Part shown: piece after piece, positions 1-64,000 of the stretch
Position numbering within the stretch: position 1 is the first letter of the stretch
Layout: each line of letters opens with the position of its first letter
Assembly (NCBI RefSeq): GCF_009834915.1
Contig: NZ_WVHS01000001.1
Coordinates: forward strand, 558,001 to 622,000
Length of the DNA stretch: 64,000 nucleotides
DNA from: Hufsiella ginkgonis
GTDB taxonomy: Bacteria; Bacteroidota; Bacteroidia; Sphingobacteriales; Sphingobacteriaceae
Direction: 5' to 3'
Program-made: the position numbers and the translations under genes
The notes under the pieces: model-generated
The model's input: only the letters and a program-made list of their open reading frames with translations
Told to the model about the DNA's origin: nothing
Database searches by the model: none

Positions 1-918
1 ACTATAGGCGCCGACGTTGCCTGCCGATACCTGGTTACCACCGGCATAAAGATCTTTTCTCCAGAGCCCGGCGGCGCCATACAATGCGGCATGTTCGCCG
101 AGCTTAGCCATCTTTACGGGCGTTTTTATCGACCGGTCGCTAAGCACGCCTTCGGCCTGTTTCATAAACAGGCTGCCGGCTTTCGCGATATTGCCGCCGA
201 GCACCACCACTCCCGGCTTTTTCGACTGGATCAGCCCTGCCATAAAATGCCCCAGGTTGCGGCCAAATTCCGCGAATACTTTAACGGCCGTTTCATTCGC
301 CGGCGTCAATTCGGCAAGGTGCTTAACGTCGCGCACCATGCCGCCGCCCAGTTCCCGGAAATATCTGATAAACCAGCGGGTAGACAGGTAATCTTCGGCG
401 ATGCCGTCTTTAAACGGCGAATGCCAGAGATCCGCATCGGTGATCTCCCCGTTCTCGTTCCAGGCGGAACCAAGACCGGTGCCCAGCGTGATCCCTATAG
501 AACGATGGTATCCGAACGCCGCACCCGCGATCATTTCACCGTTAAGGTAACAGGAAGCATCGTTCATCATGCGGATATTTCCTTCAAACATGCCAAGCTC
601 AGCAGCCAGCAGCGACTTGATGCTGAGGCCATACAGCGCTTCGTATTTGTCTTGTCCTTTCATAAAGCTAATACCCTTTTCGTAGTCGAACGGTCCCGGC
701 ATGGCTATCCCTATTTTTACACCGGTTACGCGGGCAGCGGCCATCGACTGGCTAAATACTTCCGTCCATTCGCGGATAATCTCCCCCGCAGGAGCGGCAG
801 CATTTACAGCCCGGCGCACATAGCTTTCGGGAACTATTTTCTTCGTATGAACGTCCACAAGGGCGGCGGTTATGTGCGACCCCCCGATATCTATTCCCAG
901 CACTTTTGATGTACTCAT
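1..918 (-). CDS. ROK-family sugar kinase, 3' end beyond window
   Basis: An intact start lies at 918 and no stop is reached, so about 306 residues are visible and the C-terminus is missing. The N-terminal phosphate-binding loop LGIDIGGSH (residues 7-15), the catalytic-base motif NDA (119-121) and the second phosphate loop TLGTGLGSA (144-152) are the hallmarks of ROK glucokinases, fructokinases and ManNAc kinases. Such enzymes phosphorylate a hexose in the cytoplasm with ATP. The zinc-binding CxCGxxGC motif of classical ROK proteins is not present where expected (after the second loop the chain reads ADLWHSPFKDG), so it belongs to a zinc-less subgroup. The next gene upstream on the same strand is a FucP-type sugar symporter with the same kind of promoter and operator, suggesting one uptake-phosphorylation route. 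The sugar substrate cannot be read from the sequence. Confidence 0.88.
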   Translation of the reverse strand, partial: MSTSKVLGIDIGGSHITAALVDVHTKKIVPESYVRRAVNAAAPAGEIIREWTEVFSQSMAAARVTGVKIGIAMPGPFDYEKGISFMKGQDKYEALYGLSIKSLLAAELGMFEGNIRMMNDASCYLNGEMIAGAAFGYHRSIGITLGTGLGSAWNENGEITDADLWHSPFKDGIAEDYLSTRWFIRYFRELGGGMVRDVKHLAELTPANETAVKVFAEFGRNLGHFMAGLIQSKKPGVVVLGGNIAKAGSLFMKQAEGVLSDRSIKTPVKMAKLGEHAALYGAAGLWRKDLYAGGNQVSAGNVGAYS

Positions 919-960
919 TATTTCTCCTGGTCTCCTGTCAATGCAGCATGAGCTGCGGAA

Positions 961-992
961 CAAATATAATTTAAAACGATTTAGCCCTACAA
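961..992 (-). promoter_or_regulatory. ROK kinase promoter with operator in the spacer
   Basis: Read on the minus strand, TATATTTG (961-968) matches the Bacteroidota -7 element TAnnTTTG, and TTG (990-992) lies 21 bases upstream as the -33 element. Between them is the near-palindrome TAAAACGATTTAGC (972-985, plus-strand reading). Almost the same word sits in the same place in the fucP-like promoter. A repressor bound there would block RNA polymerase. The motifs are seen; the repressor is inferred, and a LacI-type protein fits the central CG. Confidence 0.55.
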
Positions 993-1038
993 GGTTTTTC
1001 GCCGGTGCAGCAACCTGCTGTTACGGGTGACATAGACG

Positions 1039-2262
1039 TTAATGCCGGACCTTATAAAAGCGGTAACCGAACAGGAAGATCACTACATAACAAACAATGG
1101 GGAGGTAATAAGCTGCCGCGATGTCGTGGTTGGCGATCTGCCCCATAATAAACGGGAAAAACGCTCCGCCTACCACTCCCATCGAAATAAATGACGATGC
1201 CTGTTGTGTACGTTGACCCAGGTTTTTGATGCCGAGGCTAAAGATTGTAGGGAACATGATGCTAAAGAAGAAGTTAATCATTAGCAGGGCGACGAAGGAC
1301 GGCCAACCCAGGTCCTGCGCCACGATCAGGCACATCAGAATGTTACCGATGGCGAAAGCGGCCAGCAATTTATTGGGCGCAATTAACCGCATCAGGAAGG
1401 TACCGGCAAAGCGGCCGGCAAGCATCATTCCCATAAACAGGATCATGTAATTAGACGCGGTGGCGTCGCTAAAACCCATTTTTTCGTGCACATAATTGAT
1501 AAAGAAGCCCCAGGTGCCCGCCTGTGCGGCTACGTTGAAGAACTGCGCAGCGACGGCCCAAACAAAATGCCGGTGGTTTGCCAGTTTCTTACCAGGCGCA
1601 ACGTCTACGTTCACCGCCTCCTCATTTACCGCCACATGGGGATCAACGGTCGCCGGGACCTTCACGAACGAGAAAGAGACGGCTACCAAGGCGATTACCG
1701 TGCCGATAGCCACGTACAACAGCTTAACAGAGGTGAGATCGGTGCTCCCTTCTACCTGGTTCCTGAACAAAAACTGCCCGCCGATATAGGGTCCTAGCAT
1801 GGCACCGACGGCGTTAAAAGATTGGGCGAAATTAACGCGCTGGTCACTGGAACGCTGGTCGCCGAGCGACGCCACGAAAGGATGCGCTACGGTTTCGAGC
1901 GTTGAACAGCCGCAACCTACAATAAACAACGCCAATCCGAAAAATGCGAACGACGATGTAAGCGCCGCCGGCACAAACAGGAACGCACCTCCCGAGAAAA
2001 GCGCCAGGCCCAGCAAAACGCCGTTCTTGTAACCAAAACGCTTCATAAATAACCCGGCCGGGATCCCCATCACCGCGTAAGCGCCAAATACCGCGAACTG
2101 CACGAAGGTGGATTGAGATTTAGAAAGACCTAATACCAGCTGGAAATGCTTGTTGAGCACGTCGGCCATGGTAATAGCGATCCCCCAGAACATGAACAAA
2201 GAGGTGGCAAACGCCATTACCACGACAAAGCGCGGCTCGGTAAATTTGGGTTTTAGGTGCAT
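1039..2262 (-). CDS. FucP/GluP-type sugar:H+ symporter (MFS, FHS family)
   Basis: A 407-residue, very hydrophobic protein with the twelve-helix pattern of the major facilitator superfamily. The first helix, MFWGIAITMADVLNKHFQ, carries the signature of the fucose/glucose/galactose:H+ symporter (FHS) family, as do IVGCGCSTLETVAHPFVASLG and the internal QSFNAVGAMLGPYIGG. The usual family length is 400-440 residues, so it is complete. It should import a monosaccharide across the inner membrane by proton symport. It is followed downstream by a ROK kinase on the same strand with its own similar promoter. Fucose, glucose, galactose and N-acetylglucosamine transporters all belong to this family, so the substrate is open. 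Confidence 0.9.
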   Translation of the reverse strand: MHLKPKFTEPRFVVVMAFATSLFMFWGIAITMADVLNKHFQLVLGLSKSQSTFVQFAVFGAYAVMGIPAGLFMKRFGYKNGVLLGLALFSGGAFLFVPAALTSSFAFFGLALFIVGCGCSTLETVAHPFVASLGDQRSSDQRVNFAQSFNAVGAMLGPYIGGQFLFRNQVEGSTDLTSVKLLYVAIGTVIALVAVSFSFVKVPATVDPHVAVNEEAVNVDVAPGKKLANHRHFVWAVAAQFFNVAAQAGTWGFFINYVHEKMGFSDATASNYMILFMGMMLAGRFAGTFLMRLIAPNKLLAAFAIGNILMCLIVAQDLGWPSFVALLMINFFFSIMFPTIFSLGIKNLGQRTQQASSFISMGVVGGAFFPFIMGQIANHDIAAAYYLPIVCYVVIFLFGYRFYKVRH

Positions 2263-2297
2263 TAGGAAGGGTTATTTCGTGAATTGGGTTGTGGGAA

Positions 2298-2328
2298 CTA
2301 AAATAAAATAATAAATCGTTTTAGCAAA
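2298..2328 (-). promoter_or_regulatory. fucP-like gene promoter with operator in the spacer
   Basis: On the minus strand TTTG (2325-2328) and TATTTTAG (2298-2305; one mismatch to TAnnTTTG) are separated by exactly 19 bases. TAAATCGTTTTAGC (2312-2325) fills most of the spacer. It differs from the word in the ROK-kinase promoter only by swapping A and T on either side of the central CG. Shared regulation of the two genes is inferred. Confidence 0.55.
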
Positions 2329-2668
2329 ACAGGGTGAACGAACGTGCTGTAGTGCGAAACACATCATGCCAAGAAACACGATCACATTGCACAAATATCG
2401 CTTAACGTTACATGGAACATGTTCAAAGCTGTCACACTGCCGGAAAAAAGGGACTTTTTCAAGGTAAACATACCGTTATCACCGGGTCGATCCAGGCGAA
2501 ATGATTTCGATACTTTATACCATTATTAATCCCAAAATTGACATCGTAAACGAATTTCTTCACAAATATGGAAATAGCACCGCTAACGGAAAAAACACTT
2601 CCCTAAAGTAACTATAGTTCTTCCTGTCCGACTGACAGTCAATCCATTTCAAAATAAGAAGTTTGATT
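2329..2668. other. Intergenic region, no gene seen
   Basis: AT-rich spacer between the divergent symporter and the small HTH gene. The only structure noticed is a perfect 10-base palindrome, GAACATGTTC, at 2415-2424. It could be a transcription-factor site but has no second copy in the window. No clear -33/-7 pair was found for the HTH gene. Confidence 0.4.
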
Positions 2669-3052
2669 ATGGAAGAGATCCACGTTGGAGAGCTTATTAA
2701 AGCAGTAGCAAAAAGGAAACGCCTGAGCAACGTTGAGTTGGGCAAACTACTGGGAACCAGCCCCAGGAACATCGGTTATACGTTCGAGCAAAAGGACATG
2801 TCTGTCAGGAAGCTTCGTTTCATAGGTGACAAACTGAACCATAATTTCTTTGCAGACCTGTATCCCAACACGGTAGAAGACGAAGGCTCCCGGCCCTGGG
2901 AAGAACTGAAGGAGCTATATAAAACGGAGAGTACGCTTCACATCCTGCTCGATATAGAATTCCCGGTTAGTTTAAGCGATCGCCTGGCGGCTTTTATAAA
3001 GCACACAAACGCAATAGGTTATAAATTCGGCTATAAAGTTTCATCGCGATAA
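2669..3052 (+). CDS. Small helix-turn-helix protein
   Basis: 127 residues from the ATG at 2669; a TTG six bases upstream is a less likely start. The N-terminal part (about residues 3-60) reads like an XRE/Cro-type helix-turn-helix: IHVGELIKAVAKRKRLSNVE, then LGKLLGTSPRNIGYTFE, then a DMSVRKLRFIGDKLNHNFF segment typical of the closing helices. The rest is acidic and then ends in a basic tail, with no recognisable effector domain. Proteins of this shape are common in Bacteroidota as standalone DNA-binding proteins. It has its own transcription unit, divergent from the symporter. What it regulates is not visible. Confidence 0.7.
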   Translation: MEEIHVGELIKAVAKRKRLSNVELGKLLGTSPRNIGYTFEQKDMSVRKLRFIGDKLNHNFFADLYPNTVEDEGSRPWEELKELYKTESTLHILLDIEFPVSLSDRLAAFIKHTNAIGYKFGYKVSSR

Positions 3053-3327
3053 ACCGCCTGCCCCTCCGGGCTGGTTAGCGCTCCCGGTCTCTTCCCGGGT
3101 TACCCGGCGATAGGATATGTCTCCCTGTCCTCCCTAAGCACTATTTACCAGGATCTTTACTTTCGTTTAACGTCCGTGCTCCCGGGGCCCGGTTATTCGT
3201 CAGGATCTGCGCCGCTGCCGCGCTGCTCAAAATTTGTGCGTTCATCACATATTTCGCAGTGCCTATCACATTTTTTACATCACCAGCTCCTTCCCGGGTA
3301 AGTTTGCAGCATCATATTTAAACAAAG

Positions 3328-3822
3328 ATGAAAAACTTACTTTCCCTGCGCAGAGAAAACCGCATCACGGTAGTATACCTGCTGGCACTTATGGTGGTAT
3401 TTATCCTGCAGAGCTATAAACCTTTTCCGCCGGCTCCGGCTGACGCGGAAGTCGTGTACCTGGTGATAAAACCTTCCCTGTCAAAACAACTGCTTACTGA
3501 GATCGCGGGAAGGCTGAAAGAACAACATATCTATGTAGACTACGGCACATTACGGTACCGAAACGGGCAATTGGTTATGATCGATATCTCGATACGCGCG
3601 CGGGTAGCCGGGAAACCGGATGCTCTTTACCGGGTCAGCGAGCACGACTTTAAAACGATCGTTTTTTATTCTGAGGCAGGGGGTGAACAAACCGGGTTTG
3701 GCAAGGGATTACCGGCGGGACTCTCAAAGACGGGAAAAAAGATCGTTACAGAAAACCTGGTTGGCCTGATGATACAAGGTGGCGGCAGCAGGATGGTGTT
3801 AGGCTCCTGGAGATCGGAATGA
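3328..3822 (+). CDS. Hypothetical single-pass membrane protein
   Basis: 164 residues. Residues about 12-30 (ITVVYLLALMVVFILQSY) form one strong membrane helix after a short basic N-terminus, leaving the remaining ~130 residues outside the membrane, probably periplasmic. The soluble part has an alternating strand-helix pattern (VVYLVIKPSLSKQLLTEIAG, HIYVDYGTLRYRNGQLVMID) and a glycine-rich end. I do not recognise the family. It stands alone, convergent with the korB end of the next operon, 44 bases away. Confidence 0.55.
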   Translation: MKNLLSLRRENRITVVYLLALMVVFILQSYKPFPPAPADAEVVYLVIKPSLSKQLLTEIAGRLKEQHIYVDYGTLRYRNGQLVMIDISIRARVAGKPDALYRVSEHDFKTIVFYSEAGGEQTGFGKGLPAGLSKTGKKIVTENLVGLMIQGGGSRMVLGSWRSE

Positions 3823-3866
3823 GCATATCCCGGTCTCTGCCGTTACCTTTTATGGCGTAACCGCTG

Positions 3867-4919
3867 CTACCGAAGGCTGGCGTTTATATTTTCCAGTTCC
3901 TGTTTCCCGGGGCAGAGATCAGTTTCTGTCATCTTATTCAATGCCACTTCGCTGGTATCCAGCGTCTCATGCAGGTCGGTCGGGTCCGGCTCAAGGAAAA
4001 CCAGGCCGGTAAGGATCGCGTTCTTCATCCTGGCCACCTGGAGCGCAGTAATTGCGGTAAGCCGGTTATAAGGGTTGCTGTGCGCGGCCAGTTTCTCCAG
4101 GCGGATAAATGTTCCGTCGTGCATTTCCACGTCCGTTCCCGTGCCTTCCGCGTATGCTGCGGTGATTTCGGTCTTTAAAGGTACGTAATCTACGGTAGCA
4201 GTGGCTTCGATATGCTCGCGCACGTAATCGTAGGACTTAGTAGAGCCAGGATTATTGTTAAAGGTTACACAAGGTGAAATCACGTTGATCAGTGCAAAAC
4301 CCGGGTATTTTACCGCCTCCTTAATCAGTTCGATCAGCTGCGGCTTGTCGCCGGAAAAACTCTGTGCCACGAAACCCGCTCCCAGCTCGAGCGCCAGTCC
4401 CGCCAGGTCGATCGGCTGGAACGGGTTAACCGAACCCGCCTTGCTTTTCGACCCCGCATCCGCCGTCGCCGAATCCTGGCCTTTGGTGAGCCCGTAGCAA
4501 CCGTTGTTCATTACGATATACACGATATTGAGGTTCCGGCGAACGATATGCACGAACTGTCCCATGCCGATAGACGCCGTGTCGCCGTCGCCGGAAACAC
4601 CCAGGTACATCAGGTCGCGGTTGGCCATGTTCGCGCCGGTCGCAACAGATGGCATACGTCCGTGTACGGAATTAAACCCGTGCGACTTCCCAAGAAAATA
4701 CGTCGGTGTTTTTGAAGAACAGCCGATACCCGACAACTTAGCAATGCGATGCGGAGGTACCGATAACTCGAAATAAGCCTGTATAATGGCCCCGCTGATA
4801 GAATCGTGCCCGCAACCAGCGCACAAGGTGCTTAGTGCGCCCTCGTACTCCCGTTTGGTATAACCGAGATCATTGGTGGGTGCGGATGGGTGACGAAATT
4901 TGGGACGTATGTAAGTCAT
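3867..4919 (-). CDS. korB: 2-oxoacid:ferredoxin oxidoreductase, beta subunit
   Basis: A 350-residue thiamine-diphosphate-binding beta subunit. The CAGCGHDS motif near residue 33 matches the beta-subunit cofactor/cluster region. GDGDTASIGMGQF followed about 30 residues later by NNGCYGLTKGQDSATA is the GDG...NN thiamine-diphosphate/Mg signature. It oxidatively decarboxylates a 2-oxoacid, most likely 2-oxoglutarate, to the acyl-CoA while reducing ferredoxin. It follows korA by 29 bases as the last gene of a three-gene operon. Substrate assignment to 2-oxoglutarate is by family habit in aerobic Bacteroidota; pyruvate or branched-chain oxoacids are alternatives. Confidence 0.88.
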   Translation of the reverse strand: MTYIRPKFRHPSAPTNDLGYTKREYEGALSTLCAGCGHDSISGAIIQAYFELSVPPHRIAKLSGIGCSSKTPTYFLGKSHGFNSVHGRMPSVATGANMANRDLMYLGVSGDGDTASIGMGQFVHIVRRNLNIVYIVMNNGCYGLTKGQDSATADAGSKSKAGSVNPFQPIDLAGLALELGAGFVAQSFSGDKPQLIELIKEAVKYPGFALINVISPCVTFNNNPGSTKSYDYVREHIEATATVDYVPLKTEITAAYAEGTGTDVEMHDGTFIRLEKLAAHSNPYNRLTAITALQVARMKNAILTGLVFLEPDPTDLHETLDTSEVALNKMTETDLCPGKQELENINASLR

Positions 4920-4948
4920 TGCAATGATTATTGAGATTGGGAAACCAA

Positions 4949-6739
4949 TTATAAATAATTAAAAATGCCCTGTATCACGAAATTGGCGGTGATCGGCATG
5001 CCATCGTAGTTAAGTACCGGGACCAGCTTTGACGGACTGGCATTCAACTCATTGATCAGCAGGGTACGCATCTGTCCGTCGCGGTTCTGTTCTACCACGA
5101 AGACCTTATCGTGCGCATCCAGGAAGGTCTCCACCGAAGGGTTGAAAGGAAACGCCCTGATCCGTACGGCATCTATCAATGTGCCCTGCTCCCGGAGAAG
5201 ATCCATGGCTTCTTCCACCGAATAGGTAGACGTTCCATAAAAAAGGACCGCATTACGGCTCCGGTTCTCCTGCTGGTAAAACACAGGCGCCGGAACCAGG
5301 TAACGGGCAGTATTCCATTTTTTCAGCAGGCGGTCCATGTTGCGAACGTATACGGTGCCGTCTTCCGTGTAAGCGGCATATTCATCGCGGGAAGTTCCCC
5401 GGGTAAAGAACGAGCCCTGAGTGGCGTGCGTACCCGGGATGGTGCGGTATGTAACCCCGTCGTTATCAACATCGAGGTAGCGCCCGAACCGCTCCATGGT
5501 ATCTAACTGGATGGCCGACAACACTTTGCCGCGATCATATTTGCGGCTATCGTCCCACTCGAAGGGTTCAGAAACATGGTCGTTCATGCCCAGGTCGAGG
5601 TCAGAAAGCATGATCACCGGGGTCTGCAGCCTTTCCGCCAGGTCGAACGAATCGGCCGTCATATCGAAGCACTCTTTCGGTGTATTGGGGAACAACAGTA
5701 CGTGTTTGGTATCGCCGTGCGAGGCATATGCTGCCAGCAGCACATCCGATTGTTGCGTGCGTGTCGGCATCCCGGTGGACGGTCCGGCACGCTGCACATC
5801 GATCAGTACGGCGGGCACCTCGGCGAAATACGCGAGGCCGAGAAATTCATTCATTAACGAAACGCCTGGTCCGCTGGTGGCCGTAAAAGACCGCGCACCA
5901 TTCCAGTTCGCGCCGATCACCATCCCCATCGCGGCAAGCTCATCCTCGGCCTGTACGATGGCGAACTTCTTCTTCCCGGTAGTTTTATCGATCCGCAGGT
6001 CTTTAGCATACGATTCAAACGCTTCAACCACCGACGTGGATGGCGTGATCGGGTACCAGGCAGCTACGGTAGCTCCTCCGTATACGGCGCCGAGGCCGCA
6101 GGCAGAATTTCCATCGATCAGTATCTTGTTCCCTACCAGGTCACGGCGTTCTAAACGCAGGTCCAGCGGGTAGCTGAAATGGTCGTGAACGTATTGGATA
6201 CCCAGCTTAAGCGACTTGATATTAGGCGCGATCAGTTTCTCCTTGCCCTGGAACTGCCCGGTAAGCAACTGCTCAAGCACGCCAAACTCGATGTTCAGCA
6301 ATGCCGAAAGGGCGCCCACATAAATAATGTTCTTAAACAACTGGCGCTGCCGCGGATCGGTGAACTCGCGCAGGCAGATCTCCATCAACGGAATGCCTAT
6401 ATAGTTAACGTCGCTGCGGATAAGTTCCGGGTGAAGCTGTTTGGTGCTGTCGTAAAGAAAGTAACCGCCGCTTTCCACATTCATTACGTCATTAGGCATG
6501 CTTTGCGGATTCATGCAGACCATGATATCGATGCCCTGGCGACGCCCATAATAGCCCTTTTCGCTTACGCGGACCTCGTACCAGGTTGGCAGTCCCTGGA
6601 TGTTTGAGGGAAATATATTTTTGGGAGTAACCGGAATTCCCATCCGGAAGATCGCCTTTGCGAACAGGTAATTGGCACTTGCCGACCCGGTGCCGTTCAC
6701 GTTGGCGAACCGGACCACAAAATCATTTATTTTGAGCAT
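4949..6739 (-). CDS. korA: 2-oxoacid:ferredoxin oxidoreductase, gamma-alpha fusion
   Basis: 596 residues, longer than a bare alpha subunit because a gamma domain (about residues 1-190, from NDFVVRFANVNGTGSASANY) is fused in front of the alpha domain (from GNSACGLGAVYGGATVAAWY near residue 210). YPITPSTSVVEAFE and ATSGPGVSLMNEFLGLA are typical of the pyrimidine-binding alpha domain. The C-terminal domain has the FVVEQNRDGQMRTLL segment of KorA proteins. Its start overlaps the end of the upstream flavoprotein gene by 13 bases, so translation is probably coupled. It pairs with KorB to make the catalytic enzyme in the cytoplasm. Confidence 0.9.
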   Translation of the reverse strand: MLKINDFVVRFANVNGTGSASANYLFAKAIFRMGIPVTPKNIFPSNIQGLPTWYEVRVSEKGYYGRRQGIDIMVCMNPQSMPNDVMNVESGGYFLYDSTKQLHPELIRSDVNYIGIPLMEICLREFTDPRQRQLFKNIIYVGALSALLNIEFGVLEQLLTGQFQGKEKLIAPNIKSLKLGIQYVHDHFSYPLDLRLERRDLVGNKILIDGNSACGLGAVYGGATVAAWYPITPSTSVVEAFESYAKDLRIDKTTGKKKFAIVQAEDELAAMGMVIGANWNGARSFTATSGPGVSLMNEFLGLAYFAEVPAVLIDVQRAGPSTGMPTRTQQSDVLLAAYASHGDTKHVLLFPNTPKECFDMTADSFDLAERLQTPVIMLSDLDLGMNDHVSEPFEWDDSRKYDRGKVLSAIQLDTMERFGRYLDVDNDGVTYRTIPGTHATQGSFFTRGTSRDEYAAYTEDGTVYVRNMDRLLKKWNTARYLVPAPVFYQQENRSRNAVLFYGTSTYSVEEAMDLLREQGTLIDAVRIRAFPFNPSVETFLDAHDKVFVVEQNRDGQMRTLLINELNASPSKLVPVLNYDGMPITANFVIQGIFNYL

Positions 6740-8511
6740 GAATGACCAGCTTTGGTAACCTTATATAAATAATGCTGCATGTCCCAGGCCGAGGTCGGGC
6801 AGCGTTCTGCGCAGAGACCGCAGTGCAGGCACACGTCTTCATCTTTCACCATTACACGCCCGGTAGTGAGGGCACCCGACACGTACAGGCTTTGTGCAAC
6901 GTTCACCGCCGGCGCATTGAGCCGGTGCCGCAGGTCTTCTTCCTCGCCGTTTGGTGTAAAAGTGATGCAGGAAGTGGGGCAGATATCTACGCAGGCATCA
7001 CACTCGATACACTTGCTGTCCGAAAACACGGTTTGTACATCACAGTTGAGACAGCGCTGCGCCTCTTTAAAAGCCGTCTTAAGGTCGAAACCAAGTTCTA
7101 CCTCCAGCTTACGGTCGGCTAACGTGAGCTCTTTATCAGCCTGTGGTACCACGTAACGATAATCAGGCTCCACGGCATTATCATAGCTCCATTCGTGGAT
7201 CCCCATTTTCTGGCTTACCAGGTTGGTAAACGGAGAAGGACGGTCCTTCAGGTCCTGCCCGCGCAGGAAAAGGTCGATAGAAACGGCAGCCTGGTGACCA
7301 TGCGCTACCGCCGTAATTACGTTCTTAGGGCCCCATGCGGCGTCACCACCGAAGAAAACTTTCGGGTGAGACGACTGGTGGGTGAGCTTATCCACTACCG
7401 GCATGTTCCATTGGTCGAAGTCGAGGCCGAGATCCCGCTCTATCCACGTGAACGTGTTCTGCTGCCCGATGGCCACCAATACATCATCGGCTTCTACGAA
7501 CACGTCCGGGTCACCGATCGGTAGCAGCGAGCGCTTGCCATTTTCGTCGTACACGGCATGTACTTTTTCAAAGGTCATTCCCACCAGTTTGCCATTTTCG
7601 GCGACATAGGTTTTTGGCACATGATTTTCGAGGATGGGAATATCTTCGTGCATGGCATCTTCTTTCTCCCAGGGAGAGGCCTTCATCTCGCTGAAAGGGC
7701 TCCGCACCAATACTTTTACCTGTTCGCCGCCAATACGGCGCGAAGTGCGGCAGCAATCCATCGCGGTATTTCCGCCACCCAGCACGATCACTTTTTTACC
7801 GATCGACCTGGTATGCTCGAATGCTACGCTTGCCAGCCATTCTATACCTACGTGTACGTTGGCGGCTGCTTCGACAAGGCCCGGAAGCTCGAGGCCGCGT
7901 CCGCGGGGAGCGCCGGTGCCCACATATACGGCATCGTAACCCTGGTCGAGGATTTCCTTCAAGCTCGACACATATCTTTTAAAATGAACATGGATACCCA
8001 TATCCAGGATATAGTTCACTTCTTCGTTGAGCACCGAAACCGGCAAGCGGAACGAAGGGATCTGGCTGCGCATCATGCCGCCGCCAGCTTCCTGGTCATC
8101 ATATAAATGGATCTCGTAGCCCAGGGGCGCAAGATCGCGCGCCACGGTCAGCGACGACGGGCCGCCGCCGATAAGCGCAATTCTCTTACCGTTCTTCACC
8201 GCGGGGATCTGCGGCATCCGCGATCTTACATCGTCCTTATTGTCCGCAGCCACGCGCTTCAGGCGGCAAATAGCCACTGGCTCTTCTTCTACCCGGCCAC
8301 GGCGGCATGCCGGTTCGCAGGGCCTGTCGCACGTACGCCCCAGGATCCCTGGAAACACGTTGGATTCCCAGTTTACCATGTAAGCTTCGGAATACTTCCC
8401 GGCGGTAATAAGCCGGATGTACTCGGGTACCGGGGTATGCGCAGGACAAGCGTACTGGCAGTCTACCACTTTGTGGAAGTACTCCGGATCGTTGATGTTA
8501 GTCGGTTTCAA
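6727..8511 (-). CDS. GltD-like FAD/NAD(P) oxidoreductase with extra 4Fe-4S domains
   Basis: 594 residues in three parts. The N-terminal cluster-binding domain has Cys 18, 22, 61, 65 and 69 in the pattern of glutamate-synthase small subunits. The FAD site is IALIGGGPSSLTVARDLAP (from residue 111) and the NAD(P) site VIVLGGGNTAMDCCRTSRR (near 245). The C-terminal part has two ferredoxin-like clusters, CIECDACVDICPTSC and CLHCGLCAERCP. It is first in the operon and overlaps korA. The likely job is to pass electrons between the KorAB ferredoxin pool and NAD(P); since KorAB lacks a separate ferredoxin-like delta subunit, this protein may supply it. The coupling is inferred from gene order and overlap. 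Confidence 0.85.
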   Translation of the reverse strand: MKPTNINDPEYFHKVVDCQYACPAHTPVPEYIRLITAGKYSEAYMVNWESNVFPGILGRTCDRPCEPACRRGRVEEEPVAICRLKRVAADNKDDVRSRMPQIPAVKNGKRIALIGGGPSSLTVARDLAPLGYEIHLYDDQEAGGGMMRSQIPSFRLPVSVLNEEVNYILDMGIHVHFKRYVSSLKEILDQGYDAVYVGTGAPRGRGLELPGLVEAAANVHVGIEWLASVAFEHTRSIGKKVIVLGGGNTAMDCCRTSRRIGGEQVKVLVRSPFSEMKASPWEKEDAMHEDIPILENHVPKTYVAENGKLVGMTFEKVHAVYDENGKRSLLPIGDPDVFVEADDVLVAIGQQNTFTWIERDLGLDFDQWNMPVVDKLTHQSSHPKVFFGGDAAWGPKNVITAVAHGHQAAVSIDLFLRGQDLKDRPSPFTNLVSQKMGIHEWSYDNAVEPDYRYVVPQADKELTLADRKLEVELGFDLKTAFKEAQRCLNCDVQTVFSDSKCIECDACVDICPTSCITFTPNGEEEDLRHRLNAPAVNVAQSLYVSGALTTGRVMVKDEDVCLHCGLCAERCPTSAWDMQHYLYKVTKAGHSCSK

Positions 8512-8683
8512 GTAACAGTTTTCTTATTTTTGATAAGTAAAAATATATTAAATCACTAAATCCATGCGATTATCTTTAGTATATTTTTATTCTAAATAGA
8601 AAATTACCTGCAAGTTATCCCGGGAAATATCAGGGTGCCGGCATGGAAAAACGGCGCAGCGTTTGCCAAAACCATTTAGCTGA

Positions 8684-9076
8684 TCACTTGCTGCTGCCCG
8701 CTTCGCCGTAGATCTTGTGGAATTTTATGTACGAGATGACAAGTACCGCGAACCAGATCACCGCGAACCACCACATACCGGCAATTCCGTAAACCGCGTA
8801 GTTGGCGATAGCCGCCGAAATGAAGTCGATGCCGAGGCCTGCATATGCCCATTCTTTGATCCGTTTGGGAAAGAAAGGAACGATAAGCACCACTGCGCCC
8901 AGGAATTTAGCGATACCCAACTCCCAGTGGAACCACATCGGCAACCCGAGGTTACGGGTACCGCTGAGCGCCATTTCGCTATTCAGGAAGAATATGCCTG
9001 GAATAATAAAAAGAGCTATTAAGCCCGTAGTTACCCAATAAATGATTTTGTCCGCTTTGTTTGCTGTAGTTGTCAT
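8684..9076 (-). CDS. DoxX-like membrane protein
   Basis: 130 residues with four predicted membrane helices (about 13-31, 50-68, 74-95 and 100-118) and the order of motifs seen in DoxX-like proteins: a short cytoplasmic N-terminus, an ELGIAKFLGAVVLIVPFFP segment and an EWAYAGLGIDFISAAIANY segment. Family members sit in the inner membrane and some are linked to thiosulfate or thiol oxidation, but the small DoxX-like forms of Bacteroidota have no proven role. It is a single gene between the kor operon and the divergent uxuA. Confidence 0.8.
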   Translation of the reverse strand: MTTTANKADKIIYWVTTGLIALFIIPGIFFLNSEMALSGTRNLGLPMWFHWELGIAKFLGAVVLIVPFFPKRIKEWAYAGLGIDFISAAIANYAVYGIAGMWWFAVIWFAVLVISYIKFHKIYGEAGSSK

Positions 9077-9200
9077 GATAATAGTTTGTAGATTATTAGA
9101 ATACCTGTTATGTGATTTAATACAAAGCTAATGCGTATACCGGCACGCCAGGAGGGGCGAAAGCGACAAAAAAGAGGCAAAAAAAGGATGTACGGCTCCC

Positions 9201-9216
9201 GCGAAAACGTTTGCGC
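9201..9216. promoter_or_regulatory. LacI-type operator upstream of uxuA
   Basis: GCGAAAACGTTTGCGC is a near-perfect palindrome around a central CG, 61 bases before the uxuA start. It closely resembles PurR/LacI-family boxes. Related words occur beside exuT (14048-14063) and between eda and kdgK (14841-14854). A common hexuronate repressor is inferred; no regulator gene lies in the window. Confidence 0.5.
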
Positions 9217-9277
9217 TAAAAAATCCTGCCGGTCATCAAAAACATGCTAAATTGCGGGAAAAAACAACGACAGAAAT

Positions 9278-10444
9278 ATGTATTTAATGGAACAAACCAT
9301 GCGCTGGTACGGGCCAAATGACCCGGTAAGCTTGTGGGATATCCGCCAGGCGGGATGTACCGGTGTGGTAACGGCCCTTCACCATGTACCGGTTGGAGAA
9401 ATATGGACGGTGGAAGAGATCAGCAAACGCAAAGCGGAGGTGGAAGGCGCTGGCCTCACCTGGACAGTGATCGAAAGCCTGCCCGTACACGAGGAGATCA
9501 AAAAACAATCGGGCAACTACCTGCACCACATCGAAAACTACAAACAAAGCCTGCGCAATGTGGCGGCTTGCGGACTTAAAGTGGTTACCTACAACTTTAT
9601 GCCCATCCTCGACTGGATGCGTACCGACCCGTTCTACACCCTCGAAAATGGGTCGAAAGCACTTCGTTTTGAAAAGGCGGCGTTTATCGCGTTCGACCTG
9701 TTTATCCTGAAACGGCCCGGGGCCGAAGCCGATTATACGCAGGAAGAGATCGCTTCCGCAAAAGAACGGTTTGCCACCATGACCGTCGCCGAAAAAGAGG
9801 AACTTTACAAAAACACCTTACTTGGCCTCCCGGGAAGCGAAGAGCGCTTTACCGAAGAGCAGATCCTCGCCGCCCTGAGAACCTACGAACACATCGACCG
9901 GGCGAAACTGAAGGAACATCTCTTCTATTTCCTGCAGCAGGTAGTTCCCGTGGCGGAAGAGACCGGGCTTCAGATGGCGATCCACCCGGACGATCCTCCT
10001 TTCCCGATACTGGGGTTACCAAGAATTGTGAGCACCGAGGAAGACGCCAACCAACTACTGGCTTGCGCACCTTCTCCCGCCAACGGGTTATGCTTCTGCA
10101 CCGGCTCTTATGGCGTACGCGCGGATAACGACCTCCCGGGGATGGTGAAACGCCTGGGCGACCACATCCACTTCCTGCACTTGCGCAACACGAAACGCGA
10201 CGAACACGGTAACTTCTTCGAAGCCAACCACCTCGACGGCGACGCCGATATGTATGCCGTAGTAAAAGAAATCGTAGAAGTGATGAAGCGGAAAGGCTCC
10301 ATCCCGATGCGCCCGGACCACGGTCACCAAATGCTGGATGATCTGAAAAAAGTTACCTATCCCGGCTATTCCGCCATCGGCAGGCTCAAAGGCCTGGCGG
10401 AACTGAGAGGCCTGGAACTCGGGATCGTGAGATCATTTGAATAA
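9278..10444 (+). CDS. uxuA: Mannonate dehydratase
   Basis: 388 residues, normal length for UxuA. The N-terminus [20 protein letters not shown] and [21 protein letters not shown] match UxuA closely, and metal-binding segments such as [37 protein letters not shown] and [10 protein letters not shown] are present. The enzyme dehydrates D-mannonate to 2-keto-3-deoxygluconate in the cytoplasm, one step before KdgK. An in-frame ATG at 9287 (MEQTMRWYG) lines up with the start of other UxuA proteins and is an equally good start. It ends at a strong hairpin shared with the convergent dinB-like gene. Confidence 0.95.
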
Positions 10445-10457
10445 AGAAGCAGGAGAT

Positions 10458-10489
10458 AACGTCCCGGCCGGTAAACCGGCCGGGACGTT
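10458..10489. terminator. Bidirectional terminator between uxuA and dinB-like gene
   Basis: A perfect 14-bp inverted repeat (AACGTCCCGGCCGG, loop TAAA) lies between two convergent genes and touches the stop codon of the minus-strand gene. The T-tracts are weak, but the stem is very GC-rich. Confidence 0.75.
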
Positions 10490-10994
10490 AAGTTTGAAAT
10501 GTTATCCGCACCACCTTTACCGTCACCAGCAACTGGCCCACATGCCTCATGGTGTGCTCGGCGGCATGAACTAACAACCCGATCACCGTTGACGGGAGCT
10601 GCGATCTGCCGATACCGCGAAAATCTGTCAGCGTGTCTTCAGGCGTATCCATCAATTGTTTAAAAGCCGCCTCTACCTGCACGCTAAACCTGTCCACCAG
10701 CTCCTGAACCGAGCAGCCGGTGGCTGAGTCCTTCCCCTCTGCCTTTAAATAAGCAAACTGTTCCTCGTTTAACGCCTCGTTTCTCGCATAAGTAAACAAC
10801 CTGTCGAGCACCCCGCTTAAGTGCTGCAGGTGAAAGCCCACCGATGCCAGCCCGGCCGGCCGTTCCCATAGCCATGTGGCGGGGAAATCGATCAATAGCT
10901 CCGCCACTTCTTCACGCGCCTGCAGTAAAGCATGCGCAACCGGCTGCAGCAAAGGCGGGATATCGGGGAGGGGACCGCGTTGCCAGGCTTCCAT
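10488..10994 (-). CDS. DinB-family protein
   Basis: 168 residues. The helical pattern and the three metal-ligand histidines of DinB/YfiT-like proteins are visible: one in SVGFHLQHLSGVLDR (about residues 52-66) and two in LLVHAAEHTMRHVGQLL near residue 145. DinB-like proteins are four-helix-bundle metal proteins. Many act as thiol-dependent S-transferases or are damage-induced proteins of unknown reaction, so the activity here cannot be given. It is a monocistron between two hairpin terminators. Confidence 0.8.
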   Translation of the reverse strand: MEAWQRGPLPDIPPLLQPVAHALLQAREEVAELLIDFPATWLWERPAGLASVGFHLQHLSGVLDRLFTYARNEALNEEQFAYLKAEGKDSATGCSVQELVDRFSVQVEAAFKQLMDTPEDTLTDFRGIGRSQLPSTVIGLLVHAAEHTMRHVGQLLVTVKVVRITFQT

Positions 10995-11020
10995 TGCGAT
11001 TGTGATATTTAGGCTAAAGG

Positions 11021-11057
11021 ATAGGTTAAAGGCTGAAACCTCCAGCCTTTAACCTAT
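11021..11057 (-). terminator. Terminator after gapN-like gene
   Basis: A perfect 14-bp stem, ATAGGTTAAAGGCT with its complement at 11044-11057 and a 9-base loop, sits just past the end of the eda-exuT-gapN operon. Confidence 0.65.
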
Positions 11058-11078
11058 CTTGTTCTGTAACGTACTGAC

Positions 11079-12704
11079 TTAAAAGATATACTTCGTACTC
11101 AAAAAATTGGAGTTGTTATCTTCTACGATCTCGTTTAATAACGCTTTATTGTTTTCGTTCAGCTTGGCCGCAACGAGTGAGCGGATCGAGAACGAGCGGA
11201 GCGCATCAACTACAGATAAAGTTCCCTCCGCGCTGTCTTTTCTTCCTGTGAAGGGGAAGACGTCGGGACCGCGCTGGCACTGGCAGTTGATGTTTACGCG
11301 GCTCACCTGGTTTACCAGCGGATCTATCAGCGATGCGATCACATCCGGGTTGTTGCTAAACACGCTCACCTGCTGGCCGTGGGTAGAATCGATCAGGTAC
11401 TGGATCGGTTCCTCCAGGTCATCGAAGGGTACAACCGGGATCACCGGACCAAACTGTTCTTCGCGGTAGAGCTTCATTTGCGAATTTACCGGGTACATAA
11501 TAGCAGGGTACACGAACGATTCGTTGGCAATACCGCCGTTCTCGTTTACCACTTTGGCGCCTTTGCTTTCGGCATCTTCAATACATTCTTTCAGGTAAGC
11601 CGGCTTGTGCGGTTCGGGAAGCGGCGTCAGGTTTACCCCTTTCTCCCATGGCATGCCAAACTTGAGCTTTTCAACGGCTTCAGCCAGCGTTTTCAGGAAC
11701 AGCTGCGCGATGCTGCGATGTACGAAAACGATCTTGATCGCCGTACACCGCTGCCCGTTAAAGGAAAGAGCGCCCAGCACCGTTTCTTCTACCGCCAACG
11801 TGATATCTGCGTCTTTGGTGATGATGGCCGCGTTTTTTGCATCCAAACCCAGGATGGCGCGGAGGCGGTTCACTTTAGGGTGCAGTTTCTTCAACTCGTC
11901 GGCCACTTTGCTCGAACCGATCAGCGTAAGCACGTTGATCTTACCCGATTGCATCAGGCCAGGCACAATGGTATGTCCGCGACCATAGATCGTATTTACC
12001 ACCCCTTTCGGGAAACAGGTACGGAAAGCCTCCAGTAGCGGGTAATGCAGTAACGTACCATGCTTGGGCGGCTTAAACAGGATGGTATTTCCCATGATCA
12101 GCGCCGGGATCAGCGTAGTGAATGTTTCGTTTAGCGGGTAGTTAAAAGGCCCCATGCATAACACCACGCCCAGGGGCGAGCGGCGTACCTGTGCTACAAT
12201 TCCCTGTTCGATCTGGAAGCGGGACGAATCTCGGTCGATATCTTTCAGCGCATCGATGGTGGCATGGATATATTCCACGGTACGGTCGAATTCCTTCACC
12301 GAATCGGCATACGATTTGCCGATCTCCCACATGATGAGTTTTACGACAATTTCTTTCTTTTCCACCATCTTCCTTGTGAATTGTTCCACACAGGTGATGC
12401 GGTTTTGCACACTCATGGTCGGCCATTCGCCGCGCCCGTTGTTATACGCGTTAACGGCAGCATCGAGCGCCTCCATGGCTTCCTTTTCGGTACAAACGGG
12501 GAAACTGCCTACCAGCTTTCGCTTCAGTTCTTCGCCCGATCTTACAAATACAGGCGAAAGCACTTCCGAGCACGGGCCTGTCCAGGGCTTCATCTCTCCG
12601 TTAGAGAGGTATTCTTTCTGATGGATCTCTTCATCGAAAAGGAACTCCTTAGGGATATCACTTTCGTCGACAAAAATAGAGGCAATCTGATCTTTAACGC
12701 TCAT
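11079..12704 (-). CDS. GapN-like NADP-dependent aldehyde dehydrogenase
   Basis: 541 residues, longer than the ~475 of streptococcal GapN because of N- and C-terminal extensions. The ALDH fold is clear: oxyanion Asn188 in MGPFNYPLNE, cofactor Lys211 in FKPPKH, the glycine motif LTLIGSSKVADEL near 259-271, and catalytic Cys320 in SFNGQRCTAIK, which is the GapN version of that loop. The general-base Glu motif ELGGK reads LGLDAK (285-290), with Gly286 in the Glu place. GapN oxidises glyceraldehyde 3-phosphate directly to 3-phosphoglycerate and makes NADPH. Placement as the third gene after eda and exuT fits a role just after KDPG cleavage. The missing Glu makes the exact reaction uncertain. Confidence 0.75.
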   Translation of the reverse strand: MSVKDQIASIFVDESDIPKEFLFDEEIHQKEYLSNGEMKPWTGPCSEVLSPVFVRSGEELKRKLVGSFPVCTEKEAMEALDAAVNAYNNGRGEWPTMSVQNRITCVEQFTRKMVEKKEIVVKLIMWEIGKSYADSVKEFDRTVEYIHATIDALKDIDRDSSRFQIEQGIVAQVRRSPLGVVLCMGPFNYPLNETFTTLIPALIMGNTILFKPPKHGTLLHYPLLEAFRTCFPKGVVNTIYGRGHTIVPGLMQSGKINVLTLIGSSKVADELKKLHPKVNRLRAILGLDAKNAAIITKDADITLAVEETVLGALSFNGQRCTAIKIVFVHRSIAQLFLKTLAEAVEKLKFGMPWEKGVNLTPLPEPHKPAYLKECIEDAESKGAKVVNENGGIANESFVYPAIMYPVNSQMKLYREEQFGPVIPVVPFDDLEEPIQYLIDSTHGQQVSVFSNNPDVIASLIDPLVNQVSRVNINCQCQRGPDVFPFTGRKDSAEGTLSVVDALRSFSIRSLVAAKLNENNKALLNEIVEDNNSNFLSTKYIF

Positions 12705-12714
12705 AATGAGTCTT

Positions 12715-14046
12715 TTAGTTTAGGGTGATCGGCTTCATCCGCGGCACCAGGAAATGCATGATCAGCCACGCCAGCAGGTATGCGGCGCCGCATATAAAGA
12801 ACATAATGTAGTAACCGGTCTGGATATCATTAATACTTTCGTAATATTTAAACATGCCTTTCTGTACCAATGCGGTAAGCAGGATCCCGCCAAGTCCGCC
12901 AAACATTCCCCCAATACCTGTTACAGAACCGGTAGCGCGTTTAGGGAACATATCTGAAACGGTGGTAAAGATGTTTGCGCTCCATGCCTGGTGTGCCGCA
13001 GCGGCCAGGCCGATCACCAACACGGCCAGCCACATATTTACGGAACCGGCGATCTGTGCGAAAACGATAGGGATCACGCAAAACGCATAGATCAGCATAC
13101 TTGTTTTACGCGCCTTGAACACTTGCCAGCCGCTGTTGATCAGCTTCATGGGCAGGTACCCGCCGCCAACGCTTCCCAGGCTGGAAATGATATATACCAC
13201 TGCTGTCGGGAAAGCCAGGTCGGTATTGCTCAGGTGATATTGCTTTTTGAGAAAATCCGGCAGCCAGAATAAATAGAACCACCAGATCGGGTCGGTAAGC
13301 AGCTTGCCGATGGCAAATGCCCAGGTCTGTTTAAAGCTCAGCAGCCTGAACCAGGAAACCTTCGCAGTTTCGGGCTCGCCGGTCTCTGCGTTCAGGTCGG
13401 CAGAAGCCTCTTTGTCGGCGTGGATGTAGTCGAACTCAGCTTTAGAAAGCAACTTGTGTTTAGCAGGAACTTCGTATAAGATGAACCACAGGGCGAGCCA
13501 TATAAAACCGATGGCCCCGGTAAGGATGAACGCCCATTGCCAGCCCCACTTCTCCGCGATAAAAGGAACGGAAAGCGGCGCGATGATGGCGCCGATGTTC
13601 GAACCTGAATTAAAGATCCCGGTGGCAAACGCCCGCTCCTTTTTAGGGAACCATTCTGCGGTAGCTTTAATGGCCGATGGAAAATTACCCGCTTCGGTAA
13701 TTCCCAGGAATACACGGGCTAACGCGAAACCGGCAGTTCCGGTTGCTAATGCATGGCATACCGCGGCGATGCTCCACAAGGTGGTGGCAATGGCATACCC
13801 GATCTTGGTGCCCAGCTTGTCGATCACGCGGCCTGCAAAAAGCATCCCCAATGCATAGGAGATCTTGAATGCAAGCTCGATATCGGCATAATTCTCCACC
13901 TCCTGTACTTTGTCCCAGTTAAATGCGGCAGCCAGGTAAGGCTTTAGCAAGCTGATCACGGCACGGTCGAGGTAATTAACAGTCGTAGCAAAAAACACAA
14001 GTGCACAGATCGTCCACCTGTAATTGCTCATTTTGTTTTCCTTCAT
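12715..14046 (-). CDS. exuT: Hexuronate transporter, MFS anion:cation symporter family
   Basis: 443 residues with about twelve membrane helices. The start region YRWTICALVFFATTVNYLDR is the signature of the ACS family that contains ExuT, GarP and GudP, and GITEAGNFPSAIKATAEWFP matches the conserved helix-4/5 loop. It should import glucuronate/galacturonate or a related acid with protons. A second ATG at codon 6 (MSNYRWT, 14031) is an alternative start. It is the middle gene of eda-exuT-gapN, 23 bases after eda and 10 bases before gapN. Aldonate or galactarate import is possible, but the UxuA/KdgK/Eda context favours hexuronates. Confidence 0.85.
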   Translation of the reverse strand: MKENKMSNYRWTICALVFFATTVNYLDRAVISLLKPYLAAAFNWDKVQEVENYADIELAFKISYALGMLFAGRVIDKLGTKIGYAIATTLWSIAAVCHALATGTAGFALARVFLGITEAGNFPSAIKATAEWFPKKERAFATGIFNSGSNIGAIIAPLSVPFIAEKWGWQWAFILTGAIGFIWLALWFILYEVPAKHKLLSKAEFDYIHADKEASADLNAETGEPETAKVSWFRLLSFKQTWAFAIGKLLTDPIWWFYLFWLPDFLKKQYHLSNTDLAFPTAVVYIISSLGSVGGGYLPMKLINSGWQVFKARKTSMLIYAFCVIPIVFAQIAGSVNMWLAVLVIGLAAAAHQAWSANIFTTVSDMFPKRATGSVTGIGGMFGGLGGILLTALVQKGMFKYYESINDIQTGYYIMFFICGAAYLLAWLIMHFLVPRMKPITLN

Positions 14047-14047
14047 T

Positions 14048-14063
14048 TCGAAAACGTTTATTG
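14048..14063. promoter_or_regulatory. LacI-type operator-like site between eda and exuT
   Basis: TCGAAAACGTTTATTG shares the AAAACGTTT core with the uxuA operator-like site. It lies in the 23-base gap just upstream of the exuT start, where bound repressor could impede elongation or an internal promoter. No -33/-7 pair was recognised here. Confidence 0.35.
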
Positions 14064-14069
14064 GTTAGT

Positions 14070-14732
14070 TTATTTGCGGCAAGACTGCACGATGGCGATC
14101 GCGTCTTTGGTGGCGGTGATCAGCTCGTCGTACTTTTTGTTTTCCATTACGTCCTTACTTATCAGCTTGCTTCCCATGCCTACTGCGCAAACACCGGCTT
14201 TGAACCAGCCGGAGATATTGTCCTTATCGACCTCTACGCCACCGGTAGGCATAAATAACAGGTTAGGGAACAGGTCTTTAATGGCCGAAAGGAACGCAGG
14301 CCCGAGGATATTGCCCGGGAACAGCTTTATTACTTTAGCGCCGAGCTGTTCGGCTTTGATCACTTCTGTGGGAGTCATACAACCAGGGACCCAGAGGATC
14401 CCAAGTTTTTCGGCGAGCCCGGCGACATCTTCTACCAGGCCCGGGCTGATAATATAATCTGCCCCGGCATCGATAAACGCCTGCGCAGACGCTGTATCCT
14501 TAATGGTGCCCACCCCGAGGTACATCCCTTCAAGCTCGTTGGCGCAAACTTCTTTCATCTTCGCAAAGTTGTTTAGCGCAGCTTCTCCCCGGTTAGTGTA
14601 TTCCACGGTACGGATCCCGGCTTTGTATAATGCGCGCAGCAGTTCGATGCTGGTTTCTGTGTCTTTGTTAAAATATAAAGGCAGAATTCCCTGTTCGGGG
14701 ATGAGTTTTAAAAGGATTGACTTCTTATCCAT
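14070..14732 (-). CDS. eda: KDPG/KHG aldolase
   Basis: 220 residues, the usual length. Glu44/45 region RTVEYTNRGE, Lys136 in VIKLFPGN (the Schiff-base lysine) and the GTIKD and PTGGV phosphate-binding loops identify the class I 2-keto-3-deoxy-6-phosphogluconate / 4-hydroxy-2-oxoglutarate aldolase. It cleaves KDPG to pyruvate and glyceraldehyde 3-phosphate in the cytoplasm. It is the first gene of the eda-exuT-gapN operon and is divergent from kdgK, whose product supplies KDPG. A TAnnTTTG-type element (14789-14796, minus strand) lies 57 bases upstream. Confidence 0.93.
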   Translation of the reverse strand: MDKKSILLKLIPEQGILPLYFNKDTETSIELLRALYKAGIRTVEYTNRGEAALNNFAKMKEVCANELEGMYLGVGTIKDTASAQAFIDAGADYIISPGLVEDVAGLAEKLGILWVPGCMTPTEVIKAEQLGAKVIKLFPGNILGPAFLSAIKDLFPNLLFMPTGGVEVDKDNISGWFKAGVCAVGMGSKLISKDVMENKKYDELITATKDAIAIVQSCRK

Positions 14733-15095
14733 GATACTGATTAGTTCAAAACTGTTATAATTTGGGTGGCTAATGTAGAAAAATTAAGCAAACATACAGC
14801 GTAAACATTTAAATCATCCGTCATGATATTAAAGTATTTACGCAAACGTTCCCGGAGATTTATTGCCGGTTTTTTATCCCGAAACTTGTTATTTAAAAGA
14901 ACGTTAATGTACTTTTGGTCGATTAAGCCTCAAAAAGGCGAAAGCTAAAAAGCATAAAGCATAAAGCATCTTCCGGGCACCCGGGACGATTTACCCGGGC
15001 AAATAATTGGCGTTTGCAGGATCGTTTAAGCTTTGTACTTCAACCTTTAAGCTTATCAAGAACCGTGTTTTCTAAATATCAAAACAAGATAAACA
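14733..15095. promoter_or_regulatory. Divergent eda/kdgK control region
   Basis: For eda (minus), TATGTTTG at 14789-14796 matches the -7 element, and the palindrome-like GTAAACATTTA (14801-14811) lies directly upstream in spacer position. CGCAAACGTTCCCG (14841-14854) is a third LacI-type word. For kdgK (plus), TTG (14886-14888), 21 bases and TACTTTTG (14910-14917) form a promoter about 180 bases before the start codon. The long kdgK leader contains AAGCATA/AAGCAT direct repeats (14949-14970) and a CCCGGG-rich hairpin region (14975-15000), and ends in AAGCTTT repeats near 15028-15056. Confidence 0.45.
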
Positions 15096-16121
15096 ATGTC
15101 TAAAAAAGTTGTAACCCTGGGAGAAATAATGCTGCGCTTATCTACTCCTGATTTCAAGAGATTCGTGCAGAGCGATACATTTGATGTAACGTATGGCGGT
15201 GGCGAAGCAAACGTTTCTGCCGCGCTTTGTAACTATGGCCTTAACGGAACTTTTGTTTCTAAGGTGCCTAACAACCCCATCGGCCAGGCGGCCATCAACC
15301 ATTTACGCCGTTATGGCGTCGACACTCAATATGTTGCCCGCGGCGGAAAGCGCTTAGGGATCTATTTCCTGGAAACAGGCGCCTCGATGCGTGCTTCGCA
15401 GGTAGTGTATGACCGTGCAGACGCTTCTATCTCGGAAGTGGAGATCGATGAATTCGATTTCGACAAGATCTTTGAAGGCGCCGATTGGTTCCATACCACC
15501 GGCATTACACCCGCGCTGAGCGATAAAGCCGCCGCGCTTACCGAAGCTGCGTTAAAGGCCGCAAAAGCTAAAGGCATCACTACCAGTATCGACCTGAACT
15601 ACCGTAAAAAGCTTTGGAGCAAAGAAAAAGCGCGTGAAGTAATGACCCGTCTTTGCCAGTATGTAGACGTTTGCATCGGCAACGAAGAAGACGCCGACAC
15701 CACCCTCGGTTTCACCAGCAAAGGAACCGATGTAACCAAGGGCGAACTGAACCTCGACGGATATAAAGACGTTTTCCAGCAAATGAAAGAAAAGTTCGGC
15801 TTCAAATATATTGCTTCTACCCTTCGCGAAAGCCATAGTGCTTCTGACAACGGATGGTCGGCGCTGGTTTACAACGGAACAGATTTCTACCATACCAAAT
15901 CATACGAAGTACGCATCGTTGACCGTGTAGGCAGCGGCGACTCTTTCGCCAGCGGTTTCATCTACGGCCTGGTAACCGGTATGGCCATGGGCGATGCCGC
16001 TGAATTTGGCGTAGCAGCTTCGGCGCTGAAACATACCATCCCCGGCGATCTGAACCACGCAACCCTGTCGGAAGTGAAGGACCTCGTTGGAGGCGACGGA
16101 TCAGGACGGGTACAACGGTAA
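15096..16121 (+). CDS. kdgK: 2-keto-3-deoxygluconate kinase (PfkB family)
   Basis: 341 residues. VVTLGEIMLRLS at the start, the YGGGEANVSAALCNYG substrate loop (33-48) and the anion-hole/catalytic motif VGSGDSFASGF (278-288, Asp282 as base) are those of PfkB-type KDG kinases. It phosphorylates KDG to KDPG with ATP. It lies divergent from eda and downstream of uxuA in the pathway. The last residues (DGSGRVQR) are probably not conserved. A long leader with repeats precedes it. Confidence 0.92.
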   Translation: MSKKVVTLGEIMLRLSTPDFKRFVQSDTFDVTYGGGEANVSAALCNYGLNGTFVSKVPNNPIGQAAINHLRRYGVDTQYVARGGKRLGIYFLETGASMRASQVVYDRADASISEVEIDEFDFDKIFEGADWFHTTGITPALSDKAAALTEAALKAAKAKGITTSIDLNYRKKLWSKEKAREVMTRLCQYVDVCIGNEEDADTTLGFTSKGTDVTKGELNLDGYKDVFQQMKEKFGFKYIASTLRESHSASDNGWSALVYNGTDFYHTKSYEVRIVDRVGSGDSFASGFIYGLVTGMAMGDAAEFGVAASALKHTIPGDLNHATLSEVKDLVGGDGSGRVQR

Positions 16122-16127
16122 TTGAAA

Positions 16128-16198
16128 CGAGGAACGGGCCGAGCCATCCGGCCCATTCCCCATTCTCTATTCCCCATTCTCCATTCTCTCCTTCTAAT
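16128..16198 (+). repeat. Hairpin and CCATTCTC tandem-like repeats after kdgK
   Basis: GGGCCG/CGGCCC (16136-16154 area) forms a small stem just after kdgK. It is followed by four imperfect units of CCATTCCC/CCATTCTC/CTATTCCC type up to about 16196. The stem may terminate kdgK transcription. The repeat run has no coding value on either strand. Confidence 0.45.
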
Positions 16199-16249
16199 AC
16201 CATCCATTACATATTTATACGATTTGCCAACCTGTTCAACCAACATTAC

Positions 16250-16699
16250 ATGATCATAGATTCTCTCGAAAACGGTTCCAGATATTATAGTGTTCACCCG
16301 TTGTTTGCAAAAGCGTTCGAATACCTGCATGCGCAGGACCTCGACACGATCGGGGTAGGCAAGTACGACATCGCCGAAGGGCTGAAGATCGGTATTACCG
16401 ACAAAGAGGCCATGACGGTGGAAGAGTCGACCGCCAAGTTCGAGTGCCATAACCAGCATATCGATATCCAGGTCTGCATCCGCGGTACCGAAAAAATGGG
16501 ATGGAAGCCGCGCGGCGACTGCAAGGACGAAAAAGGGTCGTACAATCCAGAAAAAGACGTTGCGTTTTACAATGACGCACCCGACATGTTCTTCGAACTG
16601 AACCCGGGCCAGTTTGTGATCTTCTTCCCTGAAGACGTGCACGCGCCGATGATCGGCAGCGGGCCGATCAAGAAGGGAGTTGTGAAGGTGAGGATTTGA
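16250..16699 (+). CDS. YhcH/YjgK/YiaL family cupin protein
   Basis: 149 residues, complete for the family. The conserved blocks are visible: EVHxQHIDIQ-like CHNQHIDIQVCIRGTEKMGW (about residues 64-83), FYNDAPDMFFELNPGQFVIFFPEDVHAP (104-131) and the closing VKKGVVKVRI. The His and Glu residues of these blocks form a cupin metal site. Family members accompany sialic acid, hexuronate and disaccharide genes and are thought to open or isomerise sugars. Here it follows kdgK on the same strand. The reaction is not established. Confidence 0.85.
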   Translation: MIIDSLENGSRYYSVHPLFAKAFEYLHAQDLDTIGVGKYDIAEGLKIGITDKEAMTVEESTAKFECHNQHIDIQVCIRGTEKMGWKPRGDCKDEKGSYNPEKDVAFYNDAPDMFFELNPGQFVIFFPEDVHAPMIGSGPIKKGVVKVRI

Positions 16700-16712
16700 G
16701 CGTAGAGGTTCT

Positions 16713-17369
16713 CTACTTACAATTAGCTTCAATCATCTTCTCTGCCCGGTCGCTTCCCAGCCTTCTTACAAACAGGAGGTCTTCGCAGGCCCCTTCTTTG
16801 TCCTGTTGCTTTATTTTACTTGCGGCCTGTTTAAGCATGCGGTCTATGTAACGTTCGTCGTAACCGAGTTGCGCTTTCAGGTCGAGGATCTTGGCTTCGT
16901 CATCGGCAGCGTAGTTCCCTGTTTTCTTTTTGTCGTAGAAATTAAGGACTGCCCGGGTGAGCGCTTCGCGCGACCGGTAAGCGGCGATAGCTTCGCGGAT
17001 CTGTTCCGGCGACCGGCGTTCGCAGTTAAATTCTTTCAACGCGAAGTTGATAGGAAGCACGATCGATTGCGTGGTGTCATACCCCGCGGGAACGATCCAC
17101 TTTCCGGAGGTGAGGCGTACAATGCGCAGCGCTTCTTTATCCAGGTCTGTGCCGTATCCCTTTTGAACAGCCGACTGGTAGATCCGGCCCCCGCTATTAA
17201 GCCTGAAGCTTACCTGGATGGTTCCCTGCAGGCAATTCTGCTTGGAGAACTCGGGGTAGATCAGGTTATTGTTAATAAAGGCGTCGAGCCGGCTTGCGCC
17301 ACCTTTAAAAGACGGCTGGTCATACTGGAAGACGAGACTTAAGATGTTCAGAAATATCAGGAAGTTCAT
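16713..17369 (-). CDS. TonB C-terminal-domain protein
   Basis: 218 residues. A short hydrophobic N-terminus (NFLIFLNILSLVF) looks like an uncleaved anchor or signal. Residues about 30-115 match the TonB C-terminal fold: NNLIYPEFSKQNCLQGTIQV, SFRLNSGGRIYQSAVQKG, DKEALRIVRLTSGKWIVPA. The remaining ~100 residues are helical and charged with a few cysteines and no recognised domain. The proline-rich periplasm-spanning linker of true TonB is absent, so it is more likely a periplasmic TonB-like module than the energy transducer itself. Confidence 0.72.
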   Translation of the reverse strand: MNFLIFLNILSLVFQYDQPSFKGGASRLDAFINNNLIYPEFSKQNCLQGTIQVSFRLNSGGRIYQSAVQKGYGTDLDKEALRIVRLTSGKWIVPAGYDTTQSIVLPINFALKEFNCERRSPEQIREAIAAYRSREALTRAVLNFYDKKKTGNYAADDEAKILDLKAQLGYDERYIDRMLKQAASKIKQQDKEGACEDLLFVRRLGSDRAEKMIEANCK

Positions 17370-17382
17370 TTTTCGATTTATT

Positions 17383-17507
17383 GGTTGAACGTTTAACGTT
17401 TAACGCTATACGTGTTTACAAGATCGTATTTTATCACCCGGATTAATTATAAACCTGTCCGCGGCGTTATCCGGCACGTACAACGTTCTACGTATAACGT
17501 CTAACTC
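17383..17507. repeat. Imperfect inverted repeat of AACGTTTAACGT words
   Basis: The left part (about 17383-17413) repeats AACGTTTAACGTTTAACG and ends in TACGTG. The right part (about 17475-17505) starts CACGTAC and repeats AACGTTCTACGTATAACG. They pair imperfectly into one long hairpin between the M23 gene and the TonB-like gene, and probably act as a terminator. Confidence 0.45.
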
Positions 17508-17509
17508 AC

Positions 17510-18187
17510 CTAAAACGTGTACCTGAGCACCCACCCGGGATCCTTGCAATTCTTCAGCCACAGGTCCTGTTCAGACATCCTGCATACACCCGGGTAGTCT
17601 CCTTTTCTACCCTGCATGTCAAGCATAAGCTGGAAATGAAGGTGCGGGGGCCAGTGACCATTTTCGTTTATGGCGCCAAGCGTCGCGAAAGGGGTACCGG
17701 AACGGATCAACATCCCTTCTGAAAGACCGGTTAGTGAAGACACACTTAAATGCCCGTAAAGCGTGTAAAACAACCGGTCGCCGGTATGGTGCTGCAGGAT
17801 GACCGTACCGCCATAATCGCCAAAATTATCATTGTTGGCAAAACTATGTACGGTGGCATCCATCGGGCAGTAGATCGGGGTGCCGGCAGGCCCCCAGATA
17901 TCGGTACCCAGGTGCAGGCTGCGGGGCTCGCCGCCGTTGCCGAACAGGGCTTTTGATTGATAGAGGGTGCGGTTCTCCGCATAACCCCCGATGCCGTAGC
18001 GGCAACCGGTTTCGGCGAGCTTATCTTCTATCCAGGCGGCAAAAACCGGTGGATCGGCAACGGTGGCCGCATCGGGTCCGGCGGCCGCACCCGTAAAATC
18101 GAGTGGTAATAACCGGTCGCCCGGGTCGAAGTCTACCACCGGGCAGATCTGCCCGGCATTATTGTCGAGGTAATCCTTCAGCCACAT
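17510..18187 (-). CDS. M23-family metallopeptidase
   Basis: 225 residues from the ATG at 18187, placed 7 bases after the rbfA stop with GAAGAG about ten bases upstream. A start at 18238 inside rbfA is possible but would add 17 unlikely residues. Zinc ligands of the LytM/M23 fold are seen in SLHLGTDIWGPAGTPI (HxxxD) and in PHLHFQLML (HxH). The usual VILQHHTGDRLFYTLYGHLS segment lies between. M23 enzymes cut peptidoglycan cross-bridges. No signal peptide is evident, so it may be cytoplasmic or act on another substrate. It closes the trp-hflX-rbfA run. Confidence 0.82.
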   Translation of the reverse strand: MWLKDYLDNNAGQICPVVDFDPGDRLLPLDFTGAAAGPDAATVADPPVFAAWIEDKLAETGCRYGIGGYAENRTLYQSKALFGNGGEPRSLHLGTDIWGPAGTPIYCPMDATVHSFANNDNFGDYGGTVILQHHTGDRLFYTLYGHLSVSSLTGLSEGMLIRSGTPFATLGAINENGHWPPHLHFQLMLDMQGRKGDYPGVCRMSEQDLWLKNCKDPGWVLRYTF

Positions 18188-18194
18188 CTGCAGA

Positions 18195-18566
18195 TCACTC
18201 TTCGTCGGGCTGACGGGGCTCTTTACTGATTTTATCAAAGAGCTTATCCATTCGCTGTACGTATTCGCTGGTATCGTCGAGGTAGAACTCGAGTTGCGGA
18301 ACCGTCTTTACCTGGTGCCTGATCTTCATGCCAAGCTTATAGCGGATCTCACCGGCATGAGCGGTCACCGTATTGAGGGCCAGCGTAGGGTTGGTAATAT
18401 TAAAGAAGCTGAGGAACACGCGGGCGATGGCAAGATCGGGAGTTACCCGCACCATGGTGATGGTGACGAGGGTGTCGGGCAGGAAACCGGTACCCTCCCG
18501 CTGAAATACCTGGGCGAGCTCTTTTTGAATAACCCCGGCGAATTTTTGTTGGCGTGTACTTTCCAT
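18195..18566 (-). CDS. rbfA: Ribosome-binding factor A
   Basis: 123 residues from the ATG at 18566 (MESTRQQKFAGVIQ); an upstream in-frame extension does not fit the family. The KH-like RbfA fold is recognisable from QKELAQVFQREG, VTITMVRVTPDLAIARVFLS and the LGMKIRHQVKTVPQLEFYLDDTSEYVQRMDKLF block, with an acidic C-terminal tail. RbfA binds the 30S subunit near the 5' helix of 16S rRNA and aids its maturation. It lies 25 bases after hflX on the same strand, so co-transcription is likely. Confidence 0.92.
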   Translation of the reverse strand: MESTRQQKFAGVIQKELAQVFQREGTGFLPDTLVTITMVRVTPDLAIARVFLSFFNITNPTLALNTVTAHAGEIRYKLGMKIRHQVKTVPQLEFYLDDTSEYVQRMDKLFDKISKEPRQPDEE

Positions 18567-18591
18567 GGGTGGTAATGTATAAAATGTTTTC

Positions 18592-19782
18592 TCAATATAA
18601 AAGCTTATCGTAGGGGAACCTGCCCACATGAATGGCTTTCACTTTTTCGTAAAGCAACGACCTGAACTCATCGATGTTGTCTTTCTGCAGCGCGGAGATA
18701 AAGATCGCCGGGCTGTTGAAGTCGGCCATCCAGCTTCGTTTAAACTCGGCGAGGGAGAGCGGCGGCACTTCAGGGGCGTCGGCATCGAACGGTGCGGGCC
18801 GGTACGCATCGGTTTTATTGAATATGGTGATCACAGGCTTATCCACGGCGCCGAGCTCCTTGAGCGTTTCGTTCACGGTGCGGATATGGTCTTCGAAATT
18901 GGCGTGAGAAATATCGACCACATGCAGCAGGATATCGGCTTCACGCACCTCATCGAGCGTCGACTTAAAACACTCTACCAGGTGATGCGGCAGCTTGCGG
19001 ATAAACCCAACGGTATCCGACAGCAGGAACGGCAGGTTCCCGATCACCACTTTGCGCACGGTAGTATCCAGCGTAGCGAACAGCTTGTTTTCCGCAAACA
19101 CCTCCGACTTGGAAACCAGGTTCATGATGGTGGATTTGCCTACGTTGGTATACCCCACCAGTGCAACCCTCACCAGCTCTCCCCTGTTCTTGCGCTGGGT
19201 TTCGTTCTGCTTATCGATCTGGCGGAGCTTCTCTTTTAACAGCGAGATCTTTTGCAGGATGAGCCGCCTGTCAGTCTCGATCTGGGATTCCCCGGGACCA
19301 CGCATCCCGATCCCGCCTTTTTGGCGTTCAAGGTGGGTCCATAATCTCGTTAATCTTGGTAAAAGATATTGGAGCTGCGCCAGTTCCACCTGCGTTTTGG
19401 CCTGGGCGGTTTGTGCGCGGCGCGCGAAGATATCCAGGATCAGGTTGCTGCGGTCGAGGATCTTTACCTGCAGCTCGTTTTCGATATTGCGCAGCTGCGA
19501 AGGCGATAATTCATCGTCGAATACCACGATATCGATCTCTTCGGACTTTACGAATGCGTTGATCTCTTCCAGCTTACCGGTGCCCACAAAAGTGGCGCGC
19601 TCGGGACGCTGCATTTTTTGGGTGAACGACCTCACTGTTTCTCCGCCGGCGGTATCTACCAGGAAAGCAAGCTCGTCCAGGTACTCGCGTGTTTCGTCTT
19701 CCGTTTCACCGGGGGTAACAATGCCCACCAATACGGCCCTTTCGGGTTTGATGGCGGTGTCGTAAAATTTCTGTCTGGGCAT
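18592..19782 (-). CDS. hflX: GTPase HflX
   Basis: 396 residues. An N-terminal HflX domain (about 15-115, including TFVGTGKLEEI) is followed by a helical linker with GGIGMRGPGESQIETDRR. The G domain has G1 VGYTNVGKST (209-218), G3 DTVGFIRKLP near 257 and G4 NKTD near 322. HflX binds the large ribosomal subunit and rescues or splits stalled ribosomes. It lies between trpC (14 bases upstream) and rbfA. Confidence 0.95.
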   Translation of the reverse strand: MPRQKFYDTAIKPERAVLVGIVTPGETEDETREYLDELAFLVDTAGGETVRSFTQKMQRPERATFVGTGKLEEINAFVKSEEIDIVVFDDELSPSQLRNIENELQVKILDRSNLILDIFARRAQTAQAKTQVELAQLQYLLPRLTRLWTHLERQKGGIGMRGPGESQIETDRRLILQKISLLKEKLRQIDKQNETQRKNRGELVRVALVGYTNVGKSTIMNLVSKSEVFAENKLFATLDTTVRKVVIGNLPFLLSDTVGFIRKLPHHLVECFKSTLDEVREADILLHVVDISHANFEDHIRTVNETLKELGAVDKPVITIFNKTDAYRPAPFDADAPEVPPLSLAEFKRSWMADFNSPAIFISALQKDNIDEFRSLLYEKVKAIHVGRFPYDKLLY

Positions 19783-19796
19783 GTTAGGGTAACCCT

Positions 19797-20585
19797 TTAT
19801 TTTTTTAATTGTTCCACAAAATCTGCCATGGCGGCGCCGGGATCTTCCTGTTTCATAAAGTTCTCCCCGATGAGGAAGCCGTTAAACCCTGCAGACTTCA
19901 GATCGCGGATAGTTTGCACATCGCTGATGCCGCTTTCGGAGATCTTGAGGAACTGGCCGGGGATCGCTTCAACAAGATCGTAAGAATGTTTAATATCCAC
20001 CGAAAAATCGGCGAGGTTGCGGTTATTCACACCGATGGCGTCGAGGTCTTCGCAAATGCTGCGATCGAGCTCTTCGCGGTTATGAACCTCCAGCAGTACG
20101 TTCATGCCAAGGCTTTTCGCCAGTCGGGCAAATTTGGCGATCTCGGCAGGCGTGAGGATGGCGGCGATCAGCAGGATGATGTCTGCACCAAGCGCCCTGG
20201 CTTCCACTACCTGGTATTCGTCGATCATAAAGTCCTTACGAAGCAGCGGGATGGCGTTTGCTCCGCGTGCTTCCACCAGGTCGCGTTTCTTGCCGCCGAA
20301 AAACTCGTTGTCGGTAAGTACCGACAAGGCCGAAGCGCCCGCCCCTGCATACTCCTGCGTTACTTTCGCCACGTCCGCGCGGTTATTGATGATGCCCTTT
20401 GAAGGTGATGCCCGTTTAAACTCGGCAATAATGCCCGTCCGGCTTGTATCCAGCATAAAATCCCGCATCGAATAGCAGGCATGCTGGAAAAGCTCACCCT
20501 CTTCGAGCCTCGATACCGGTACCCGGAGACGGGCTTTCGAAACCTCATCGCGCTTTTTAAGCACTATCTTATCTAGTATGGTCAT
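19797..20585 (-). CDS. trpC: Indole-3-glycerol-phosphate synthase
   Basis: 262 residues, single-domain TrpC without the TrpF fusion of enterobacteria. IIAEFKRASPSKG (52-64), the LRKDFMIDEYQVVEARA strand, LLEVHNREEL, IGVNNRNLADFSV and SESGI are the TIM-barrel catalytic and phosphate-binding loops. It converts carboxyphenylamino-deoxyribulose phosphate to indole-3-glycerol phosphate. In this operon it follows trpG directly; no trpD lies between them. Confidence 0.95.
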   Translation of the reverse strand: MTILDKIVLKKRDEVSKARLRVPVSRLEEGELFQHACYSMRDFMLDTSRTGIIAEFKRASPSKGIINNRADVAKVTQEYAGAGASALSVLTDNEFFGGKKRDLVEARGANAIPLLRKDFMIDEYQVVEARALGADIILLIAAILTPAEIAKFARLAKSLGMNVLLEVHNREELDRSICEDLDAIGVNNRNLADFSVDIKHSYDLVEAIPGQFLKISESGISDVQTIRDLKSAGFNGFLIGENFMKQEDPGAAMADFVEQLKK

Positions 20586-20589
20586 ATCT

Positions 20590-20668
20590 TTAGTATCAGT
20601 GGTCAGTTTTCAGTAGTCAGTCCCAGCTAAATGCCGTACCGGCACCGAAAGCTGCTCACCGACTACTG
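20590..20668. repeat. GTCAGT-type palindromic hairpin between trpG and trpC
   Basis: Direct repeats of TCAGT/GTCAG (20595-20620) open the spacer. CAGTAGTC (20611-20618) pairs with GACTACTG (20661-20668) across a GC-rich middle. The arrangement resembles those between trpE and trpG, before trpE, after glnS and after mfd. Confidence 0.55.
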
Positions 20669-20669
20669 G

Positions 20670-21236
20670 TTACCCCTCCAGCCAGTTTTGTATAATCACC
20701 CTGCCGTTTTCCGTAAGTACCGATTCCGGGTGGTACTGTACGCCGCGCACGTCGAGCGTTTTATGGCGCAGCGACATGATCACACCATCAACATCCGTTC
20801 CGGTAACCTCCAATTCGGCAGGAAGGTTTTCCGGAGACACCGCCCAGGAGTGATAACGCCCCACGTTGAACTTTTCCGGGAGTTGCTGGTAAAGCACCTC
20901 ACCGGGCTGTGTAACGTTGAGCATGGTGGCCCTGCCGTGTACCGGGCGGGAAAGGTTGTAGAGGCTTCCGCCAAACACTTCGGCCATGGCCTGCATACCA
21001 AGACAAATGCCGAGGATGCTTTTGGACGGCGACCAGGTACGGATCACGTCCGGCAGCAGGCCCGCTTCCGAAGGGATCCCGGGACCCGGGGACAGCAGGA
21101 TCTTGTCGAAAGGTTCAATATCTGCCAGTGCAAATTTATCATTTCTCCATACCTCGGCCTGCCGCCCGCACTCATGTAGGAGATGTACCAGGTTAAAGGT
21201 GAAGGAATCGTAATTATCAATGACGAGGATTTTCAT
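20670..21236 (-). CDS. trpG: Anthranilate synthase component II (glutamine amidotransferase)
   Basis: 188 residues, a class I glutamine amidotransferase. NYDSFTFNLVHLL at the start, LLSPGPGIPSEAG, the nucleophile elbow LGICLGMQAMAE (Cys near residue 79) and the His-Glu pair GVQYHPESVLTE near the end are all present. It supplies ammonia from glutamine to TrpE for anthranilate formation. It could also serve PabB. A palindromic hairpin separates it from trpE. Confidence 0.93.
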   Translation of the reverse strand: MKILVIDNYDSFTFNLVHLLHECGRQAEVWRNDKFALADIEPFDKILLSPGPGIPSEAGLLPDVIRTWSPSKSILGICLGMQAMAEVFGGSLYNLSRPVHGRATMLNVTQPGEVLYQQLPEKFNVGRYHSWAVSPENLPAELEVTGTDVDGVIMSLRHKTLDVRGVQYHPESVLTENGRVIIQNWLEG

Positions 21237-21251
21237 GTTAGTTGGGTTTTC

Positions 21252-21319
21252 AGTGATCAGTGGTCAGTTTTCAGTCCCTGTATGGCCCTACAGGAACTGG
21301 CAACTTACGACTGATCACT
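21252..21319. repeat. GATCAGT-type palindromic hairpin between trpE and trpG
   Basis: AGTGATCAGT (21252-21261) pairs perfectly with ACTGATCACT (21310-21319). Inside, CAGTCCCTGTA (21272-21282) pairs with TACAGGAACTG (21289-21299). The double stem would be a strong structure in the trp mRNA. Confidence 0.65.
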
Positions 21320-21324
21320 CATTA

Positions 21325-22728
21325 CTAGATTTCTACTGCCATTTCCATCGCTTTGCGAAGGGCCATGATCTTGTTATTTACTTCGTTAAGCTCACTTACC
21401 GGGTCTGAATCGGCAACGATGCCCGCGCCCGCCTGGTAGTGCAGCACGTTATTGCGGCTCAGGAAAGACCGGATCATGATGGCGTGGTTAAAGTCGCCAT
21501 TAAAGCCCATATAACCGATGGCGCCGCTATAAAAGCTCCGTTTGCTGTTCTCGAACTTGTTAATGAGGGTCATTGCCATATACTTGGGTGCACCGCTCAG
21601 GGTACCTGCCGGGAAGGTATCGCCCACCACGTACAACGGATCGGCGGTTTCCTGGAGTTTGCCCGTAACCTTCGATACCAGGTGGATCAGGTGCGAATAA
21701 TACTGCACTTCTTTAAACGCTTCCACCTGCACTTCGGTACAATGGCGGCTCAGGTCGTTACGGGCGAGGTCTACCAGCATTACGTGCTCGGCGCTTTCCT
21801 TGGGATCATTTTCCAGTTGTTCGGCTAGCTGCGCATCGAGTATGTCGTTCCCGGTACGTTTAAAGGTACCCGCGATCGGGTAAATTGCGGCCGCACGGTT
21901 CTTAATGGTTAACTGCGCTTCCGGCGAAGAGCCGAACAGCTTAAAATCGCCATAGTCGAAATAGAAAAGATATGGCGAGGGATTAATGGAACGCAGCGCC
22001 CGGTATACGTTAAACTCATCTCCCTGGAACGAGCGCGAGAACGCCCTCGACGGCACGATCTGGAACACATCGCCCCGGAAAATATGCTGCTTAAGGTTTT
22101 TTACCACCTGGATGAACTCTTCGTCGGTAAGGTTGGAGGCTTCTTCGCCTATGGCGGAAAAACGGTATTCGGGGAAATCCTTGTTTTTAATCAGGTAGCT
22201 GATCCGCTCCAGGCCTTCGCCGGCACTGTTACCGGTACCATGCTCAAAAATATACAGTTCGTTCTTAAAATGATCGATGGCGATCACATACCTGTAAATG
22301 TGGTATTGCAGCAATGGGATATCGCGGCCGTTTTCTGCCTGTGGCTTCAGCTTGATATCTTCAAAATACTCGATGGTTTCGAAGGTAAAGTACCCAAACA
22401 AGCCGTCGGAAATAAACTTGAAGGGTTGGGCCTCCTCCTGTTTAAAGCTGTTGCGGAAGACAGAAACACGCTCGTGCAGGTTAAGACCCCGGGCAGAATA
22501 GGATTCGGTGCGCCCATCAGGATAGTATTCCGAAAATGTTTCCCCCGTAAGGGTGATGCCTGCGATCGGGTCGCAGCAAACATAGCTCATGCTATTCTCG
22601 CGGCTGTGATAGTCGGAACTTTCCAGCAGCAGGCTGTTCGGGAAAATATCGCGCAGGCGCAGGTAGATACTTACAGGGGTAGTGGTATCTGCGAGCAGTT
22701 TCTTGTAGTTGGTAGATAACTTGTACAT
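21325..22728 (-). CDS. trpE: Anthranilate synthase component I
   Basis: 467 residues, typical length. The Trp feedback-site motif SLLLESSD lies near residue 32. The chorismate-binding domain shows VPSRAFSR, SPEAQL, YPIAGTFKRTG, EHVMLVDLARNDLSR, GTLSGAPKYMAM and QAGAGIVADSDP. With TrpG it makes anthranilate from chorismate. An unusually clear leader-peptide attenuator precedes it (22861-23028), so expression should follow tryptophan supply. Confidence 0.95.
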   Translation of the reverse strand: MYKLSTNYKKLLADTTTPVSIYLRLRDIFPNSLLLESSDYHSRENSMSYVCCDPIAGITLTGETFSEYYPDGRTESYSARGLNLHERVSVFRNSFKQEEAQPFKFISDGLFGYFTFETIEYFEDIKLKPQAENGRDIPLLQYHIYRYVIAIDHFKNELYIFEHGTGNSAGEGLERISYLIKNKDFPEYRFSAIGEEASNLTDEEFIQVVKNLKQHIFRGDVFQIVPSRAFSRSFQGDEFNVYRALRSINPSPYLFYFDYGDFKLFGSSPEAQLTIKNRAAAIYPIAGTFKRTGNDILDAQLAEQLENDPKESAEHVMLVDLARNDLSRHCTEVQVEAFKEVQYYSHLIHLVSKVTGKLQETADPLYVVGDTFPAGTLSGAPKYMAMTLINKFENSKRSFYSGAIGYMGFNGDFNHAIMIRSFLSRNNVLHYQAGAGIVADSDPVSELNEVNNKIMALRKAMEMAVEI

Positions 22729-22740
22729 GGACGTTATTAC

Positions 22741-22835
22741 TATCAGCTGCCAGCTATCAGCCGTCAGCTTATTAAATTAATTATCAAGTTGCAACTCTTT
22801 AGCACGTTGCAAAGAGCTGATTGCTGACAGCTGAC
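22741..22835. repeat. Palindromic hairpin between trp attenuator and trpE
   Basis: TATCAGCTGCCAGCTATCAGC (22741-22761) pairs, with about 17 of 20 matches, with GCTGATTGCTGACAGCTGAC (22816-22835). An inner CTCTTT/AAAGAG pair and a repeated GTTGCAA word lie in the loop. The structure lies between the attenuator terminator and the trpE start codon. Confidence 0.55.
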
Positions 22836-22860
22836 ACAACTGACCGCTGATTCACAGCAC

Positions 22861-22889
22861 AAAAAAACCCAACGGGTTAGCGTCGGGTT
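22861..22889 (-). terminator. trp attenuator terminator (regions 3:4)
   Basis: On the minus strand AACCCGACG, a six-base loop and CGTTGGGTT form a 9-bp stem (22881-22889 with 22866-22874), followed by a run of T. It lies 28 bases after the leader-peptide stop and 133 bases before trpE. It is the expected stop point when tryptophan is plentiful. Confidence 0.85.
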
Positions 22890-22917
22890 CATCTATCGTA
22901 TAGTTCTTATTTCTTTG

Positions 22918-22992
22918 CTATAAAACGACTATTTCCCGGCGCAGCTGTGCGGGCCACCACCAGATATTGCTTGTATGTAATGCGTTAGTCAT
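22918..22992 (-). CDS. trpL: trp operon leader peptide with three consecutive Trp codons
   Basis: A 24-residue open frame, MTNALHTSNIWWWPAQLRRE then IVVL and TAG. Codons 11-13 (22954-22962) are three TGG in a row, far from chance in so short a frame. CCCGCA right after the Trp codons can pair with TGCGCCGGG (22935-22953 hairpin, regions 1:2), and region 2 (22935-22941) can pair with region 3 of the terminator (22881-22887, 6 of 7 bases). This gives the choice between terminator and antiterminator that ribosome stalling at Trp codons controls. The -7 element ends only 6 bases before the ATG, so translation may be leaderless. Confidence 0.85.
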   Translation of the reverse strand: MTNALHTSNIWWWPAQLRREIVVL

Positions 22993-22998
22993 CGGGCA

Positions 22999-23028
22999 CA
23001 AAAATAGAAAGAAAATTGGATCTGCAAA
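22999..23028 (-). promoter_or_regulatory. trp operon promoter
   Basis: On the minus strand TTTG (23025-23028), an 18-base spacer and TATTTTTG (22999-23006) match the Bacteroidota -33/-7 consensus. The expected start of transcription falls at or within a few bases of the trpL ATG. Confidence 0.7.
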
Positions 23029-23050
23029 TTATTTGAACATTAATGTGTGG

Positions 23051-23500
23051 TTACAGGTGTGTCATAGCGAACAACCCGCGCCCGCTATGGACGATGGCTC
23101 CAATTACTACCAGGAAGGCAAGGGTGTAAAAAATGGCGATGGTGCGGTGTTTTAATGCGGCTACCGGTTCTTTTTTTGAACGGGAATGACCGATGGTGAA
23201 CAAAGCGACGGCGATGATCATCATGGTAGCGTGCTCAACGGTCCAGTACCGAAGGGTCGGGTCTTTCATAGCCGTGCCCATGCTGCCTGTTTGTACCAGC
23301 GGGCTGTAAAAATAGAGGATGAGCCCTACCAGAAACTGCATATGAACAGCGATCATAGCGAACAGGTTGAGCTTGCGGACGCCTTCGCCATAAGCCTTTT
23401 TACCGAGCCAGCCATCGAAGCTGAAGATAATGGCGACAATTACCAGTACCAATACCACATAACGGAGACCTGAATGACTTTCGAGGAGAATTTTGTACAT
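23051..23500 (-). CDS. Four-helix membrane protein, possibly cytochrome-b-like
   Basis: 149 residues with membrane helices at about 12-28, 45-66, 88-103 and 118-137. Histidines fall in or near helices (SGLRYV start, IAVHMQFLVGLILYF, VEHATMMIIAVALFTIGHSR, IGAIVHSGRGLF), a spacing seen in small Bacteroidota membrane proteins related to b-type cytochromes. Haem binding is only a guess. A minus-strand TATTTTTG at 23515-23522 is a candidate -7 element. It lies upstream of the trp operon but has its own promoter and ends before the trp promoter. Confidence 0.65.
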   Translation of the reverse strand: MYKILLESHSGLRYVVLVLVIVAIIFSFDGWLGKKAYGEGVRKLNLFAMIAVHMQFLVGLILYFYSPLVQTGSMGTAMKDPTLRYWTVEHATMMIIAVALFTIGHSRSKKEPVAALKHRTIAIFYTLAFLVVIGAIVHSGRGLFAMTHL

Positions 23501-23630
23501 AAAATTATTTTTTTCAAAAATAGGCTAAAAAACTGAGTCTGAGAATTTGGATTTTTCCTAAAAATTGCCGGTTTATATTGAATTTTCGACAACAAAATAC
23601 GAATAACTATAAAGTTACTTCACCCGCCCA

Positions 23631-23660
23631 TTGTGAAATTAAAAATATCCCCTATTTTCG
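23631..23660 (+). promoter_or_regulatory. Promoter of the amidohydrolase pair
   Basis: TTG (23631-23633), 19 bases and TATTTTCG (23653-23660, one mismatch to TAnnTTTG) lie 25 bases before the start codon of the first amidohydrolase-like gene. Confidence 0.55.
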
Positions 23661-23685
23661 GACATACTTTAAAATTTTATAGCGA

Positions 23686-26600
23686 ATGAGAAAAATTCTA
23701 CTCTTGTGCTTTATTCTGGGCACGGTTATCCGCGTAGCTGCGCAGGGAACATTTCCTGTTAACGGCGCATGGGATACCCGCCCCGGGCTATACGCATTTA
23801 CGAACGCAACGATCGTTGTGAGCGCAGACCAGACGATTTCCAAAGGAACACTCCTGGTTAAAGACCGCACCATCGAGGCCATCGGGCCCGGTGCTGCCAT
23901 ACCTGTTCCAAAAGGATACATCGCGGTCGACCTGAAAGGTAAGTTTATTTACCCGGGCCTGGTAGATGCTTTTACCGGCTACGGTCTTCCTGCCCCGGCG
24001 GCAGGCGGCGGCGGTTTCGGCAGGGGCGGCGGCGGTGGTGCAGCGGCGGCGCGCCCGGCAACACCGGCAAAAACCGGCGCTTACGGCTGGAATGAAGCGA
24101 TCAAACCGGAAGTACATGTGGGTACCACCTTCACCGCAGATGTGGCACGCGCAGAAGCCCTGAAAAAACTCGGCTTCGGAGCGGTACAGGCAGTGAACCG
24201 GGATGGAATTGTTCGCGGAACTTCGGCGGCGGTAACGCTTGGCGACGAGCCGGATAACCTGGTGATGCTGAAGGACAACGCGGCAGCCAACTACTCGTTC
24301 AGCAAGGGAAGCTCGACCACCAGCTATCCCACTTCGCTGATGGGTACGATTGCGTTACTGCGCCAGACTTTCCTGGATGCAGCCTGGTACAAAACATCGA
24401 AGGACGAGTACAACATCACCCTGGATGAGTTTAATAAAATTCAGTCGCTTCCGCAGATCTTCGAAGTAACCGACCCGCAGAGTGTATTGCGGGCCGATAA
24501 GATCGGGAAGGAATTCGGCAAACAGTTCATCTTTAAAACAGACGGTAAAGAATACCAGCGCATGGACCTGATGAAGGCCACCGGCGGAAGCTTTATCGTG
24601 CCGGTTAGCTTTCCAAAACCATATGATGTGGAAGACCCTGCCGACGCACGAAACATCACTTACGCGCAGATGAAAGACTGGGAGCTTGCCCCTACTAACC
24701 CTTCGGCACTGGAAAAAGCCGGGATCCGCTTTGCGATCACCTCGTTTGGCGTAGATAACGCCAGGGATTTCTGGGCCGCCATCCGCACTGCGATGGAATA
24801 TGGCCTGACCGAAAAACAGGCGCTGAGATCCCTGACCGAGATCCCTGCTGATATGCTGGGCATCAGCGCCCAGGTTGGTACGCTGGCGAAAGGCAAGCAT
24901 GCCAACTTTATCATCAGCTCCGATAACCTGTTTAAGGCCAACACCACCATTTACGAAAACTGGGTAGACGGCCGCCCGTACGTGGTTTCCAAGATGGATG
25001 TGCTCGATATCCGCGGGAACTACACCTTCAATATGGATGGCTCCCCGGCCCTTACCCTCCGGATTGGCGGTACCACCCCGGCTGCGCTCGACGCAACCAT
25101 CATCCGCACCGGCGCCGACAGCGTACAGGCACGCGGCACCTTAACGCGTAACGGCGACATCATCGGTCTTTATTTCGACCTCAGGAAAAACCCCGCAGGT
25201 AACGTAAGGCTGAGCGGCTATATTTCCGGTTACTCCCCCGTTACCATGAGCGGTGAAGCGGTAATGCCAGATGGCACTGCCGGACGCTGGAACGCCATCC
25301 GAAAGGATACCCTGGCAAACCGCGGAGGAAGGCCCGAGGCGGCCAAAACCACCCCTGTTACTGGACCGGTAGTTTATCCTTTCCTTGCCTATGGCAATGC
25401 CGAAATACCCAAAACAGAAACGGTGTTATTTAAAAATGCCACCGTATGGACCAACGAAAAAGATGGCATCCTGAAAAATACCGACGTATTAATCGAGGGC
25501 GGCAAGATCAAAGCGATCGGCAAAAACCTGTCGGCAGGAAGCGCCAAAGTGATCGACGCTACCGGCAAACATATTTCGGCAGGTATCGTGGATGAGCACT
25601 CGCACATCGCGGCAAGCAACGGCATTAACGAAGGCGCCCAGTCTGTGAGTGCCGAAGTAAGGGTTGCCGACGTGATCAACGCTGAAGACATCAACATCTA
25701 CCGGCAGCTGGCGGGCGGGGTAACCACTTCGCACATCCTGCACGGTTCGGCCAACTCGATCGGCGGCCAGACCCAGCTAATCAAGCTTCGGTGGGGGAAA
25801 AGCCCCGAGGAGATGAAATTTGAAGGCAGCGACGGCTTTATCAAATTCGCCCTTGGCGAAAACGTTAAACAAAGCAACGGCGGTGGCGGCGGCTTCGGCC
25901 AGAACGTTAACCTGCGTTTCCCCCAAACACGTATGGGTGTGGAACAGGTATACATCGATGCGTTTACCCGTGCAAAGGAGTACAAAGCTGCACGCGCGGT
26001 AAAGGGCAGCACTACCCGCCGCGACCTCGAACTGGATGCGCTGGTAGAGATCCTGGACGGCAAACGGTTTATCACCTGTCACTCCTACGTACAGTCGGAA
26101 ATTAACATGCTTATCCATGTGGCCGATTCGATGGGCTTTAAGATCAACACATTTACGCACATCCTGGAAGGTTACAAAGTGGCCGACAAAATGAAAGCAC
26201 ATGGCATTGCCGGTTCTACGTTCTCTGACTGGTGGGCTTATAAAATGGAGGTTGCAGAAGCGATCCCGTACAACGGCAAGCTGATGCATGAGGTGGGTGT
26301 GGTTACCGGTTTCAACTCCGACGATGCCGAAATGGCACGCCGCCTGAACCAAGAAGCTGGTAAAGCGGTAACTTACGGTAAAATGAGCGAAGAAGACGCA
26401 CTGAAGCTCGTTACCCTTAACCCTGCCAAAATGCTTCATGTGGATAACCGCATCGGGAGCATTAAGGTAGGTAAGGATGCCGACCTGGTACTGTGGTCGG
26501 CTAACCCGCTTTCTATTTACGCAGTGGCCGAAAAAACCTACGTAGAGGGCGTTCCTTATTGGGACATGGAGCAGGATGCGGTGAAACGCAAAGCGCTTAA

Positions 26601-26757
26601 AGCAGAACAAGGCAAGCTGATCCAGAAAATGACCGAAGCGAAAGCAGGCGGTGCGGGCACCCAACGTCCGGGCGGATTTGGCGGCCGCGGACCACGTTTG
26701 TACGAATGTGAAACCACAGAAGCCGACCTCGATCAGCTGATAGGCGGGAACCATTAA
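23686..26757 (+). CDS. Large secreted two-unit amidohydrolase-like protein
   Basis: 1023 residues. A signal peptide (MRKILLLCFILGTVIRVAAQ) is followed by two amidohydrolase units. In the first (about 35-480), the place of the metal motif HxH reads YPGLVDAFTGYG, so it has lost its ligands. The second (about 580-1000) keeps it: GIVDEHSHIAAS, ITCHSYVQSE, INTFTHILEGYK and a later NSDDAEMARRL. Thus only the C-terminal unit is likely catalytic. Glycine-rich linkers occur near residues 107-125 and 722-730 and at the C-terminus. It should act in the periplasm, possibly on peptides or cyclic amides; family members include imidazolonepropionase-like and Xaa-Pro dipeptidase-like enzymes. It is followed after 18 bases by a shorter relative. 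Confidence 0.85.
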   Translation: MRKILLLCFILGTVIRVAAQGTFPVNGAWDTRPGLYAFTNATIVVSADQTISKGTLLVKDRTIEAIGPGAAIPVPKGYIAVDLKGKFIYPGLVDAFTGYGLPAPAAGGGGFGRGGGGGAAAARPATPAKTGAYGWNEAIKPEVHVGTTFTADVARAEALKKLGFGAVQAVNRDGIVRGTSAAVTLGDEPDNLVMLKDNAAANYSFSKGSSTTSYPTSLMGTIALLRQTFLDAAWYKTSKDEYNITLDEFNKIQSLPQIFEVTDPQSVLRADKIGKEFGKQFIFKTDGKEYQRMDLMKATGGSFIVPVSFPKPYDVEDPADARNITYAQMKDWELAPTNPSALEKAGIRFAITSFGVDNARDFWAAIRTAMEYGLTEKQALRSLTEIPADMLGISAQVGTLAKGKHANFIISSDNLFKANTTIYENWVDGRPYVVSKMDVLDIRGNYTFNMDGSPALTLRIGGTTPAALDATIIRTGADSVQARGTLTRNGDIIGLYFDLRKNPAGNVRLSGYISGYSPVTMSGEAVMPDGTAGRWNAIRKDTLANRGGRPEAAKTTPVTGPVVYPFLAYGNAEIPKTETVLFKNATVWTNEKDGILKNTDVLIEGGKIKAIGKNLSAGSAKVIDATGKHISAGIVDEHSHIAASNGINEGAQSVSAEVRVADVINAEDINIYRQLAGGVTTSHILHGSANSIGGQTQLIKLRWGKSPEEMKFEGSDGFIKFALGENVKQSNGGGGGFGQNVNLRFPQTRMGVEQVYIDAFTRAKEYKAARAVKGSTTRRDLELDALVEILDGKRFITCHSYVQSEINMLIHVADSMGFKINTFTHILEGYKVADKMKAHGIAGSTFSDWWAYKMEVAEAIPYNGKLMHEVGVVTGFNSDDAEMARRLNQEAGKAVTYGKMSEEDALKLVTLNPAKMLHVDNRIGSIKVGKDADLVLWSANPLSIYAVAEKTYVEGVPYWDMEQDAVKRKALKAEQGKLIQKMTEAKAGGAGTQRPGGFGGRGPRLYECETTEADLDQLIGGNH

Positions 26758-26775
26758 TTATTTAAGAAACCAGAC

Positions 26776-28089
26776 ATGAAGAAATTTATATCAGGGCTCG
26801 CGGCCGTTCTTGTAACTACCACCGCGGCATTTGCACAGCCCAATATTATGCCCGCCCTGCCCCAGGGCAAACCGGTAGTGATTACCGGCGCAATGATCCA
26901 CGTGGGCAACGGGCAGGTAATCAGCAATGGTTACATTGCTTTTGATAAAGGAAAGATCACGGCAATCGGCGAAGGTGCTGCTCCGGCGGTTACCGGCGCG
27001 GAAGTGATCAGCGCTGCCGGAAAACACGTGTATCCCGGTTTTATCGCGCCCATCACAGACCTCGGCCTGGTGGAAGTTGAATCGGTAAAGGCTACGCTCG
27101 ACGAGTCGGAAACTGGCAACATGAACCCGCACATCCGTACGCTGATCGCGTATAACACGGATTCGAAGGTGATCCCAACCCTCCGTTCTAACGGGATCCT
27201 GCTGGCACAGCCTACCCCGAACGGCGGTGTGATCTCCGGGCAATCGTCTGTGGTAACCATGGACGGCTGGAACTGGGAAGATGTAGCTTATAAAACCGAC
27301 ATCGCCATTCACCTTAACTGGCCGGTTTCACGTACCGGCCGCGGTTTTGGCGGCGGCGGTTTCCCTGGCGCAGCTGCCGCAGGCGCAGATGCCGGCGACC
27401 GTACGCAAAAGGAGATCGACGACCTGTACGCTTATTTCGCGGCAGCCCAGGGGTATGCTACGATCGGCAAGCCAGCTGTTACTAACATCCGCTTTGCGGC
27501 GATGGCCGGGTTGTTTAACGGCACTAAAAAGCTGTTCATTTCCGTAAATAACTCGAAGGATATCCTGAAAGCGATCGCCTTTATCAAAAAGTTCGGGCTA
27601 AAAGGGGTGATCACCGGTGGTAACGAGGCTTACCTCGTAGCCGACGAACTGAAACAAAATAACATCCCCGTGATACTGGAAGAAACACAGACACTGCCAA
27701 ACCGCACCGAAGATGACGTATACCTGCCTTATAAAATGCCAAAAATGCTGCAGGATGCCGGCGTGCTGTATTCCCTGACCGGGATCGGCTTCTGGCGCCA
27801 GCGCAACCTGCCTTTCGAAGCAGGCACCGCGGCGGCTTATGGTTTAACCAAAGAACAGGCTTTATCAATGATCACCCTGAACACCGCCAAGATCCTCGGG
27901 ATCGACAAAACGGTGGGCAGCCTCGAAAAAGGAAAGGACGCCACCCTGTTCATTTCCAAAGGAGATGCGCTTGACATGATCACGATCGACGTGGAAACCG
28001 CCTTTATCGGCGGCAGGAACGTTAGCCTGGATAACCTGCACAAACAGTTGTACAAACGATATGCGGAGAAATATAATTTGAAGCAGTAA
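26776..28089 (+). CDS. Secreted amidohydrolase-like protein lacking the HxH motif
   Basis: 437 residues with a signal peptide (MKKFISGLAAVLVTTTAAFA) and the amidohydrolase start AMIHVGNGQVISNGYIAFDKG. The metal motif position reads YPGFIAPITDLGL instead of PGxxDxHxH, and no later His pair replaces it. The closing block (LSMITLNTAKILGIDKTVGS then LEKGKDATLFI) is intact. A Gly/Ala-rich insert lies near residues 190-208. It resembles the first, ligand-less unit of the preceding protein. A non-catalytic partner or scaffold is the simplest reading; it probably forms a complex with its neighbour. Confidence 0.82.
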   Translation: MKKFISGLAAVLVTTTAAFAQPNIMPALPQGKPVVITGAMIHVGNGQVISNGYIAFDKGKITAIGEGAAPAVTGAEVISAAGKHVYPGFIAPITDLGLVEVESVKATLDESETGNMNPHIRTLIAYNTDSKVIPTLRSNGILLAQPTPNGGVISGQSSVVTMDGWNWEDVAYKTDIAIHLNWPVSRTGRGFGGGGFPGAAAAGADAGDRTQKEIDDLYAYFAAAQGYATIGKPAVTNIRFAAMAGLFNGTKKLFISVNNSKDILKAIAFIKKFGLKGVITGGNEAYLVADELKQNNIPVILEETQTLPNRTEDDVYLPYKMPKMLQDAGVLYSLTGIGFWRQRNLPFEAGTAAAYGLTKEQALSMITLNTAKILGIDKTVGSLEKGKDATLFISKGDALDMITIDVETAFIGGRNVSLDNLHKQLYKRYAEKYNLKQ

Positions 28090-28105
28090 TTTTTTAGCTG
28101 AAAGC

Positions 28106-28159
28106 AAAAAGCCGGAAGCTTAAAGCGACGGGAATGTCGCTTTAAGCTTCCGGCTTTTT
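28106..28159. terminator. Bidirectional terminator, 24-bp stem
   Basis: Five A, then GCCGGAAGCTTAAAGCGAC, a 6-base loop and the exact complement ending in five T. It works for both the convergent amidohydrolase pair and the carboxymuconolactone-decarboxylase-like gene. Confidence 0.9.
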
Positions 28160-28192
28160 GTTACGGCATGATCTTGCTTTAAGCTTCCCGCT

Positions 28193-28543
28193 TTAAAGTT
28201 TTCCCGCATTCAGCTCATCCCAATACTCCACCGCCCGCCGGTAATGCGGGATCACGATCGAGCCGCCTACCAGGTTAGCGATCATAAACAGTTCATTCAT
28301 TTCGTCGTGGGTAACGCCTTCGTGGTGACATTTCTCCAGGTGATACCTGATGCAGTCGTCGCAGCGCAGCACCATGGAGGCCACCAGGCCCAGGAGCTCC
28401 TTGGTTTTAACGGGAAGTGCACCTTCGGCGTATGAAGTGCTATCGAGTGCAAAAAACCGCTTGATGTTGGTATTGGCGGTTTCCATAATACGGTCGTTCA
28501 TGCGGGAACGGTAAGAGTTAAAGTCGTTTACAAGCTGTGACAT
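28193..28543 (-). CDS. Carboxymuconolactone decarboxylase / AhpD-like protein
   Basis: 116 residues. The conserved CxxC...H block is present: CDDCIRYHLEKCHHEGVTHD (about residues 61-80). AhpD-like proteins with this CxxC-His centre are small all-helical oxidoreductases that act on peroxides or alkylhydroperoxide reductase, while others are decarboxylases. The CxxC favours the redox type. It stands at the end of a minus-strand run below the ATL and trmB genes. Confidence 0.85.
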   Translation of the reverse strand: MSQLVNDFNSYRSRMNDRIMETANTNIKRFFALDSTSYAEGALPVKTKELLGLVASMVLRCDDCIRYHLEKCHHEGVTHDEMNELFMIANLVGGSIVIPHYRRAVEYWDELNAGKL

Positions 28544-28581
28544 GGCATTTTATTAAAGGAACGTAAAAATGAGGTACGATA

Positions 28582-28917
28582 TCAATCGGGTTTAAGTTCG
28601 ATAGACGGGTCCCAGAACACCGCTTTTAAGTGCCTTACCTGGTCGTTTTGCACTTCGACCCCTTCGCTTTCCAGCAATTGCTGCATGAGGCTGCCGCCGA
28701 AATGGTGTTTGGCGGTGAGCAGGCCGGCGCGGTTCACCACGCGGTGTGCGGGCACTGGCGGGTGCACCCTTCCTGCGCCGTTCATGGCATAGCCAACCAT
28801 GCGCGAAGATCCCTTAGTGCCCAGGTATGCTGCAATGGCGCCATACGAGGTGACCCGCCCGCGTGGAATGAGCCTTGCTACCTGGTATACCATGTCGAAA
28901 AAGTTATCTTTCTCCAT
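28582..28917 (-). CDS. Alkyltransferase-like (ATL) DNA-binding protein
   Basis: 111 residues, matching the C-terminal DNA-binding domain of O6-methylguanine-DNA methyltransferase. IPRGRVTSYGAIAAYLG and the Arg-finger region SSRMVGYAMNG are intact. The active-site PCHRV reads PAHRV (56-60), with Ala57 for Cys. This is the definition of ATL proteins, which bind and flip O6-alkylguanine but cannot repair it, and flag the lesion for nucleotide excision repair. Its start overlaps the trmB end by 14 bases. Confidence 0.9.
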   Translation of the reverse strand: MEKDNFFDMVYQVARLIPRGRVTSYGAIAAYLGTKGSSRMVGYAMNGAGRVHPPVPAHRVVNRAGLLTAKHHFGGSLMQQLLESEGVEVQNDQVRHLKAVFWDPSIELKPD

Positions 28918-29566
28918 CGGGGAAACCGAATTTGATGTAATTGATATTCTTATCTTTTTTCAGGTATTTCTTTTCGTAGTAGGTATTTATAGACAATACT
29001 TCGTCCGCGTACTCCGACTGGTACAGGTTGTCGGTTTGTAAGTGTACGGTTAATCCTTTTTCGTTTACCTTGTCTATCGTGTAAAGGAACAGGGCATCGT
29101 CGTCTGTTTTGAGGTGTACCACGCCGTTCGGCTGAAGGATCTCGCGGTACATGTCCAGGAACCGTGGCGATGTAAGCCGCTTCTTTTCCCGGCTTACCTG
29201 TGGTTGCGGATCGGGAAAGGTGATCCAGATCTCCGCGACTTCGTGAGCCCCGAAATACGCCAGGATCTGTTCTATCTGGATGCGCAGGAACGCCACGTTA
29301 CCGATCCCTTCTTCGAGCGCCGTTTTGGCTCCGCGCCAGATGCGGTTCCCTTTATAATCGATGCCGATGAAATTCCTCCCGGGAAAGAGCCGGGCCAATG
29401 CAACTGCGTATTCGCCTTTGCCGCAGGCGAGCTCCAATACCAAAGGGTTCGGATTCTTAAAAAAGTTACTGTTCCAGCTGCCTTTGTTGGTTTTTCCCTC
29501 ATCCAGCTGAAATACGTTTGGAAACGTGGCGATCTCCGCAAAGCGACGGAGCTTGTCTTTACCCAT
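28904..29566 (-). CDS. trmB: tRNA (guanine-N7-)-methyltransferase
   Basis: 220 residues. LVLELACGKGEYAVALARLF is the SAM-binding motif I, NFIGIDYKGNRIWRGAKTAL motif II, and ITFPDPQPQVSREKKRLTSP the TrmB signature with its catalytic Asp. It methylates G46 of tRNA variable loops. TATTTTTG (29586-29593, minus) lies 19 bases upstream as a possible -7 element. Confidence 0.93.
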   Translation of the reverse strand: MGKDKLRRFAEIATFPNVFQLDEGKTNKGSWNSNFFKNPNPLVLELACGKGEYAVALARLFPGRNFIGIDYKGNRIWRGAKTALEEGIGNVAFLRIQIEQILAYFGAHEVAEIWITFPDPQPQVSREKKRLTSPRFLDMYREILQPNGVVHLKTDDDALFLYTIDKVNEKGLTVHLQTDNLYQSEYADEVLSINTYYEKKYLKKDKNINYIKFGFPDGER

Positions 29567-29626
29567 TAGATCTTTGTTTGTGGGGCAAAAATATCTATTA
29601 TGGGGAGAAAGAGAATAGGAAACCTC

Positions 29627-30070
29627 CTAATACGTTTCGCTGTCCGGCGGGATGCCGTAATCTTTTATCCTGATTGCGGATTTCTTTGGCTCTCTTGGGC
29701 GCTTTTTAAAGAGGTGTGTTACTTTATCGACCAGGCCGGCAAACATATCACTATTTACATTTTTTGCCGCTTTCTGTGAAAGGAAGGTGACAATAGCTTT
29801 AGTGATGAAACCCGACTTTCGGAAAACTATCTTGTTGAGTACCAGGGGAAGTACCACACGCGTAATGGTGGTCACCATATCGTGGCTCATCAAGTCGCCG
29901 AGGAGCGATTGTTTACCTGTTCCGCTTTTAAAAAGACCGGTTATGGTACCGAAGATCGCGCCGGGACTGCTGAACTTTTCCTTGATAGCGCCTTCCTGTT
30001 CGATCCTGCGGCCTTTCAGCATAAAGATCTCTGTCCTCAGTTCATCTATTGTGGTGAATGATCTTTCCAT
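29627..30070 (-). CDS. Hypothetical protein of an envelope-stress-like group
   Basis: 147 residues. It has a charged helical N-terminus (SFTTIDELRTEIFMLKGRRIEQEGAI), a Gly/Ser segment and a moderately hydrophobic middle (TRVVLPLVLNKIVFRKSGFI), ending in a basic tail. No family is recognised. It directly abuts the end of the holin-like gene upstream (start codon next to its stop), and YtxH and AI-2E genes come before, so it is probably translated with that envelope-associated operon. Confidence 0.7.
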   Translation of the reverse strand: MERSFTTIDELRTEIFMLKGRRIEQEGAIKEKFSSPGAIFGTITGLFKSGTGKQSLLGDLMSHDMVTTITRVVLPLVLNKIVFRKSGFITKAIVTFLSQKAAKNVNSDMFAGLVDKVTHLFKKRPREPKKSAIRIKDYGIPPDSETY

Positions 30071-30445
30071 CTACTTCTTTTTACGAAATATCTTCTTTAC
30101 CATAAAATTGATCAGGTACTTTTCTACGTACTTGTCTTTTATGAAGTACATGATCAGGGCGAGCCCGAAATAGATCAGCGATACGATCCCGAAGCCGGCA
30201 GCGGTCGACTGCAGTTGTTCGCCCAGGTAGAATCCCAGCGTCATCGACCCGAATAAAAAAGTGAGGATCATGGCCACTACTACAAACGCATCGGTAGCCA
30301 CGTTGGCGATGATCACCACCAGCCGCTCGATAAGCGTGAGGCGTCCAAGCTCCATGCGGGTGGTGAGGTATTCTTTCAGCAGGGCGATGAGATCTTGTTT
30401 CTCAGGCTGCGGTATTCCTTCTTTTGGTTCGTATGATTCTGGCAT
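30071..30445 (-). CDS. Phage-holin-3-6-like (Holin-X) membrane protein
   Basis: 124 residues. An amphipathic N-terminus (LIALLKEYLTTRMELGRLTLIERLVVI) is followed by two membrane helices (about 47-70 and 80-100) and a very basic tail ending in KKK. This is the layout of the holin-X/phage_holin_3_6 family, which in non-phage settings accompanies YtxH/YqjD-type stress proteins. Despite the family name there is no sign of a prophage nearby. It lies between YtxH and an abutting hypothetical gene. Confidence 0.75.
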   Translation of the reverse strand: MPESYEPKEGIPQPEKQDLIALLKEYLTTRMELGRLTLIERLVVIIANVATDAFVVVAMILTFLFGSMTLGFYLGEQLQSTAAGFGIVSLIYFGLALIMYFIKDKYVEKYLINFMVKKIFRKKK

Positions 30446-30474
30446 AAGATCTCCTGATGTTTATCCGGCCAGGA

Positions 30475-30741
30475 TTATACCTGGTCGGTGGCGCCGTTAA
30501 ACTCTTCTTCGGGGGTAGCGGTTTTCGAGCGGAAACCGCCTATTACTTTGTCTTTCAGCTCTGCAAGGTGATCGATCTCTTCCGCAGCGCGGTCTTTAAT
30601 AGAATCGCCCAGGTTCTTTAACGCATCGCTCAGTTTATCACGCGTTTCGGTGCCTTTATCTGGTGCGAATAGTATTCCTAATGCGGCTCCGGCGGCTAAT
30701 CCCGCCAGCAGGGCTACAATAACTTTGGTGTTATCTTTCAT
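30475..30741 (-). CDS. YtxH-domain protein
   Basis: 88 residues: a membrane helix with small residues (VIVALLAGLAAGAALGILFA), PDKGTETRDKLSDALKNLGD, then a charged amphipathic helix. This is the YtxH pattern, a small membrane-anchored protein often induced by general stress. It is 29 bases upstream of the holin-like gene, in the same operon direction. Confidence 0.88.
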   Translation of the reverse strand: MKDNTKVIVALLAGLAAGAALGILFAPDKGTETRDKLSDALKNLGDSIKDRAAEEIDHLAELKDKVIGGFRSKTATPEEEFNGATDQV

Positions 30742-30819
30742 GGTTCTAAGGATTTTATGTTTAAGTTTCAGTTCCAGGGTTAAGCATCGCGTATATTACC
30801 TTTACAATACAAGGGATCG

Positions 30820-31887
30820 TTATAAAGTGTTTTCAGAAATGTTATTCTTTTCTTCCGAAAGCCTGATCTTTTCCAGCCGCTCGCTGGCCATTTTACTGGT
30901 TTCGTAAATACGGATGGTCAATATAAAGTAAGACAGTAACAGGGGGCCAAAAACGAGCCCCATAATACCGAACATAGGGATCCCGATGATCACCCCGATC
31001 ACTGTAATAATGGGATGCGTATCTGCCACGCGCTTGGCGATAATAAAGCGGATCACGTTGTCGATATTGATCACCAGGATAAGCCCCCATAGCAGGAGCC
31101 CGGTACCGCTAAACGTGTTTCCGTTAAAGATCTGGATGAGGGCGGCGGGGATAAATACGATGGGCGCGCCCACTACCGGCAGGAACGACAAAAAGATACA
31201 AACCACTCCCCAGAATATGGCGTCGTCTATGCCAAAAATAAAGAAGCCGATGCTCACCAGCGCACCCTGCACAAAGGCGATAAACCCCTGTCCGAGCACG
31301 TTGGAGTATGTAATATTTTTCAGCTCGGTGGCGAATTTCAGTGCATTCTGTTCGCGGAAGGGCGCGTACTTGAGCATCCCCGCTTCAAATTCCTCGTGCT
31401 GGGTAAACATGAAATAAAGCAGGAAATACATGATGGTAATGCCCAACGCGATCTCACCTGCGCCCCCCAGGATAGAGGGGAACAGCTCTCCGGCGAGCGT
31501 ATTCGATTTCTCGATGAGGTGCTCGTACATATCCGGCTGGTTAAATTTATCCGACAGGAAATCGTCTATCTTCGATCCGATCACGCGGATGCGGATGGCA
31601 TCTTTCTTAAAATCCGCGATCTTGTTGATCACCATCATCGTAAGCGTAAGGAACGGCAGGATGATGATGATAAACGAGCCGATCATCACCGTGAGGGCCG
31701 CCACCGAGCGCCGCCACCTGAGGCTGTCGGCAAAGTACAGGTACACCGGCCGCAGGATGGTGAACATGATAATGGTACTGAGCATCGACCCGGCAATGGC
31801 GCGCAGCGAATACACCACACAGGCACCGAGCAGGATCAATATAAACAGGACGACGCTGTTTCGCTGTCTGTGGTTAAAGAGGGACAT
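30820..31887 (-). CDS. AI-2E-family transporter
   Basis: 355 residues with about eight membrane helices. It has the family block VGAPIVFIPAALIQIFNG, followed by TGLLLWGLILVINIDNVIRF and IPMFGIMGLVFGPLLLSYF. AI-2E/PerM proteins export or import small solutes; some are Na+/H+ antiporters and TqsA exports autoinducer-2. The substrate cannot be told. It lies 78 bases upstream of the ytxH-like gene and may share its transcript. Confidence 0.88.
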   Translation of the reverse strand: MSLFNHRQRNSVVLFILILLGACVVYSLRAIAGSMLSTIIMFTILRPVYLYFADSLRWRRSVAALTVMIGSFIIIILPFLTLTMMVINKIADFKKDAIRIRVIGSKIDDFLSDKFNQPDMYEHLIEKSNTLAGELFPSILGGAGEIALGITIMYFLLYFMFTQHEEFEAGMLKYAPFREQNALKFATELKNITYSNVLGQGFIAFVQGALVSIGFFIFGIDDAIFWGVVCIFLSFLPVVGAPIVFIPAALIQIFNGNTFSGTGLLLWGLILVINIDNVIRFIIAKRVADTHPIITVIGVIIGIPMFGIMGLVFGPLLLSYFILTIRIYETSKMASERLEKIRLSEEKNNISENTL

Positions 31888-31954
31888 CGGTGGTAAATAC
31901 TTGTCGGTAAAGTCAGCCTTATACGTGCTACAAACTATGCACCAACGAAATTGT

Positions 31955-32896
31955 TTACCGAAACTTTGTCAGCTGGTTAATCTTGTCGCAATTTTCCTTC
32001 ACGATAGAAAGGTAATATTTTACGTCCTGCGGCTGCCCGTGCAGCTGGGCGCAGATCTCATCTACCGCGAGGTTTACGGCGGTAAGGGGATTGCGGATCT
32101 GGTCCGCGAGCAGCACGGTACCGTCTGGCTGGGCTTTGCGTGCTTTTAAAGCGGTGATGTCATGCAGGGTGACATAATAAAGCTTGAGGGAGCCATGCTG
32201 CGAGATCTGCAGGAAAGAAGAAATGCTGGAATAACGCAAGCCGCCATTAGCCAATTTCAGCGAAATTTCATGCCCGGTTACAAAACCGTTCCGCTCCATC
32301 TCCGTCACGTAACGATCGCGCTGGTACTCGTCCGTGTAAAAGCTTGCGGCATTGGCGCGCAGGAATTCCGCACGCGTTGTTTCGAAGTATTCCAGGGCGG
32401 CATCGTTCACATCGTAATGCTTCCCGCTGATGTCTGTTACAAACATAGGGTCTTTAGATCGTTCGAAGATGATGCGGAACTTATCCTCGCTGGCCTTCAG
32501 CGCGCTGAACGACCTGCTGTTCTTTATCGCATAGCGAATGCAGGAGTCGAGCACATGCCCGCTGATGCTGTCGATGGAAAAATAGGCGGCGGCACCGAGA
32601 TTCATGGCCGTCTCGTCTGTTTCCTTGTTGTAATGTTCACCCAGGAAAATAATGGGCTCGGTGCAATTTGAGCGGATCGCTTCGTGTAAAAGATCGAGGC
32701 CCTCGTACCCCTGCACCTTTTCATAAAGCAGGTAGGCCTCGAAACGCGATTTAAGCATGGCATTGATCGCCTCCGGGTAAGTGCCGCACCTGGTTACGCG
32801 GTAAACTTTATTGCCGGTTGTTGCACCAAGGAGGCGCTCAAGGGCCGTCAATTCCGGCTCCTGGTTACCAGCAAGTAAAATGTTCACTAATTTCAT
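31955..32896 (-). CDS. Degenerate receiver-PAS-DHp protein
   Basis: 313 residues in three parts. Residues 1-125 have the receiver fold, but the phosphoacceptor position is Tyr58 (LLYEKVQGYEG), the acidic pair is lost (LLAGNQ) and the conserved Lys is lost (AAAYFSID). Residues about 130-250 are a PAS domain (KASEDKFRIIFERSKDPMFV, DVNDAALEYFETTR). The end (about 262-313) looks like a histidine-kinase dimerisation helix, where HEIRNPL has become DQIRNPL. No ATPase domain follows and the gene ends cleanly. It should not phosphorylate or be phosphorylated. It lies 115 bases downstream of the NtrC-type regulator and may act as a dimeric sensor that binds a partner kinase or regulator. Confidence 0.8.
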   Translation of the reverse strand: MKLVNILLAGNQEPELTALERLLGATTGNKVYRVTRCGTYPEAINAMLKSRFEAYLLYEKVQGYEGLDLLHEAIRSNCTEPIIFLGEHYNKETDETAMNLGAAAYFSIDSISGHVLDSCIRYAIKNSRSFSALKASEDKFRIIFERSKDPMFVTDISGKHYDVNDAALEYFETTRAEFLRANAASFYTDEYQRDRYVTEMERNGFVTGHEISLKLANGGLRYSSISSFLQISQHGSLKLYYVTLHDITALKARKAQPDGTVLLADQIRNPLTAVNLAVDEICAQLHGQPQDVKYYLSIVKENCDKINQLTKFR

Positions 32897-33011
32897 CGTC
32901 CTCCTTTATTGATCAGGAGGAAGCCATTACAAGATGCATGCCCGCAGCAATTCCAAGCGGCAAACCGCCTGAAACACGGCATTACTGTGCATTCTGTTGC
33001 TCAAATGCGGG

Positions 33012-34421
33012 TTATTCGATCTTAATTCCCCGCATTTTATTGTAAAGGGTCTTACGGTCGATGTTAAGGATCCTGGCGGCTTTGGTTTTGTTAAAGTTCA
33101 CTTCTTTGAGCACCTTCAGGATGGTTTCATACTCCGCCTCCATGGCGGCGTCCTTCAGCTTACGCTTACTTTCGCCAACAGGCGCAGCCGTGGCGCCCAT
33201 GGCAGTTTCCATAGCCGATACACGGGCGAAGGTGGAGATCTCCAATGGCAGCGACTTGATCTGCACCACGCTGCCCTCGGTAAGCAGGGTGGCCCTGCGG
33301 ATCACGTTCTTCAGCTCGCGCACGTTGCCCGGCCAGTTATAAGAAAGCAGGCATTCCACTACATCGTCAGAAAAACCGGTCACGTTGCGGTTCAGTTCCT
33401 GGTTGGCTTCCTTCAAAAAGCTGTCGGCAAAGATCAGGATGTCTTTCCCGCGCTGCCTTAACGGCGGAAGGTGAATGCTAAACTCGTTAAAACGATGGTA
33501 GAGGTCCTCGCGGAAGCGGCCTTTTACGATAGAGTCCTGCAGGTTTTCGTTGGTCGCTACAATGATGCGCACATCGAGGTTGATCTCCTTGGTGCTGCCG
33601 ATACGTTTTACCTTGCGTTCCTGGACCGTTCTGAGCAATGCGGCCTGGATGTCGTAAGAAAGGTTACCCACTTCATCCAGGAACAGGGTACCGCCGTTAG
33701 CCATCTCGAAATGGCCGATCTTAGTGTATAGGGCGCCCGTGAATGAGCCTTTTTCGTGCCCGAAGAACTCGCTTCCCGCCAGCTCCTTGGTGAGCGATCC
33801 ACAGTCCATCGCGATAAACGGCTTATCCTTACGCAAGCTGTTGAGGTGTATGGTTTTTGCAACCGACTCCTTGCCTGTGCCGCTCTCGCCGGTGAGGATC
33901 ACGCTATAACTGGTGGGCGCGATAAGCTCGATCTGCCGCACCAGGTCGGCCGAGACCATGCTTTGCCCTGTAATGAACTTTTCCTTTACAAAACCCGCAT
34001 TGGCCTGCTGCTTTTGCTGGGGGTTGCCCGGTTCTTCCTTGTACACTTTTGAAAGGGCTTCCTGCGTTTCTATGGCTTTGTTAATGGTGTTCAGGATCTC
34101 GTCTGGATACAAGGGCTTGGTGATATAATCGTAAGCACCGAGCTTGATAAGCTCTACGGCAAGCTTGATATCCGAGTAACCGGTAATGATGATCACCCCG
34201 GTGGTGGGGTGGATGGCCTTGATCTTTTTAAGGATCTCGCGCCCGTCGGTATCCTCCAGCCTGAAGTCGCAAAGTACCAGGTTGTAGGGTTCCTTAGAGA
34301 TCAGCTCCATCGCCGTCGCGCCGCTCGTGGCCGTATTTACCTCGAAGCCGTTGCGGGTTAAAAACCGGGAGAGAAGTAATCCAATGTTTACTTCGTCGTC
34401 TACGATCAGGATCTTCTTCAT
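33012..34421 (-). CDS. NtrC-type sigma-54-dependent response regulator
   Basis: 469 residues: receiver domain (1-120; Asp52 in LVLCDFRLEDTDG, Lys in YITKPLYPDE), AAA+ domain with Walker A GESGTGKES near 178, the sigma-54 contact loop GSFTGA (usually GAFTGA) and GGTLFLDEVGNL, and a Fis-type helix-turn-helix at the end (KAARILNIDRKTLYNKMRGI). It activates sigma-54 promoters when phosphorylated. The Ala-to-Ser change in the contact loop is seen in some active members. The cognate kinase is not in the window; the adjacent degenerate PAS protein may modulate it. Confidence 0.93.
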   Translation of the reverse strand: MKKILIVDDEVNIGLLLSRFLTRNGFEVNTATSGATAMELISKEPYNLVLCDFRLEDTDGREILKKIKAIHPTTGVIIITGYSDIKLAVELIKLGAYDYITKPLYPDEILNTINKAIETQEALSKVYKEEPGNPQQKQQANAGFVKEKFITGQSMVSADLVRQIELIAPTSYSVILTGESGTGKESVAKTIHLNSLRKDKPFIAMDCGSLTKELAGSEFFGHEKGSFTGALYTKIGHFEMANGGTLFLDEVGNLSYDIQAALLRTVQERKVKRIGSTKEINLDVRIIVATNENLQDSIVKGRFREDLYHRFNEFSIHLPPLRQRGKDILIFADSFLKEANQELNRNVTGFSDDVVECLLSYNWPGNVRELKNVIRRATLLTEGSVVQIKSLPLEISTFARVSAMETAMGATAAPVGESKRKLKDAAMEAEYETILKVLKEVNFNKTKAARILNIDRKTLYNKMRGIKIE

Positions 34422-34596
34422 ATAATTGGGCGCGTTTCTTTGAACCGATATTTAAACGAATAAATATAGAATTAAATTTAAAAAGCGGGAATTTTTTTCC
34501 ACAAACATGCGTCATATACCTGAAATCAGGTAGTGCGGCACAGGTGGCGGAGATTAATCATTATTCATTATTCTCCAAAAAGGATACTTTTACGGG

Positions 34597-35016
34597 ATGA
34601 GCGACAAGATACAACGCCCGATCAGAATCCTGGTTGCCAAAGTAGGCCTCGATGGCCATGACCGGGGCGCCAAAGTCATTGCGGCCTCGTTGCGGGATGC
34701 CGGCATGGAGGTGATCTACACCGGTTTACGCCAAACACCCGAAATGGTGGTAGCCACTGCCCTGCAGGAAGACGTAGATGCCATCGGGATCTCGATCCTT
34801 TCCGGCGCTCACATGACGGTTTTCCCGAAAGTGATCCGCCTGATGAAGGAAAAAGGCCTGGACGATGTACTGCTTACCGGCGGCGGGATCATACCCGAAA
34901 CAGACATGGAAGCCCTGTATGCGCTCGGCGTGGGTACGCTCTTCCCTCCCGGCACCAACACACAGGATATTGCCGCTTACATTCGCCGATGGGTAAAGGC
35001 CAACCGCGATTTTTAA
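34597..35016 (+). CDS. Cobalamin-binding domain protein (mutase small chain type)
   Basis: 139 residues. [20 protein letters not shown] holds the B12 motif DxHxxG (Asp19, His21, Gly24), and the later SIL and TGGGIIP segments complete the fold. It equals the C-terminal domain of methylmalonyl-CoA mutase, as a free subunit. In such cases it joins a separate large chain to isomerise acyl-CoA esters. No large chain is in the window, but an enoyl-CoA hydratase gene follows after 26 bases. TACTTTTA at about 34583-34590 is a possible -7 element close to the start codon. Confidence 0.9.
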
Positions 35017-35042
35017 CCAATATCATTATCGTTCAACATACC

Positions 35043-35816
35043 ATGGAATACCAGAACCTCCTCCTCCGCGCTGCAGATAAGGTGCTCACCATCACTATAA
35101 ACCGGCCGAATAAGCTCAATGCCCTGAATAAAGAAACCCTGGCAGAGCTGAACCAGGCCTTTACCGCCGCTTTTGCGGATGCAGGCACCCGGGCGGTCAT
35201 TATTACCGGTGCGGGTCCTAAGGCATTTGTGGCTGGCGCCGATATCAGCGAATTCGCCTCCTTCTCTGTCGAGGAAGGCCGCGAGCTCGCCCGTGAAGGT
35301 CATACCCGCGTATTCGACCTGATCGAGAACGGCCCCAAGCCGGTGCTGGCGGCTATCAACGGCTACGCACTGGGGGGCGGCCTCGAACTGGCTATGGCCT
35401 GCCACCTGCGCATCGCGGCAGACAATGCGCGGCTCGGCCTGCCTGAAGTAAGCCTCGGCCTCATTCCCGGTTACGGCGGTACACAACGACTTACCCAACT
35501 CGCCGGTAAGGGCAAAGCGCTGGAAATGGTCCTCACGGGAGATATGATCTCCGCTGAAGAGGCGTACCGTACAGGGCTTGTAAACAAAGTAGTTCCCGCC
35601 GCAGAACTGCAGGACGCCGCAAAAACCCTGATCGGCAGGATCCTTACCCGTTCTTCCAATTCGGCCGCAGCGGCCATCCGCGCCATCAATGCCGCTTGTA
35701 AAGATGGCGTGAACGGTTTTGAAACCGAGATCGCCGAGTTCGGCAATTGCTTCGGTACGGCCGATTTTAAGGAAGGAGTATCCGCCTTCCTGGAAAAAAG
35801 GGAGCCGAAATTTTAA
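35043..35816 (+). CDS. Enoyl-CoA hydratase/isomerase
   Basis: 257 residues from the ATG at 35043 (MEYQNLLLRAADKVLTITIN); an upstream in-frame extension overlaps the neighbouring gene and is not family-like. The crotonase fold shows ITGAGPKAFVAGADISEFA (CoA/oxyanion region), INGYALGGGLELAMACHLRI and LGLPEVSLGLIPGYGGTQRL with the two catalytic Glu residues. It hydrates trans-2-enoyl-CoA in fatty-acid or amino-acid breakdown. It is co-directional with the B12-binding chain gene. Confidence 0.92.
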   Translation: MEYQNLLLRAADKVLTITINRPNKLNALNKETLAELNQAFTAAFADAGTRAVIITGAGPKAFVAGADISEFASFSVEEGRELAREGHTRVFDLIENGPKPVLAAINGYALGGGLELAMACHLRIAADNARLGLPEVSLGLIPGYGGTQRLTQLAGKGKALEMVLTGDMISAEEAYRTGLVNKVVPAAELQDAAKTLIGRILTRSSNSAAAAIRAINAACKDGVNGFETEIAEFGNCFGTADFKEGVSAFLEKREPKF

Positions 35817-35828
35817 CCGGGATGCAGG

Positions 35829-35895
35829 AGGTTTGAAGTCGGAGGTTTAAGATGGGAGGCTTAACCGGCCGACCGCCCTCAAACTTCAAAAGCCC
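35829..35895 (+). terminator. Hairpin after enoyl-CoA hydratase gene
   Basis: GTCGGaGGTTtAAG pairs with CTTAACCggCCGAC (about 35837-35876), and flanking GGTTTGAAG and CTCAAACTTC words can extend it. It is built of AGGTTTAAG-like repeats and probably ends the enoyl-CoA hydratase transcript. Confidence 0.5.
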
Positions 35896-35936
35896 TAAAA
35901 TGCGACAACGGCACCCTATTATTCGCCGCCGTTCAT

Positions 35937-35944
35937 TACTTTTG
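35937..35944 (+). promoter_or_regulatory. glnS -7 element
   Basis: TACTTTTG fits TAnnTTTG exactly and lies 17 bases before the glnS ATG, giving a very short leader. No clear TTG was found at the -33 distance. Confidence 0.5.
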
Positions 35945-35961
35945 CGTCCCTAGTATATATT

Positions 35962-37629
35962 ATGAGCGAAGACCGGTCACTGAACTTTATTGAAGAGATC
36001 ATTGAAGAAGATATAAAAAGCGGGAAACACGGTGGCAACGTTATCACCCGTTTTCCGCCGGAGCCAAACGGGTACCTGCACATCGGCCATGCCAAGTCTA
36101 TCTGCCTTAATTTCGGGCTGGCACAGCGCTATGGGGGCAAAACCAACCTCCGCTTTGACGACACCAACCCCGAAACCGAGGAAACCGAATACGTTGAAAG
36201 CATCAAATACGATGTACAATGGCTGGGATTTGAATGGGCCGAAGAATTGTACACTTCCGATTATTTTGATAAACTATACAGCTTTGCCGTAAAACTGATT
36301 GAAAAAGGACTTGCCTATGTTGACGATAGCACTTCCGAAGAAATAGCCGGACAAAAAGGTACCCCGACAGAGCCCGGTGTTCCTTCGCGTTACCGCGACA
36401 GGAGCGTTGAAGAGAATCTCCGGTTGTTTTCGGATATGAAAGCCGGCGTTTACCGCGATGGAGAAAAGGTACTTCGCGCGAAGATCGACCTCGCCTCCCC
36501 GAACATGCACATGCGCGACCCGATCATCTACCGCATTAAACACGCCCATCACCACCGTACCGGCGACAATTGGTGCATTTACCCGATGTATGATTTTGCG
36601 CACGGGCAGTCTGATGCCATCGAAAAGATCACGCATTCGGTGTGTACGCTGGAGTTTATCCCGCACCGCCCGCTTTACGACTGGTTTATCGAGCAGCTGG
36701 AGATCTACCCGAGCAAACAGTATGAGTTTGCGCGCCTGAACATGACCTACACGGTAATGAGCAAGCGCAAGCTGCTGCAGCTGGTGAACGACGGATACGT
36801 AACGGGCTGGGACGATCCGCGTATGCTTACCATCAGCGGCTTGCGCCGGAGAGGATACACGGCGGCATCCATCCGCGAATTCTGTGAACGTATAGGTGTA
36901 GCGAAACGTGAAAATATCATTGATGTAAGCCTCCTCGAATTCTGTGTACGCGAAGACCTGAATAAGCGTGCATGGCGCCGCATGGCGGTGCTCGACCCTA
37001 TCAGGCTGGTGCTTACCAACTACCCGGAAGACCAGGTAGAGATTTTCCAAGGGGAGAATAATCCGGAAGAAGAGAACGGCGGCGGCAGCAGGGAGATCCC
37101 TTTCAGTCGCGAACTGTGGATAGAACGCGAAGACTTTATGGAAAATCCTTCCAGGAAATTCTTCCGCCTTGGCGTCGGCCTGATGGTTCGCCTGAAGAAT
37201 GCGTATATCATAAAGTGCGACGATTTTCGCAAGGATGAGGCCGGCAATATTACCGAAGTGCACTGCACTGTTGTTTGGGGCACCCGGAGCGGTGAAGACA
37301 ACAGCGGCCTCTCTGTAAAAGGCACCATCCACTGGGTGAGCGTGCCGCATGCCAAAACCGCCGAGGTGCGCCTCTACGACCGCTTGTTCCGGGTAGAAGA
37401 TCCGGGCAGCGGGGAAGGCGACTTTAAGGAATACGTAAACACCGAAAGCCTGCAGGTGATTCCCGGCGCTTATATCGAACAGGACATGGCCACCGCCGAA
37501 GTTGGCAAAGGCTACCAGTTCATCCGGAAGGGATATTTTACGCTCGACAAAGAATCTACCCCCGAAAAACTTGTATTTAACCGCACGGTAACGCTGAGAG
37601 ATGCCTGGGCCAAGGAAATGAAGAAGTAG
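35962..37629 (+). CDS. glnS: Glutaminyl-tRNA synthetase
   Basis: 555 residues, the normal size for Gln[17 protein letters not shown] (31-46) is the class I HIGH motif in its glutaminyl form. The KMSKS loop reads [10 protein letters not shown] near residue 268, and the [16 protein letters not shown] and [16 protein letters not shown] blocks are typical. The C-terminal anticodon-binding beta barrels are complete (ending near DAWAKEMKK). It charges tRNA-Gln directly. Confidence 0.97.
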
Positions 37630-37636
37630 TAGTAAG

Positions 37637-37704
37637 ATCAGTAACCCGTGATCGGCGCCGGTAAGCGCCATACAGGAACTGATCCCTGATCACCGGCTAC
37701 TGAT
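37637..37704. repeat. GATCAGT-type palindromic terminator between glnS and amidase
   Basis: ATCAGTAACCCGTGATC (37637-37653) pairs with GATCACCGGCTACTGAT (37688-37704), 15 of 17 positions, with an inner GGCG/CGCC stem. It separates convergent genes. It has the same TCAGT/GATCA vocabulary as the trp-operon hairpins. Confidence 0.6.
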
Positions 37705-37706
37705 AA

Positions 37707-38531
37707 CTACAAGTACTTCCTATACACGTTATACAACACATCCAGGTCATGCTGTGTTAGCTTTGGGGCGATGTCTGATTGGATAAAGTGTCTTTTGAAG
37801 GCGATGACGGCCGATTTCAGGTCGCCGGTATCGTAGCCGATGATACGGAGCGCAGGTACCGGGTCGAAGTTTGCCGGCGCCACCTCAATGATGTTATCGT
37901 ACCATAGTCCGAAACCTTTTTCGGCAAGTTTCTGCCAGGGAAAATGTTCGTTCGGATCGGGCTTGCGGCGCGGCGCCACGTCTGCGTGCCCGATAAAATT
38001 GGCCGCCGGAATGCTGTAATTTTTCTTGAGGTTGCCCAGGAGTTTTAAGAGGCTGGCGATCTGGCGATCGTCGAAGGGCTCAAACCCGTTGTTATCCAGC
38101 TCGATGCCGATTGATGAAGAATTCAGGTCGGTGGCATTTCCCCATTTGCTTACCCCTGCGTGGTGGGCACGGAAATAATCGTTCAGCATGTGGTAAATCG
38201 TGCCGTCTTTGGCGACCACGTAATGTGCGCTCACTTCCGTTCGTTTAAGGGTAAAGGTGCTAAGCGTCTGACCCACGGAATCCTGCGCGGTATGATGGAT
38301 CACCACGAAATTGGGTTTCCGCATGCTGAAATTGGTGGTACCCACCCAGTCTGCCGCCAGGCTGAGCGAATCCTGGCCGGCGTTAGTTGCCGGAACGTAT
38401 TTGTAGATCCTGGAAAATTCTTTCGCCTGTTTCTTGTAAACCTTGTTGGTGGCTTTGTATTTAAACGGAGCGCAGCTGCTTACAGCGATTCCGCATACAG
38501 CCAGCAGGCAGCGGGAAAGGGTTGACTTCAT
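37707..38531 (-). CDS. N-acetylmuramoyl-L-alanine amidase, lipoprotein
   Basis: 274 residues. The N-terminus ends in a lipobox (AVSSC, Cys20), so it should be lipid-anchored. The Amidase_2 zinc site is present: VVIHHTAQ (His), AHHAGVSKWGNATDLNSSSI (mid-domain), and GHADVAPRRKPDPNEHFPW with the last His and Asp. It cuts the bond between MurNAc and the stem peptide in peptidoglycan turnover or recycling. It is a single gene. Confidence 0.92.
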   Translation of the reverse strand: MKSTLSRCLLAVCGIAVSSCAPFKYKATNKVYKKQAKEFSRIYKYVPATNAGQDSLSLAADWVGTTNFSMRKPNFVVIHHTAQDSVGQTLSTFTLKRTEVSAHYVVAKDGTIYHMLNDYFRAHHAGVSKWGNATDLNSSSIGIELDNNGFEPFDDRQIASLLKLLGNLKKNYSIPAANFIGHADVAPRRKPDPNEHFPWQKLAEKGFGLWYDNIIEVAPANFDPVPALRIIGYDTGDLKSAVIAFKRHFIQSDIAPKLTQHDLDVLYNVYRKYL

Positions 38532-38645
38532 GAAAATAATGCGTGTTTAGCATGCCAAAGGTAGGGATACGATCTTAACTACCACGAACAATTTAAGTTA
38601 CCGGCTGTTAAAAATGATCATTAGCCAACCTAAAATACAAAAATC

Positions 38646-39062
38646 ATGAAGAACGCGATTAAATATGGGATTGGGATCGGGATCGTAAGCGGCATCTGGC
38701 TGCTGGTGATGCACTTCGCAGGAGTGTTGAGGGGTGATGAAGCAAATACGACCGACCGCACGTCGTGGATGGAATACGCCTCGGTGCTAATTCCGTTAAC
38801 CGGCTTATATTTGGGTATCAAAAATTTCAGGGACGTGGAAAGCGGCGGCAGGATGGAATTTTTCGAAGGAATTTTTGAGGGATTTAAGATTATGCTGGTG
38901 GCAGGGGTCATCGTTGCCTTTTTCTCGGTAGTGTATATTCAATATGTTTCTACCGCTTTGGAAACCAACCTGATGGGACGCATAGCCGCAGCCGGCATCG
39001 TGGGGATCCTTTTCAATATTGTGATGTCGCTGGTGCTTATGAACAAGCAACGAAATTTGTAA
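38646..39062 (+). CDS. DUF4199-family membrane protein
   Basis: 138 residues with four membrane helices (about 8-26, 44-60, 76-98 and 110-130). The LYLGIKNFRDVESGGRMEFFEG linker between helices 2 and 3 is the DUF4199 signature in Bacteroidota. Function unknown. The next gene's ATG follows the stop codon without a gap, so the two are translationally linked. Confidence 0.82.
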   Translation: MKNAIKYGIGIGIVSGIWLLVMHFAGVLRGDEANTTDRTSWMEYASVLIPLTGLYLGIKNFRDVESGGRMEFFEGIFEGFKIMLVAGVIVAFFSVVYIQYVSTALETNLMGRIAAAGIVGILFNIVMSLVLMNKQRNL

Positions 39063-39350
39063 ATGCTAAAAAGATTTCCTTTCGAATTGGTATGCTGGCT
39101 GGGCGGATTGCTTTTCCTCGCTGTGGCCAACCCTGGGGAAACTCATTTTACCGTTTGTCCGCTTGCGCTTGCCGGGTTAAACTGGTGCCCGGGCTGCGGG
39201 TTGGGACGTTCGGTATCGGCGCTGCTGCATGGCGATCTGCGTGCTTCGTTTGGTTACCATTGGCTTGGCCTCCCCGCAACGGTGATTTTGACCCACCGCA
39301 TTTTGATCTTGTTTAAAAATTACTTAAACTCACTGCGGATTTACGCTTAA
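39063..39350 (+). CDS. DUF2752-family membrane protein
   Basis: 95 residues. The block CPLALAGLNWCPGCGLGRSV (32-51) is the defining DUF2752 motif with its CPGCGxxR cysteines, followed by LLHGDLRASFGYHWLGLPA and a second helix. These small membrane proteins often neighbour TM2-domain genes, as here. Role unknown; the paired cysteines may bind a metal or be redox-active. Confidence 0.88.
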   Translation: MLKRFPFELVCWLGGLLFLAVANPGETHFTVCPLALAGLNWCPGCGLGRSVSALLHGDLRASFGYHWLGLPATVILTHRILILFKNYLNSLRIYA

Positions 39351-39359
39351 ACCATCACT

Positions 39360-39731
39360 ATGCATCAGGATTTTTTAGGACAGTTAAAAGGGATTACTCC
39401 TGAGGAGTACGCATATCTTCAGCATACCATGACTGGCATGACCGATGAACAGGCAAAACAGTTTGTCTTGTTCTATTCGGGAAGACGGAAATCCGCCCAG
39501 GATATCTTGTTATTTACCCTAATAGGATTATTAGGTATCGGAGGCATTCAGCGATTTGTAACAGGGCAAACCGGCATGGGCATTTTATATATCTTAACCA
39601 TTGGCCTCTGTTATATCGGAACCATTGTCGACCTCATTAATCACCAAAGCATCGCCAGGGATTATAACGAGAAAACAGCATACGAGTCTGCAAATATGGT
39701 TCGGGTGATGTATCCGGCCAAAGGAATATAA
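39360..39731 (+). CDS. TM2-domain membrane protein
   Basis: 123 residues. The N-terminal third is soluble and helical. The TM2 domain (about 50-105) has two helices joined by a short turn, with the GIGGIQRFVTGQTGMGILYI and IGTIVDLINHQ signatures. It lies 9 bases after the DUF2752 gene. TM2 proteins are of unknown function in bacteria. Confidence 0.88.
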   Translation: MHQDFLGQLKGITPEEYAYLQHTMTGMTDEQAKQFVLFYSGRRKSAQDILLFTLIGLLGIGGIQRFVTGQTGMGILYILTIGLCYIGTIVDLINHQSIARDYNEKTAYESANMVRVMYPAKGI

Positions 39732-39750
39732 GCTGCGGAAAACGCTGCCG

Positions 39751-40848
39751 ATGAAATTATCCGAGCTTACCGCCTGCATCGAGTCTTTAGCCCCTCTATC
39801 TTACCAGGAAGACTACGACAACGCCGGCCTCCTGGTGGGATCTGCCGACAGCGAGGTTAATTCGGCATTGATCTCCCTCGATTGTACGGAAGATATTGTC
39901 GACGAAGCGATCAGGACCGGCTCGGATCTGATCATTTCTCACCACCCGATCGTTTTCAAGGGCCTCAAAAAGTTCAATGGCAAGACCTACGTAGAGCGCG
40001 TGGTGATGAAGGCCATCCGGCACAACATCGCGCTTTATGCCGTTCATACCAACCTCGACAGTATCCACACCGGCGTAAATGCCATGATCTGCGAAAAACT
40101 TGGGATCCAGGAGCCCCGGATCCTTTCGCCAAAGAACAACCTGCTAAAAAAGCTCGTCACGTTTTGCCCCTTTTCGCAGGCAGCGCAGGTACGCGAAGCG
40201 TTATTTACCGCGGGGGCAGGCCAGATATGCGATTATGACTCCTGCAGTTACAACACAGACGGAACCGGCACCTTCAGGGGGAACGAAAATACCGAGCCGT
40301 TTGCCGGTGAGCCGGGAAAATTACATACCGAGCCGGAAACCAGGATAGAGGTGATCTACCCCATAACGATAGAACGGAATTTACTTAAAGCCCTGGCAGC
40401 CGCCCATCCTTACGAGGAAGTGGCTTACGACCTTTACCCGCTCGCCAACACCCACCCGCTGGTGGGCCCTGGCATGATCGGGAACCTGGCGGAAGCACAG
40501 GATGAACTGGATTTTTTGCGGTTCGTGAAATCGCAGCTGGGCGCATCAGTGATCCGCCATACCAAACTCCTGGGAAAAAAGGTAAAGAAGGTGGCCGTTT
40601 GCGGCGGCGCGGGAGGTTTTCTCCTCCCCCATGCCATTGCTGCCGGCGCCGATGTTTTTGTAACCGCCGATTATAAATACCACGAGTTTTTTGACGCCGA
40701 AGAAAAGATCGTGATCGCCGACGCCGGACATTTTGAAAGTGAGCAATTTACACAGCAACTGTTGTTTGGAATAATACGGAAAAAATTTCCTACTTTTGCA
40801 CTCCGTTTAACGGAAATAAATACCAACCCCATCAATTACTTGATTTAA
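39751..40848 (+). CDS. Nif3-like dinuclear metal-centre protein (YbgI family)
   Basis: 365 residues. SHHPIVFKGLKKF and YAVHTNLDSIHTGVN carry the N-terminal metal ligands. GAGGFLLPHAIAAGADVFVT and DAGHFESEQFTQQLL carry the C-terminal ones, and a PII-like insert domain lies between (about 125-230). Family members form hexameric toroids with a two-metal centre; the activity, possibly a GTP cyclohydrolase-like or phosphoesterase one, is unsettled. Its stop overlaps the start of the next gene by one base (TAATG). Confidence 0.93.
   Translation: MKLSELTACIESLAPLSYQEDYDNAGLLVGSADSEVNSALISLDCTEDIVDEAIRTGSDLIISHHPIVFKGLKKFNGKTYVERVVMKAIRHNIALYAVHTNLDSIHTGVNAMICEKLGIQEPRILSPKNNLLKKLVTFCPFSQAAQVREALFTAGAGQICDYDSCSYNTDGTGTFRGNENTEPFAGEPGKLHTEPETRIEVIYPITIERNLLKALAAAHPYEEVAYDLYPLANTHPLVGPGMIGNLAEAQDELDFLRFVKSQLGASVIRHTKLLGKKVKKVAVCGGAGGFLLPHAIAAGADVFVTADYKYHEFFDAEEKIVIADAGHFESEQFTQQLLFGIIRKKFPTFALRLTEINTNPINYLI
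40765..40798 (+). promoter_or_regulatory. Promoter of the zinc-ribbon gene inside nif3-like gene
   Basis: TTTG (40765-40768), 22 bases and TACTTTTG (40791-40798) match the consensus and lie within the last codons of the Nif3-like gene, 49 bases before the next start codon. The zinc-ribbon gene can therefore be made separately. Confidence 0.55.
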
Positions 40849-41594
40849 TGGAACAAACTGTAGAACAAAAGCTAAAAGCTTTATACGAGCTTCAAACCAT
40901 CCACACACAGATTGACAGGATCCGGCAGGTTCGTGGAGAGCTTCCTATGGAGGTTACCGACCTTGAAGATGAAGTAGCCGGTTTGGAAACGCGTATTCAG
41001 AAAATAAAAAATGAGCTCGACGATCTCGAGGACTCGATCGTAACACGCAAGAATAACATCAAAGACGCTCATGCAGCCATCAAGAAATATGAAGGACAGC
41101 TGAACGAGGTGAAAAATAACCGCGAGTACGATGCGATCTCGAAGGAGATAGAGATCCAGGGACTTGATATCCAGGTTTCGGAGAAAAAGATCAAAGAATA
41201 CGATTTCGAGATCACCAGCAAAACCGACGTTTACGAAAAGGCCTTAGCCGACCTCGAAGAACGTAAAAAAGACTTAGCTGCAAAAAAAGCGGAGCTCGAT
41301 AACATCACTTCCGAAACACAGAAGGAAGAAGATGAGCTGTCAGACCGTGCAACCGAAGCGGAGAAAACCATCGATGAGCGTTTATTAACCGCCTACAAGC
41401 GCCTGCGCAACAATGCCAAGAACGGATTAGCCGTGGTAACCATCCAGCGCGATTCATGCTCAGGATGTTTTAACCAGATCCCGCCGCAACGGCAGATGGA
41501 TATCCGCCAGCATAAAAAAGTGATTGTATGTGAACATTGCGGACGCATCCTGGTGGATGAAGCGCTGGCACACGATATTGTGGAAGAAGGATAA
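40848..41594 (+). CDS. C4-type zinc-ribbon coiled-coil protein
   Basis: 248 residues. About 170 residues of charged coiled coil (heptads of E, K, L) are followed by a zinc ribbon with CSGCFNQIPPQRQ and CEHCGRIL (four Cys). This is the zf-RING_7 family paired with Nif3 in many Bacteroidota. A role in nucleic-acid or membrane-associated scaffolding has been guessed but not shown. Confidence 0.9.
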   Translation: MEQTVEQKLKALYELQTIHTQIDRIRQVRGELPMEVTDLEDEVAGLETRIQKIKNELDDLEDSIVTRKNNIKDAHAAIKKYEGQLNEVKNNREYDAISKEIEIQGLDIQVSEKKIKEYDFEITSKTDVYEKALADLEERKKDLAAKKAELDNITSETQKEEDELSDRATEAEKTIDERLLTAYKRLRNNAKNGLAVVTIQRDSCSGCFNQIPPQRQMDIRQHKKVIVCEHCGRILVDEALAHDIVEEG

Positions 41595-41597
41595 TCA

Positions 41598-41647
41598 CCA
41601 TCCGGATATAAAGGCGAGCCCGGCGGGCCTTTTTTATATCCGGATGG
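41598..41647. terminator. Bidirectional terminator
   Basis: CCATCCGGATATAAA pairs exactly with its complement ending at 41647. An inner AAAGGC/GCCTTT pair and a T-run on the right arm complete it. It lies between convergent genes. Confidence 0.85.
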
Positions 41648-41669
41648 TAGCTGGCCAATAGTTATCAGT

Positions 41670-42740
41670 TTAAAAAAGCCCCAATTGTTTCCCTCCTGCG
41701 GGCATAAACAGGTCGGTTCGTTGTTCAGGCATCGACCTGCCTTTTAAAAACCTGTTTACCGAGATCCTGAATAGTTGGTGGATGCTGTCTGCCACTTTCC
41801 CGTCGCCCCGCATGCGGGTACCCCAGCGGCTGTCGTTTAACCGGCCGTCGTGGCAATCGGCGATCATGTGCAGCACTTTCTCCGCCCTATCAGGGTATGC
41901 TTTGCGGATCCAATCGGTAAAGATCTCGGATATCGCGCCGTTTAGCCGCACAATGGTAAATATCGCACCGCGAACACCTTCCTCTGAAGCGGCCTTTATT
42001 AACGCGGGGATCTCGTCGCTGTTTAAGCCCGGCACGATGGGCGCCAGCATCAACCTCACGGGAATGTCTTCAGAAGCAAGTTTATTGATGAGCATCAGCC
42101 TGCTCCGGGCGGTAACCGTCCTGGGCTCCATCTTCTGCCGCAGGCTCTCGTTTAACGAATTTATGGTGACGGTAACATGCACCAGGTCCATACGGGCCAG
42201 CTCTTTCAACAGGTCCAGGTCGCGGTAGATCAGGTTATTTTTGCTGATGATCGCCACCGGGTTACGGTATTTCAGGAACACTTCCAGCAGCGAACGGGTG
42301 ATCTGCAGCTTGCGTTCCACAGGCTGGTAGCAGTCGGTATTCCCCGAGAGCATAATGGATGTAGGTTTATACCCGGGTTTATTAAAAAACGCCTCGAGCA
42401 ATTCCGCGGCATTTTTCTTTACCACTATCTTTCGCTCGAAATCGAGCCCGGCACTAAATCCCCAGTATTCGTGCGCGTTCCTGGCATAGCAATACAAACA
42501 ACCATGCTCACATCCCTGGTAAGGGTTTATGGAATACATAAACGGCAGATCGGGGCTGTCAGAGATGCTTACGATCTTTTTAGCATGCTCCATAAACAGC
42601 TGGGTGGCCGTGTTTTCGTGCATCACCTCGTCAAGGCCCTCGATATGATCGGTTACATACCTGTTCCGGAGAAACTTGTTGTAAGTATTTACCTGCGCAC
42701 CCCGGCCCTTAAAATACTCGTCGTTCTCTTCATAAGGCAT
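41670..42740 (-). CDS. PA0069-family radical SAM protein
   Basis: 356 residues. The radical-SAM cluster motif CEHGCLYCYAR lies near residue 78 after INPYQG, as in the PA0069/SplB-like family. IMLSGNTDCYQPVERKLQIT and ISKNNLIYRDLDLLKEL are also family blocks. It should bind a 4Fe-4S cluster and cleave S-adenosylmethionine. The target is unknown; it is distantly related to spore photoproduct lyase. Confidence 0.9.
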   Translation of the reverse strand: MPYEENDEYFKGRGAQVNTYNKFLRNRYVTDHIEGLDEVMHENTATQLFMEHAKKIVSISDSPDLPFMYSINPYQGCEHGCLYCYARNAHEYWGFSAGLDFERKIVVKKNAAELLEAFFNKPGYKPTSIMLSGNTDCYQPVERKLQITRSLLEVFLKYRNPVAIISKNNLIYRDLDLLKELARMDLVHVTVTINSLNESLRQKMEPRTVTARSRLMLINKLASEDIPVRLMLAPIVPGLNSDEIPALIKAASEEGVRGAIFTIVRLNGAISEIFTDWIRKAYPDRAEKVLHMIADCHDGRLNDSRWGTRMRGDGKVADSIHQLFRISVNRFLKGRSMPEQRTDLFMPAGGKQLGLF

Positions 42741-42770
42741 GGATCAAAATTGCTAAATATATTAGCAATT

Positions 42771-43409
42771 TCAAAATTCGATCAGTCTTTTTTTAATGGC
42801 ATACATTACCAGCCCAACGCGGCTTTTCACGCCGATGCGTTCAAACAGCTCCGCCCTCATCGAGTCTATGATACGAAAGCTTACGTTCATGCTTTCCGCC
42901 ATTTCCTTGTAAGTAAGCTCGGTAGCGGCGTGCCTGATAAAATCCTTCTCCAGCTCGGTTAGCTCAGACATCACGGTTGGTTCGCCGTTGAGGTTTTTCA
43001 CGAGGAAATCCGTAATGAATGAAGGAAAATAAGTTTGCGACTTAGCGACGGTATCGAGCGCGGTGAGGAATTCGGCGGGTTTGGTATTTTTGAGCAAGTA
43101 GCCTTTTACACCTGCCCGCAACATGGTGAGCACGCGCCCCTCATCCTCGTACATCGAAAGAATGATGGTACCGATCTTAGGGTGATTTTTCTTCAGCCAC
43201 CTGGCGGTCTCCAGGCCATCCATTACGGGCATATTAATATCGAGCAACACGATGGAAGGAACCTGGCCTTTTTTGATCTTTTCGATCATCTCCTGCCCGT
43301 TCCCGGCCTCGAAAAGAATCTTGTAACCGCTGAACTCACTAAGCACAGAAGCAATTCCGCTTCTGAAAAGGGAATGATCATCTACAATTGCTACTCGTAC
43401 TTCTGTCAT
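42771..43409 (-). CDS. NarL/FixJ-type response regulator
   Basis: 212 residues from the ATG at 43409 (MTEVRVAIVDDHSLF). The receiver domain has the acidic pair DD and Asp57 in VLLDINMPVMDG, then KGYLLKNTKPAEF with the Lys. The C-terminal LuxR-type helix-turn-helix (about 145-205; ELEKDFIRHAATELTYKEMA, MNVSFRIIDSMRAELFERI) differs from the usual GLSNKEIA consensus but keeps its spacing. It is an orphan regulator; no kinase gene lies beside it. Confidence 0.9.
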   Translation of the reverse strand: MTEVRVAIVDDHSLFRSGIASVLSEFSGYKILFEAGNGQEMIEKIKKGQVPSIVLLDINMPVMDGLETARWLKKNHPKIGTIILSMYEDEGRVLTMLRAGVKGYLLKNTKPAEFLTALDTVAKSQTYFPSFITDFLVKNLNGEPTVMSELTELEKDFIRHAATELTYKEMAESMNVSFRIIDSMRAELFERIGVKSRVGLVMYAIKKRLIEF

Positions 43410-43458
43410 AAAAACCGGGGAGATTTCGGCTGTAAGGTACAGAAAGTTCAGGTAAGTT

Positions 43459-46400
43459 TTAGCTTCGGCTGATCTCTTCCAGCAGCAGGATGGCTTCAGA
43501 GATCGTAGAAACATCGTCGATCCCCAGGCGCAGCGTATCCTTTACTTCCTTGAGGTTACACCGGCGCGGGTTGCCGCTTACAAACCTAAGGATCCGTCCG
43601 AACTGCCCGCTTTCAAAATAAGCCGATTCTTTGTTGGTGATAAAGTACCCGCGAAGCACTTTTTTCTTGAAAGAGATCTTCTCAAAACCGAGGTCTTTTC
43701 CCAGCCACTGAAGACGCAGGGTATTCATCAGCTCTTTCACCTGGTAGGGCACCGGGCCGAAGCGATCGTTCAGGCCGCGCGAGAACTGGTCGAGCTGTGC
43801 GTCGTTTTCCAGTTTCGAAAGCTCGGTGTACAGGTTATAGCGTTCGGTGATGTTGGTTACGTAATCGTCGGGAATAAGCACTTCCAGGTCCGTATCTACT
43901 TGCGTGAACGAGATGAACGGCCGCGGCGACTCGTTGCTGAACAGGCCCTGGAACTCTTCGTCTTTTAACTCCTGGATGGCTTCATCCAGGATCTTGTGGT
44001 ACATTTCAAAGCCAATTTCGGCTATAAAGCCGCTTTGTTCGGCGCCAAGCAGGTTCCCGCTTCCGCGGATGTCGAGGTCGCGCATGGCCACATTGAAGCC
44101 GCTGCCAAGATCCGAGAACTCTTCGATGGCGCTTAACCGCTTCCTGGCTTCGCTGGTAAGCGTGGAGAGCGGCGGGCTCAGCAGGTAACAAAAGGCCTTT
44201 TTATTCGACCGGCCCACCCTCCCCCGCATCTGGTGCAGGTCGCTGAGACCGAACATATGAGCGTGGTTAATAATGATCGTATTTGCGTTGGGAATATCCA
44301 GGCCCGCTTCAATAATGGTAGTGGCCACCAGCACGTCCTTTTCACCACTTACGAACTGCAGCATCACGTCTTCCAGGTCGTCGCCCTCTAACTGCCCATG
44401 TGCGATACCGATACGTGCTTTAGGTACCAGCTTTTTGATCAGGCCGCCAAGCTGGGCAAGATCCTGCACCCGGTTATGGATAAAGAACACCTGGCCGCCG
44501 CGGTCGAGCTCGTATTCTACTGATTCTTTAATCAGTTTCTCATTAAACACATGCAGTTCGGTGGTTACCGGCTGCCGGTTTGGCGGCGGGGTGCTGATGA
44601 TGCTCAGGTCGCGTGCGCCCATCAGCGAAAAATGCAGCGTACGTGGGATCGGCGTGGCCGTAAGCGTTAACGAATCTACGTTGGCGCGCATCTGCTTGAG
44701 CTTCTCCTTAACGCCTACACCAAATTTCTGTTCCTCATCGATGATCAGCAAGCCGAGATCGCGAAACTTAATGTCTTTACTCACGAGTCGGTGCGTACCG
44801 ATAATGATGTCAACTTTACCGTCTTCGAGCTTTGCCAGCGTTTCCTTTACCTCCCTGGGCGATTTAAACCGGTTGATATAATCTATGTTACACGGAAAAT
44901 CTGCCAGGCGCGACGAAAACGTCTTGTAATGCTGCGCTGCAAGTATCGTAGTCGGTACCAGGATAGCTACCTGTTTGCTGTCGGCAACCGCCTTAAAAGC
45001 GGCACGTACGGCGATCTCGGTCTTGCCAAAGCCCACGTCCCCGCAAATCAGGCGGTCCATGGGATGCGGCGCCTCCATGTCCTTTTTTACGTCGGCGGTA
45101 GCCTTTACCTGGTCGGGGGTATCTTCATACAGGAACGAAGCCTCCAGCTCGGTCTGCAGGTAAGTATCGGGGTGGAAGGCCGTGCCTGTTTTCGATTTCC
45201 TGACGGCATAGAGCTTGATCAGGTCGCGGGCGATATCTTTAACTTTTTTTTTTGTGGTTTTCTTTAGCTTGTCCCAGGCATCGGTGCCCAGCTTATTCAT
45301 TTTCGGCACCGTGCCTTCCTTGCCCGAATAACGGGAAATGCGGTTCAGGGAATTGATGTTTACGTACAACAGATCGTTGTCGGCGTACACCAGCCGGATC
45401 ATCTCCTGCGTTTTCCCGTTTACCTCCACTTTTTCGAGGCCGGCATATTTACCTACGCCATGATCTATATGGGTGATAAAGTCGCCGGGTTTTAGTTCCC
45501 GAAGCTCCTTCAGCGTGATGGATTGTGTACGGTTATACCCTTTTTTCAGTTTGTATTTGTAGTACCGGTCGAAGACCTGGTGGTCGGTATAACAGGCGAT
45601 ATTGAGGTCGTGATCTACAAAACCTTCGCGTAAGGAGAGGTTAATGGGTGTAAATTTTACCGTTTTATCGATGTCTTCGATGATGCTGTACAGCCTTTCC
45701 GCCTGTTTCGGCGAATCCGTGAAAATATAGTTAGCGATCTTCGCGTGGTCGTGCAGCTTAAAGTTATGGATCAGCAGGTTAAAATCCTTGTTAAAGGAAG
45801 GCTGCGGTTTGATGTTGAAATCGAAAACCTCCTTTGCATGATAAAAAAACTGCTTCCCGAATTCCGCGATAGCGAAATCCGACAGCTGGTCTGCGAGCAG
45901 CTTTTCATCCGTAAAATTAAACTTCGGATCGATCCAGGAAAGGTTCTGTTCCTTTTCCGCTGCCGGGAGGGCTTTCCAGAGCTCCACCGCTTTTTTATAA
46001 CCGGTACGTATAATATCCAGTGTAAACTGCACGTCCCTCATCCACACGAGTGAGCCTGGGCCAAGGTATTCGAGAATCGAGATATTATGTTCTGTGAGAA
46101 ATTTCGCCTGCACATTGGGCACTATGGTGATGGCTTTCACGGATTCAACAGAAAGCTGGTTCTCGGTGCCAAACGTACGGATACTCTCGATCATGTCGCC
46201 GAAGAACTCGATCCGGTACGGGAGCTCGTGCGAAAACGAGAAAATATCCACAATCCCCCCGCGAACGGAGAACTGACCGGGTTCGTAAACGAAATCCACG
46301 CGCTGAAAGTCGTATTCTACCAGGAACTCGCTGATGAACTCGATATCCAGTTTATTCCCGGCGGCGATCTCCAGTGTGTTTTTTTCCAGGTCGTAACGGT

Positions 46401-46803
46401 CTATCACCTTTTCGGCGAGCGCTTCTGGATAGGTAACCACCAGCTTGCCGTATTCCGAAGCATGGTTCAGCTCATTGAGCACTTCAGCGCGCTGCAATAC
46501 GTTAGTAGTATCTACCTGTGTAAAGTCAAAGGATTTGCGGAAAGAGGAAGGAAAGAGGAGGACGTCGTTATCGAGGATATTCTCGAGGTCGCTTTGAAAG
46601 TAAGCAGCCTCCTCCCTATCCGGCAGCACGAAGATCATATGCTGGTGCTGCAGGAAATAAAGGGCAAGCGCAACCATCGTTTCCGACGATCCGACCAATC
46701 CTTTAAGATGCACCCGCGGGTTTTTCGAGCCATTAAGCGCCGTTGCCAGTGCGGCTACCCTTGCATCTGCCTTGTATAAATTTACTAGATCACGAACATT
46801 CAA
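43459..46803 (-). CDS. mfd: Transcription-repair coupling factor
   Basis: 1114 residues. The UvrB-homology part at the N-terminus (LVGSSETMVALALYFLQHQH), the RNA-polymerase-interacting tudor-like region (LKPGDFITHIDHGVGKYAGL) and the RecG-like motor with Walker A CGDVGFGKTEIA and DEEQ box (LIIDEEQKFGV) are in order, then TATPIPRTL and QMRGRVGRS. Mfd displaces stalled RNA polymerase and recruits UvrA. The start codon is TTG (46801-46803) and gives the family N-terminus; no ATG is near. TACCTTTG (46811-46818, minus), a perfect -7 element, is only 7 bases upstream, so the mRNA may be leaderless. Confidence 0.96.
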   Translation of the reverse strand: MNVRDLVNLYKADARVAALATALNGSKNPRVHLKGLVGSSETMVALALYFLQHQHMIFVLPDREEAAYFQSDLENILDNDVLLFPSSFRKSFDFTQVDTTNVLQRAEVLNELNHASEYGKLVVTYPEALAEKVIDRYDLEKNTLEIAAGNKLDIEFISEFLVEYDFQRVDFVYEPGQFSVRGGIVDIFSFSHELPYRIEFFGDMIESIRTFGTENQLSVESVKAITIVPNVQAKFLTEHNISILEYLGPGSLVWMRDVQFTLDIIRTGYKKAVELWKALPAAEKEQNLSWIDPKFNFTDEKLLADQLSDFAIAEFGKQFFYHAKEVFDFNIKPQPSFNKDFNLLIHNFKLHDHAKIANYIFTDSPKQAERLYSIIEDIDKTVKFTPINLSLREGFVDHDLNIACYTDHQVFDRYYKYKLKKGYNRTQSITLKELRELKPGDFITHIDHGVGKYAGLEKVEVNGKTQEMIRLVYADNDLLYVNINSLNRISRYSGKEGTVPKMNKLGTDAWDKLKKTTKKKVKDIARDLIKLYAVRKSKTGTAFHPDTYLQTELEASFLYEDTPDQVKATADVKKDMEAPHPMDRLICGDVGFGKTEIAVRAAFKAVADSKQVAILVPTTILAAQHYKTFSSRLADFPCNIDYINRFKSPREVKETLAKLEDGKVDIIIGTHRLVSKDIKFRDLGLLIIDEEQKFGVGVKEKLKQMRANVDSLTLTATPIPRTLHFSLMGARDLSIISTPPPNRQPVTTELHVFNEKLIKESVEYELDRGGQVFFIHNRVQDLAQLGGLIKKLVPKARIGIAHGQLEGDDLEDVMLQFVSGEKDVLVATTIIEAGLDIPNANTIIINHAHMFGLSDLHQMRGRVGRSNKKAFCYLLSPPLSTLTSEARKRLSAIEEFSDLGSGFNVAMRDLDIRGSGNLLGAEQSGFIAEIGFEMYHKILDEAIQELKDEEFQGLFSNESPRPFISFTQVDTDLEVLIPDDYVTNITERYNLYTELSKLENDAQLDQFSRGLNDRFGPVPYQVKELMNTLRLQWLGKDLGFEKISFKKKVLRGYFITNKESAYFESGQFGRILRFVSGNPRRCNLKEVKDTLRLGIDDVSTISEAILLLEEISRS

Positions 46804-46827
46804 ACCGGGGCAAAGGTACGTAAGAGT

Positions 46828-46929
46828 AATCAGTTTTTAGTGATCAGTTGTCAGTTGTCAGTGATCAGTTTTCAGTGATCAGTTCCGCAGGCGTATAAAG
46901 GAGGGATCACTGATAACTGACAACTGATT
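46828..46929. repeat. GATCAGT tandem palindrome between pyk and mfd
   Basis: The left side repeats TGATCAGT/TGTCAGT about six times (46838-46884). The right arm ATCACTGATAACTGACAACTGATT (46906-46929, read in parts) is complementary to 46842-46865 with one G-T pair. It may form several alternative stems. It lies upstream of mfd and downstream of pyk, both on the minus strand, and probably ends the pyk transcript. Confidence 0.6.
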
Positions 46930-46937
46930 GCCTCCTG

Positions 46938-48368
46938 CTACTCTACAACGGTTACACGGATCATATTCGTTTTTCCCTTCTTCTCGATCGGCATGGCGGC
47001 GGTATTGATCACCACTTCGCCATCTTCGATCAGGTTTTCGGCCTTGAGGATGGCATTTACGTCGCTGATAGATTCGTCGGTACTTACAAACTTATCGTAA
47101 TAAAATCCGCGAACGCCCCATAAGAGGCTCAGGGAGTTAAGCAGTACCCGGTTACTGGTAAAAATAAAAGTACCGGCTTTGGGGCGGTGACTGGATATTT
47201 CGAAAGCGGTATAGCCCGAAGACGTCATGGAAATGATCCCGATCGCATCTGTTTTTTCAGACAGGTAAACTGCCGAGCCGCAAACCGCGTCTGCGTTATA
47301 CGTAGACGACTTCATATTCAGTTTTTTCGGGGTATGGTAAGGGTAGGCGGTATCCTCTACGTTCTTAATGATCTTCGCCATGGTTTCGATTACGATCAGC
47401 GGAAATTCGCCAACGGAAGTTTCGCCGCTCAGCATCACCGCATCGGCGCCGTCGAGCACCGAGTTGGCCACATCGTTCACCTCGGCGCGTGTAGGTCTTG
47501 GCGTGGTGATCATACTTTCGAGCATCTGGGTAGCTACGATTACCGGCTTGGAAGCTTCGCGGCATTTACGCGCGATCATTTTCTGAAGTACAGGCACCTG
47601 TTCCATCGGCATTTCTACCCCCAGGTCGCCACGTGCCACCATCACCCCATCCGTAACCTCGATAATCGCGTCGATATTATCGATCGCTTCCGGTTTCTCG
47701 ACCTTGGCGATTACGCGGGCGGACTTTCCGCTGCGCGAGATAATGCGTTTCAGGTCTACTATATCTTCGGCCGTACGCACAAATGAAAGACCGATCCACT
47801 CAACGTCATTTGCCAGCGCAAACTCAAGGTTGGCAAGGTCATCCTCGGTTAAGCTGGGGATAGAGACCTTGGTGTTGGGCAGGTTCACCCCTTTGCGGGA
47901 AGTGAGAATGCCGCCGTGTATGATCTCGCAGTTAACGGTATCTTTATTATTGGTGCCCAGCACGCGCATCTGGAGTTTTCCATCGTCGAGCAGGATCACT
48001 TCGCCTACCCGTACATCTTTCGGGAAGCTTGGATAGGTAATGTAAATCTTTTCGTCGTCGCCGATCTGCTCTACGGTGGTAATATCGATCGTGTTGCCGT
48101 TTACCAGGTGAATGCCGCCGTCTTTTACCATCCCGATACGGATCTTGGGGCCCTGGAGGTCGGCGAGGATCCCCACGTTGGTTTTATATTTTTGGTTCAG
48201 CTCGCGGATGGTGTTGATCACCACCAGGTGATCGCTAAGCCGGCCATGGGAAAAGTTGATGCGGCAGACGTCGACACCCGCCTTGATCATACTTAATAGC
48301 ACTTCCTTCTTTGAGGACGCGGGGCCCATCGTCGCAACTATTTTCGTTCGTTTGTGAACTTGTCTCAT
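46938..48368 (-). CDS. pyk: Pyruvate kinase
   Basis: 476 residues. TKIVATMGPASSKKEVLLSM and DVCRINFSHG at the N-terminus, the catalytic IAKVEKPEAIDNIDAIIEVTDG and MVARGDLGVEMP, and VATQMLESMITTPRPTRAEVND are the pyruvate kinase signatures. It makes pyruvate and ATP from phosphoenolpyruvate. The C-terminal domain is complete. It joins the lower glycolysis/Entner-Doudoroff flux fed by the sugar genes elsewhere in the window. Confidence 0.96.
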   Translation of the reverse strand: MRQVHKRTKIVATMGPASSKKEVLLSMIKAGVDVCRINFSHGRLSDHLVVINTIRELNQKYKTNVGILADLQGPKIRIGMVKDGGIHLVNGNTIDITTVEQIGDDEKIYITYPSFPKDVRVGEVILLDDGKLQMRVLGTNNKDTVNCEIIHGGILTSRKGVNLPNTKVSIPSLTEDDLANLEFALANDVEWIGLSFVRTAEDIVDLKRIISRSGKSARVIAKVEKPEAIDNIDAIIEVTDGVMVARGDLGVEMPMEQVPVLQKMIARKCREASKPVIVATQMLESMITTPRPTRAEVNDVANSVLDGADAVMLSGETSVGEFPLIVIETMAKIIKNVEDTAYPYHTPKKLNMKSSTYNADAVCGSAVYLSEKTDAIGIISMTSSGYTAFEISSHRPKAGTFIFTSNRVLLNSLSLLWGVRGFYYDKFVSTDESISDVNAILKAENLIEDGEVVINTAAMPIEKKGKTNMIRVTVVE

Positions 48369-48444
48369 GATATCCTTGTTAAGTTTTACAACTGGTTTAG
48401 GCGCTAAAATAATAGTGTAAAATGTACACCATGTTAATATGCCG

Positions 48445-48888
48445 CTAAAATATCAGATTTTCTTTAGATTTCAATCTCTTGGGATCAACTTCTGCGGCAA
48501 CAAGCACTTCGGGAATTTTATTCAGGGCCGAAATCAGGGCTGAGAGCTCCTCAACGTCGATATAGCTCCTGATTAAAATAAAAAAATCTGCTGTTTTCAT
48601 TTCCGGGACCAGGAAGCCCTCCGTACCTTTATTAGCGATAAGATAATAATCCGTTTCTGTTTCTGCCACAAAATAGTTGTACCTTGTAAACCAGGAAACT
48701 TCGGAAATATTGGCCTGTTGCAGTGATAATTCGTCGATACGCGCAAACTGAATCCGCAATTGCTTGTTCACCTTAAAACATAGCCTGTAATCTTTTAACG
48801 GAGCAGTTATCGCAATTAATACGAAATCAAGGTCCGGTTCGTACCGTAGGATCAGCTTATTCAAGATCGGGTCGATTTTATAACTCAA
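48445..48888 (-). CDS. IPExxxVDY-family protein
   Basis: 147 residues. LIAITAPLKDYRLCFKVN near the start and IPEVLVAAEVDPKRL near the end (the IPExxxVDY motif in the variant IPEVLVAAEVDP) place it in this Bacteroidota family of unknown function. The start is TTG at 48888; no ATG fits. A TAATTTTG at 48886-48893 overlaps the start codon, so the true start of translation or transcription needs care. The family lies beside pyk and acpP in many relatives, as here. Confidence 0.82.
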   Translation of the reverse strand: MSYKIDPILNKLILRYEPDLDFVLIAITAPLKDYRLCFKVNKQLRIQFARIDELSLQQANISEVSWFTRYNYFVAETETDYYLIANKGTEGFLVPEMKTADFFILIRSYIDVEELSALISALNKIPEVLVAAEVDPKRLKSKENLIF

Positions 48889-48949
48889 AATTACAAACTA
48901 TAACGCTTTAGCCGCACTTTTTAGCTGTAATGCCGCAAAAACAAAAAGG

Positions 48950-48980
48950 TTTGATATTTACAGGAATTTATTTTTCTTTG
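48950..48980 (+). promoter_or_regulatory. acpP-fabF promoter
   Basis: TTTG (48950-48953), a 19-base spacer and TTTCTTTG (48973-48980, one mismatch to TAnnTTTG) lie 31 bases before the acpP ATG. Confidence 0.6.
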
Positions 48981-49011
48981 CACAGAATTTTAACCATTAA
49001 ATCATAAGACC

Positions 49012-49248
49012 ATGTCTGATATCGCTTCAAGAGTAAAAGCAATTATCGTTGAAAAATTAGGTGTTGACGAGAGTGAAGTAACACCAGAGGCTTCCTTTAC
49101 CAACGACCTGGGTGCTGACTCTTTGGACACCGTTGAGCTCATTATGGAATTCGAAAAAGAATTCAACGTCGCCATTCCTGATGACCAGGCGGAAACTATC
49201 GGAACCGTAGGTCAGGCGATCGCTTACCTGGAAAAAAACGTAAAATAA
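49012..49248 (+). CDS. acpP: Acyl carrier protein
   Basis: 78 residues, acidic. Ser37 in [15 protein letters not shown] is the phosphopantetheine attachment site. The four-helix ACP fold is complete. It carries growing acyl chains in type II fatty-acid synthesis and is followed after 21 bases by fabF. Confidence 0.97.
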
Positions 49249-49269
49249 CCGTCCGGCCACATTAAATAA

Positions 49270-50523
49270 ATGGAGCTCAGAAGAGTTGTTGTAACGGGAT
49301 TAGGTGCGCTTACTCCGATTGGGAATACTGTTTCAGCATACTGGAACAGCTTAATCAATGGAGTAAGCGGCGCTGCTCCGATCACTAAATTCGATTCGAC
49401 GCTTTTTAAAACCAAGTTTGCGTGCGAGATAAAGAACTTCGACCCCGAGGACTTTATGGACCGCAAAGAAGCCCGGAAACTGGATCCCTTTGTTCATTAT
49501 GCTCTTGCCGCGACAGATGAAGCGGTAAAAGACGCCGGTCTCGATTTCGACCAGCTGGACACGAACCGCATCGGGGTGATCTGGGGATCAGGCATCGGCG
49601 GGTTAAAAACCTTCCTTGACGAGGTGACCAATTTTGCCAAAGGCGATGGCACACCGCGTTATAACCCTTTTTTTATCCCTAAAATGATCCTGGATATCGC
49701 CCCCGGCCATATCTCTATCAAGTACGGGTTAAGGGGACCCAACTTCTCTACCGTTTCGGCGTGTGCTTCCTCCACCAATGCCCTGATCGACTCATTTAAC
49801 TATATCCGTTTGGGTATGGCAGATATGCTGATCTCCGGCGGTTCAGAAGCCATTATCAATGAGGCAGGCATGGGTGGATTTAATGCCATGCATGCGTTAT
49901 CGACACGCAACGACGACCCGGCGACGGCGTCGCGCCCGTTTGATAAAGACCGCGATGGTTTTGTCGCCGGCGAAGGTGCCGGCACCATTATCCTCGAGGA
50001 GCTTGAGCACGCCAAAGCCAGGGGCGCCAAGATCTATGCCGAGCTGGTTGGCGGCGGCATGAGCGCCGATGCGAACCACATTACGGCCCCCCATCCCGAA
50101 GGCCTGGGCGCGCGCCTGGTAATGACCAATGCACTTAAAGACGCACAGCTCACCACCGCAGACATCGATTATATCAACGTGCACGGCACGTCTACCCCAC
50201 TGGGCGATATCAGCGAAGCAACCGCCATCCTGCAGCTTTTTGGTGAGCATGCCTATAACCTGAACATCAGCTCTACCAAGTCGATGACCGGTCACTTGCT
50301 GGGTGCTGCCGGGGCTATCGAGTCTATCGCTTCGATCCTGGCTGTTAAGAACGACATCATCCCACCTACCATTAATCACTTTAACGACGATCCTGCATTT
50401 GATCCGAAACTGAACTTTACCTTCAATAAGGCACAGAAACGCCTGGTACGTGCAGCCCAAAGTAATACCTTCGGGTTTGGCGGCCACAACGCATCTGTGA
50501 TATTCAGTAAGTATAAAGATTGA
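49270..50523 (+). CDS. fabF: 3-oxoacyl-ACP synthase II
   Basis: 417 residues. The Cys-His-His triad of condensing enzymes is seen: Cys165 in TVSACASSTNALID, His305 in NVHGTSTPLGD and His342 in SMTGHLLGAAG. It elongates acyl-ACP with malonyl-ACP. It lies between acpP and rnc in the common acpP-fabF-rnc order. Confidence 0.96.
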   Translation: MELRRVVVTGLGALTPIGNTVSAYWNSLINGVSGAAPITKFDSTLFKTKFACEIKNFDPEDFMDRKEARKLDPFVHYALAATDEAVKDAGLDFDQLDTNRIGVIWGSGIGGLKTFLDEVTNFAKGDGTPRYNPFFIPKMILDIAPGHISIKYGLRGPNFSTVSACASSTNALIDSFNYIRLGMADMLISGGSEAIINEAGMGGFNAMHALSTRNDDPATASRPFDKDRDGFVAGEGAGTIILEELEHAKARGAKIYAELVGGGMSADANHITAPHPEGLGARLVMTNALKDAQLTTADIDYINVHGTSTPLGDISEATAILQLFGEHAYNLNISSTKSMTGHLLGAAGAIESIASILAVKNDIIPPTINHFNDDPAFDPKLNFTFNKAQKRLVRAAQSNTFGFGGHNASVIFSKYKD

Positions 50524-50536
50524 TTGATGTGAACTG

Positions 50537-51265
50537 ATGCCTTTTCTTAAGATCTATAAACTTCACCTTTCACCACAACGTAACTACGTAAAAACCCTGA
50601 GGAATATGCTGGGGTTCGTGCCGGGGAATATTGCGCTGTATAAAATGGCGTTCAGGCATCGCTCTGTGGCCATCCCCATAAAAAACGGCTCGAAAAACAG
50701 TAATGAACGTTTAGAGTTCCTGGGCGATGCCGTCCTTGGTTCGGTAGTTGCCGAGGTACTTTTTAAAACCTACCCCTACCGGGATGAGGGATTTCTTACC
50801 GAAATGCGTTCCAAGATCGTAAACAGGGCCAACCTGAATGCGCTGGCTAAAAAGCTCGGGTTCGATAAATTGATCGAATACGATAACCGCATCGTGAACT
50901 TCCCTATTAAACAAGGCTCGATGACGGGCGACGCTTTCGAGGCATTGATAGGCGCCATTTACCTCGACAAAGGCTACAATTTCGCCCGGAATTTTCTCAT
51001 CAAGTTCATTATTAAGCCACACGTCGATATCGCAACGCTCGAACAAACCGAAACCAACTTCAAGAGCAAGCTCATCGAGTGGTGCCAGCGCCAGGGAAAA
51101 GATATCGTTTTTGAGCTGGTAAGTAATGCAGATGGCGAAAGCAGCAAGCTATTCACCATTCGTGCGCTGGTAGACGGCGAGCAGCTTGGTACCGGCTGCG
51201 ACTATAGCAAGAAAAACGCGGAGAAACTCGCGGCCGAAAAAGCCTGTGCCGGGCTCGGGATCTGA
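50537..51265 (+). CDS. rnc: Ribonuclease III
   Basis: 242 residues. The signature NERLEFLGDAVLG (56-68) carries the catalytic acidic residues, the second Mg ligand set is in GDAFEALIGAIYLDKGY, and a double-stranded RNA-binding domain follows (about 170-242). It processes rRNA precursors and double-stranded RNA. It lies 13 bases after fabF. Its 3' end is overlapped by an antisense reading frame described next. Confidence 0.95.
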   Translation: MPFLKIYKLHLSPQRNYVKTLRNMLGFVPGNIALYKMAFRHRSVAIPIKNGSKNSNERLEFLGDAVLGSVVAEVLFKTYPYRDEGFLTEMRSKIVNRANLNALAKKLGFDKLIEYDNRIVNFPIKQGSMTGDAFEALIGAIYLDKGYNFARNFLIKFIIKPHVDIATLEQTETNFKSKLIEWCQRQGKDIVFELVSNADGESSKLFTIRALVDGEQLGTGCDYSKKNAEKLAAEKACAGLGI

Positions 51266-51500
51266 TTACACGCCAAACACCTGGGAAACCAGTATCCGAA
51301 TTATACACTAATTCGACGGTGTCGCTGATTACAAAAACTTTTCCCTCTTTATCAAAATCCTCCAGGTGTTTTATCACCATGCACGCCTTTGGCACGTCAA
51401 GAGCTGCCTTCTGGTGACCTTCAGGTTGCTGGCAAGACGCTGCGAATGGAAGCAATGCAATTAAATGAACAAGTCTTGTTAAACGGTGCAGCAAACTCAT
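51153..51500 (-). pseudogene. Truncated lipoprotein remnant antisense to rnc end
   Basis: The N-terminal ~75 residues look real: a lipoprotein signal (HLIALLPFAASC) and a soluble stretch KACMVIKHLEDFDKEGKVFV then ISDTVELVYNSD. The rest of the open frame runs into the antisense of rnc and is basic and low-quality, so the original 3' part is gone, lost in a deletion next to rnc. Function cannot be told. It marks the left edge of the accessory island. Confidence 0.45.
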
Positions 51501-51530
51501 AGCTATGGCAATTGCCAGGTTTTTGACTTA

Positions 51531-51869
51531 TTAGTAATCACCGTTCTGTATAAACACAAGCTTTACAGACGATGCGGGGTTATTCTTATCAATATCTTTA
51601 TCTTCATCCTGAAAGGCAACGGCTAAGGTTTTTGCGCTTTTCACCGGCACCTCGGTAATTGTGCTGTCACCGCTTTTATATTCAATCGCCTGCGCTCAAT
51701 TGAGTTCTATTGAGAGGTTCTTCACCTTTTCAGATTGCTCGGATGACATCGTTTCACCATTGTCCGGTTGTTTAAAAATGGCGACGCTTTGGCTTTTGTT
51801 GTGCGTGTAGGCAGAATACCAATTCTTCAGTGAAGAAATTGTGTCATTCTTGCTTGTTGGTCTTTTCAT
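51531..51869 (-). pseudogene. Small gene interrupted by an in-frame TGA
   Basis: From the ATG at 51869 the frame reads MKRPTSKNDTISSLKNWYSA and on to LSIELN, then TGA at 51696-51698. It continues in the same frame for 54 codons (AQAIEYKSGDSTITEVPVKS, later SSVKLVFIQNGDY) to TAA at 51531. The downstream part has normal protein character, so one base change splits a ~111-residue gene. No family recognised. It lies 31 bases upstream of the lipoprotein remnant and may once have shared its operon. Confidence 0.55.
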
Positions 51870-51923
51870 TTTAATTGATTTGTATTTAAGTATTAGGGAA
51901 TTAAGAACGCGATCAACTATCAC

Positions 51924-52546
51924 TTTGTCTTAAAAACATAACGTTACCTGACAAGCGTCAAAAGTAACTGTAGGATTGAAAACCACCACACGACAACCAA
52001 TGATTTAAATGTAGAAATATAAAGATTATCTTCAAATCACACAGAGCGTTTTTTAGAAATTTCTCCGGCTCAATACAGATTATTCTTCCAAAAAAATTGA
52101 CCTTTAATCAAACAGTTACCCTGAACGCGTGAGTAGTTTGACGGGTTTAAACGAAGCCCAGAAAGACGCGACCCATAGGTCACGCCCGCAGCTGATGCGC
52201 CTCACAAATGCCACCTGGCTCGACGATTAGACGGGGTCAGTATATTTGTCTAAAATAAAAAAACCGCCATAAAATATAGCGGCTTTAAAAGTCGGTGGGG
52301 GGGGATCGACCCTCCCGCAGGCAGCAAGCACGACAAGTATTTTCCACACCAATAAGAAAAACGCTATTTAGTTGCTAACATTATTTGATGCGTTAAATAT
52401 TACCTCTATATTTCAATCAAATTATCAGCCGGTAGCTTCGTCATTCGCACTCCTTTATCAAAAGGGTTCAGTCAAGATAGACGAAATACTTCGCTGACGC
52501 CTTATTTTACATGGCAGGTTAAATATTCCGATCCGGTTTTTTATGG
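51924..52546. other. Gene-free AT-rich stretch at the island edge
   Basis: No convincing coding sequence. It contains the hairpin at 52257-52287 and a run of eight G (52297-52304) followed by a weak GC hairpin. A short segment near 52127-52230 is GC-richer and may be decayed coding DNA. The composition differs from the housekeeping region to the left. Confidence 0.4.
52257..52287 (-). terminator. Hairpin with T-run on the minus strand
   Basis: On the minus strand CCGCTAT, a short AT loop and ATGGCGG are followed by seven T. No gene that it would serve is visible upstream on that strand. Confidence 0.6.
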
Positions 52547-53389
52547 ATGAAAAATGAAAAAATGGTGATCGTGGCTAATGGGGATGTAGGTATCGGAAAA
52601 ACTCTTCCGTCCTTTAAATTGGACGTAGCAGGAAATACCCGTCCAGGTGGCGCTATCAGTTCCGGAAATAGCGGGATCATGCCGGCAAGCGGTTCGATGA
52701 GTCTGGGCAATACCTCTTTAAGCTATTCACCAAATGACTCTACCTGGGTAAGCACCGGTTCAACTTTGCTGCTTAACGCGCAGGATTATTCAACATTGGT
52801 ATTTCATGATTCTGGCTCCCGCGTTGATTTTATCCGTGCCGGGGCTGGAAAGATACAACTTGGTTACAATGGCGGTTTTGGCGAAGCATGCATTGGGCTC
52901 CCTGGCTCGGGTGGACTATATGCGCCAAAGGAAATATATACCCGGCAGGGATACAACAGCGAGGAATTGCGTATCCGGTACAGTAACTATGACGGCCACG
53001 GCGCCATTGTATCGATCAGGCAGGAAAATGGCGTTTCGGCATGTTACGTCTGGGGCTATGGCGGCGATTACCTGGTGGCGAAGATAATAAATGCCGGCTA
53101 TGCGGCAGTGAGCACGGCGTTGGGCGGTCCCGCAGCCATTGAAACGTTCAGAAATAATAAAAATCCGGGCGATGCGGCTGTCGAAGCGTTTATCGGCCCC
53201 CTGCGTACCGGTCTTACGGGAGCGCAGATAGAAAGCTTTACCTGGCATACCCTGCTGAGCCATACAAGTCACACTGATGTAAAGGGACTGAAAACTTACT
53301 TTGAGTACGATATCTTCTGCCGGTTGGCTAATATTAAAGACCAGGATGGAAATATTGTAAAAAGTTACGGCTATCACTATAAAGACTAA
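52547..53389 (+). CDS. Tail-fibre/Rhs chimera, remnant of a larger Rhs-locus gene
   Basis: 280 residues. The first ~170 resemble phage-tail-fibre-like structural repeats (GDVGIGKTLPSFKLDVAGN, then Gly/Ser-rich segments). From about residue 165 (ENGVSACYVWGYGGDYLVAK) to the end (LKTYFEYDIFCRLANIKDQD then GNIVKSYGYHYKD) it matches the C-terminus of the large secreted protein that normally precedes DUF6443/Rhs genes in Bacteroidota. That upstream protein is usually much longer and has a signal peptide, which this one lacks. It appears to be a fusion left by deletion. It lies 10 bases before the Rhs gene. Confidence 0.6.
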   Translation: MKNEKMVIVANGDVGIGKTLPSFKLDVAGNTRPGGAISSGNSGIMPASGSMSLGNTSLSYSPNDSTWVSTGSTLLLNAQDYSTLVFHDSGSRVDFIRAGAGKIQLGYNGGFGEACIGLPGSGGLYAPKEIYTRQGYNSEELRIRYSNYDGHGAIVSIRQENGVSACYVWGYGGDYLVAKIINAGYAAVSTALGGPAAIETFRNNKNPGDAAVEAFIGPLRTGLTGAQIESFTWHTLLSHTSHTDVKGLKTYFEYDIFCRLANIKDQDGNIVKSYGYHYKD

Positions 53390-53399
53390 CAGCGCTGTC

Positions 53400-56300
53400 A
53401 TGAAATATTATATTTTCTATTTCATCGTTTGCTTTTGGTTGTGCCCAGGGCTGGCAGTTGCCCAGCAGCATGTTTCGACCGACACCTATGCCGGACAATC
53501 GCAGATCAGGGCCTCTGAAAGTATTCACCTGCTGCCGGGCTTTAATACGGCAGGCAAGGATTTCAGGGCAAAGATCGTCCCCACGTTCACCAATTGCACC
53601 TTGCTGAATGCGGCTCCTTCCGCCAACCAGAATTACGTCATCAGTTACCTGATAAAGGTGCCGGGCATCACCTCGCAAGCCCAGCTGGGTGGCCTTACGG
53701 GCTGCGGGTTAATACAAACCGTCCAGTATCTCGACGGTTTGGGACGCCCCCTTCAAACCGTACAAACAAAGGCCAGCCCGCAAGGAAAAGATGTAATACA
53801 ACCTGTTGAATACGATCCTTACGGACGTGAACTAAAAAAATATCAGTCCTATACTTCCTCCTCAGGTCCGGCAGGTTCCTATCGCGCGGGGGCGCTCAGC
53901 GGTACGGGCGGATACTCAGGAAGCGAGCAATATGCTTTTTTCCAGGCCAGCGGAGGAGGCTATACTACCACTGCTGCGCCGTTTGCCGAAACATTGCCGG
54001 AGGCCTCCCCGCTTGCCCGGCCAATGCAGCAGGGAGCACAGGGGGCGGATTGGCAGTTAGCCGCAGGCCATATTCAACGGGTGGAGTACGGGGCTAACAA
54101 TATGGATCACAACTATAGCACCACCGGCTACTCGGTAAGGCAGTGGCGCGCCGACACCGTGCCCACAACCGGTCAACTTTACAAACGGCGACTGGTTCTT
54201 GAAACGTTAATTCAGGCTATTATGCGGCAGGTGAGCTGAGGCTTACTATTACCAAAGATGAAAACTGGACCAGCGGTGATGGCAAGAAAGGCGTTAGCGA
54301 AGAATATACCGATAAAGAAGGACATGTTGTGCTCAAACGAACCTTCAATTATTTGCCGGCCACGGCAGCCATCGAGGTGCTTTCTACTTATTACGTTTAC
54401 GACGACCTGGGCAACCTGAGTTTCGTTCTTCCTCCAAAAGCCGAACCAGACGGCGGCTCGATCTCTCAAACCGTCCTTGATAACCTTTGCTACCAGTACC
54501 GTTACGACACCCGCGCCAGGCTGATTGAAAAACAGATACCCGGCAAAGGATGGGAATACATGAACTATAACAAGCTGGACCAATTGGTATTTTCACAGGA
54601 TTCGGTTCAGCGTACGCAGACAATTGCTGGTTTTACTCCCGGTCAGTATCATATGTTTAGTAAATATGATGCCTTTGGCAGGGTGATCATCACTGGTCAG
54701 GAACGCAGCCAAGGCCTCGACCGGGCCACGGTGCAATATTATCTCGACAATGCCGCCGCATGTTGGGAAGAACGCGTAGGCAGCGGCGGCTACCAAGGGT
54801 ATTCCAATAACGCCGTTCCTACCCTTACCGGCGACTTCGACCCTTACGTGATCAACTATTACGACGATTACAATATTCCGGGCATGCCGTACGGGTCGGT
54901 AGCGGGTAATTACAGCGCCAATACCAAAGGCCTGCTTACGGCCACCAAAACAGCCGTGCTGGGAACTTACGGCACCTTCCTTTGGACGGTGTTTTACTAC
55001 GATAATGAAGGCCGCGTAGTAAAAACCTATAAGCAGCATTATAAAGGCGGAGTTCAGCATGTGAACAACTATGACGAACTGACAACCACTTATGATTTTA
55101 CAGGCATTCCCCTGGAAACTGGGCGCAAGCATTATATGAACAGCGGCGGTGTGCCTGCTCTCGCTCTTACCACCGATAACTACACGGATTATGATCACGC
55201 CGGCCGAAAACTGGCATCCTTTCAGTCAACCGGCGGCGGTAGCGACGTGATCCTTTCCCGGATGATATATAACGAGATTGGCCAGGTAATAACCAAAAAA
55301 CTTCACAGCGAAAATGGCGGCAGCACTTTCCTCCAGGACGTAGCTTATAGTTACAATGAAAGAGGCTGGCTCAGGAGCAGCAGCGCTCCGCTGTTCGCCC
55401 TGGAACTGAAATACAATACGGGGACCACCCCGCAATATAACGGCAACATCGCAAACCAGCTTTGGGAAACGCCCGGGAGCTTGGGCAATACCTTCACTTA
55501 CAGTTACGACAGGCTGAACCGCCTCACTTCCGGCGCTTCGACCGGTATCGCAATGAGCGAAGCGCTCACTTATGATAAGAACGGCAATATCTCCACCCTC
55601 TCCCGGTACGATGGGGCGACATTGATCGATGACCTCAGCTATGCTTACCAAAACTCGGGGACCAGCAATCGGCTGGGTACGCTTACCGATAACAGTTCCG
55701 GCCCGGCAGGCGCAAGACCCGGTGCTTATAATTACAGCTACGATGGCAACGGCAACGCCACCACCGACGCCCGCACGGGGCATACCCTTACCTATAATGC
55801 CCTTAACTTACCCGAGACGGTGAACAGCGCAGGCGGCCTTACTTATATCTACGACGGAACAGGCACCAGGATCCGCAAAGTGAGCAACGGCACCGCCACT
55901 GATTATATCGACGGCATCCAATATACCGGCAGCACGATAGAATTTGTGCAGACCGAGGAAGGCCGGGCATTGAACAGCGGCGGTAATTACAACTATTACT
56001 ATAACCTGAGCGATCACCTAGGGAATGTCAGGCTAAGTTTTTACAAAAATCCATCCACGGGACTTGCAGAAAGTACGCAGATGGATAACTACTTTCCCTT
56101 CGGGATGCGGAAAGTTGCGGCGGGAGGTACGAATAAGTATCTTTATAACGGCAAGGAGTTGCAGGAGGAACTGGACGGGCAGTATGATTATGGGGCAAGA
56201 TTCTATGATCCGGTGGTGGGGAGGTGGAACTCTCCTGATATGCTAGCCGAAATGGCCTATAGCTTAACTCCCTACAGGTACTGCTTTAATAATCCTGTTA

Positions 56301-57013
56301 ATTATATTGATCCTTTCGGCTTATGGGAAACTACTGCAGGTGGATATAAAACCGACAAGAAAGAAGACATTGAACGATTGATGTCTATGTTGGATGCCGA
56401 GAAGTATGTGCTGAAAAAAGACGCTAATATATCTCAGATCTCAAACTTCATAGCCGGTGAGATGGAAGGCGGTTTAGGTAAACTAAGCGATGGATCTAAA
56501 TTATTATCGACTGTTTCAGCCACAAGTTACAAGGGGGTAGGCGGATTCACCAGAATCAATGTTGAGCAGAAAGCAATGGACAATTTATGGCATGAAGTCC
56601 AACGAGGCTTAACGCCTGATGCGCTCGACCCAAGAACAATTGGCCAGAACATCTTAGGATTAACTTATGCGGGTCCTTGGAATCCCACAAAATATAACGG
56701 GAAAGATGATTATTCTTATGCTCCAAAGTATCCGGAAGACATCCCGGCTTATATTCACGACAAAGATTTTGATCGCTTAGGCCTCAAAGGAGCAGGGCCT
56801 GTTTTCAATGATTCTAGGGCTCAGGGTCCAAATGTCAGCCTGGTTAACCGAGAGATAGGTGTTGCTTTCTCACTTGACGCTTCTCTTATGTCCAGAATAA
56901 GAGCACTTGTTGTGGCTAACGGAATAGGGGCTGCCAGTATCTATCATGATATCAAAAGTGCCGCTGATGCTGTTGCAAAACCGTTCCAGGATATGTATGG
57001 CAATAAAAAGTAG
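53400..57013 (+). pseudogene. Rhs/DUF6443 protein with one frameshift and PLA2-like tip
   Basis: About 1200 codons in two frames. A signal peptide (MKYYIFYFIVCFWLCPGLAVAQQ, in parts) and a DUF6443-type domain with LDGLGRPLQTVQTKASPQGK are followed by a one-base shift near 54203. After it the second frame resumes as NVNSGYYAAGELRLTITKDE. YD repeats follow up to the Rhs core end ([33 protein letters not shown] near 56315). The variable tip (56330-57010) has YAGPWNPTKY (about 56661-56690) and, some 20 residues on, IHDKDFDRLG (from 56750), which resemble the Ca loop and HD active site of phospholipase A2-like toxins. The frameshift would prevent a full product unless it is a sequencing error. Confidence 0.75.
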
Positions 57014-57038
57014 CCGAGGAATACGATAAAATATGCTT

Positions 57039-57083
57039 TTGTGCTCAAGCCTGTCAGCTTCCTTAAGGCAGACTTGAGCACAA
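57039..57083. terminator. Terminator after the Rhs gene
   Basis: TTGTGCTCAAG (57039-57049) pairs perfectly with CTTGAGCACAA (57073-57083). It lies between the Rhs gene and a convergent small membrane gene. T-runs are weak on both sides. Confidence 0.65.
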
Positions 57084-57089
57084 GTAGTT

Positions 57090-57287
57090 TTATCGAGTTG
57101 CTTTGCTAATAGCTTTACTGATCAAATATATTACGCAACCACCCGCCATAACAAGTCCCAATATTATAATTATATTGTTCATGCTCGGACTACCCAGTCG
57201 GGTGGTAAACGCTAGTGCCATTAAGTACGCTCCCAGGCAAATTCCGCCCAGGGCAAGAATAACTTTAATGTATTTCCACATAATCAT
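57090..57287 (-). CDS. Small two-helix membrane protein
   Basis: 65 residues with two hydrophobic helices (about 7-27 and 38-58) and a basic tail. It lies 77 bases from the Rhs gene but on the opposite strand. A membrane immunity protein against the phospholipase-like tip is conceivable, but such genes normally follow on the same strand, so this is weak. No family recognised. Confidence 0.45.
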   Translation of the reverse strand: MIMWKYIKVILALGGICLGAYLMALAFTTRLGSPSMNNIIIILGLVMAGGCVIYLISKAISKATR

Positions 57288-57316
57288 TGTATTATAGTAG
57301 ATATCAGCTTTCTGTG

Positions 57317-57673
57317 TTATTTAGCCAGTTCCTGTATCTGCCTTTTGGTCAGGAAAGCATCAATAAACGTCTTAACCAGGTGCTTGTCTTCGGGGCTTAA
57401 TTGCTCGACGAGCTTGAACAGCCGTAACAGTTCCTTGTCGGTCAATTGTGCGGCCACGGCTTCGTCGTGGCTTCCCATCATCAGGAAATCCGTGGTGGTG
57501 TCCAGCGCCTGGGCGAGCTTCTGCAATACGTCCGAGGAAGGCGCCGACTTCTGCGTCTCGTAACGTCCCACCTGGATGTACGTTAACCCCACCTTTGCGG
57601 CCAGTTCGGCCTGCGTCAGCTTCTTTGCCGTGCGTAATTCCTTGATCCGTTCCCCTATGTTTATTGCCGCCAT
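57317..57673 (-). CDS. XRE-family repressor-like protein
   Basis: 118 residues. An N-terminal Cro/CI helix-turn-helix (about 6-65: IGERIKELRTAKKLTQAELA, VGLTYIQVGRYETQKSAPSS, LAQALDTTTDFLMMG) is followed by a helical dimerisation tail. It is divergent from the symE-ATPase-recombinase operon with a palindrome-rich spacer between, so it is the likely repressor of that operon and of itself. Confidence 0.88.
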   Translation of the reverse strand: MAAINIGERIKELRTAKKLTQAELAAKVGLTYIQVGRYETQKSAPSSDVLQKLAQALDTTTDFLMMGSHDEAVAAQLTDKELLRLFKLVEQLSPEDKHLVKTFIDAFLTKRQIQELAK

Positions 57674-57746
57674 GTATCGTTCTGCTACCTGTATAGATCA
57701 AAAATACCTGTTAGTAACCTCCTGTTAAAACATTGTGGATAAGTAA

Positions 57747-57808
57747 TGATACCATAGTGTTTGATATAATCATACATATTGGTATTATTGCAATACAATA
57801 ATGTATCA
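57747..57808. promoter_or_regulatory. Candidate operator region between xre and symE-like genes
   Basis: ATTATTG (57784-57790) and CAATAAT (57796-57802) form a palindrome with a 5-base centre. An outer TGATACC (57747-57753) and GTATCA (57803-57808) are also complementary. The arrangement fits repressor binding over two divergent promoters; the protein is inferred to be the neighbouring XRE factor. Confidence 0.5.
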
Positions 57809-57844
57809 AAACTTTTTTTATACATCGATCAGAGAGGAGGCACT

Positions 57845-58045
57845 ATGAACAAAGCACTTAAACTTACCACCCGAAAAATCCGCGTCTACAGCAAATGCGC
57901 CGCCCATTACCAGCGCCGTCCCTGGGTGACCCTCAGCGGCCTTTGGCTGGAACAGGCGGACTTCAAACCGGGCGATTACGTGGACATCAGCGTGGAAGAA
58001 GGCAAACTAACGCTCACCCGCACCGTATGGAAAGCCCGAAGCTGA
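57845..58045 (+). CDS. SymE-like AbrB-fold protein
   Basis: 66 residues from the ATG at 57845, preceded by a strong AGAGGAGG ribosome site. TTRKIRVYSKCAAHYQRRPW, VTLSGLWLEQADFKPGDYVD and SVEEGKLTLTR match the SymE toxin domain, which is an AbrB-like fold that can compact nucleoids or bind RNA. In Escherichia coli SymE is SOS-induced and held down by an antisense RNA. Here it is the first gene of the recombinase operon and overlaps the ATPase gene by 19 bases, so it may act as a regulator or DNA-binding accessory of the element rather than a free toxin. Confidence 0.8.
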   Translation: MNKALKLTTRKIRVYSKCAAHYQRRPWVTLSGLWLEQADFKPGDYVDISVEEGKLTLTRTVWKARS

Positions 58046-59655
58046 TCACCTCAAACCCCGACCTGCTGTTGTACACGGAAGGGAAATTGCAAATGGCCAT
58101 CCCTGGTGGGGTGAAGCTCACCGGGCTGGACCGGTTGAAGGTCACCCTGAAACTCACCCCGACTGGTCAGCCTAACGGCCCGGCTTTCCGGCACCACCTG
58201 GACCTGTATAATCATATTCAAACGGAGCAACTGGCAGAAAAAGTATCGGAGGCGCTGAACATAAACGCTTACGAGATCCGCACGGTGATCAGCAACCTGA
58301 CCACCGCTTTAGAGGCTTACCGCTCGGAGCGTTTAGAGGCGATGAAACCCCGGCAGGCGGAGCAAAAAGAGCTGACGGAAACGGAGCGCAAAACGGCTCT
58401 TGCCTGGCTGAAAGCCCCCGATCTGCTCGGCCGTACCAGACAGGCCATTGCGGCCAGCGGGCTGATCGGCGAGGAAACGAACGGACTGATAGCCTACCTG
58501 GTCTATACGTCAAGAAAACGCCCTGCGCCCCTGCACCTGGTCATTCTCAGCGCAAGCGGGATGGGCAAGACCTGGTTACAGGAAAAGGTATCGGAGCTGA
58601 TGCCGGAAGAAGATAAGCTGGAGATCACCGCGCTTTCGGGCAACGCCTTCTACTACTTCGGCCAGCAGGAGCTGAAACATAAGCTCCTGCTGATCGAAGA
58701 CCTGGACGGGGCCGAAAGCGTGCTGTACCCGCTTAGAGAACTGCAAAGCAAACGCAGGATCAGTAAGACAGTGACGCTCAAAGACGGTAAAGGCACCCTG
58801 AAAACGGTCACCCTCAACGTGGAAGGGCCGGTTTGCGTGTCGGGTTGTACGACCAGGGAACAACTGTACGAAGACAATGCCAACCGCTGTATCCTGCTGT
58901 ATATGGATGCCAGCCCCGAACAGGATAAACGGATCATGGACTACCAGCGGAAGTTATCTGCGGGACTGATCGATCAAAGCATCGAGCGAAGCGTACGGGA
59001 GCAGCTCAAAAACGTACAGCGGATGCTGAAACCCATTACTGTAAGGAACCCGCTGGCCACGTACTTACAACTGCCTGAATCGGTGTTCAAACCACGGCGC
59101 ACCATGCTGTTACTGCTGCTGTTCACCGAAACGGTCACCTTCTATCACCAGTACCAGCGGGAGCTGAAAATGGATGAAGCCACCGGCGAACAGTACATCG
59201 AAAGCACCATAGAAGATATCGAGGCCGCTTTTATACTGCTGGAAGATACCTTACTAAAAAAGAGCGACGAGCTGACCGGAGCCTGCCGGAACTTCTTCGA
59301 ACAGTTAAAAGCCTGGTTAAAAGAGCAGGGTACGGAATGCTTTTACAGCAAGGGCGTACGCTCGGCCTTCCGGATCACACCGAGCAGTTTACAACGTTAC
59401 CTCGCGGAACTGGAACGGATGGGCCAGATCCTTGCCATCAGCGGCAACCGCTACAAAGGCTTCGTGTATAAGGTAGCCGCCTGGGACGATCTGGAACTGC
59501 TGACTGCAGGCACCCGCAGGCTGGTGGAAGACATCCTGTCACAGATCCGGGCGGTAGCCCGTAACCCGGCAGTGGCCCAGGGCAGCGATGGGTTACATAA
59601 CTCGCTAAAAATCAATCCTAAGAAATCAGTCACCCGTGGAAAATCAAAAACATAA
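58027..59655 (+). CDS. AAA+/MCM-like ATPase of the recombinase element
   Basis: 542 residues from the ATG at 58027 (MESPKLITSNPDLLLYTEGK). Walker A SASGMGKTW (about 176-184; first Gly is Ser) and Walker B LLLIEDLDG (about 219-227) are clear. SGCTTREQLYEDNANRCILL carries a sensor/Arg-finger-like block. A helical domain and a winged-helix-like end (SAFRITPSSLQRYLAELERM) follow. It resembles the ATPase half of phage/plasmid primase-helicase proteins of Bacteroidota, without a primase or CHC2 zinc domain. It may load or remodel recombinase-DNA complexes or help replicate an excised circle. It overlaps both neighbours. Confidence 0.75.
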   Translation: MESPKLITSNPDLLLYTEGKLQMAIPGGVKLTGLDRLKVTLKLTPTGQPNGPAFRHHLDLYNHIQTEQLAEKVSEALNINAYEIRTVISNLTTALEAYRSERLEAMKPRQAEQKELTETERKTALAWLKAPDLLGRTRQAIAASGLIGEETNGLIAYLVYTSRKRPAPLHLVILSASGMGKTWLQEKVSELMPEEDKLEITALSGNAFYYFGQQELKHKLLLIEDLDGAESVLYPLRELQSKRRISKTVTLKDGKGTLKTVTLNVEGPVCVSGCTTREQLYEDNANRCILLYMDASPEQDKRIMDYQRKLSAGLIDQSIERSVREQLKNVQRMLKPITVRNPLATYLQLPESVFKPRRTMLLLLLFTETVTFYHQYQRELKMDEATGEQYIESTIEDIEAAFILLEDTLLKKSDELTGACRNFFEQLKAWLKEQGTECFYSKGVRSAFRITPSSLQRYLAELERMGQILAISGNRYKGFVYKVAAWDDLELLTAGTRRLVEDILSQIRAVARNPAVAQGSDGLHNSLKINPKKSVTRGKSKT

Positions 59656-60541
59656 GGCTACCGCTTTGCCGGAGCTGAAAACCCCGCTGTACGTGCGGCT
59701 GAAAGAAGGCTTCGCCACCTGGCTCCGCGTACTGAACTTCGATCATACCAGCCAGCGGGATATGCCTAAAATCCTGCACGAGTTCCTGCTCTTTATGGAA
59801 GCCGGCGGTTGTCATACTATTACCGAAATACAGGAGGAAAAAATCCGTGCTTATCTTGATCACCTGGCCGTGCGCCCGAGCCGCAAACGGGAAGGCGGTT
59901 TGAGCCTGAACTACATCCGCAAGCACCTGCAGGTGATCCGCAAGTTCGCCCGTTACCTCACCGAGAGCGGACAGGAGAGCTTCGGGGAACAGATCGAAAT
60001 TGAAGGCAAGACCTCGAATATCAAAAGCATCCTTAGCCCGGAAGAAATCGGCCAGTTGTACGGGGCGACGGGTGACGACCTGCTGGGCCTGCGCGACCGG
60101 GCGATACTGGGGATCTGTTACGGGTGCGGCTTGCGCAAGAACGAGGCGATCAGTTTGAACACGGCCGATATCCTGCTGGAAAAAGACCTGGTACTGGTAA
60201 GAAAGGGCAAGGGCTATAAAGCGCGGTTCGTACCGCTTTCCGGGGCGAACAAGACCGATATTGAATACTACCTGAACTATGGCCGTCCGTATCTGGTCAA
60301 CGGGAAGAAACAGGAAGCCTTCCTGGTGGGGATCCTGGGCAACCGGTTTACGAACATCTTCGGAAGACTGCAACAACTCAAAGCGAAAACGGCGATCACA
60401 AAATCCTTCGGGCCGCATACGCTCCGGCACTCGATCGCTACGCACCTGATCGAATCAGGCATGGAGCTGGAACAGGTAAAGGACTTTTTGGGGCATGAAT
60501 CACTGGAATCCACACAGATCTATACGCATGTCACCGCTTAG
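59636..60541 (+). CDS. Tyrosine recombinase, catalytically complete
   Basis: 301 residues with a GTG start at 59636, overlapping the ATPase gene by 20 bases. The SAM-like N-terminal core-binding domain (about 10-115) is followed by the catalytic domain with Arg in CGLRKNEAIS (near 165), Lys in RKGKGYKARFVP, HTLRHSIATHLIESG (HxxR near 261), GHESLESTQ and the nucleophile in IYTHV (about 295). All R-K-H-R-H-Y residues are present, so it should cut and rejoin DNA as in XerC/D and integrases. Confidence 0.92.
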   Translation: MENQKHKATALPELKTPLYVRLKEGFATWLRVLNFDHTSQRDMPKILHEFLLFMEAGGCHTITEIQEEKIRAYLDHLAVRPSRKREGGLSLNYIRKHLQVIRKFARYLTESGQESFGEQIEIEGKTSNIKSILSPEEIGQLYGATGDDLLGLRDRAILGICYGCGLRKNEAISLNTADILLEKDLVLVRKGKGYKARFVPLSGANKTDIEYYLNYGRPYLVNGKKQEAFLVGILGNRFTNIFGRLQQLKAKTAITKSFGPHTLRHSIATHLIESGMELEQVKDFLGHESLESTQIYTHVTA

Positions 60542-61460
60542 CTTTGAAGATTACCTGTCCGCTCAGCGGTTCAGCCCGCATACGGTGAACCAGTACCGGC
60601 GCTATGCCGCCTGCTTTACCGATTGGATGGACGGGCAAAGCCTGGTAGTGGAACAGGTCGGACACAGCGAGACGCTTGATTACGCGGACCAGCTGCGCAA
60701 AGAAGGCAGGAGCATAAACCAGGTGAACAAGATGCTCATCGCCGTCCGGTATTACTTCGCCTGGCTGATCGGGCAGGGAAAAGCGGCACATAATCCTGCT
60801 TCGGGTCTTCGGCTGAAAGGAACGGTACGGAGCGTGCCGCACGGCCTGCTGGAGAAAGCGGAACTGGAAAAGCTGTACGAAAGCTACGGGGTAAACGACG
60901 AGCGGACGCACCGGAATAAAGTCATGCTTGGCCTGATGGTGTACCAGGGAATCACCTCGGAAGGATTGCACGATCTGCGGGCCGAACACCTGAAACTGCG
61001 GGAAGGCAAAATACTGATCCCGGCTACCGGTACGCTGAACGCCCGGATGCTCCGGCTGGAATCGCACCAGGTGCTGGACTTACAGGAATACGTGTTGGCC
61101 ATACGTCCGAAAATACTGGCTGACCGCTCGAAAGAACGTCCGGGCAGGAAGCCTGAAGCGATGAAAGAAGCGGACGCGATCCGGCAACTGTTCATCAGCA
61201 TGAACGGCAGTGAGAACATAAAGAACGGCTTGTATCATCTTGGCCGGGCATTGAAAAAGATCGAGCCGAAGTATCGCGACCCTGATCAGATCAGGCAAAG
61301 CGTGATCACGAATTGGCTGAAAGAAAAGAACCTTCGAGTAGTGCAGTACATGGCCGGTCACCGGTATGTGAGCTCGACGGAGCGGTACAAAACCACGAAC
61401 CTGGAAGACCTGAAAGAAGCACTGAATAAGTTCCACCCGATGAATAAAAAGGGTGGATAA
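60528..61460 (+). CDS. Second tyrosine recombinase with degenerate active site
   Basis: 310 residues from the ATG at 60528 (MSPLSFEDYLSAQRFSPHTV), overlapping the first recombinase by 14 bases; an in-frame ATG at 60495 is less likely. The core-binding domain is normal. The first catalytic Arg is replaced in QGITSEGLHDLRAEHL, and HxxR has become QxxR (DQIRQSVITNWL). The late His (MAGHRYVSSTE) and Tyr (ERYKTT) are kept. It is probably a non-cutting partner that forms hetero-tetramers with the complete recombinase, as seen in other paired systems. Confidence 0.85.
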   Translation: MSPLSFEDYLSAQRFSPHTVNQYRRYAACFTDWMDGQSLVVEQVGHSETLDYADQLRKEGRSINQVNKMLIAVRYYFAWLIGQGKAAHNPASGLRLKGTVRSVPHGLLEKAELEKLYESYGVNDERTHRNKVMLGLMVYQGITSEGLHDLRAEHLKLREGKILIPATGTLNARMLRLESHQVLDLQEYVLAIRPKILADRSKERPGRKPEAMKEADAIRQLFISMNGSENIKNGLYHLGRALKKIEPKYRDPDQIRQSVITNWLKEKNLRVVQYMAGHRYVSSTERYKTTNLEDLKEALNKFHPMNKKGG

Positions 61461-61468
61461 AAACATAA

Positions 61469-61497
61469 ATTGGAGGACGCAAATTGCGACCTCCAAT
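61469..61497. repeat. 29-base palindrome upstream of ORF6N gene
   Basis: ATTGGAGG pairs with CCTCCAAT and CGCAA with TTGCG, with an A-A mismatch and a central A. It sits 8 bases after the recombinase stop and 28 bases before the ORF6N ATG. It may be an operator for ORF6N or a weak terminator for the recombinase operon. Confidence 0.6.
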
Positions 61498-61524
61498 CGG
61501 GAACTGAACTTAAAACACCTGAAT

Positions 61525-62070
61525 ATGGAAACCAATATTACCATACCTGATGAAGTGATCATCAACAAAATCTACCTGGTACGGGGGCAAAAGGTGATGA
61601 TCGACCGGGACCTTGCCGTGTTGTATGGCGTAGAGACCAAACGTTTGAAAGAAGCCGTAAGACGTAATATCGCCCGGTTCCCGGAGGACTTTATGTTCGA
61701 GATGAACAGGCAGGAGTTCGATAACTGGCGGTCGGAACACGTAGACGTCCAAGAAGACAAACAGGGCCTTCGGTATGCTCCGTTCTGCTTTACCGAGCAG
61801 GGAGTAACGATGCTATCCTGTACCCTGAACAGTCCGCAGGCCATCGCCGTCAATATCCGGGTGATCCGTGTCTTTACGCGGATCAGGCAGTTGCTGATGG
61901 ACAATACCGAAATCCGGCTGGAGATCGAGAAGATCAAAAACAAGCTGGACAACCAGGACAAGAATATGGAGATCGTGTTCCGTTACCTGGATGAACTGCT
62001 GGAAAAGAAAGAGAACCCGGAACCGCGGAAAGTGGTCGGTTACCGGTTGAAGGGCAAATCCGAATCCTGA
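61525..62070 (+). CDS. ORF6N-domain protein
   Basis: 181 residues from the ATG at 61525 (METNITIPDEVIINKIYLVR). The ORF6N DNA-binding domain is clear: GQKVMIDRDLAVLYGVETKR, LKEAVRRNIARFPEDFMFEM and the APFCFTEQGVTMLSCTLNSP block, then a coiled-coil tail with a basic end. Such proteins occur in phages and mobile elements as putative transcription regulators. A palindrome precedes it and it is the last gene of the mobile module. Confidence 0.9.
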   Translation: METNITIPDEVIINKIYLVRGQKVMIDRDLAVLYGVETKRLKEAVRRNIARFPEDFMFEMNRQEFDNWRSEHVDVQEDKQGLRYAPFCFTEQGVTMLSCTLNSPQAIAVNIRVIRVFTRIRQLLMDNTEIRLEIEKIKNKLDNQDKNMEIVFRYLDELLEKKENPEPRKVVGYRLKGKSES

Positions 62071-62856
62071 ATAAGATCATGTTCCTTTTCACGGCAGGTA
62101 AAGCGGCATTCGTCCTCGTCAGTCTGCGCAAAAGCCACGCCAGCCCGTCCGGCGCTACAAAATCCTGCTACCATAAAAGATCACGTTCAGCGCCTACCTG
62201 GCTGTCATGTCTTTCGCCTTCCTTCCTCTTCCTCATAGTCGGCTCCCCTGTCTGCTCGTGCCTCGCATCCAGCCGCCGCCTTATTGTCTGGCTCGCCTGC
62301 GGGTCGCTTGGGCTTCGGGCGAATTGGTTTAGTTGCCTGCGGCAGCATGGCCGCCCTCGTGTAGTTCGGCCGGGCCGACACGATCCGTTAACCTTGAAGA
62401 TAAGAGCAGGCCCGGCCTCCTACATGTGCGCCGGTCGCGCTCGTGCCTCGCGCTTCTCCCGGCACACCCTCGCTCCACTCGCGGACGGCTCGCAACGAAG
62501 ATCCTGCCCTTAGTGATGATCCGTTAGGAACGGGATGCTTACCTGTAACAGCGAAGGTAGCCTCCGGCAGGGATCGGTTCAAGGGCTTTCGCGGCATAAA
62601 TGCTCATTCCGCTACGCTCCATTCCGCTTTATTCCACGGTCCCTTGAGCCGATCCCTGCCTACGAGCTCTTTGCGGCTTAACAGGTCAGCACCCTAACGC
62701 TCTGCTAATCCCCGTCAACGCCTCTACGCCTTCGTTCATCACAAAAAATTGGGGTGGTTCGATCCTGTCAAACAGCTATCTTTGGTGGTAACGTTCTTTG
62801 AAGTAACCCCGGGGAGTGTGGCCGGAAAGTTCGGCTAACGCTGAAAAGTCGAGGTA
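62071..62856. other. GC-rich non-coding stretch with strong secondary structure
   Basis: No reading frame here has protein-like character. It contains the direct repeat GCTCGTGCCTCGC (62254-62266 and 62439-62451), the 9-bp stem GGCCGGGCC/GGCCCGGCC (62368-62376 with 62409-62417), a bulged hairpin ATCCGTT/AACGGGAT (about 62518-62536) and the large hairpin at 62541-62686. It ends at the junction with the orphan Rhs tip at 62857. The density of stems suggests a structured RNA or a recombination end. Confidence 0.5.
62541..62686. ncRNA. Candidate structured RNA, long hairpin
   Basis: GGCAGGGATCGGTTCAAGGG (62566-62585) pairs with CCCTTGAGCCGATCCCTGCC (62641-62660) in 20 positions including one G-T pair. 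The outer ACCTGT (62541-62546) pairs with ACAGGT (62681-62686). The 55-base loop itself has repeated ATTCCGCT words. The G-T wobble suggests RNA in the plus sense. No known RNA family was recognised. Confidence 0.4.
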
Positions 62857-62858
62857 GG

Positions 62859-63692
62859 CAGTATGATTATGGGGCGCGGTTCTATGATCCGGTGATTGGA
62901 AGGTGGAATAGTTTGGATCCGCTGGCGGAAAGCTATTATAGCCTATCTCCCTTTAACTATGGAGCAAACAACCCTATTCTCATCTATGATGAAGACGGGC
63001 GTTTTTTAGGAACATTGATCGGGGCTGCTGTAGGGGCAGTTGTTGGGGGAGTAAGAGCAGCTATTAAACACGAGAATGTTTGGAAAGGTGCCGGTAAAGG
63101 ATTAGTTGCCGGAGCCGTAGTAGATATTACGATAGCTACAGCAGGCACTGGAACCGTGGCACTAGTTGCCGCTGGAGGGCTGTCAGGAGTAGCTGGTAGT
63201 GTAACAGATCAGCTACTGGATCATGGAAGTGTTAGTCTTAAACAAACCGCAATTGCTGGAGGGTTGGGTTTGGGCTTGGGCTATATCGGGGCAAAGCTTG
63301 CTCCTGTTGTAGGTAGCTGGTTTAGTAGCAGCAGCAATGGAATAGCAGTAGGTGAGCTTCAAATGACGCAAATTGGCAATCGTGTGGTTCAGCCTTCGGC
63401 GGAGGCAGCAGCAGAAGCAGCCGCAGCCGCTAGCAAACCTTCTATACCGATACAATTTGGGAAAGATGCCAATCAGGTCTATCATACCTTCAGGCATATT
63501 GAAGAAGCCGGCTTAAGCAGAGGTGCTGTACAGTCAGCGGTGGAAGCTGATCTTGTAAATACATCAGGGGCTATTCAAGCGGGTAAACTTCATACTGGTA
63601 CAGTAAACGTTAATGGTACAGCAGTTACATATAATGCGTTCAAACTCCCTAACGGTACTATTAACGTGGGAAGAATAACTACACCCAAATAA
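62859..63692 (+). pseudogene. Orphan Rhs C-terminal tip with toxin domain
   Basis: The frame starts abruptly within the Rhs core ([20 protein letters not shown]) with no signal peptide or repeats. A GTG at 62892 is the first start codon after the junction. After the core end ([10 protein letters not shown]) comes an Ala/Gly-rich membrane-like stretch (about 63015-63330). A C-terminal toxin domain (about 63447-63692) follows with [20 protein letters not shown] and [11 protein letters not shown], whose His/Arg pattern looks like small RNase toxins of polymorphic toxin systems. The following gene is a likely immunity gene. It is a displaced tip cassette, usable by recombination into a full Rhs gene. 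Confidence 0.7.
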
Positions 63693-63694
63693 AT

Positions 63695-64000
63695 ATGGCA
63701 AGAAGGTTAAAAGACCCGGAAAGCAGTCTAATAAAGGCACTATTGAAAGGAACCAAGTTTGAAAACGAATTGACTGCTCAAATAGGACTGCTCCAGGTGG
63801 AAGAAATGCAAGACGGAGAGATGGGTAGTTTAAGAGTTGTGCGACCACATAAGAAACAGTCTTTAGGCGCAATCGCAGCTCAAGCAGAATTTACCGACGA
63901 GGATGATGTTCCTGTGAGTGTTACCTTGAACCTCAACCAAGACGGCGAACTTTTTGAGTTAGATATATTCAAAGCAGACTTTTCTCCCTTAAAAAAGTTT
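63695..64000 (+). CDS. Putative immunity protein (DUF6984-like), truncated by window end
   Basis: The first 102 codons are visible. The start lies 2 bases after the toxin-tip stop. It is small and acidic, with LLQVEEMQDGEMGSLRVVRP and, later, EFTDEDDVPVSVTLNLNQDG, which I associate with the DUF6984 immunity-like family. Its place right after a toxin tip supports an immunity role. The C-terminus is outside the window. Confidence 0.65.
   Translation, partial: MARRLKDPESSLIKALLKGTKFENELTAQIGLLQVEEMQDGEMGSLRVVRPHKKQSLGAIAAQAEFTDEDDVPVSVTLNLNQDGELFELDIFKADFSPLKKF

Follow-up and report, generated by a model that had tools for sequence, protein, structure and literature searches.

The trpEGC operon of Hufsiella ginkgonis is very probably controlled by a ribosome-mediated transcription attenuator, whose leader peptide gene, trpL, lies on the minus strand of the 64,000-nucleotide stretch of DNA that was analyzed (the window). 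Judged by comparison with relatives, the leader open reading frame (ORF), its Trp codons, the terminator, an alternative pairing between regions 2 and 3 (R2:R3) and the promoter spacing are all conserved, and we infer the start site, ribosome loading at the 5′ end, a 1:2 hairpin, the extent of the operon and the response to Trp. An earlier note on the window had proposed a trp leader-peptide attenuator at this place, and the proposal is now supported by Trp codons, a terminator and an antiterminator with compensatory changes, all kept across the family.

The leader ORF runs from an ATG at 22992 to a TAG (22918–22992; this and all features below are on the minus strand) and encodes MTNALHTSNIWWWPAQLRREIVVL in 24 sense codons before the stop. 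Its three consecutive TGG codons, the control codons and 5′ part of region 1, lie at 22954–22962, exactly where the earlier note had put them. The frame precedes trpE by 264 nt and is flanked by a promoter of the Bacteroidota type and an intrinsic terminator. The promoter consists of TTTG (the −33 element, 23025–23028), 18 bases, TATTTTTG (a TAnnTTTG −7 element, 22999–23006, with a box at a like distance in relatives), 6 bases and the ATG; its two elements and their spacing are as described before, and it agrees with the TTTG/TAnnTTTG consensus reported for the Bacteroidota housekeeping promoter (PMC6847099, PMC7366714). A sigma-70 scan gave no promoter, the expected outcome for Bacteroidota. 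R2, the 5′ arm of the antiterminator (GCGCCGGG, 22935–22942), lies within the end of the trpL ORF and is delimited by pairing, arm swaps and covariation; R3 (22881–22890), which serves both as left arm of the terminator and as partner of R2, and R4, the right arm (22865–22874), are delimited by terminator calls and covariation. The two competing pairings had been given correctly: CGCCGGG of R2 (22941–22935) makes six of seven pairs with CCCGACG of R3 (22887–22881), with an internal C-A mismatch, and R3 with its flanks (22889–22881) pairs at all nine positions with R4 (22874–22866), one pair being G-U. Seven T (22861–22867) end the terminator, the first two of them also closing the stem. The 1:2 hairpin had been placed at 22935–22953, which is roughly right, except that folding pairs the Trp codons and the bases next to them with the left part of R2 (22937–22962).

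Downstream, family searches identify trpE (anthranilate synthase component I, 21325–22728), trpG (glutamine amidotransferase, 20670–21236) and trpC (indole-3-glycerol phosphate synthase, 19797–20585), with trpD absent between trpG and trpC. The spacer between terminator and trpE (137 nt) exceeds that of most relatives and carries imperfect, REP-like inverted repeats outside the switch (22735–22855), which have 13 matches in the genome including their own, the 12 others being short and elsewhere. The neighboring gene 5′ of trpL (23051–23500), on the same strand, matched no Pfam or NCBIfam family; trpL and this gene are 58 nt apart, with one TAnnTTTG box in between.

Taken by itself, the H. ginkgonis sequence is unremarkable. 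Fold z-scores for the leader were −0.50, −0.07 and −1.54, and 14 of 100 shuffles matched or beat the pairing of R3 with its own R2 region. The z-score of the 1:2 hairpin was +1.57 in H. ginkgonis and averaged −0.85 over 46 representatives (22 of them below −1), which weakly supports such a hairpin across the family. At the gathering threshold, Rfam returned no fitting family in the whole window or in the 20 family loci (of 99) that were searched, nor did any fit around the leader at E-values up to 5; in the search for a T-box or other riboregulator, the best weak match on the leader strand was Phe_leader, at 17.6 bits against a cut-off of 55. A genome-wide search for the pattern TTTG-ATG-TGGTGG was too unspecific, with 73 matches in H. 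ginkgonis vs. 101 for the reversed pattern, although in other genomes the reversed control sometimes gave fewer matches than the pattern. Because single-sequence folding was not significant, the case for an attenuator rests on comparison.

Relatives were found via TrpE, giving 30 loci from the family of H. ginkgonis and 80 named loci (mostly Pedobacter, Mucilaginibacter, Parapedobacter, Sphingobacterium, Daejeonella and unclassified Sphingobacteriales, names by which we take the family to be Sphingobacteriaceae); of these 110, 11 were duplicates, leaving 99 distinct regions upstream of trpE. A leader with clustered Trp, defined as a pair of Trp codons with no more than two others between them (W.{0,2}W), was present in 96 of the 99 (WW in 52, WWW in 38, WLW in 4, WCW and WYW in one each). 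The exceptions have short ORFs at the usual leader position, with one Trp (L018), with one at the usual place and another ten codons on (L022), or with two that are eight codons apart (L030). An intrinsic terminator hairpin is present in all 99 regions; its stem ends 123–146 nt past the leader start codon, the median energy is −16.0 kcal/mol, and none of 138 shuffled stretches (three for each of the 46 representatives) held a terminator as strong as the weakest real one. The conservation check that the earlier note had proposed thus came out in its favor, with Trp runs and terminators this widespread and with both helices covarying. What we have called an attenuator might also be nothing but the ordinary terminator of the upstream gene beside a chance short frame, with no regulation at all. 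The unremarkable single-sequence folding would fit that reading, but the kept spacing, the covariation of both alternative helices, the clustering of Trp codons (96 of 99 relatives) and the Trp-rich leaders found elsewhere in the phylum (39 of 40 regions; see below) make its probability vanishingly small; we consider it ruled out by conservation.

Covariation was measured on an alignment of the 46 representatives. In the terminator helix, 97.8% of cells are paired and six of nine pairs have changes on both sides (reached by 0 of 500 shuffles). For the antiterminator, 74.6% of R2:R3 cells are paired, vs. 27–41% when one arm is slid against the other, and both-side changes occur in 28 cells vs. 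7–11. Its covariation score was likewise reached by 0 of 500 shuffles, which do not keep relatedness; seven of nine pairs have both-side changes and there are 16 pair types, two figures that a slide of +2 reaches too. Joint changes can be read directly: GUCGGG is found with CCCGAC (L016, L075), AUCGGG with CCCGAU (L102, L030), GCGACAAG with CUUGUCGC (L028) and ACAGGCUU with AAGCCUGU (L027). At the position of the H. ginkgonis C-A mismatch, 16 of the 46 representatives have no standard pair. When R3 arms were swapped among the representatives, the native R2:R3 value was −9.67 vs. −8.63, and the native mean was reached by 0 of 5000 permutations, both for the 99 loci and for the 46. Locus by locus the signal is less uniform: the own R3 was better than the mean foreign R3 in only 68/99 loci and 28/46 representatives, and the R3 partner was matched by at most 5 of 100 shuffles in only 41/99. 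The best R3 partner starts 16–30 nt past the first TGG in 96 of the 99 loci. Run unaided on the 46 representatives, RNAalifold returned the terminator only and no antiterminator.

In most family loci R2 lies inside the last codons of the leader ORF and would be covered by a ribosome that has come to the stop codon or close to it. Within Mucilaginibacter all three frames are used to read the R2 bases, giving AAG (L076), GSR (L074) or QPD (L059), so that at R2 it is the RNA and not the peptide that is conserved. This bears on a further possibility, an additional action in trans of the short terminated leaderless RNA or of its peptide, like that of rnTrpL and peTrpL in Sinorhizobium meliloti. The anatomy is the same in that system as described, where a short attenuator RNA begins at the AUG of the leader (PMC7298713), but the C-terminal part of the peptide, encoded by R2, is read in different frames among relatives and so is not kept as a peptide, and we regard an action in trans as improbable.

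We therefore return to attenuation in cis, whose proposed course is as follows. RNA polymerase would start 0–2 nt before the leader AUG, so that a ribosome would load on or next to the 5′ end of the RNA and trail the polymerase. With ample Trp-tRNA, the ribosome would clear the three Trp codons, reach the end of the ORF and cover R2; R3 would then pair with R4, and transcription would end about 130 nt past the AUG. With scarce Trp-tRNA, it would stall on TGG-TGG-TGG, masking region 1 and leaving R2 free to pair with R3, which would block the terminator and allow trpEGC to be transcribed. The classic trp attenuator of Escherichia coli likewise combines Trp codons with competing 1:2, 2:3 and 3:4 helices, and its trpL is leadered, has a Shine-Dalgarno sequence and carries region 2 past the stop codon. 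The family studied here differs in that R2 lies mostly within the end of the ORF and in that the RNA is predicted to be near-leaderless.

The prediction of a near-leaderless RNA comes from the promoter spacing. In 86 of the 99 loci (36 of the 46 representatives), 3–10 nt separate the end of a strict TAnnTTTG box from the leader start codon that follows it, a count in which start codons were picked in favor of a box near 6 nt and for which mononucleotide-shuffled upstream sequence gives an expectation of 1.02 in 99. Under neutral start choice the box is found there in 72 or 80 of 97 loci; among the 71 loci with a single possible ATG, 60 have it. The distance from box to ATG is 5–8 nt in 75 of 84 chosen starts; given that transcription in Flavobacterium johnsoniae is reported to begin 4–5 nt past the −7 box (PMC6847099), the 5′ untranslated region (UTR) of trpL in the family is predicted to be mostly about 0–4 nt, and that of H. 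ginkgonis about 1–2 nt (start at 22993–22994). The earlier suggestion that the transcript starts almost on the trpL ATG is thus borne out as far as the spacing goes, the start site itself being a prediction. Some caution on the weight of this spacing is due, since ordinary ORFs, too, have a box at 3–10 nt fairly often: it was seen in 15 of 50 that have a box within 110 nt, in a control of 267 ORFs of at least 250 codons from 81 stretches, with naive start choice and related loci counted separately.

The same attenuator could instead be carried on a leadered transcript, starting further upstream or reading through from the gene at 23051–23500, with the close promoter secondary. The mapped mRNAs of F. 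johnsoniae and Bacteroides thetaiotaomicron are reported to be mostly leadered, with leaders of more than 10 nt in 87% of F. johnsoniae transcripts that have a probable promoter (PMC6847099) and about 3.7% of B. thetaiotaomicron 5′ UTRs below 10 nt (PMC7366714), and 5.5% of the mRNAs examined in Flavobacterium psychrophilum were leaderless (PMC9723704). Leadered transcripts are also predicted for pheA and his in this family, and 13 of the 99 trpE loci lack a strict box at 3–10 nt. The box in the other 86 nevertheless speaks for a close start, as do the count of only 10 boxes at 14–150 nt over all 99 loci and the single box in the 58-nt gap to the upstream gene, and a leadered trpL seems to us unlikely, a near-leaderless one being preferred. 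In three loci (L057, L061, L062) a TAnnTTTG box lies 16–17 nt before trpE, past the terminator, and might serve as a second promoter outside the control of the attenuator.

The short spacing belongs to trp. H. ginkgonis has a Phe/Tyr leader, MKFNYAYFFGYFYYNSKGRD, before the prephenate dehydratase gene (box-to-ATG distance 12 nt) and a His leader, MPVVFTHHVHFHHRHCGDR, before hisG (33 nt). Each kind was present in 20 of 21 family loci, and in each a strict box was found in 19 of the 20: 8–27 nt from the ATG for Phe/Tyr (pheA; 12–20 nt in 16 of the 19, two at 8 and 9) and 13–51 nt for his (30–51 nt in 18 of the 19). Reckoned from the −7 box, predicted 5′ UTRs are mostly 0–4 nt at trpE, 5–9 at trpD, 7–14 at pheA and 25–47 at his; the longer predicted 5′ UTRs of the pheA and his leaders suggest that a near-leaderless start is a trait of trp and not general to attenuators. 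The Phe/Tyr leader upstream of prephenate dehydratase in H. ginkgonis (L207) shares the design of the trpE leader, its last codons (GRD) holding a copy of the terminator right arm. The His leader seems to be without an intrinsic terminator: none of 19 passed the filter, and none was seen in the 10 regions inspected. Its long 5′ UTR can pair with a stretch before hisG (native mean −11.3 vs. −8.8 swapped, 0 of 5000 permutations), the own partner beating foreign ones in 15 of 18 loci (L157, upstream of hisG in H. ginkgonis, and 17 family loci), and his may be under a different, terminator-free attenuation. Two loose screens upstream of ilvD gave no convincing leader. In another family (L175), an Ile-rich frame with box and terminator lies about 1.2 kb upstream of ilvD.

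In H. ginkgonis, trpD heads a separate trpD-F-B-A cluster (F, B and A recognized from the sequence by eye), which has a Trp leader of its own (L298, L321): MMNNTRYNSWWLPERG followed by a terminator with arms that bear no relation to the trpE ones. From 24 family genomes with a trpD match, 22 loci were taken, two of them not evaluable; 18 of the other 20 have their own Trp leader, 17 of these with a terminator found by script. The −7 box at trpD reads [ACG]ATATTTG and stands 5–14 nt before the ATG. The two loci without such a leader are those of G002 and G026, two of the three genomes that lack clustered Trp at trpE. The H. ginkgonis leaders have three Trp codons at trpE and two at trpD, and the trpEGC and trpDFBA halves of the pathway may be derepressed at different Trp levels. 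G026 and G002 belong to one genus and have no clustered-Trp leader either at trpE (L018, L022) or at trpD (L320, L318); L318 still has the box GATATTTG and a hairpin resembling a terminator, which would fit a switch in decay.

Similar leaders extend across the phylum. Among 247 genomes searched, 68 had TrpE at E-values up to 1e-90; 40 of the 68 upstream regions were taken, omitting the H. ginkgonis family (7), those already sampled (12) and 9 of the 12 most distant. All but one (L252) had a clustered-Trp leader. Of these 39 leaders, 15 have a strict box at 3–10 nt (in six families besides that of H. ginkgonis), 16 have the nearest at 11–40 nt and 8 have none within 70 nt. Some distant members (L259, L258, L260) carry Trp beside other aromatic codons (e.g., FTWAWFWF) and may respond to more than a single amino acid.

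The view in the earlier note that Trp attenuators are best documented in Proteobacteria has to be qualified, as attenuation was already known in Bacteroidota: the motif Bacteroid-trp (RF01692) was listed in 2010 (Weinberg et al., 2010, PMC2864571), and leader-peptide attenuation has been noted in F. psychrophilum (PMC9723704). Like trpL of H. ginkgonis, RF01692 is a Bacteroidota element in which a leader with WWW and then a terminator precede trpE, but its covariance model has no match at the H. ginkgonis locus (E-values up to 5) or in the H. ginkgonis genome, and its gathering cut-off (49 bits) was not reached in the 20 of 99 family trpE loci tested. Among 118 phylum genomes, 10 gave a match, all in one other family and 8 above the cut-off, with stricter filters that may lose weak matches, and the control genome Bacteroides ihuae gave one too. 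By a slightly relaxed pattern, the distance from box to ATG is 16–20 nt in 7 of these 10 loci and 4–7 nt in 3, so that most have a longer predicted 5′ UTR. H. ginkgonis trpL is thus within the general kind of trp attenuator and, by score, outside RF01692, which covers only part of a trp regulator widespread in Bacteroidota.

Leaderless attenuator ORFs are known outside Bacteroidota. In published descriptions, trpL of S. meliloti is leaderless, with an experimentally determined 5′ end at the ATG, and resembles the leader predicted for H. ginkgonis in its leaderless start, the Trp codons, the terminator and the place before trpE(G) (PMC7298713); it is alphaproteobacterial, its start is experimental where that of H. 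ginkgonis is predicted, and the likeness is judged from the description. Leaderless leader ORFs are also described before amino-acid genes in Streptomyces lividans (leuL, thrL, metL) and Corynebacterium glutamicum (ilvL) (PMC8079986, PMC11857589), which differ in phylum, in the amino acids of the cases described and, in some, in having no clear terminator. In the open literature searched, we found no leaderless attenuator described for Bacteroidota, and the putative near-leaderless Bacteroidota version, the trp-specific spacing and the paired orthogonal Trp attenuators on a split pathway seem to be undescribed there.

Attenuation of this kind works only if ribosomes load quickly enough to follow RNA polymerase, and since Bacteroidota mRNAs are reported to lack Shine-Dalgarno sites (PMC6847099), how ribosomes load fast enough to track the polymerase is a fair question. 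A tentative joint reading, which we hold possible but would not favor, is that 5′ UTR length is an operon-specific setting of attenuation, that ribosomes load at the 5′ end at trpE, and that the family runs two orthogonal Trp attenuators. If so, ribosomes on the 5′ end of trpL RNA would lock to the polymerase from the first codon, and the trpEGC and trpDFBA attenuators would sense one tRNA with different numbers of Trp codons. The family combines, genome by genome, a trpE leader predicted to be near-leaderless with attenuators predicted to be leadered, which offers a natural comparison for coupling, by way of 5′ UTR length, and the trpE and trpD attenuators offer a second one, in which one tRNA would be read by two sensors with unrelated stems.
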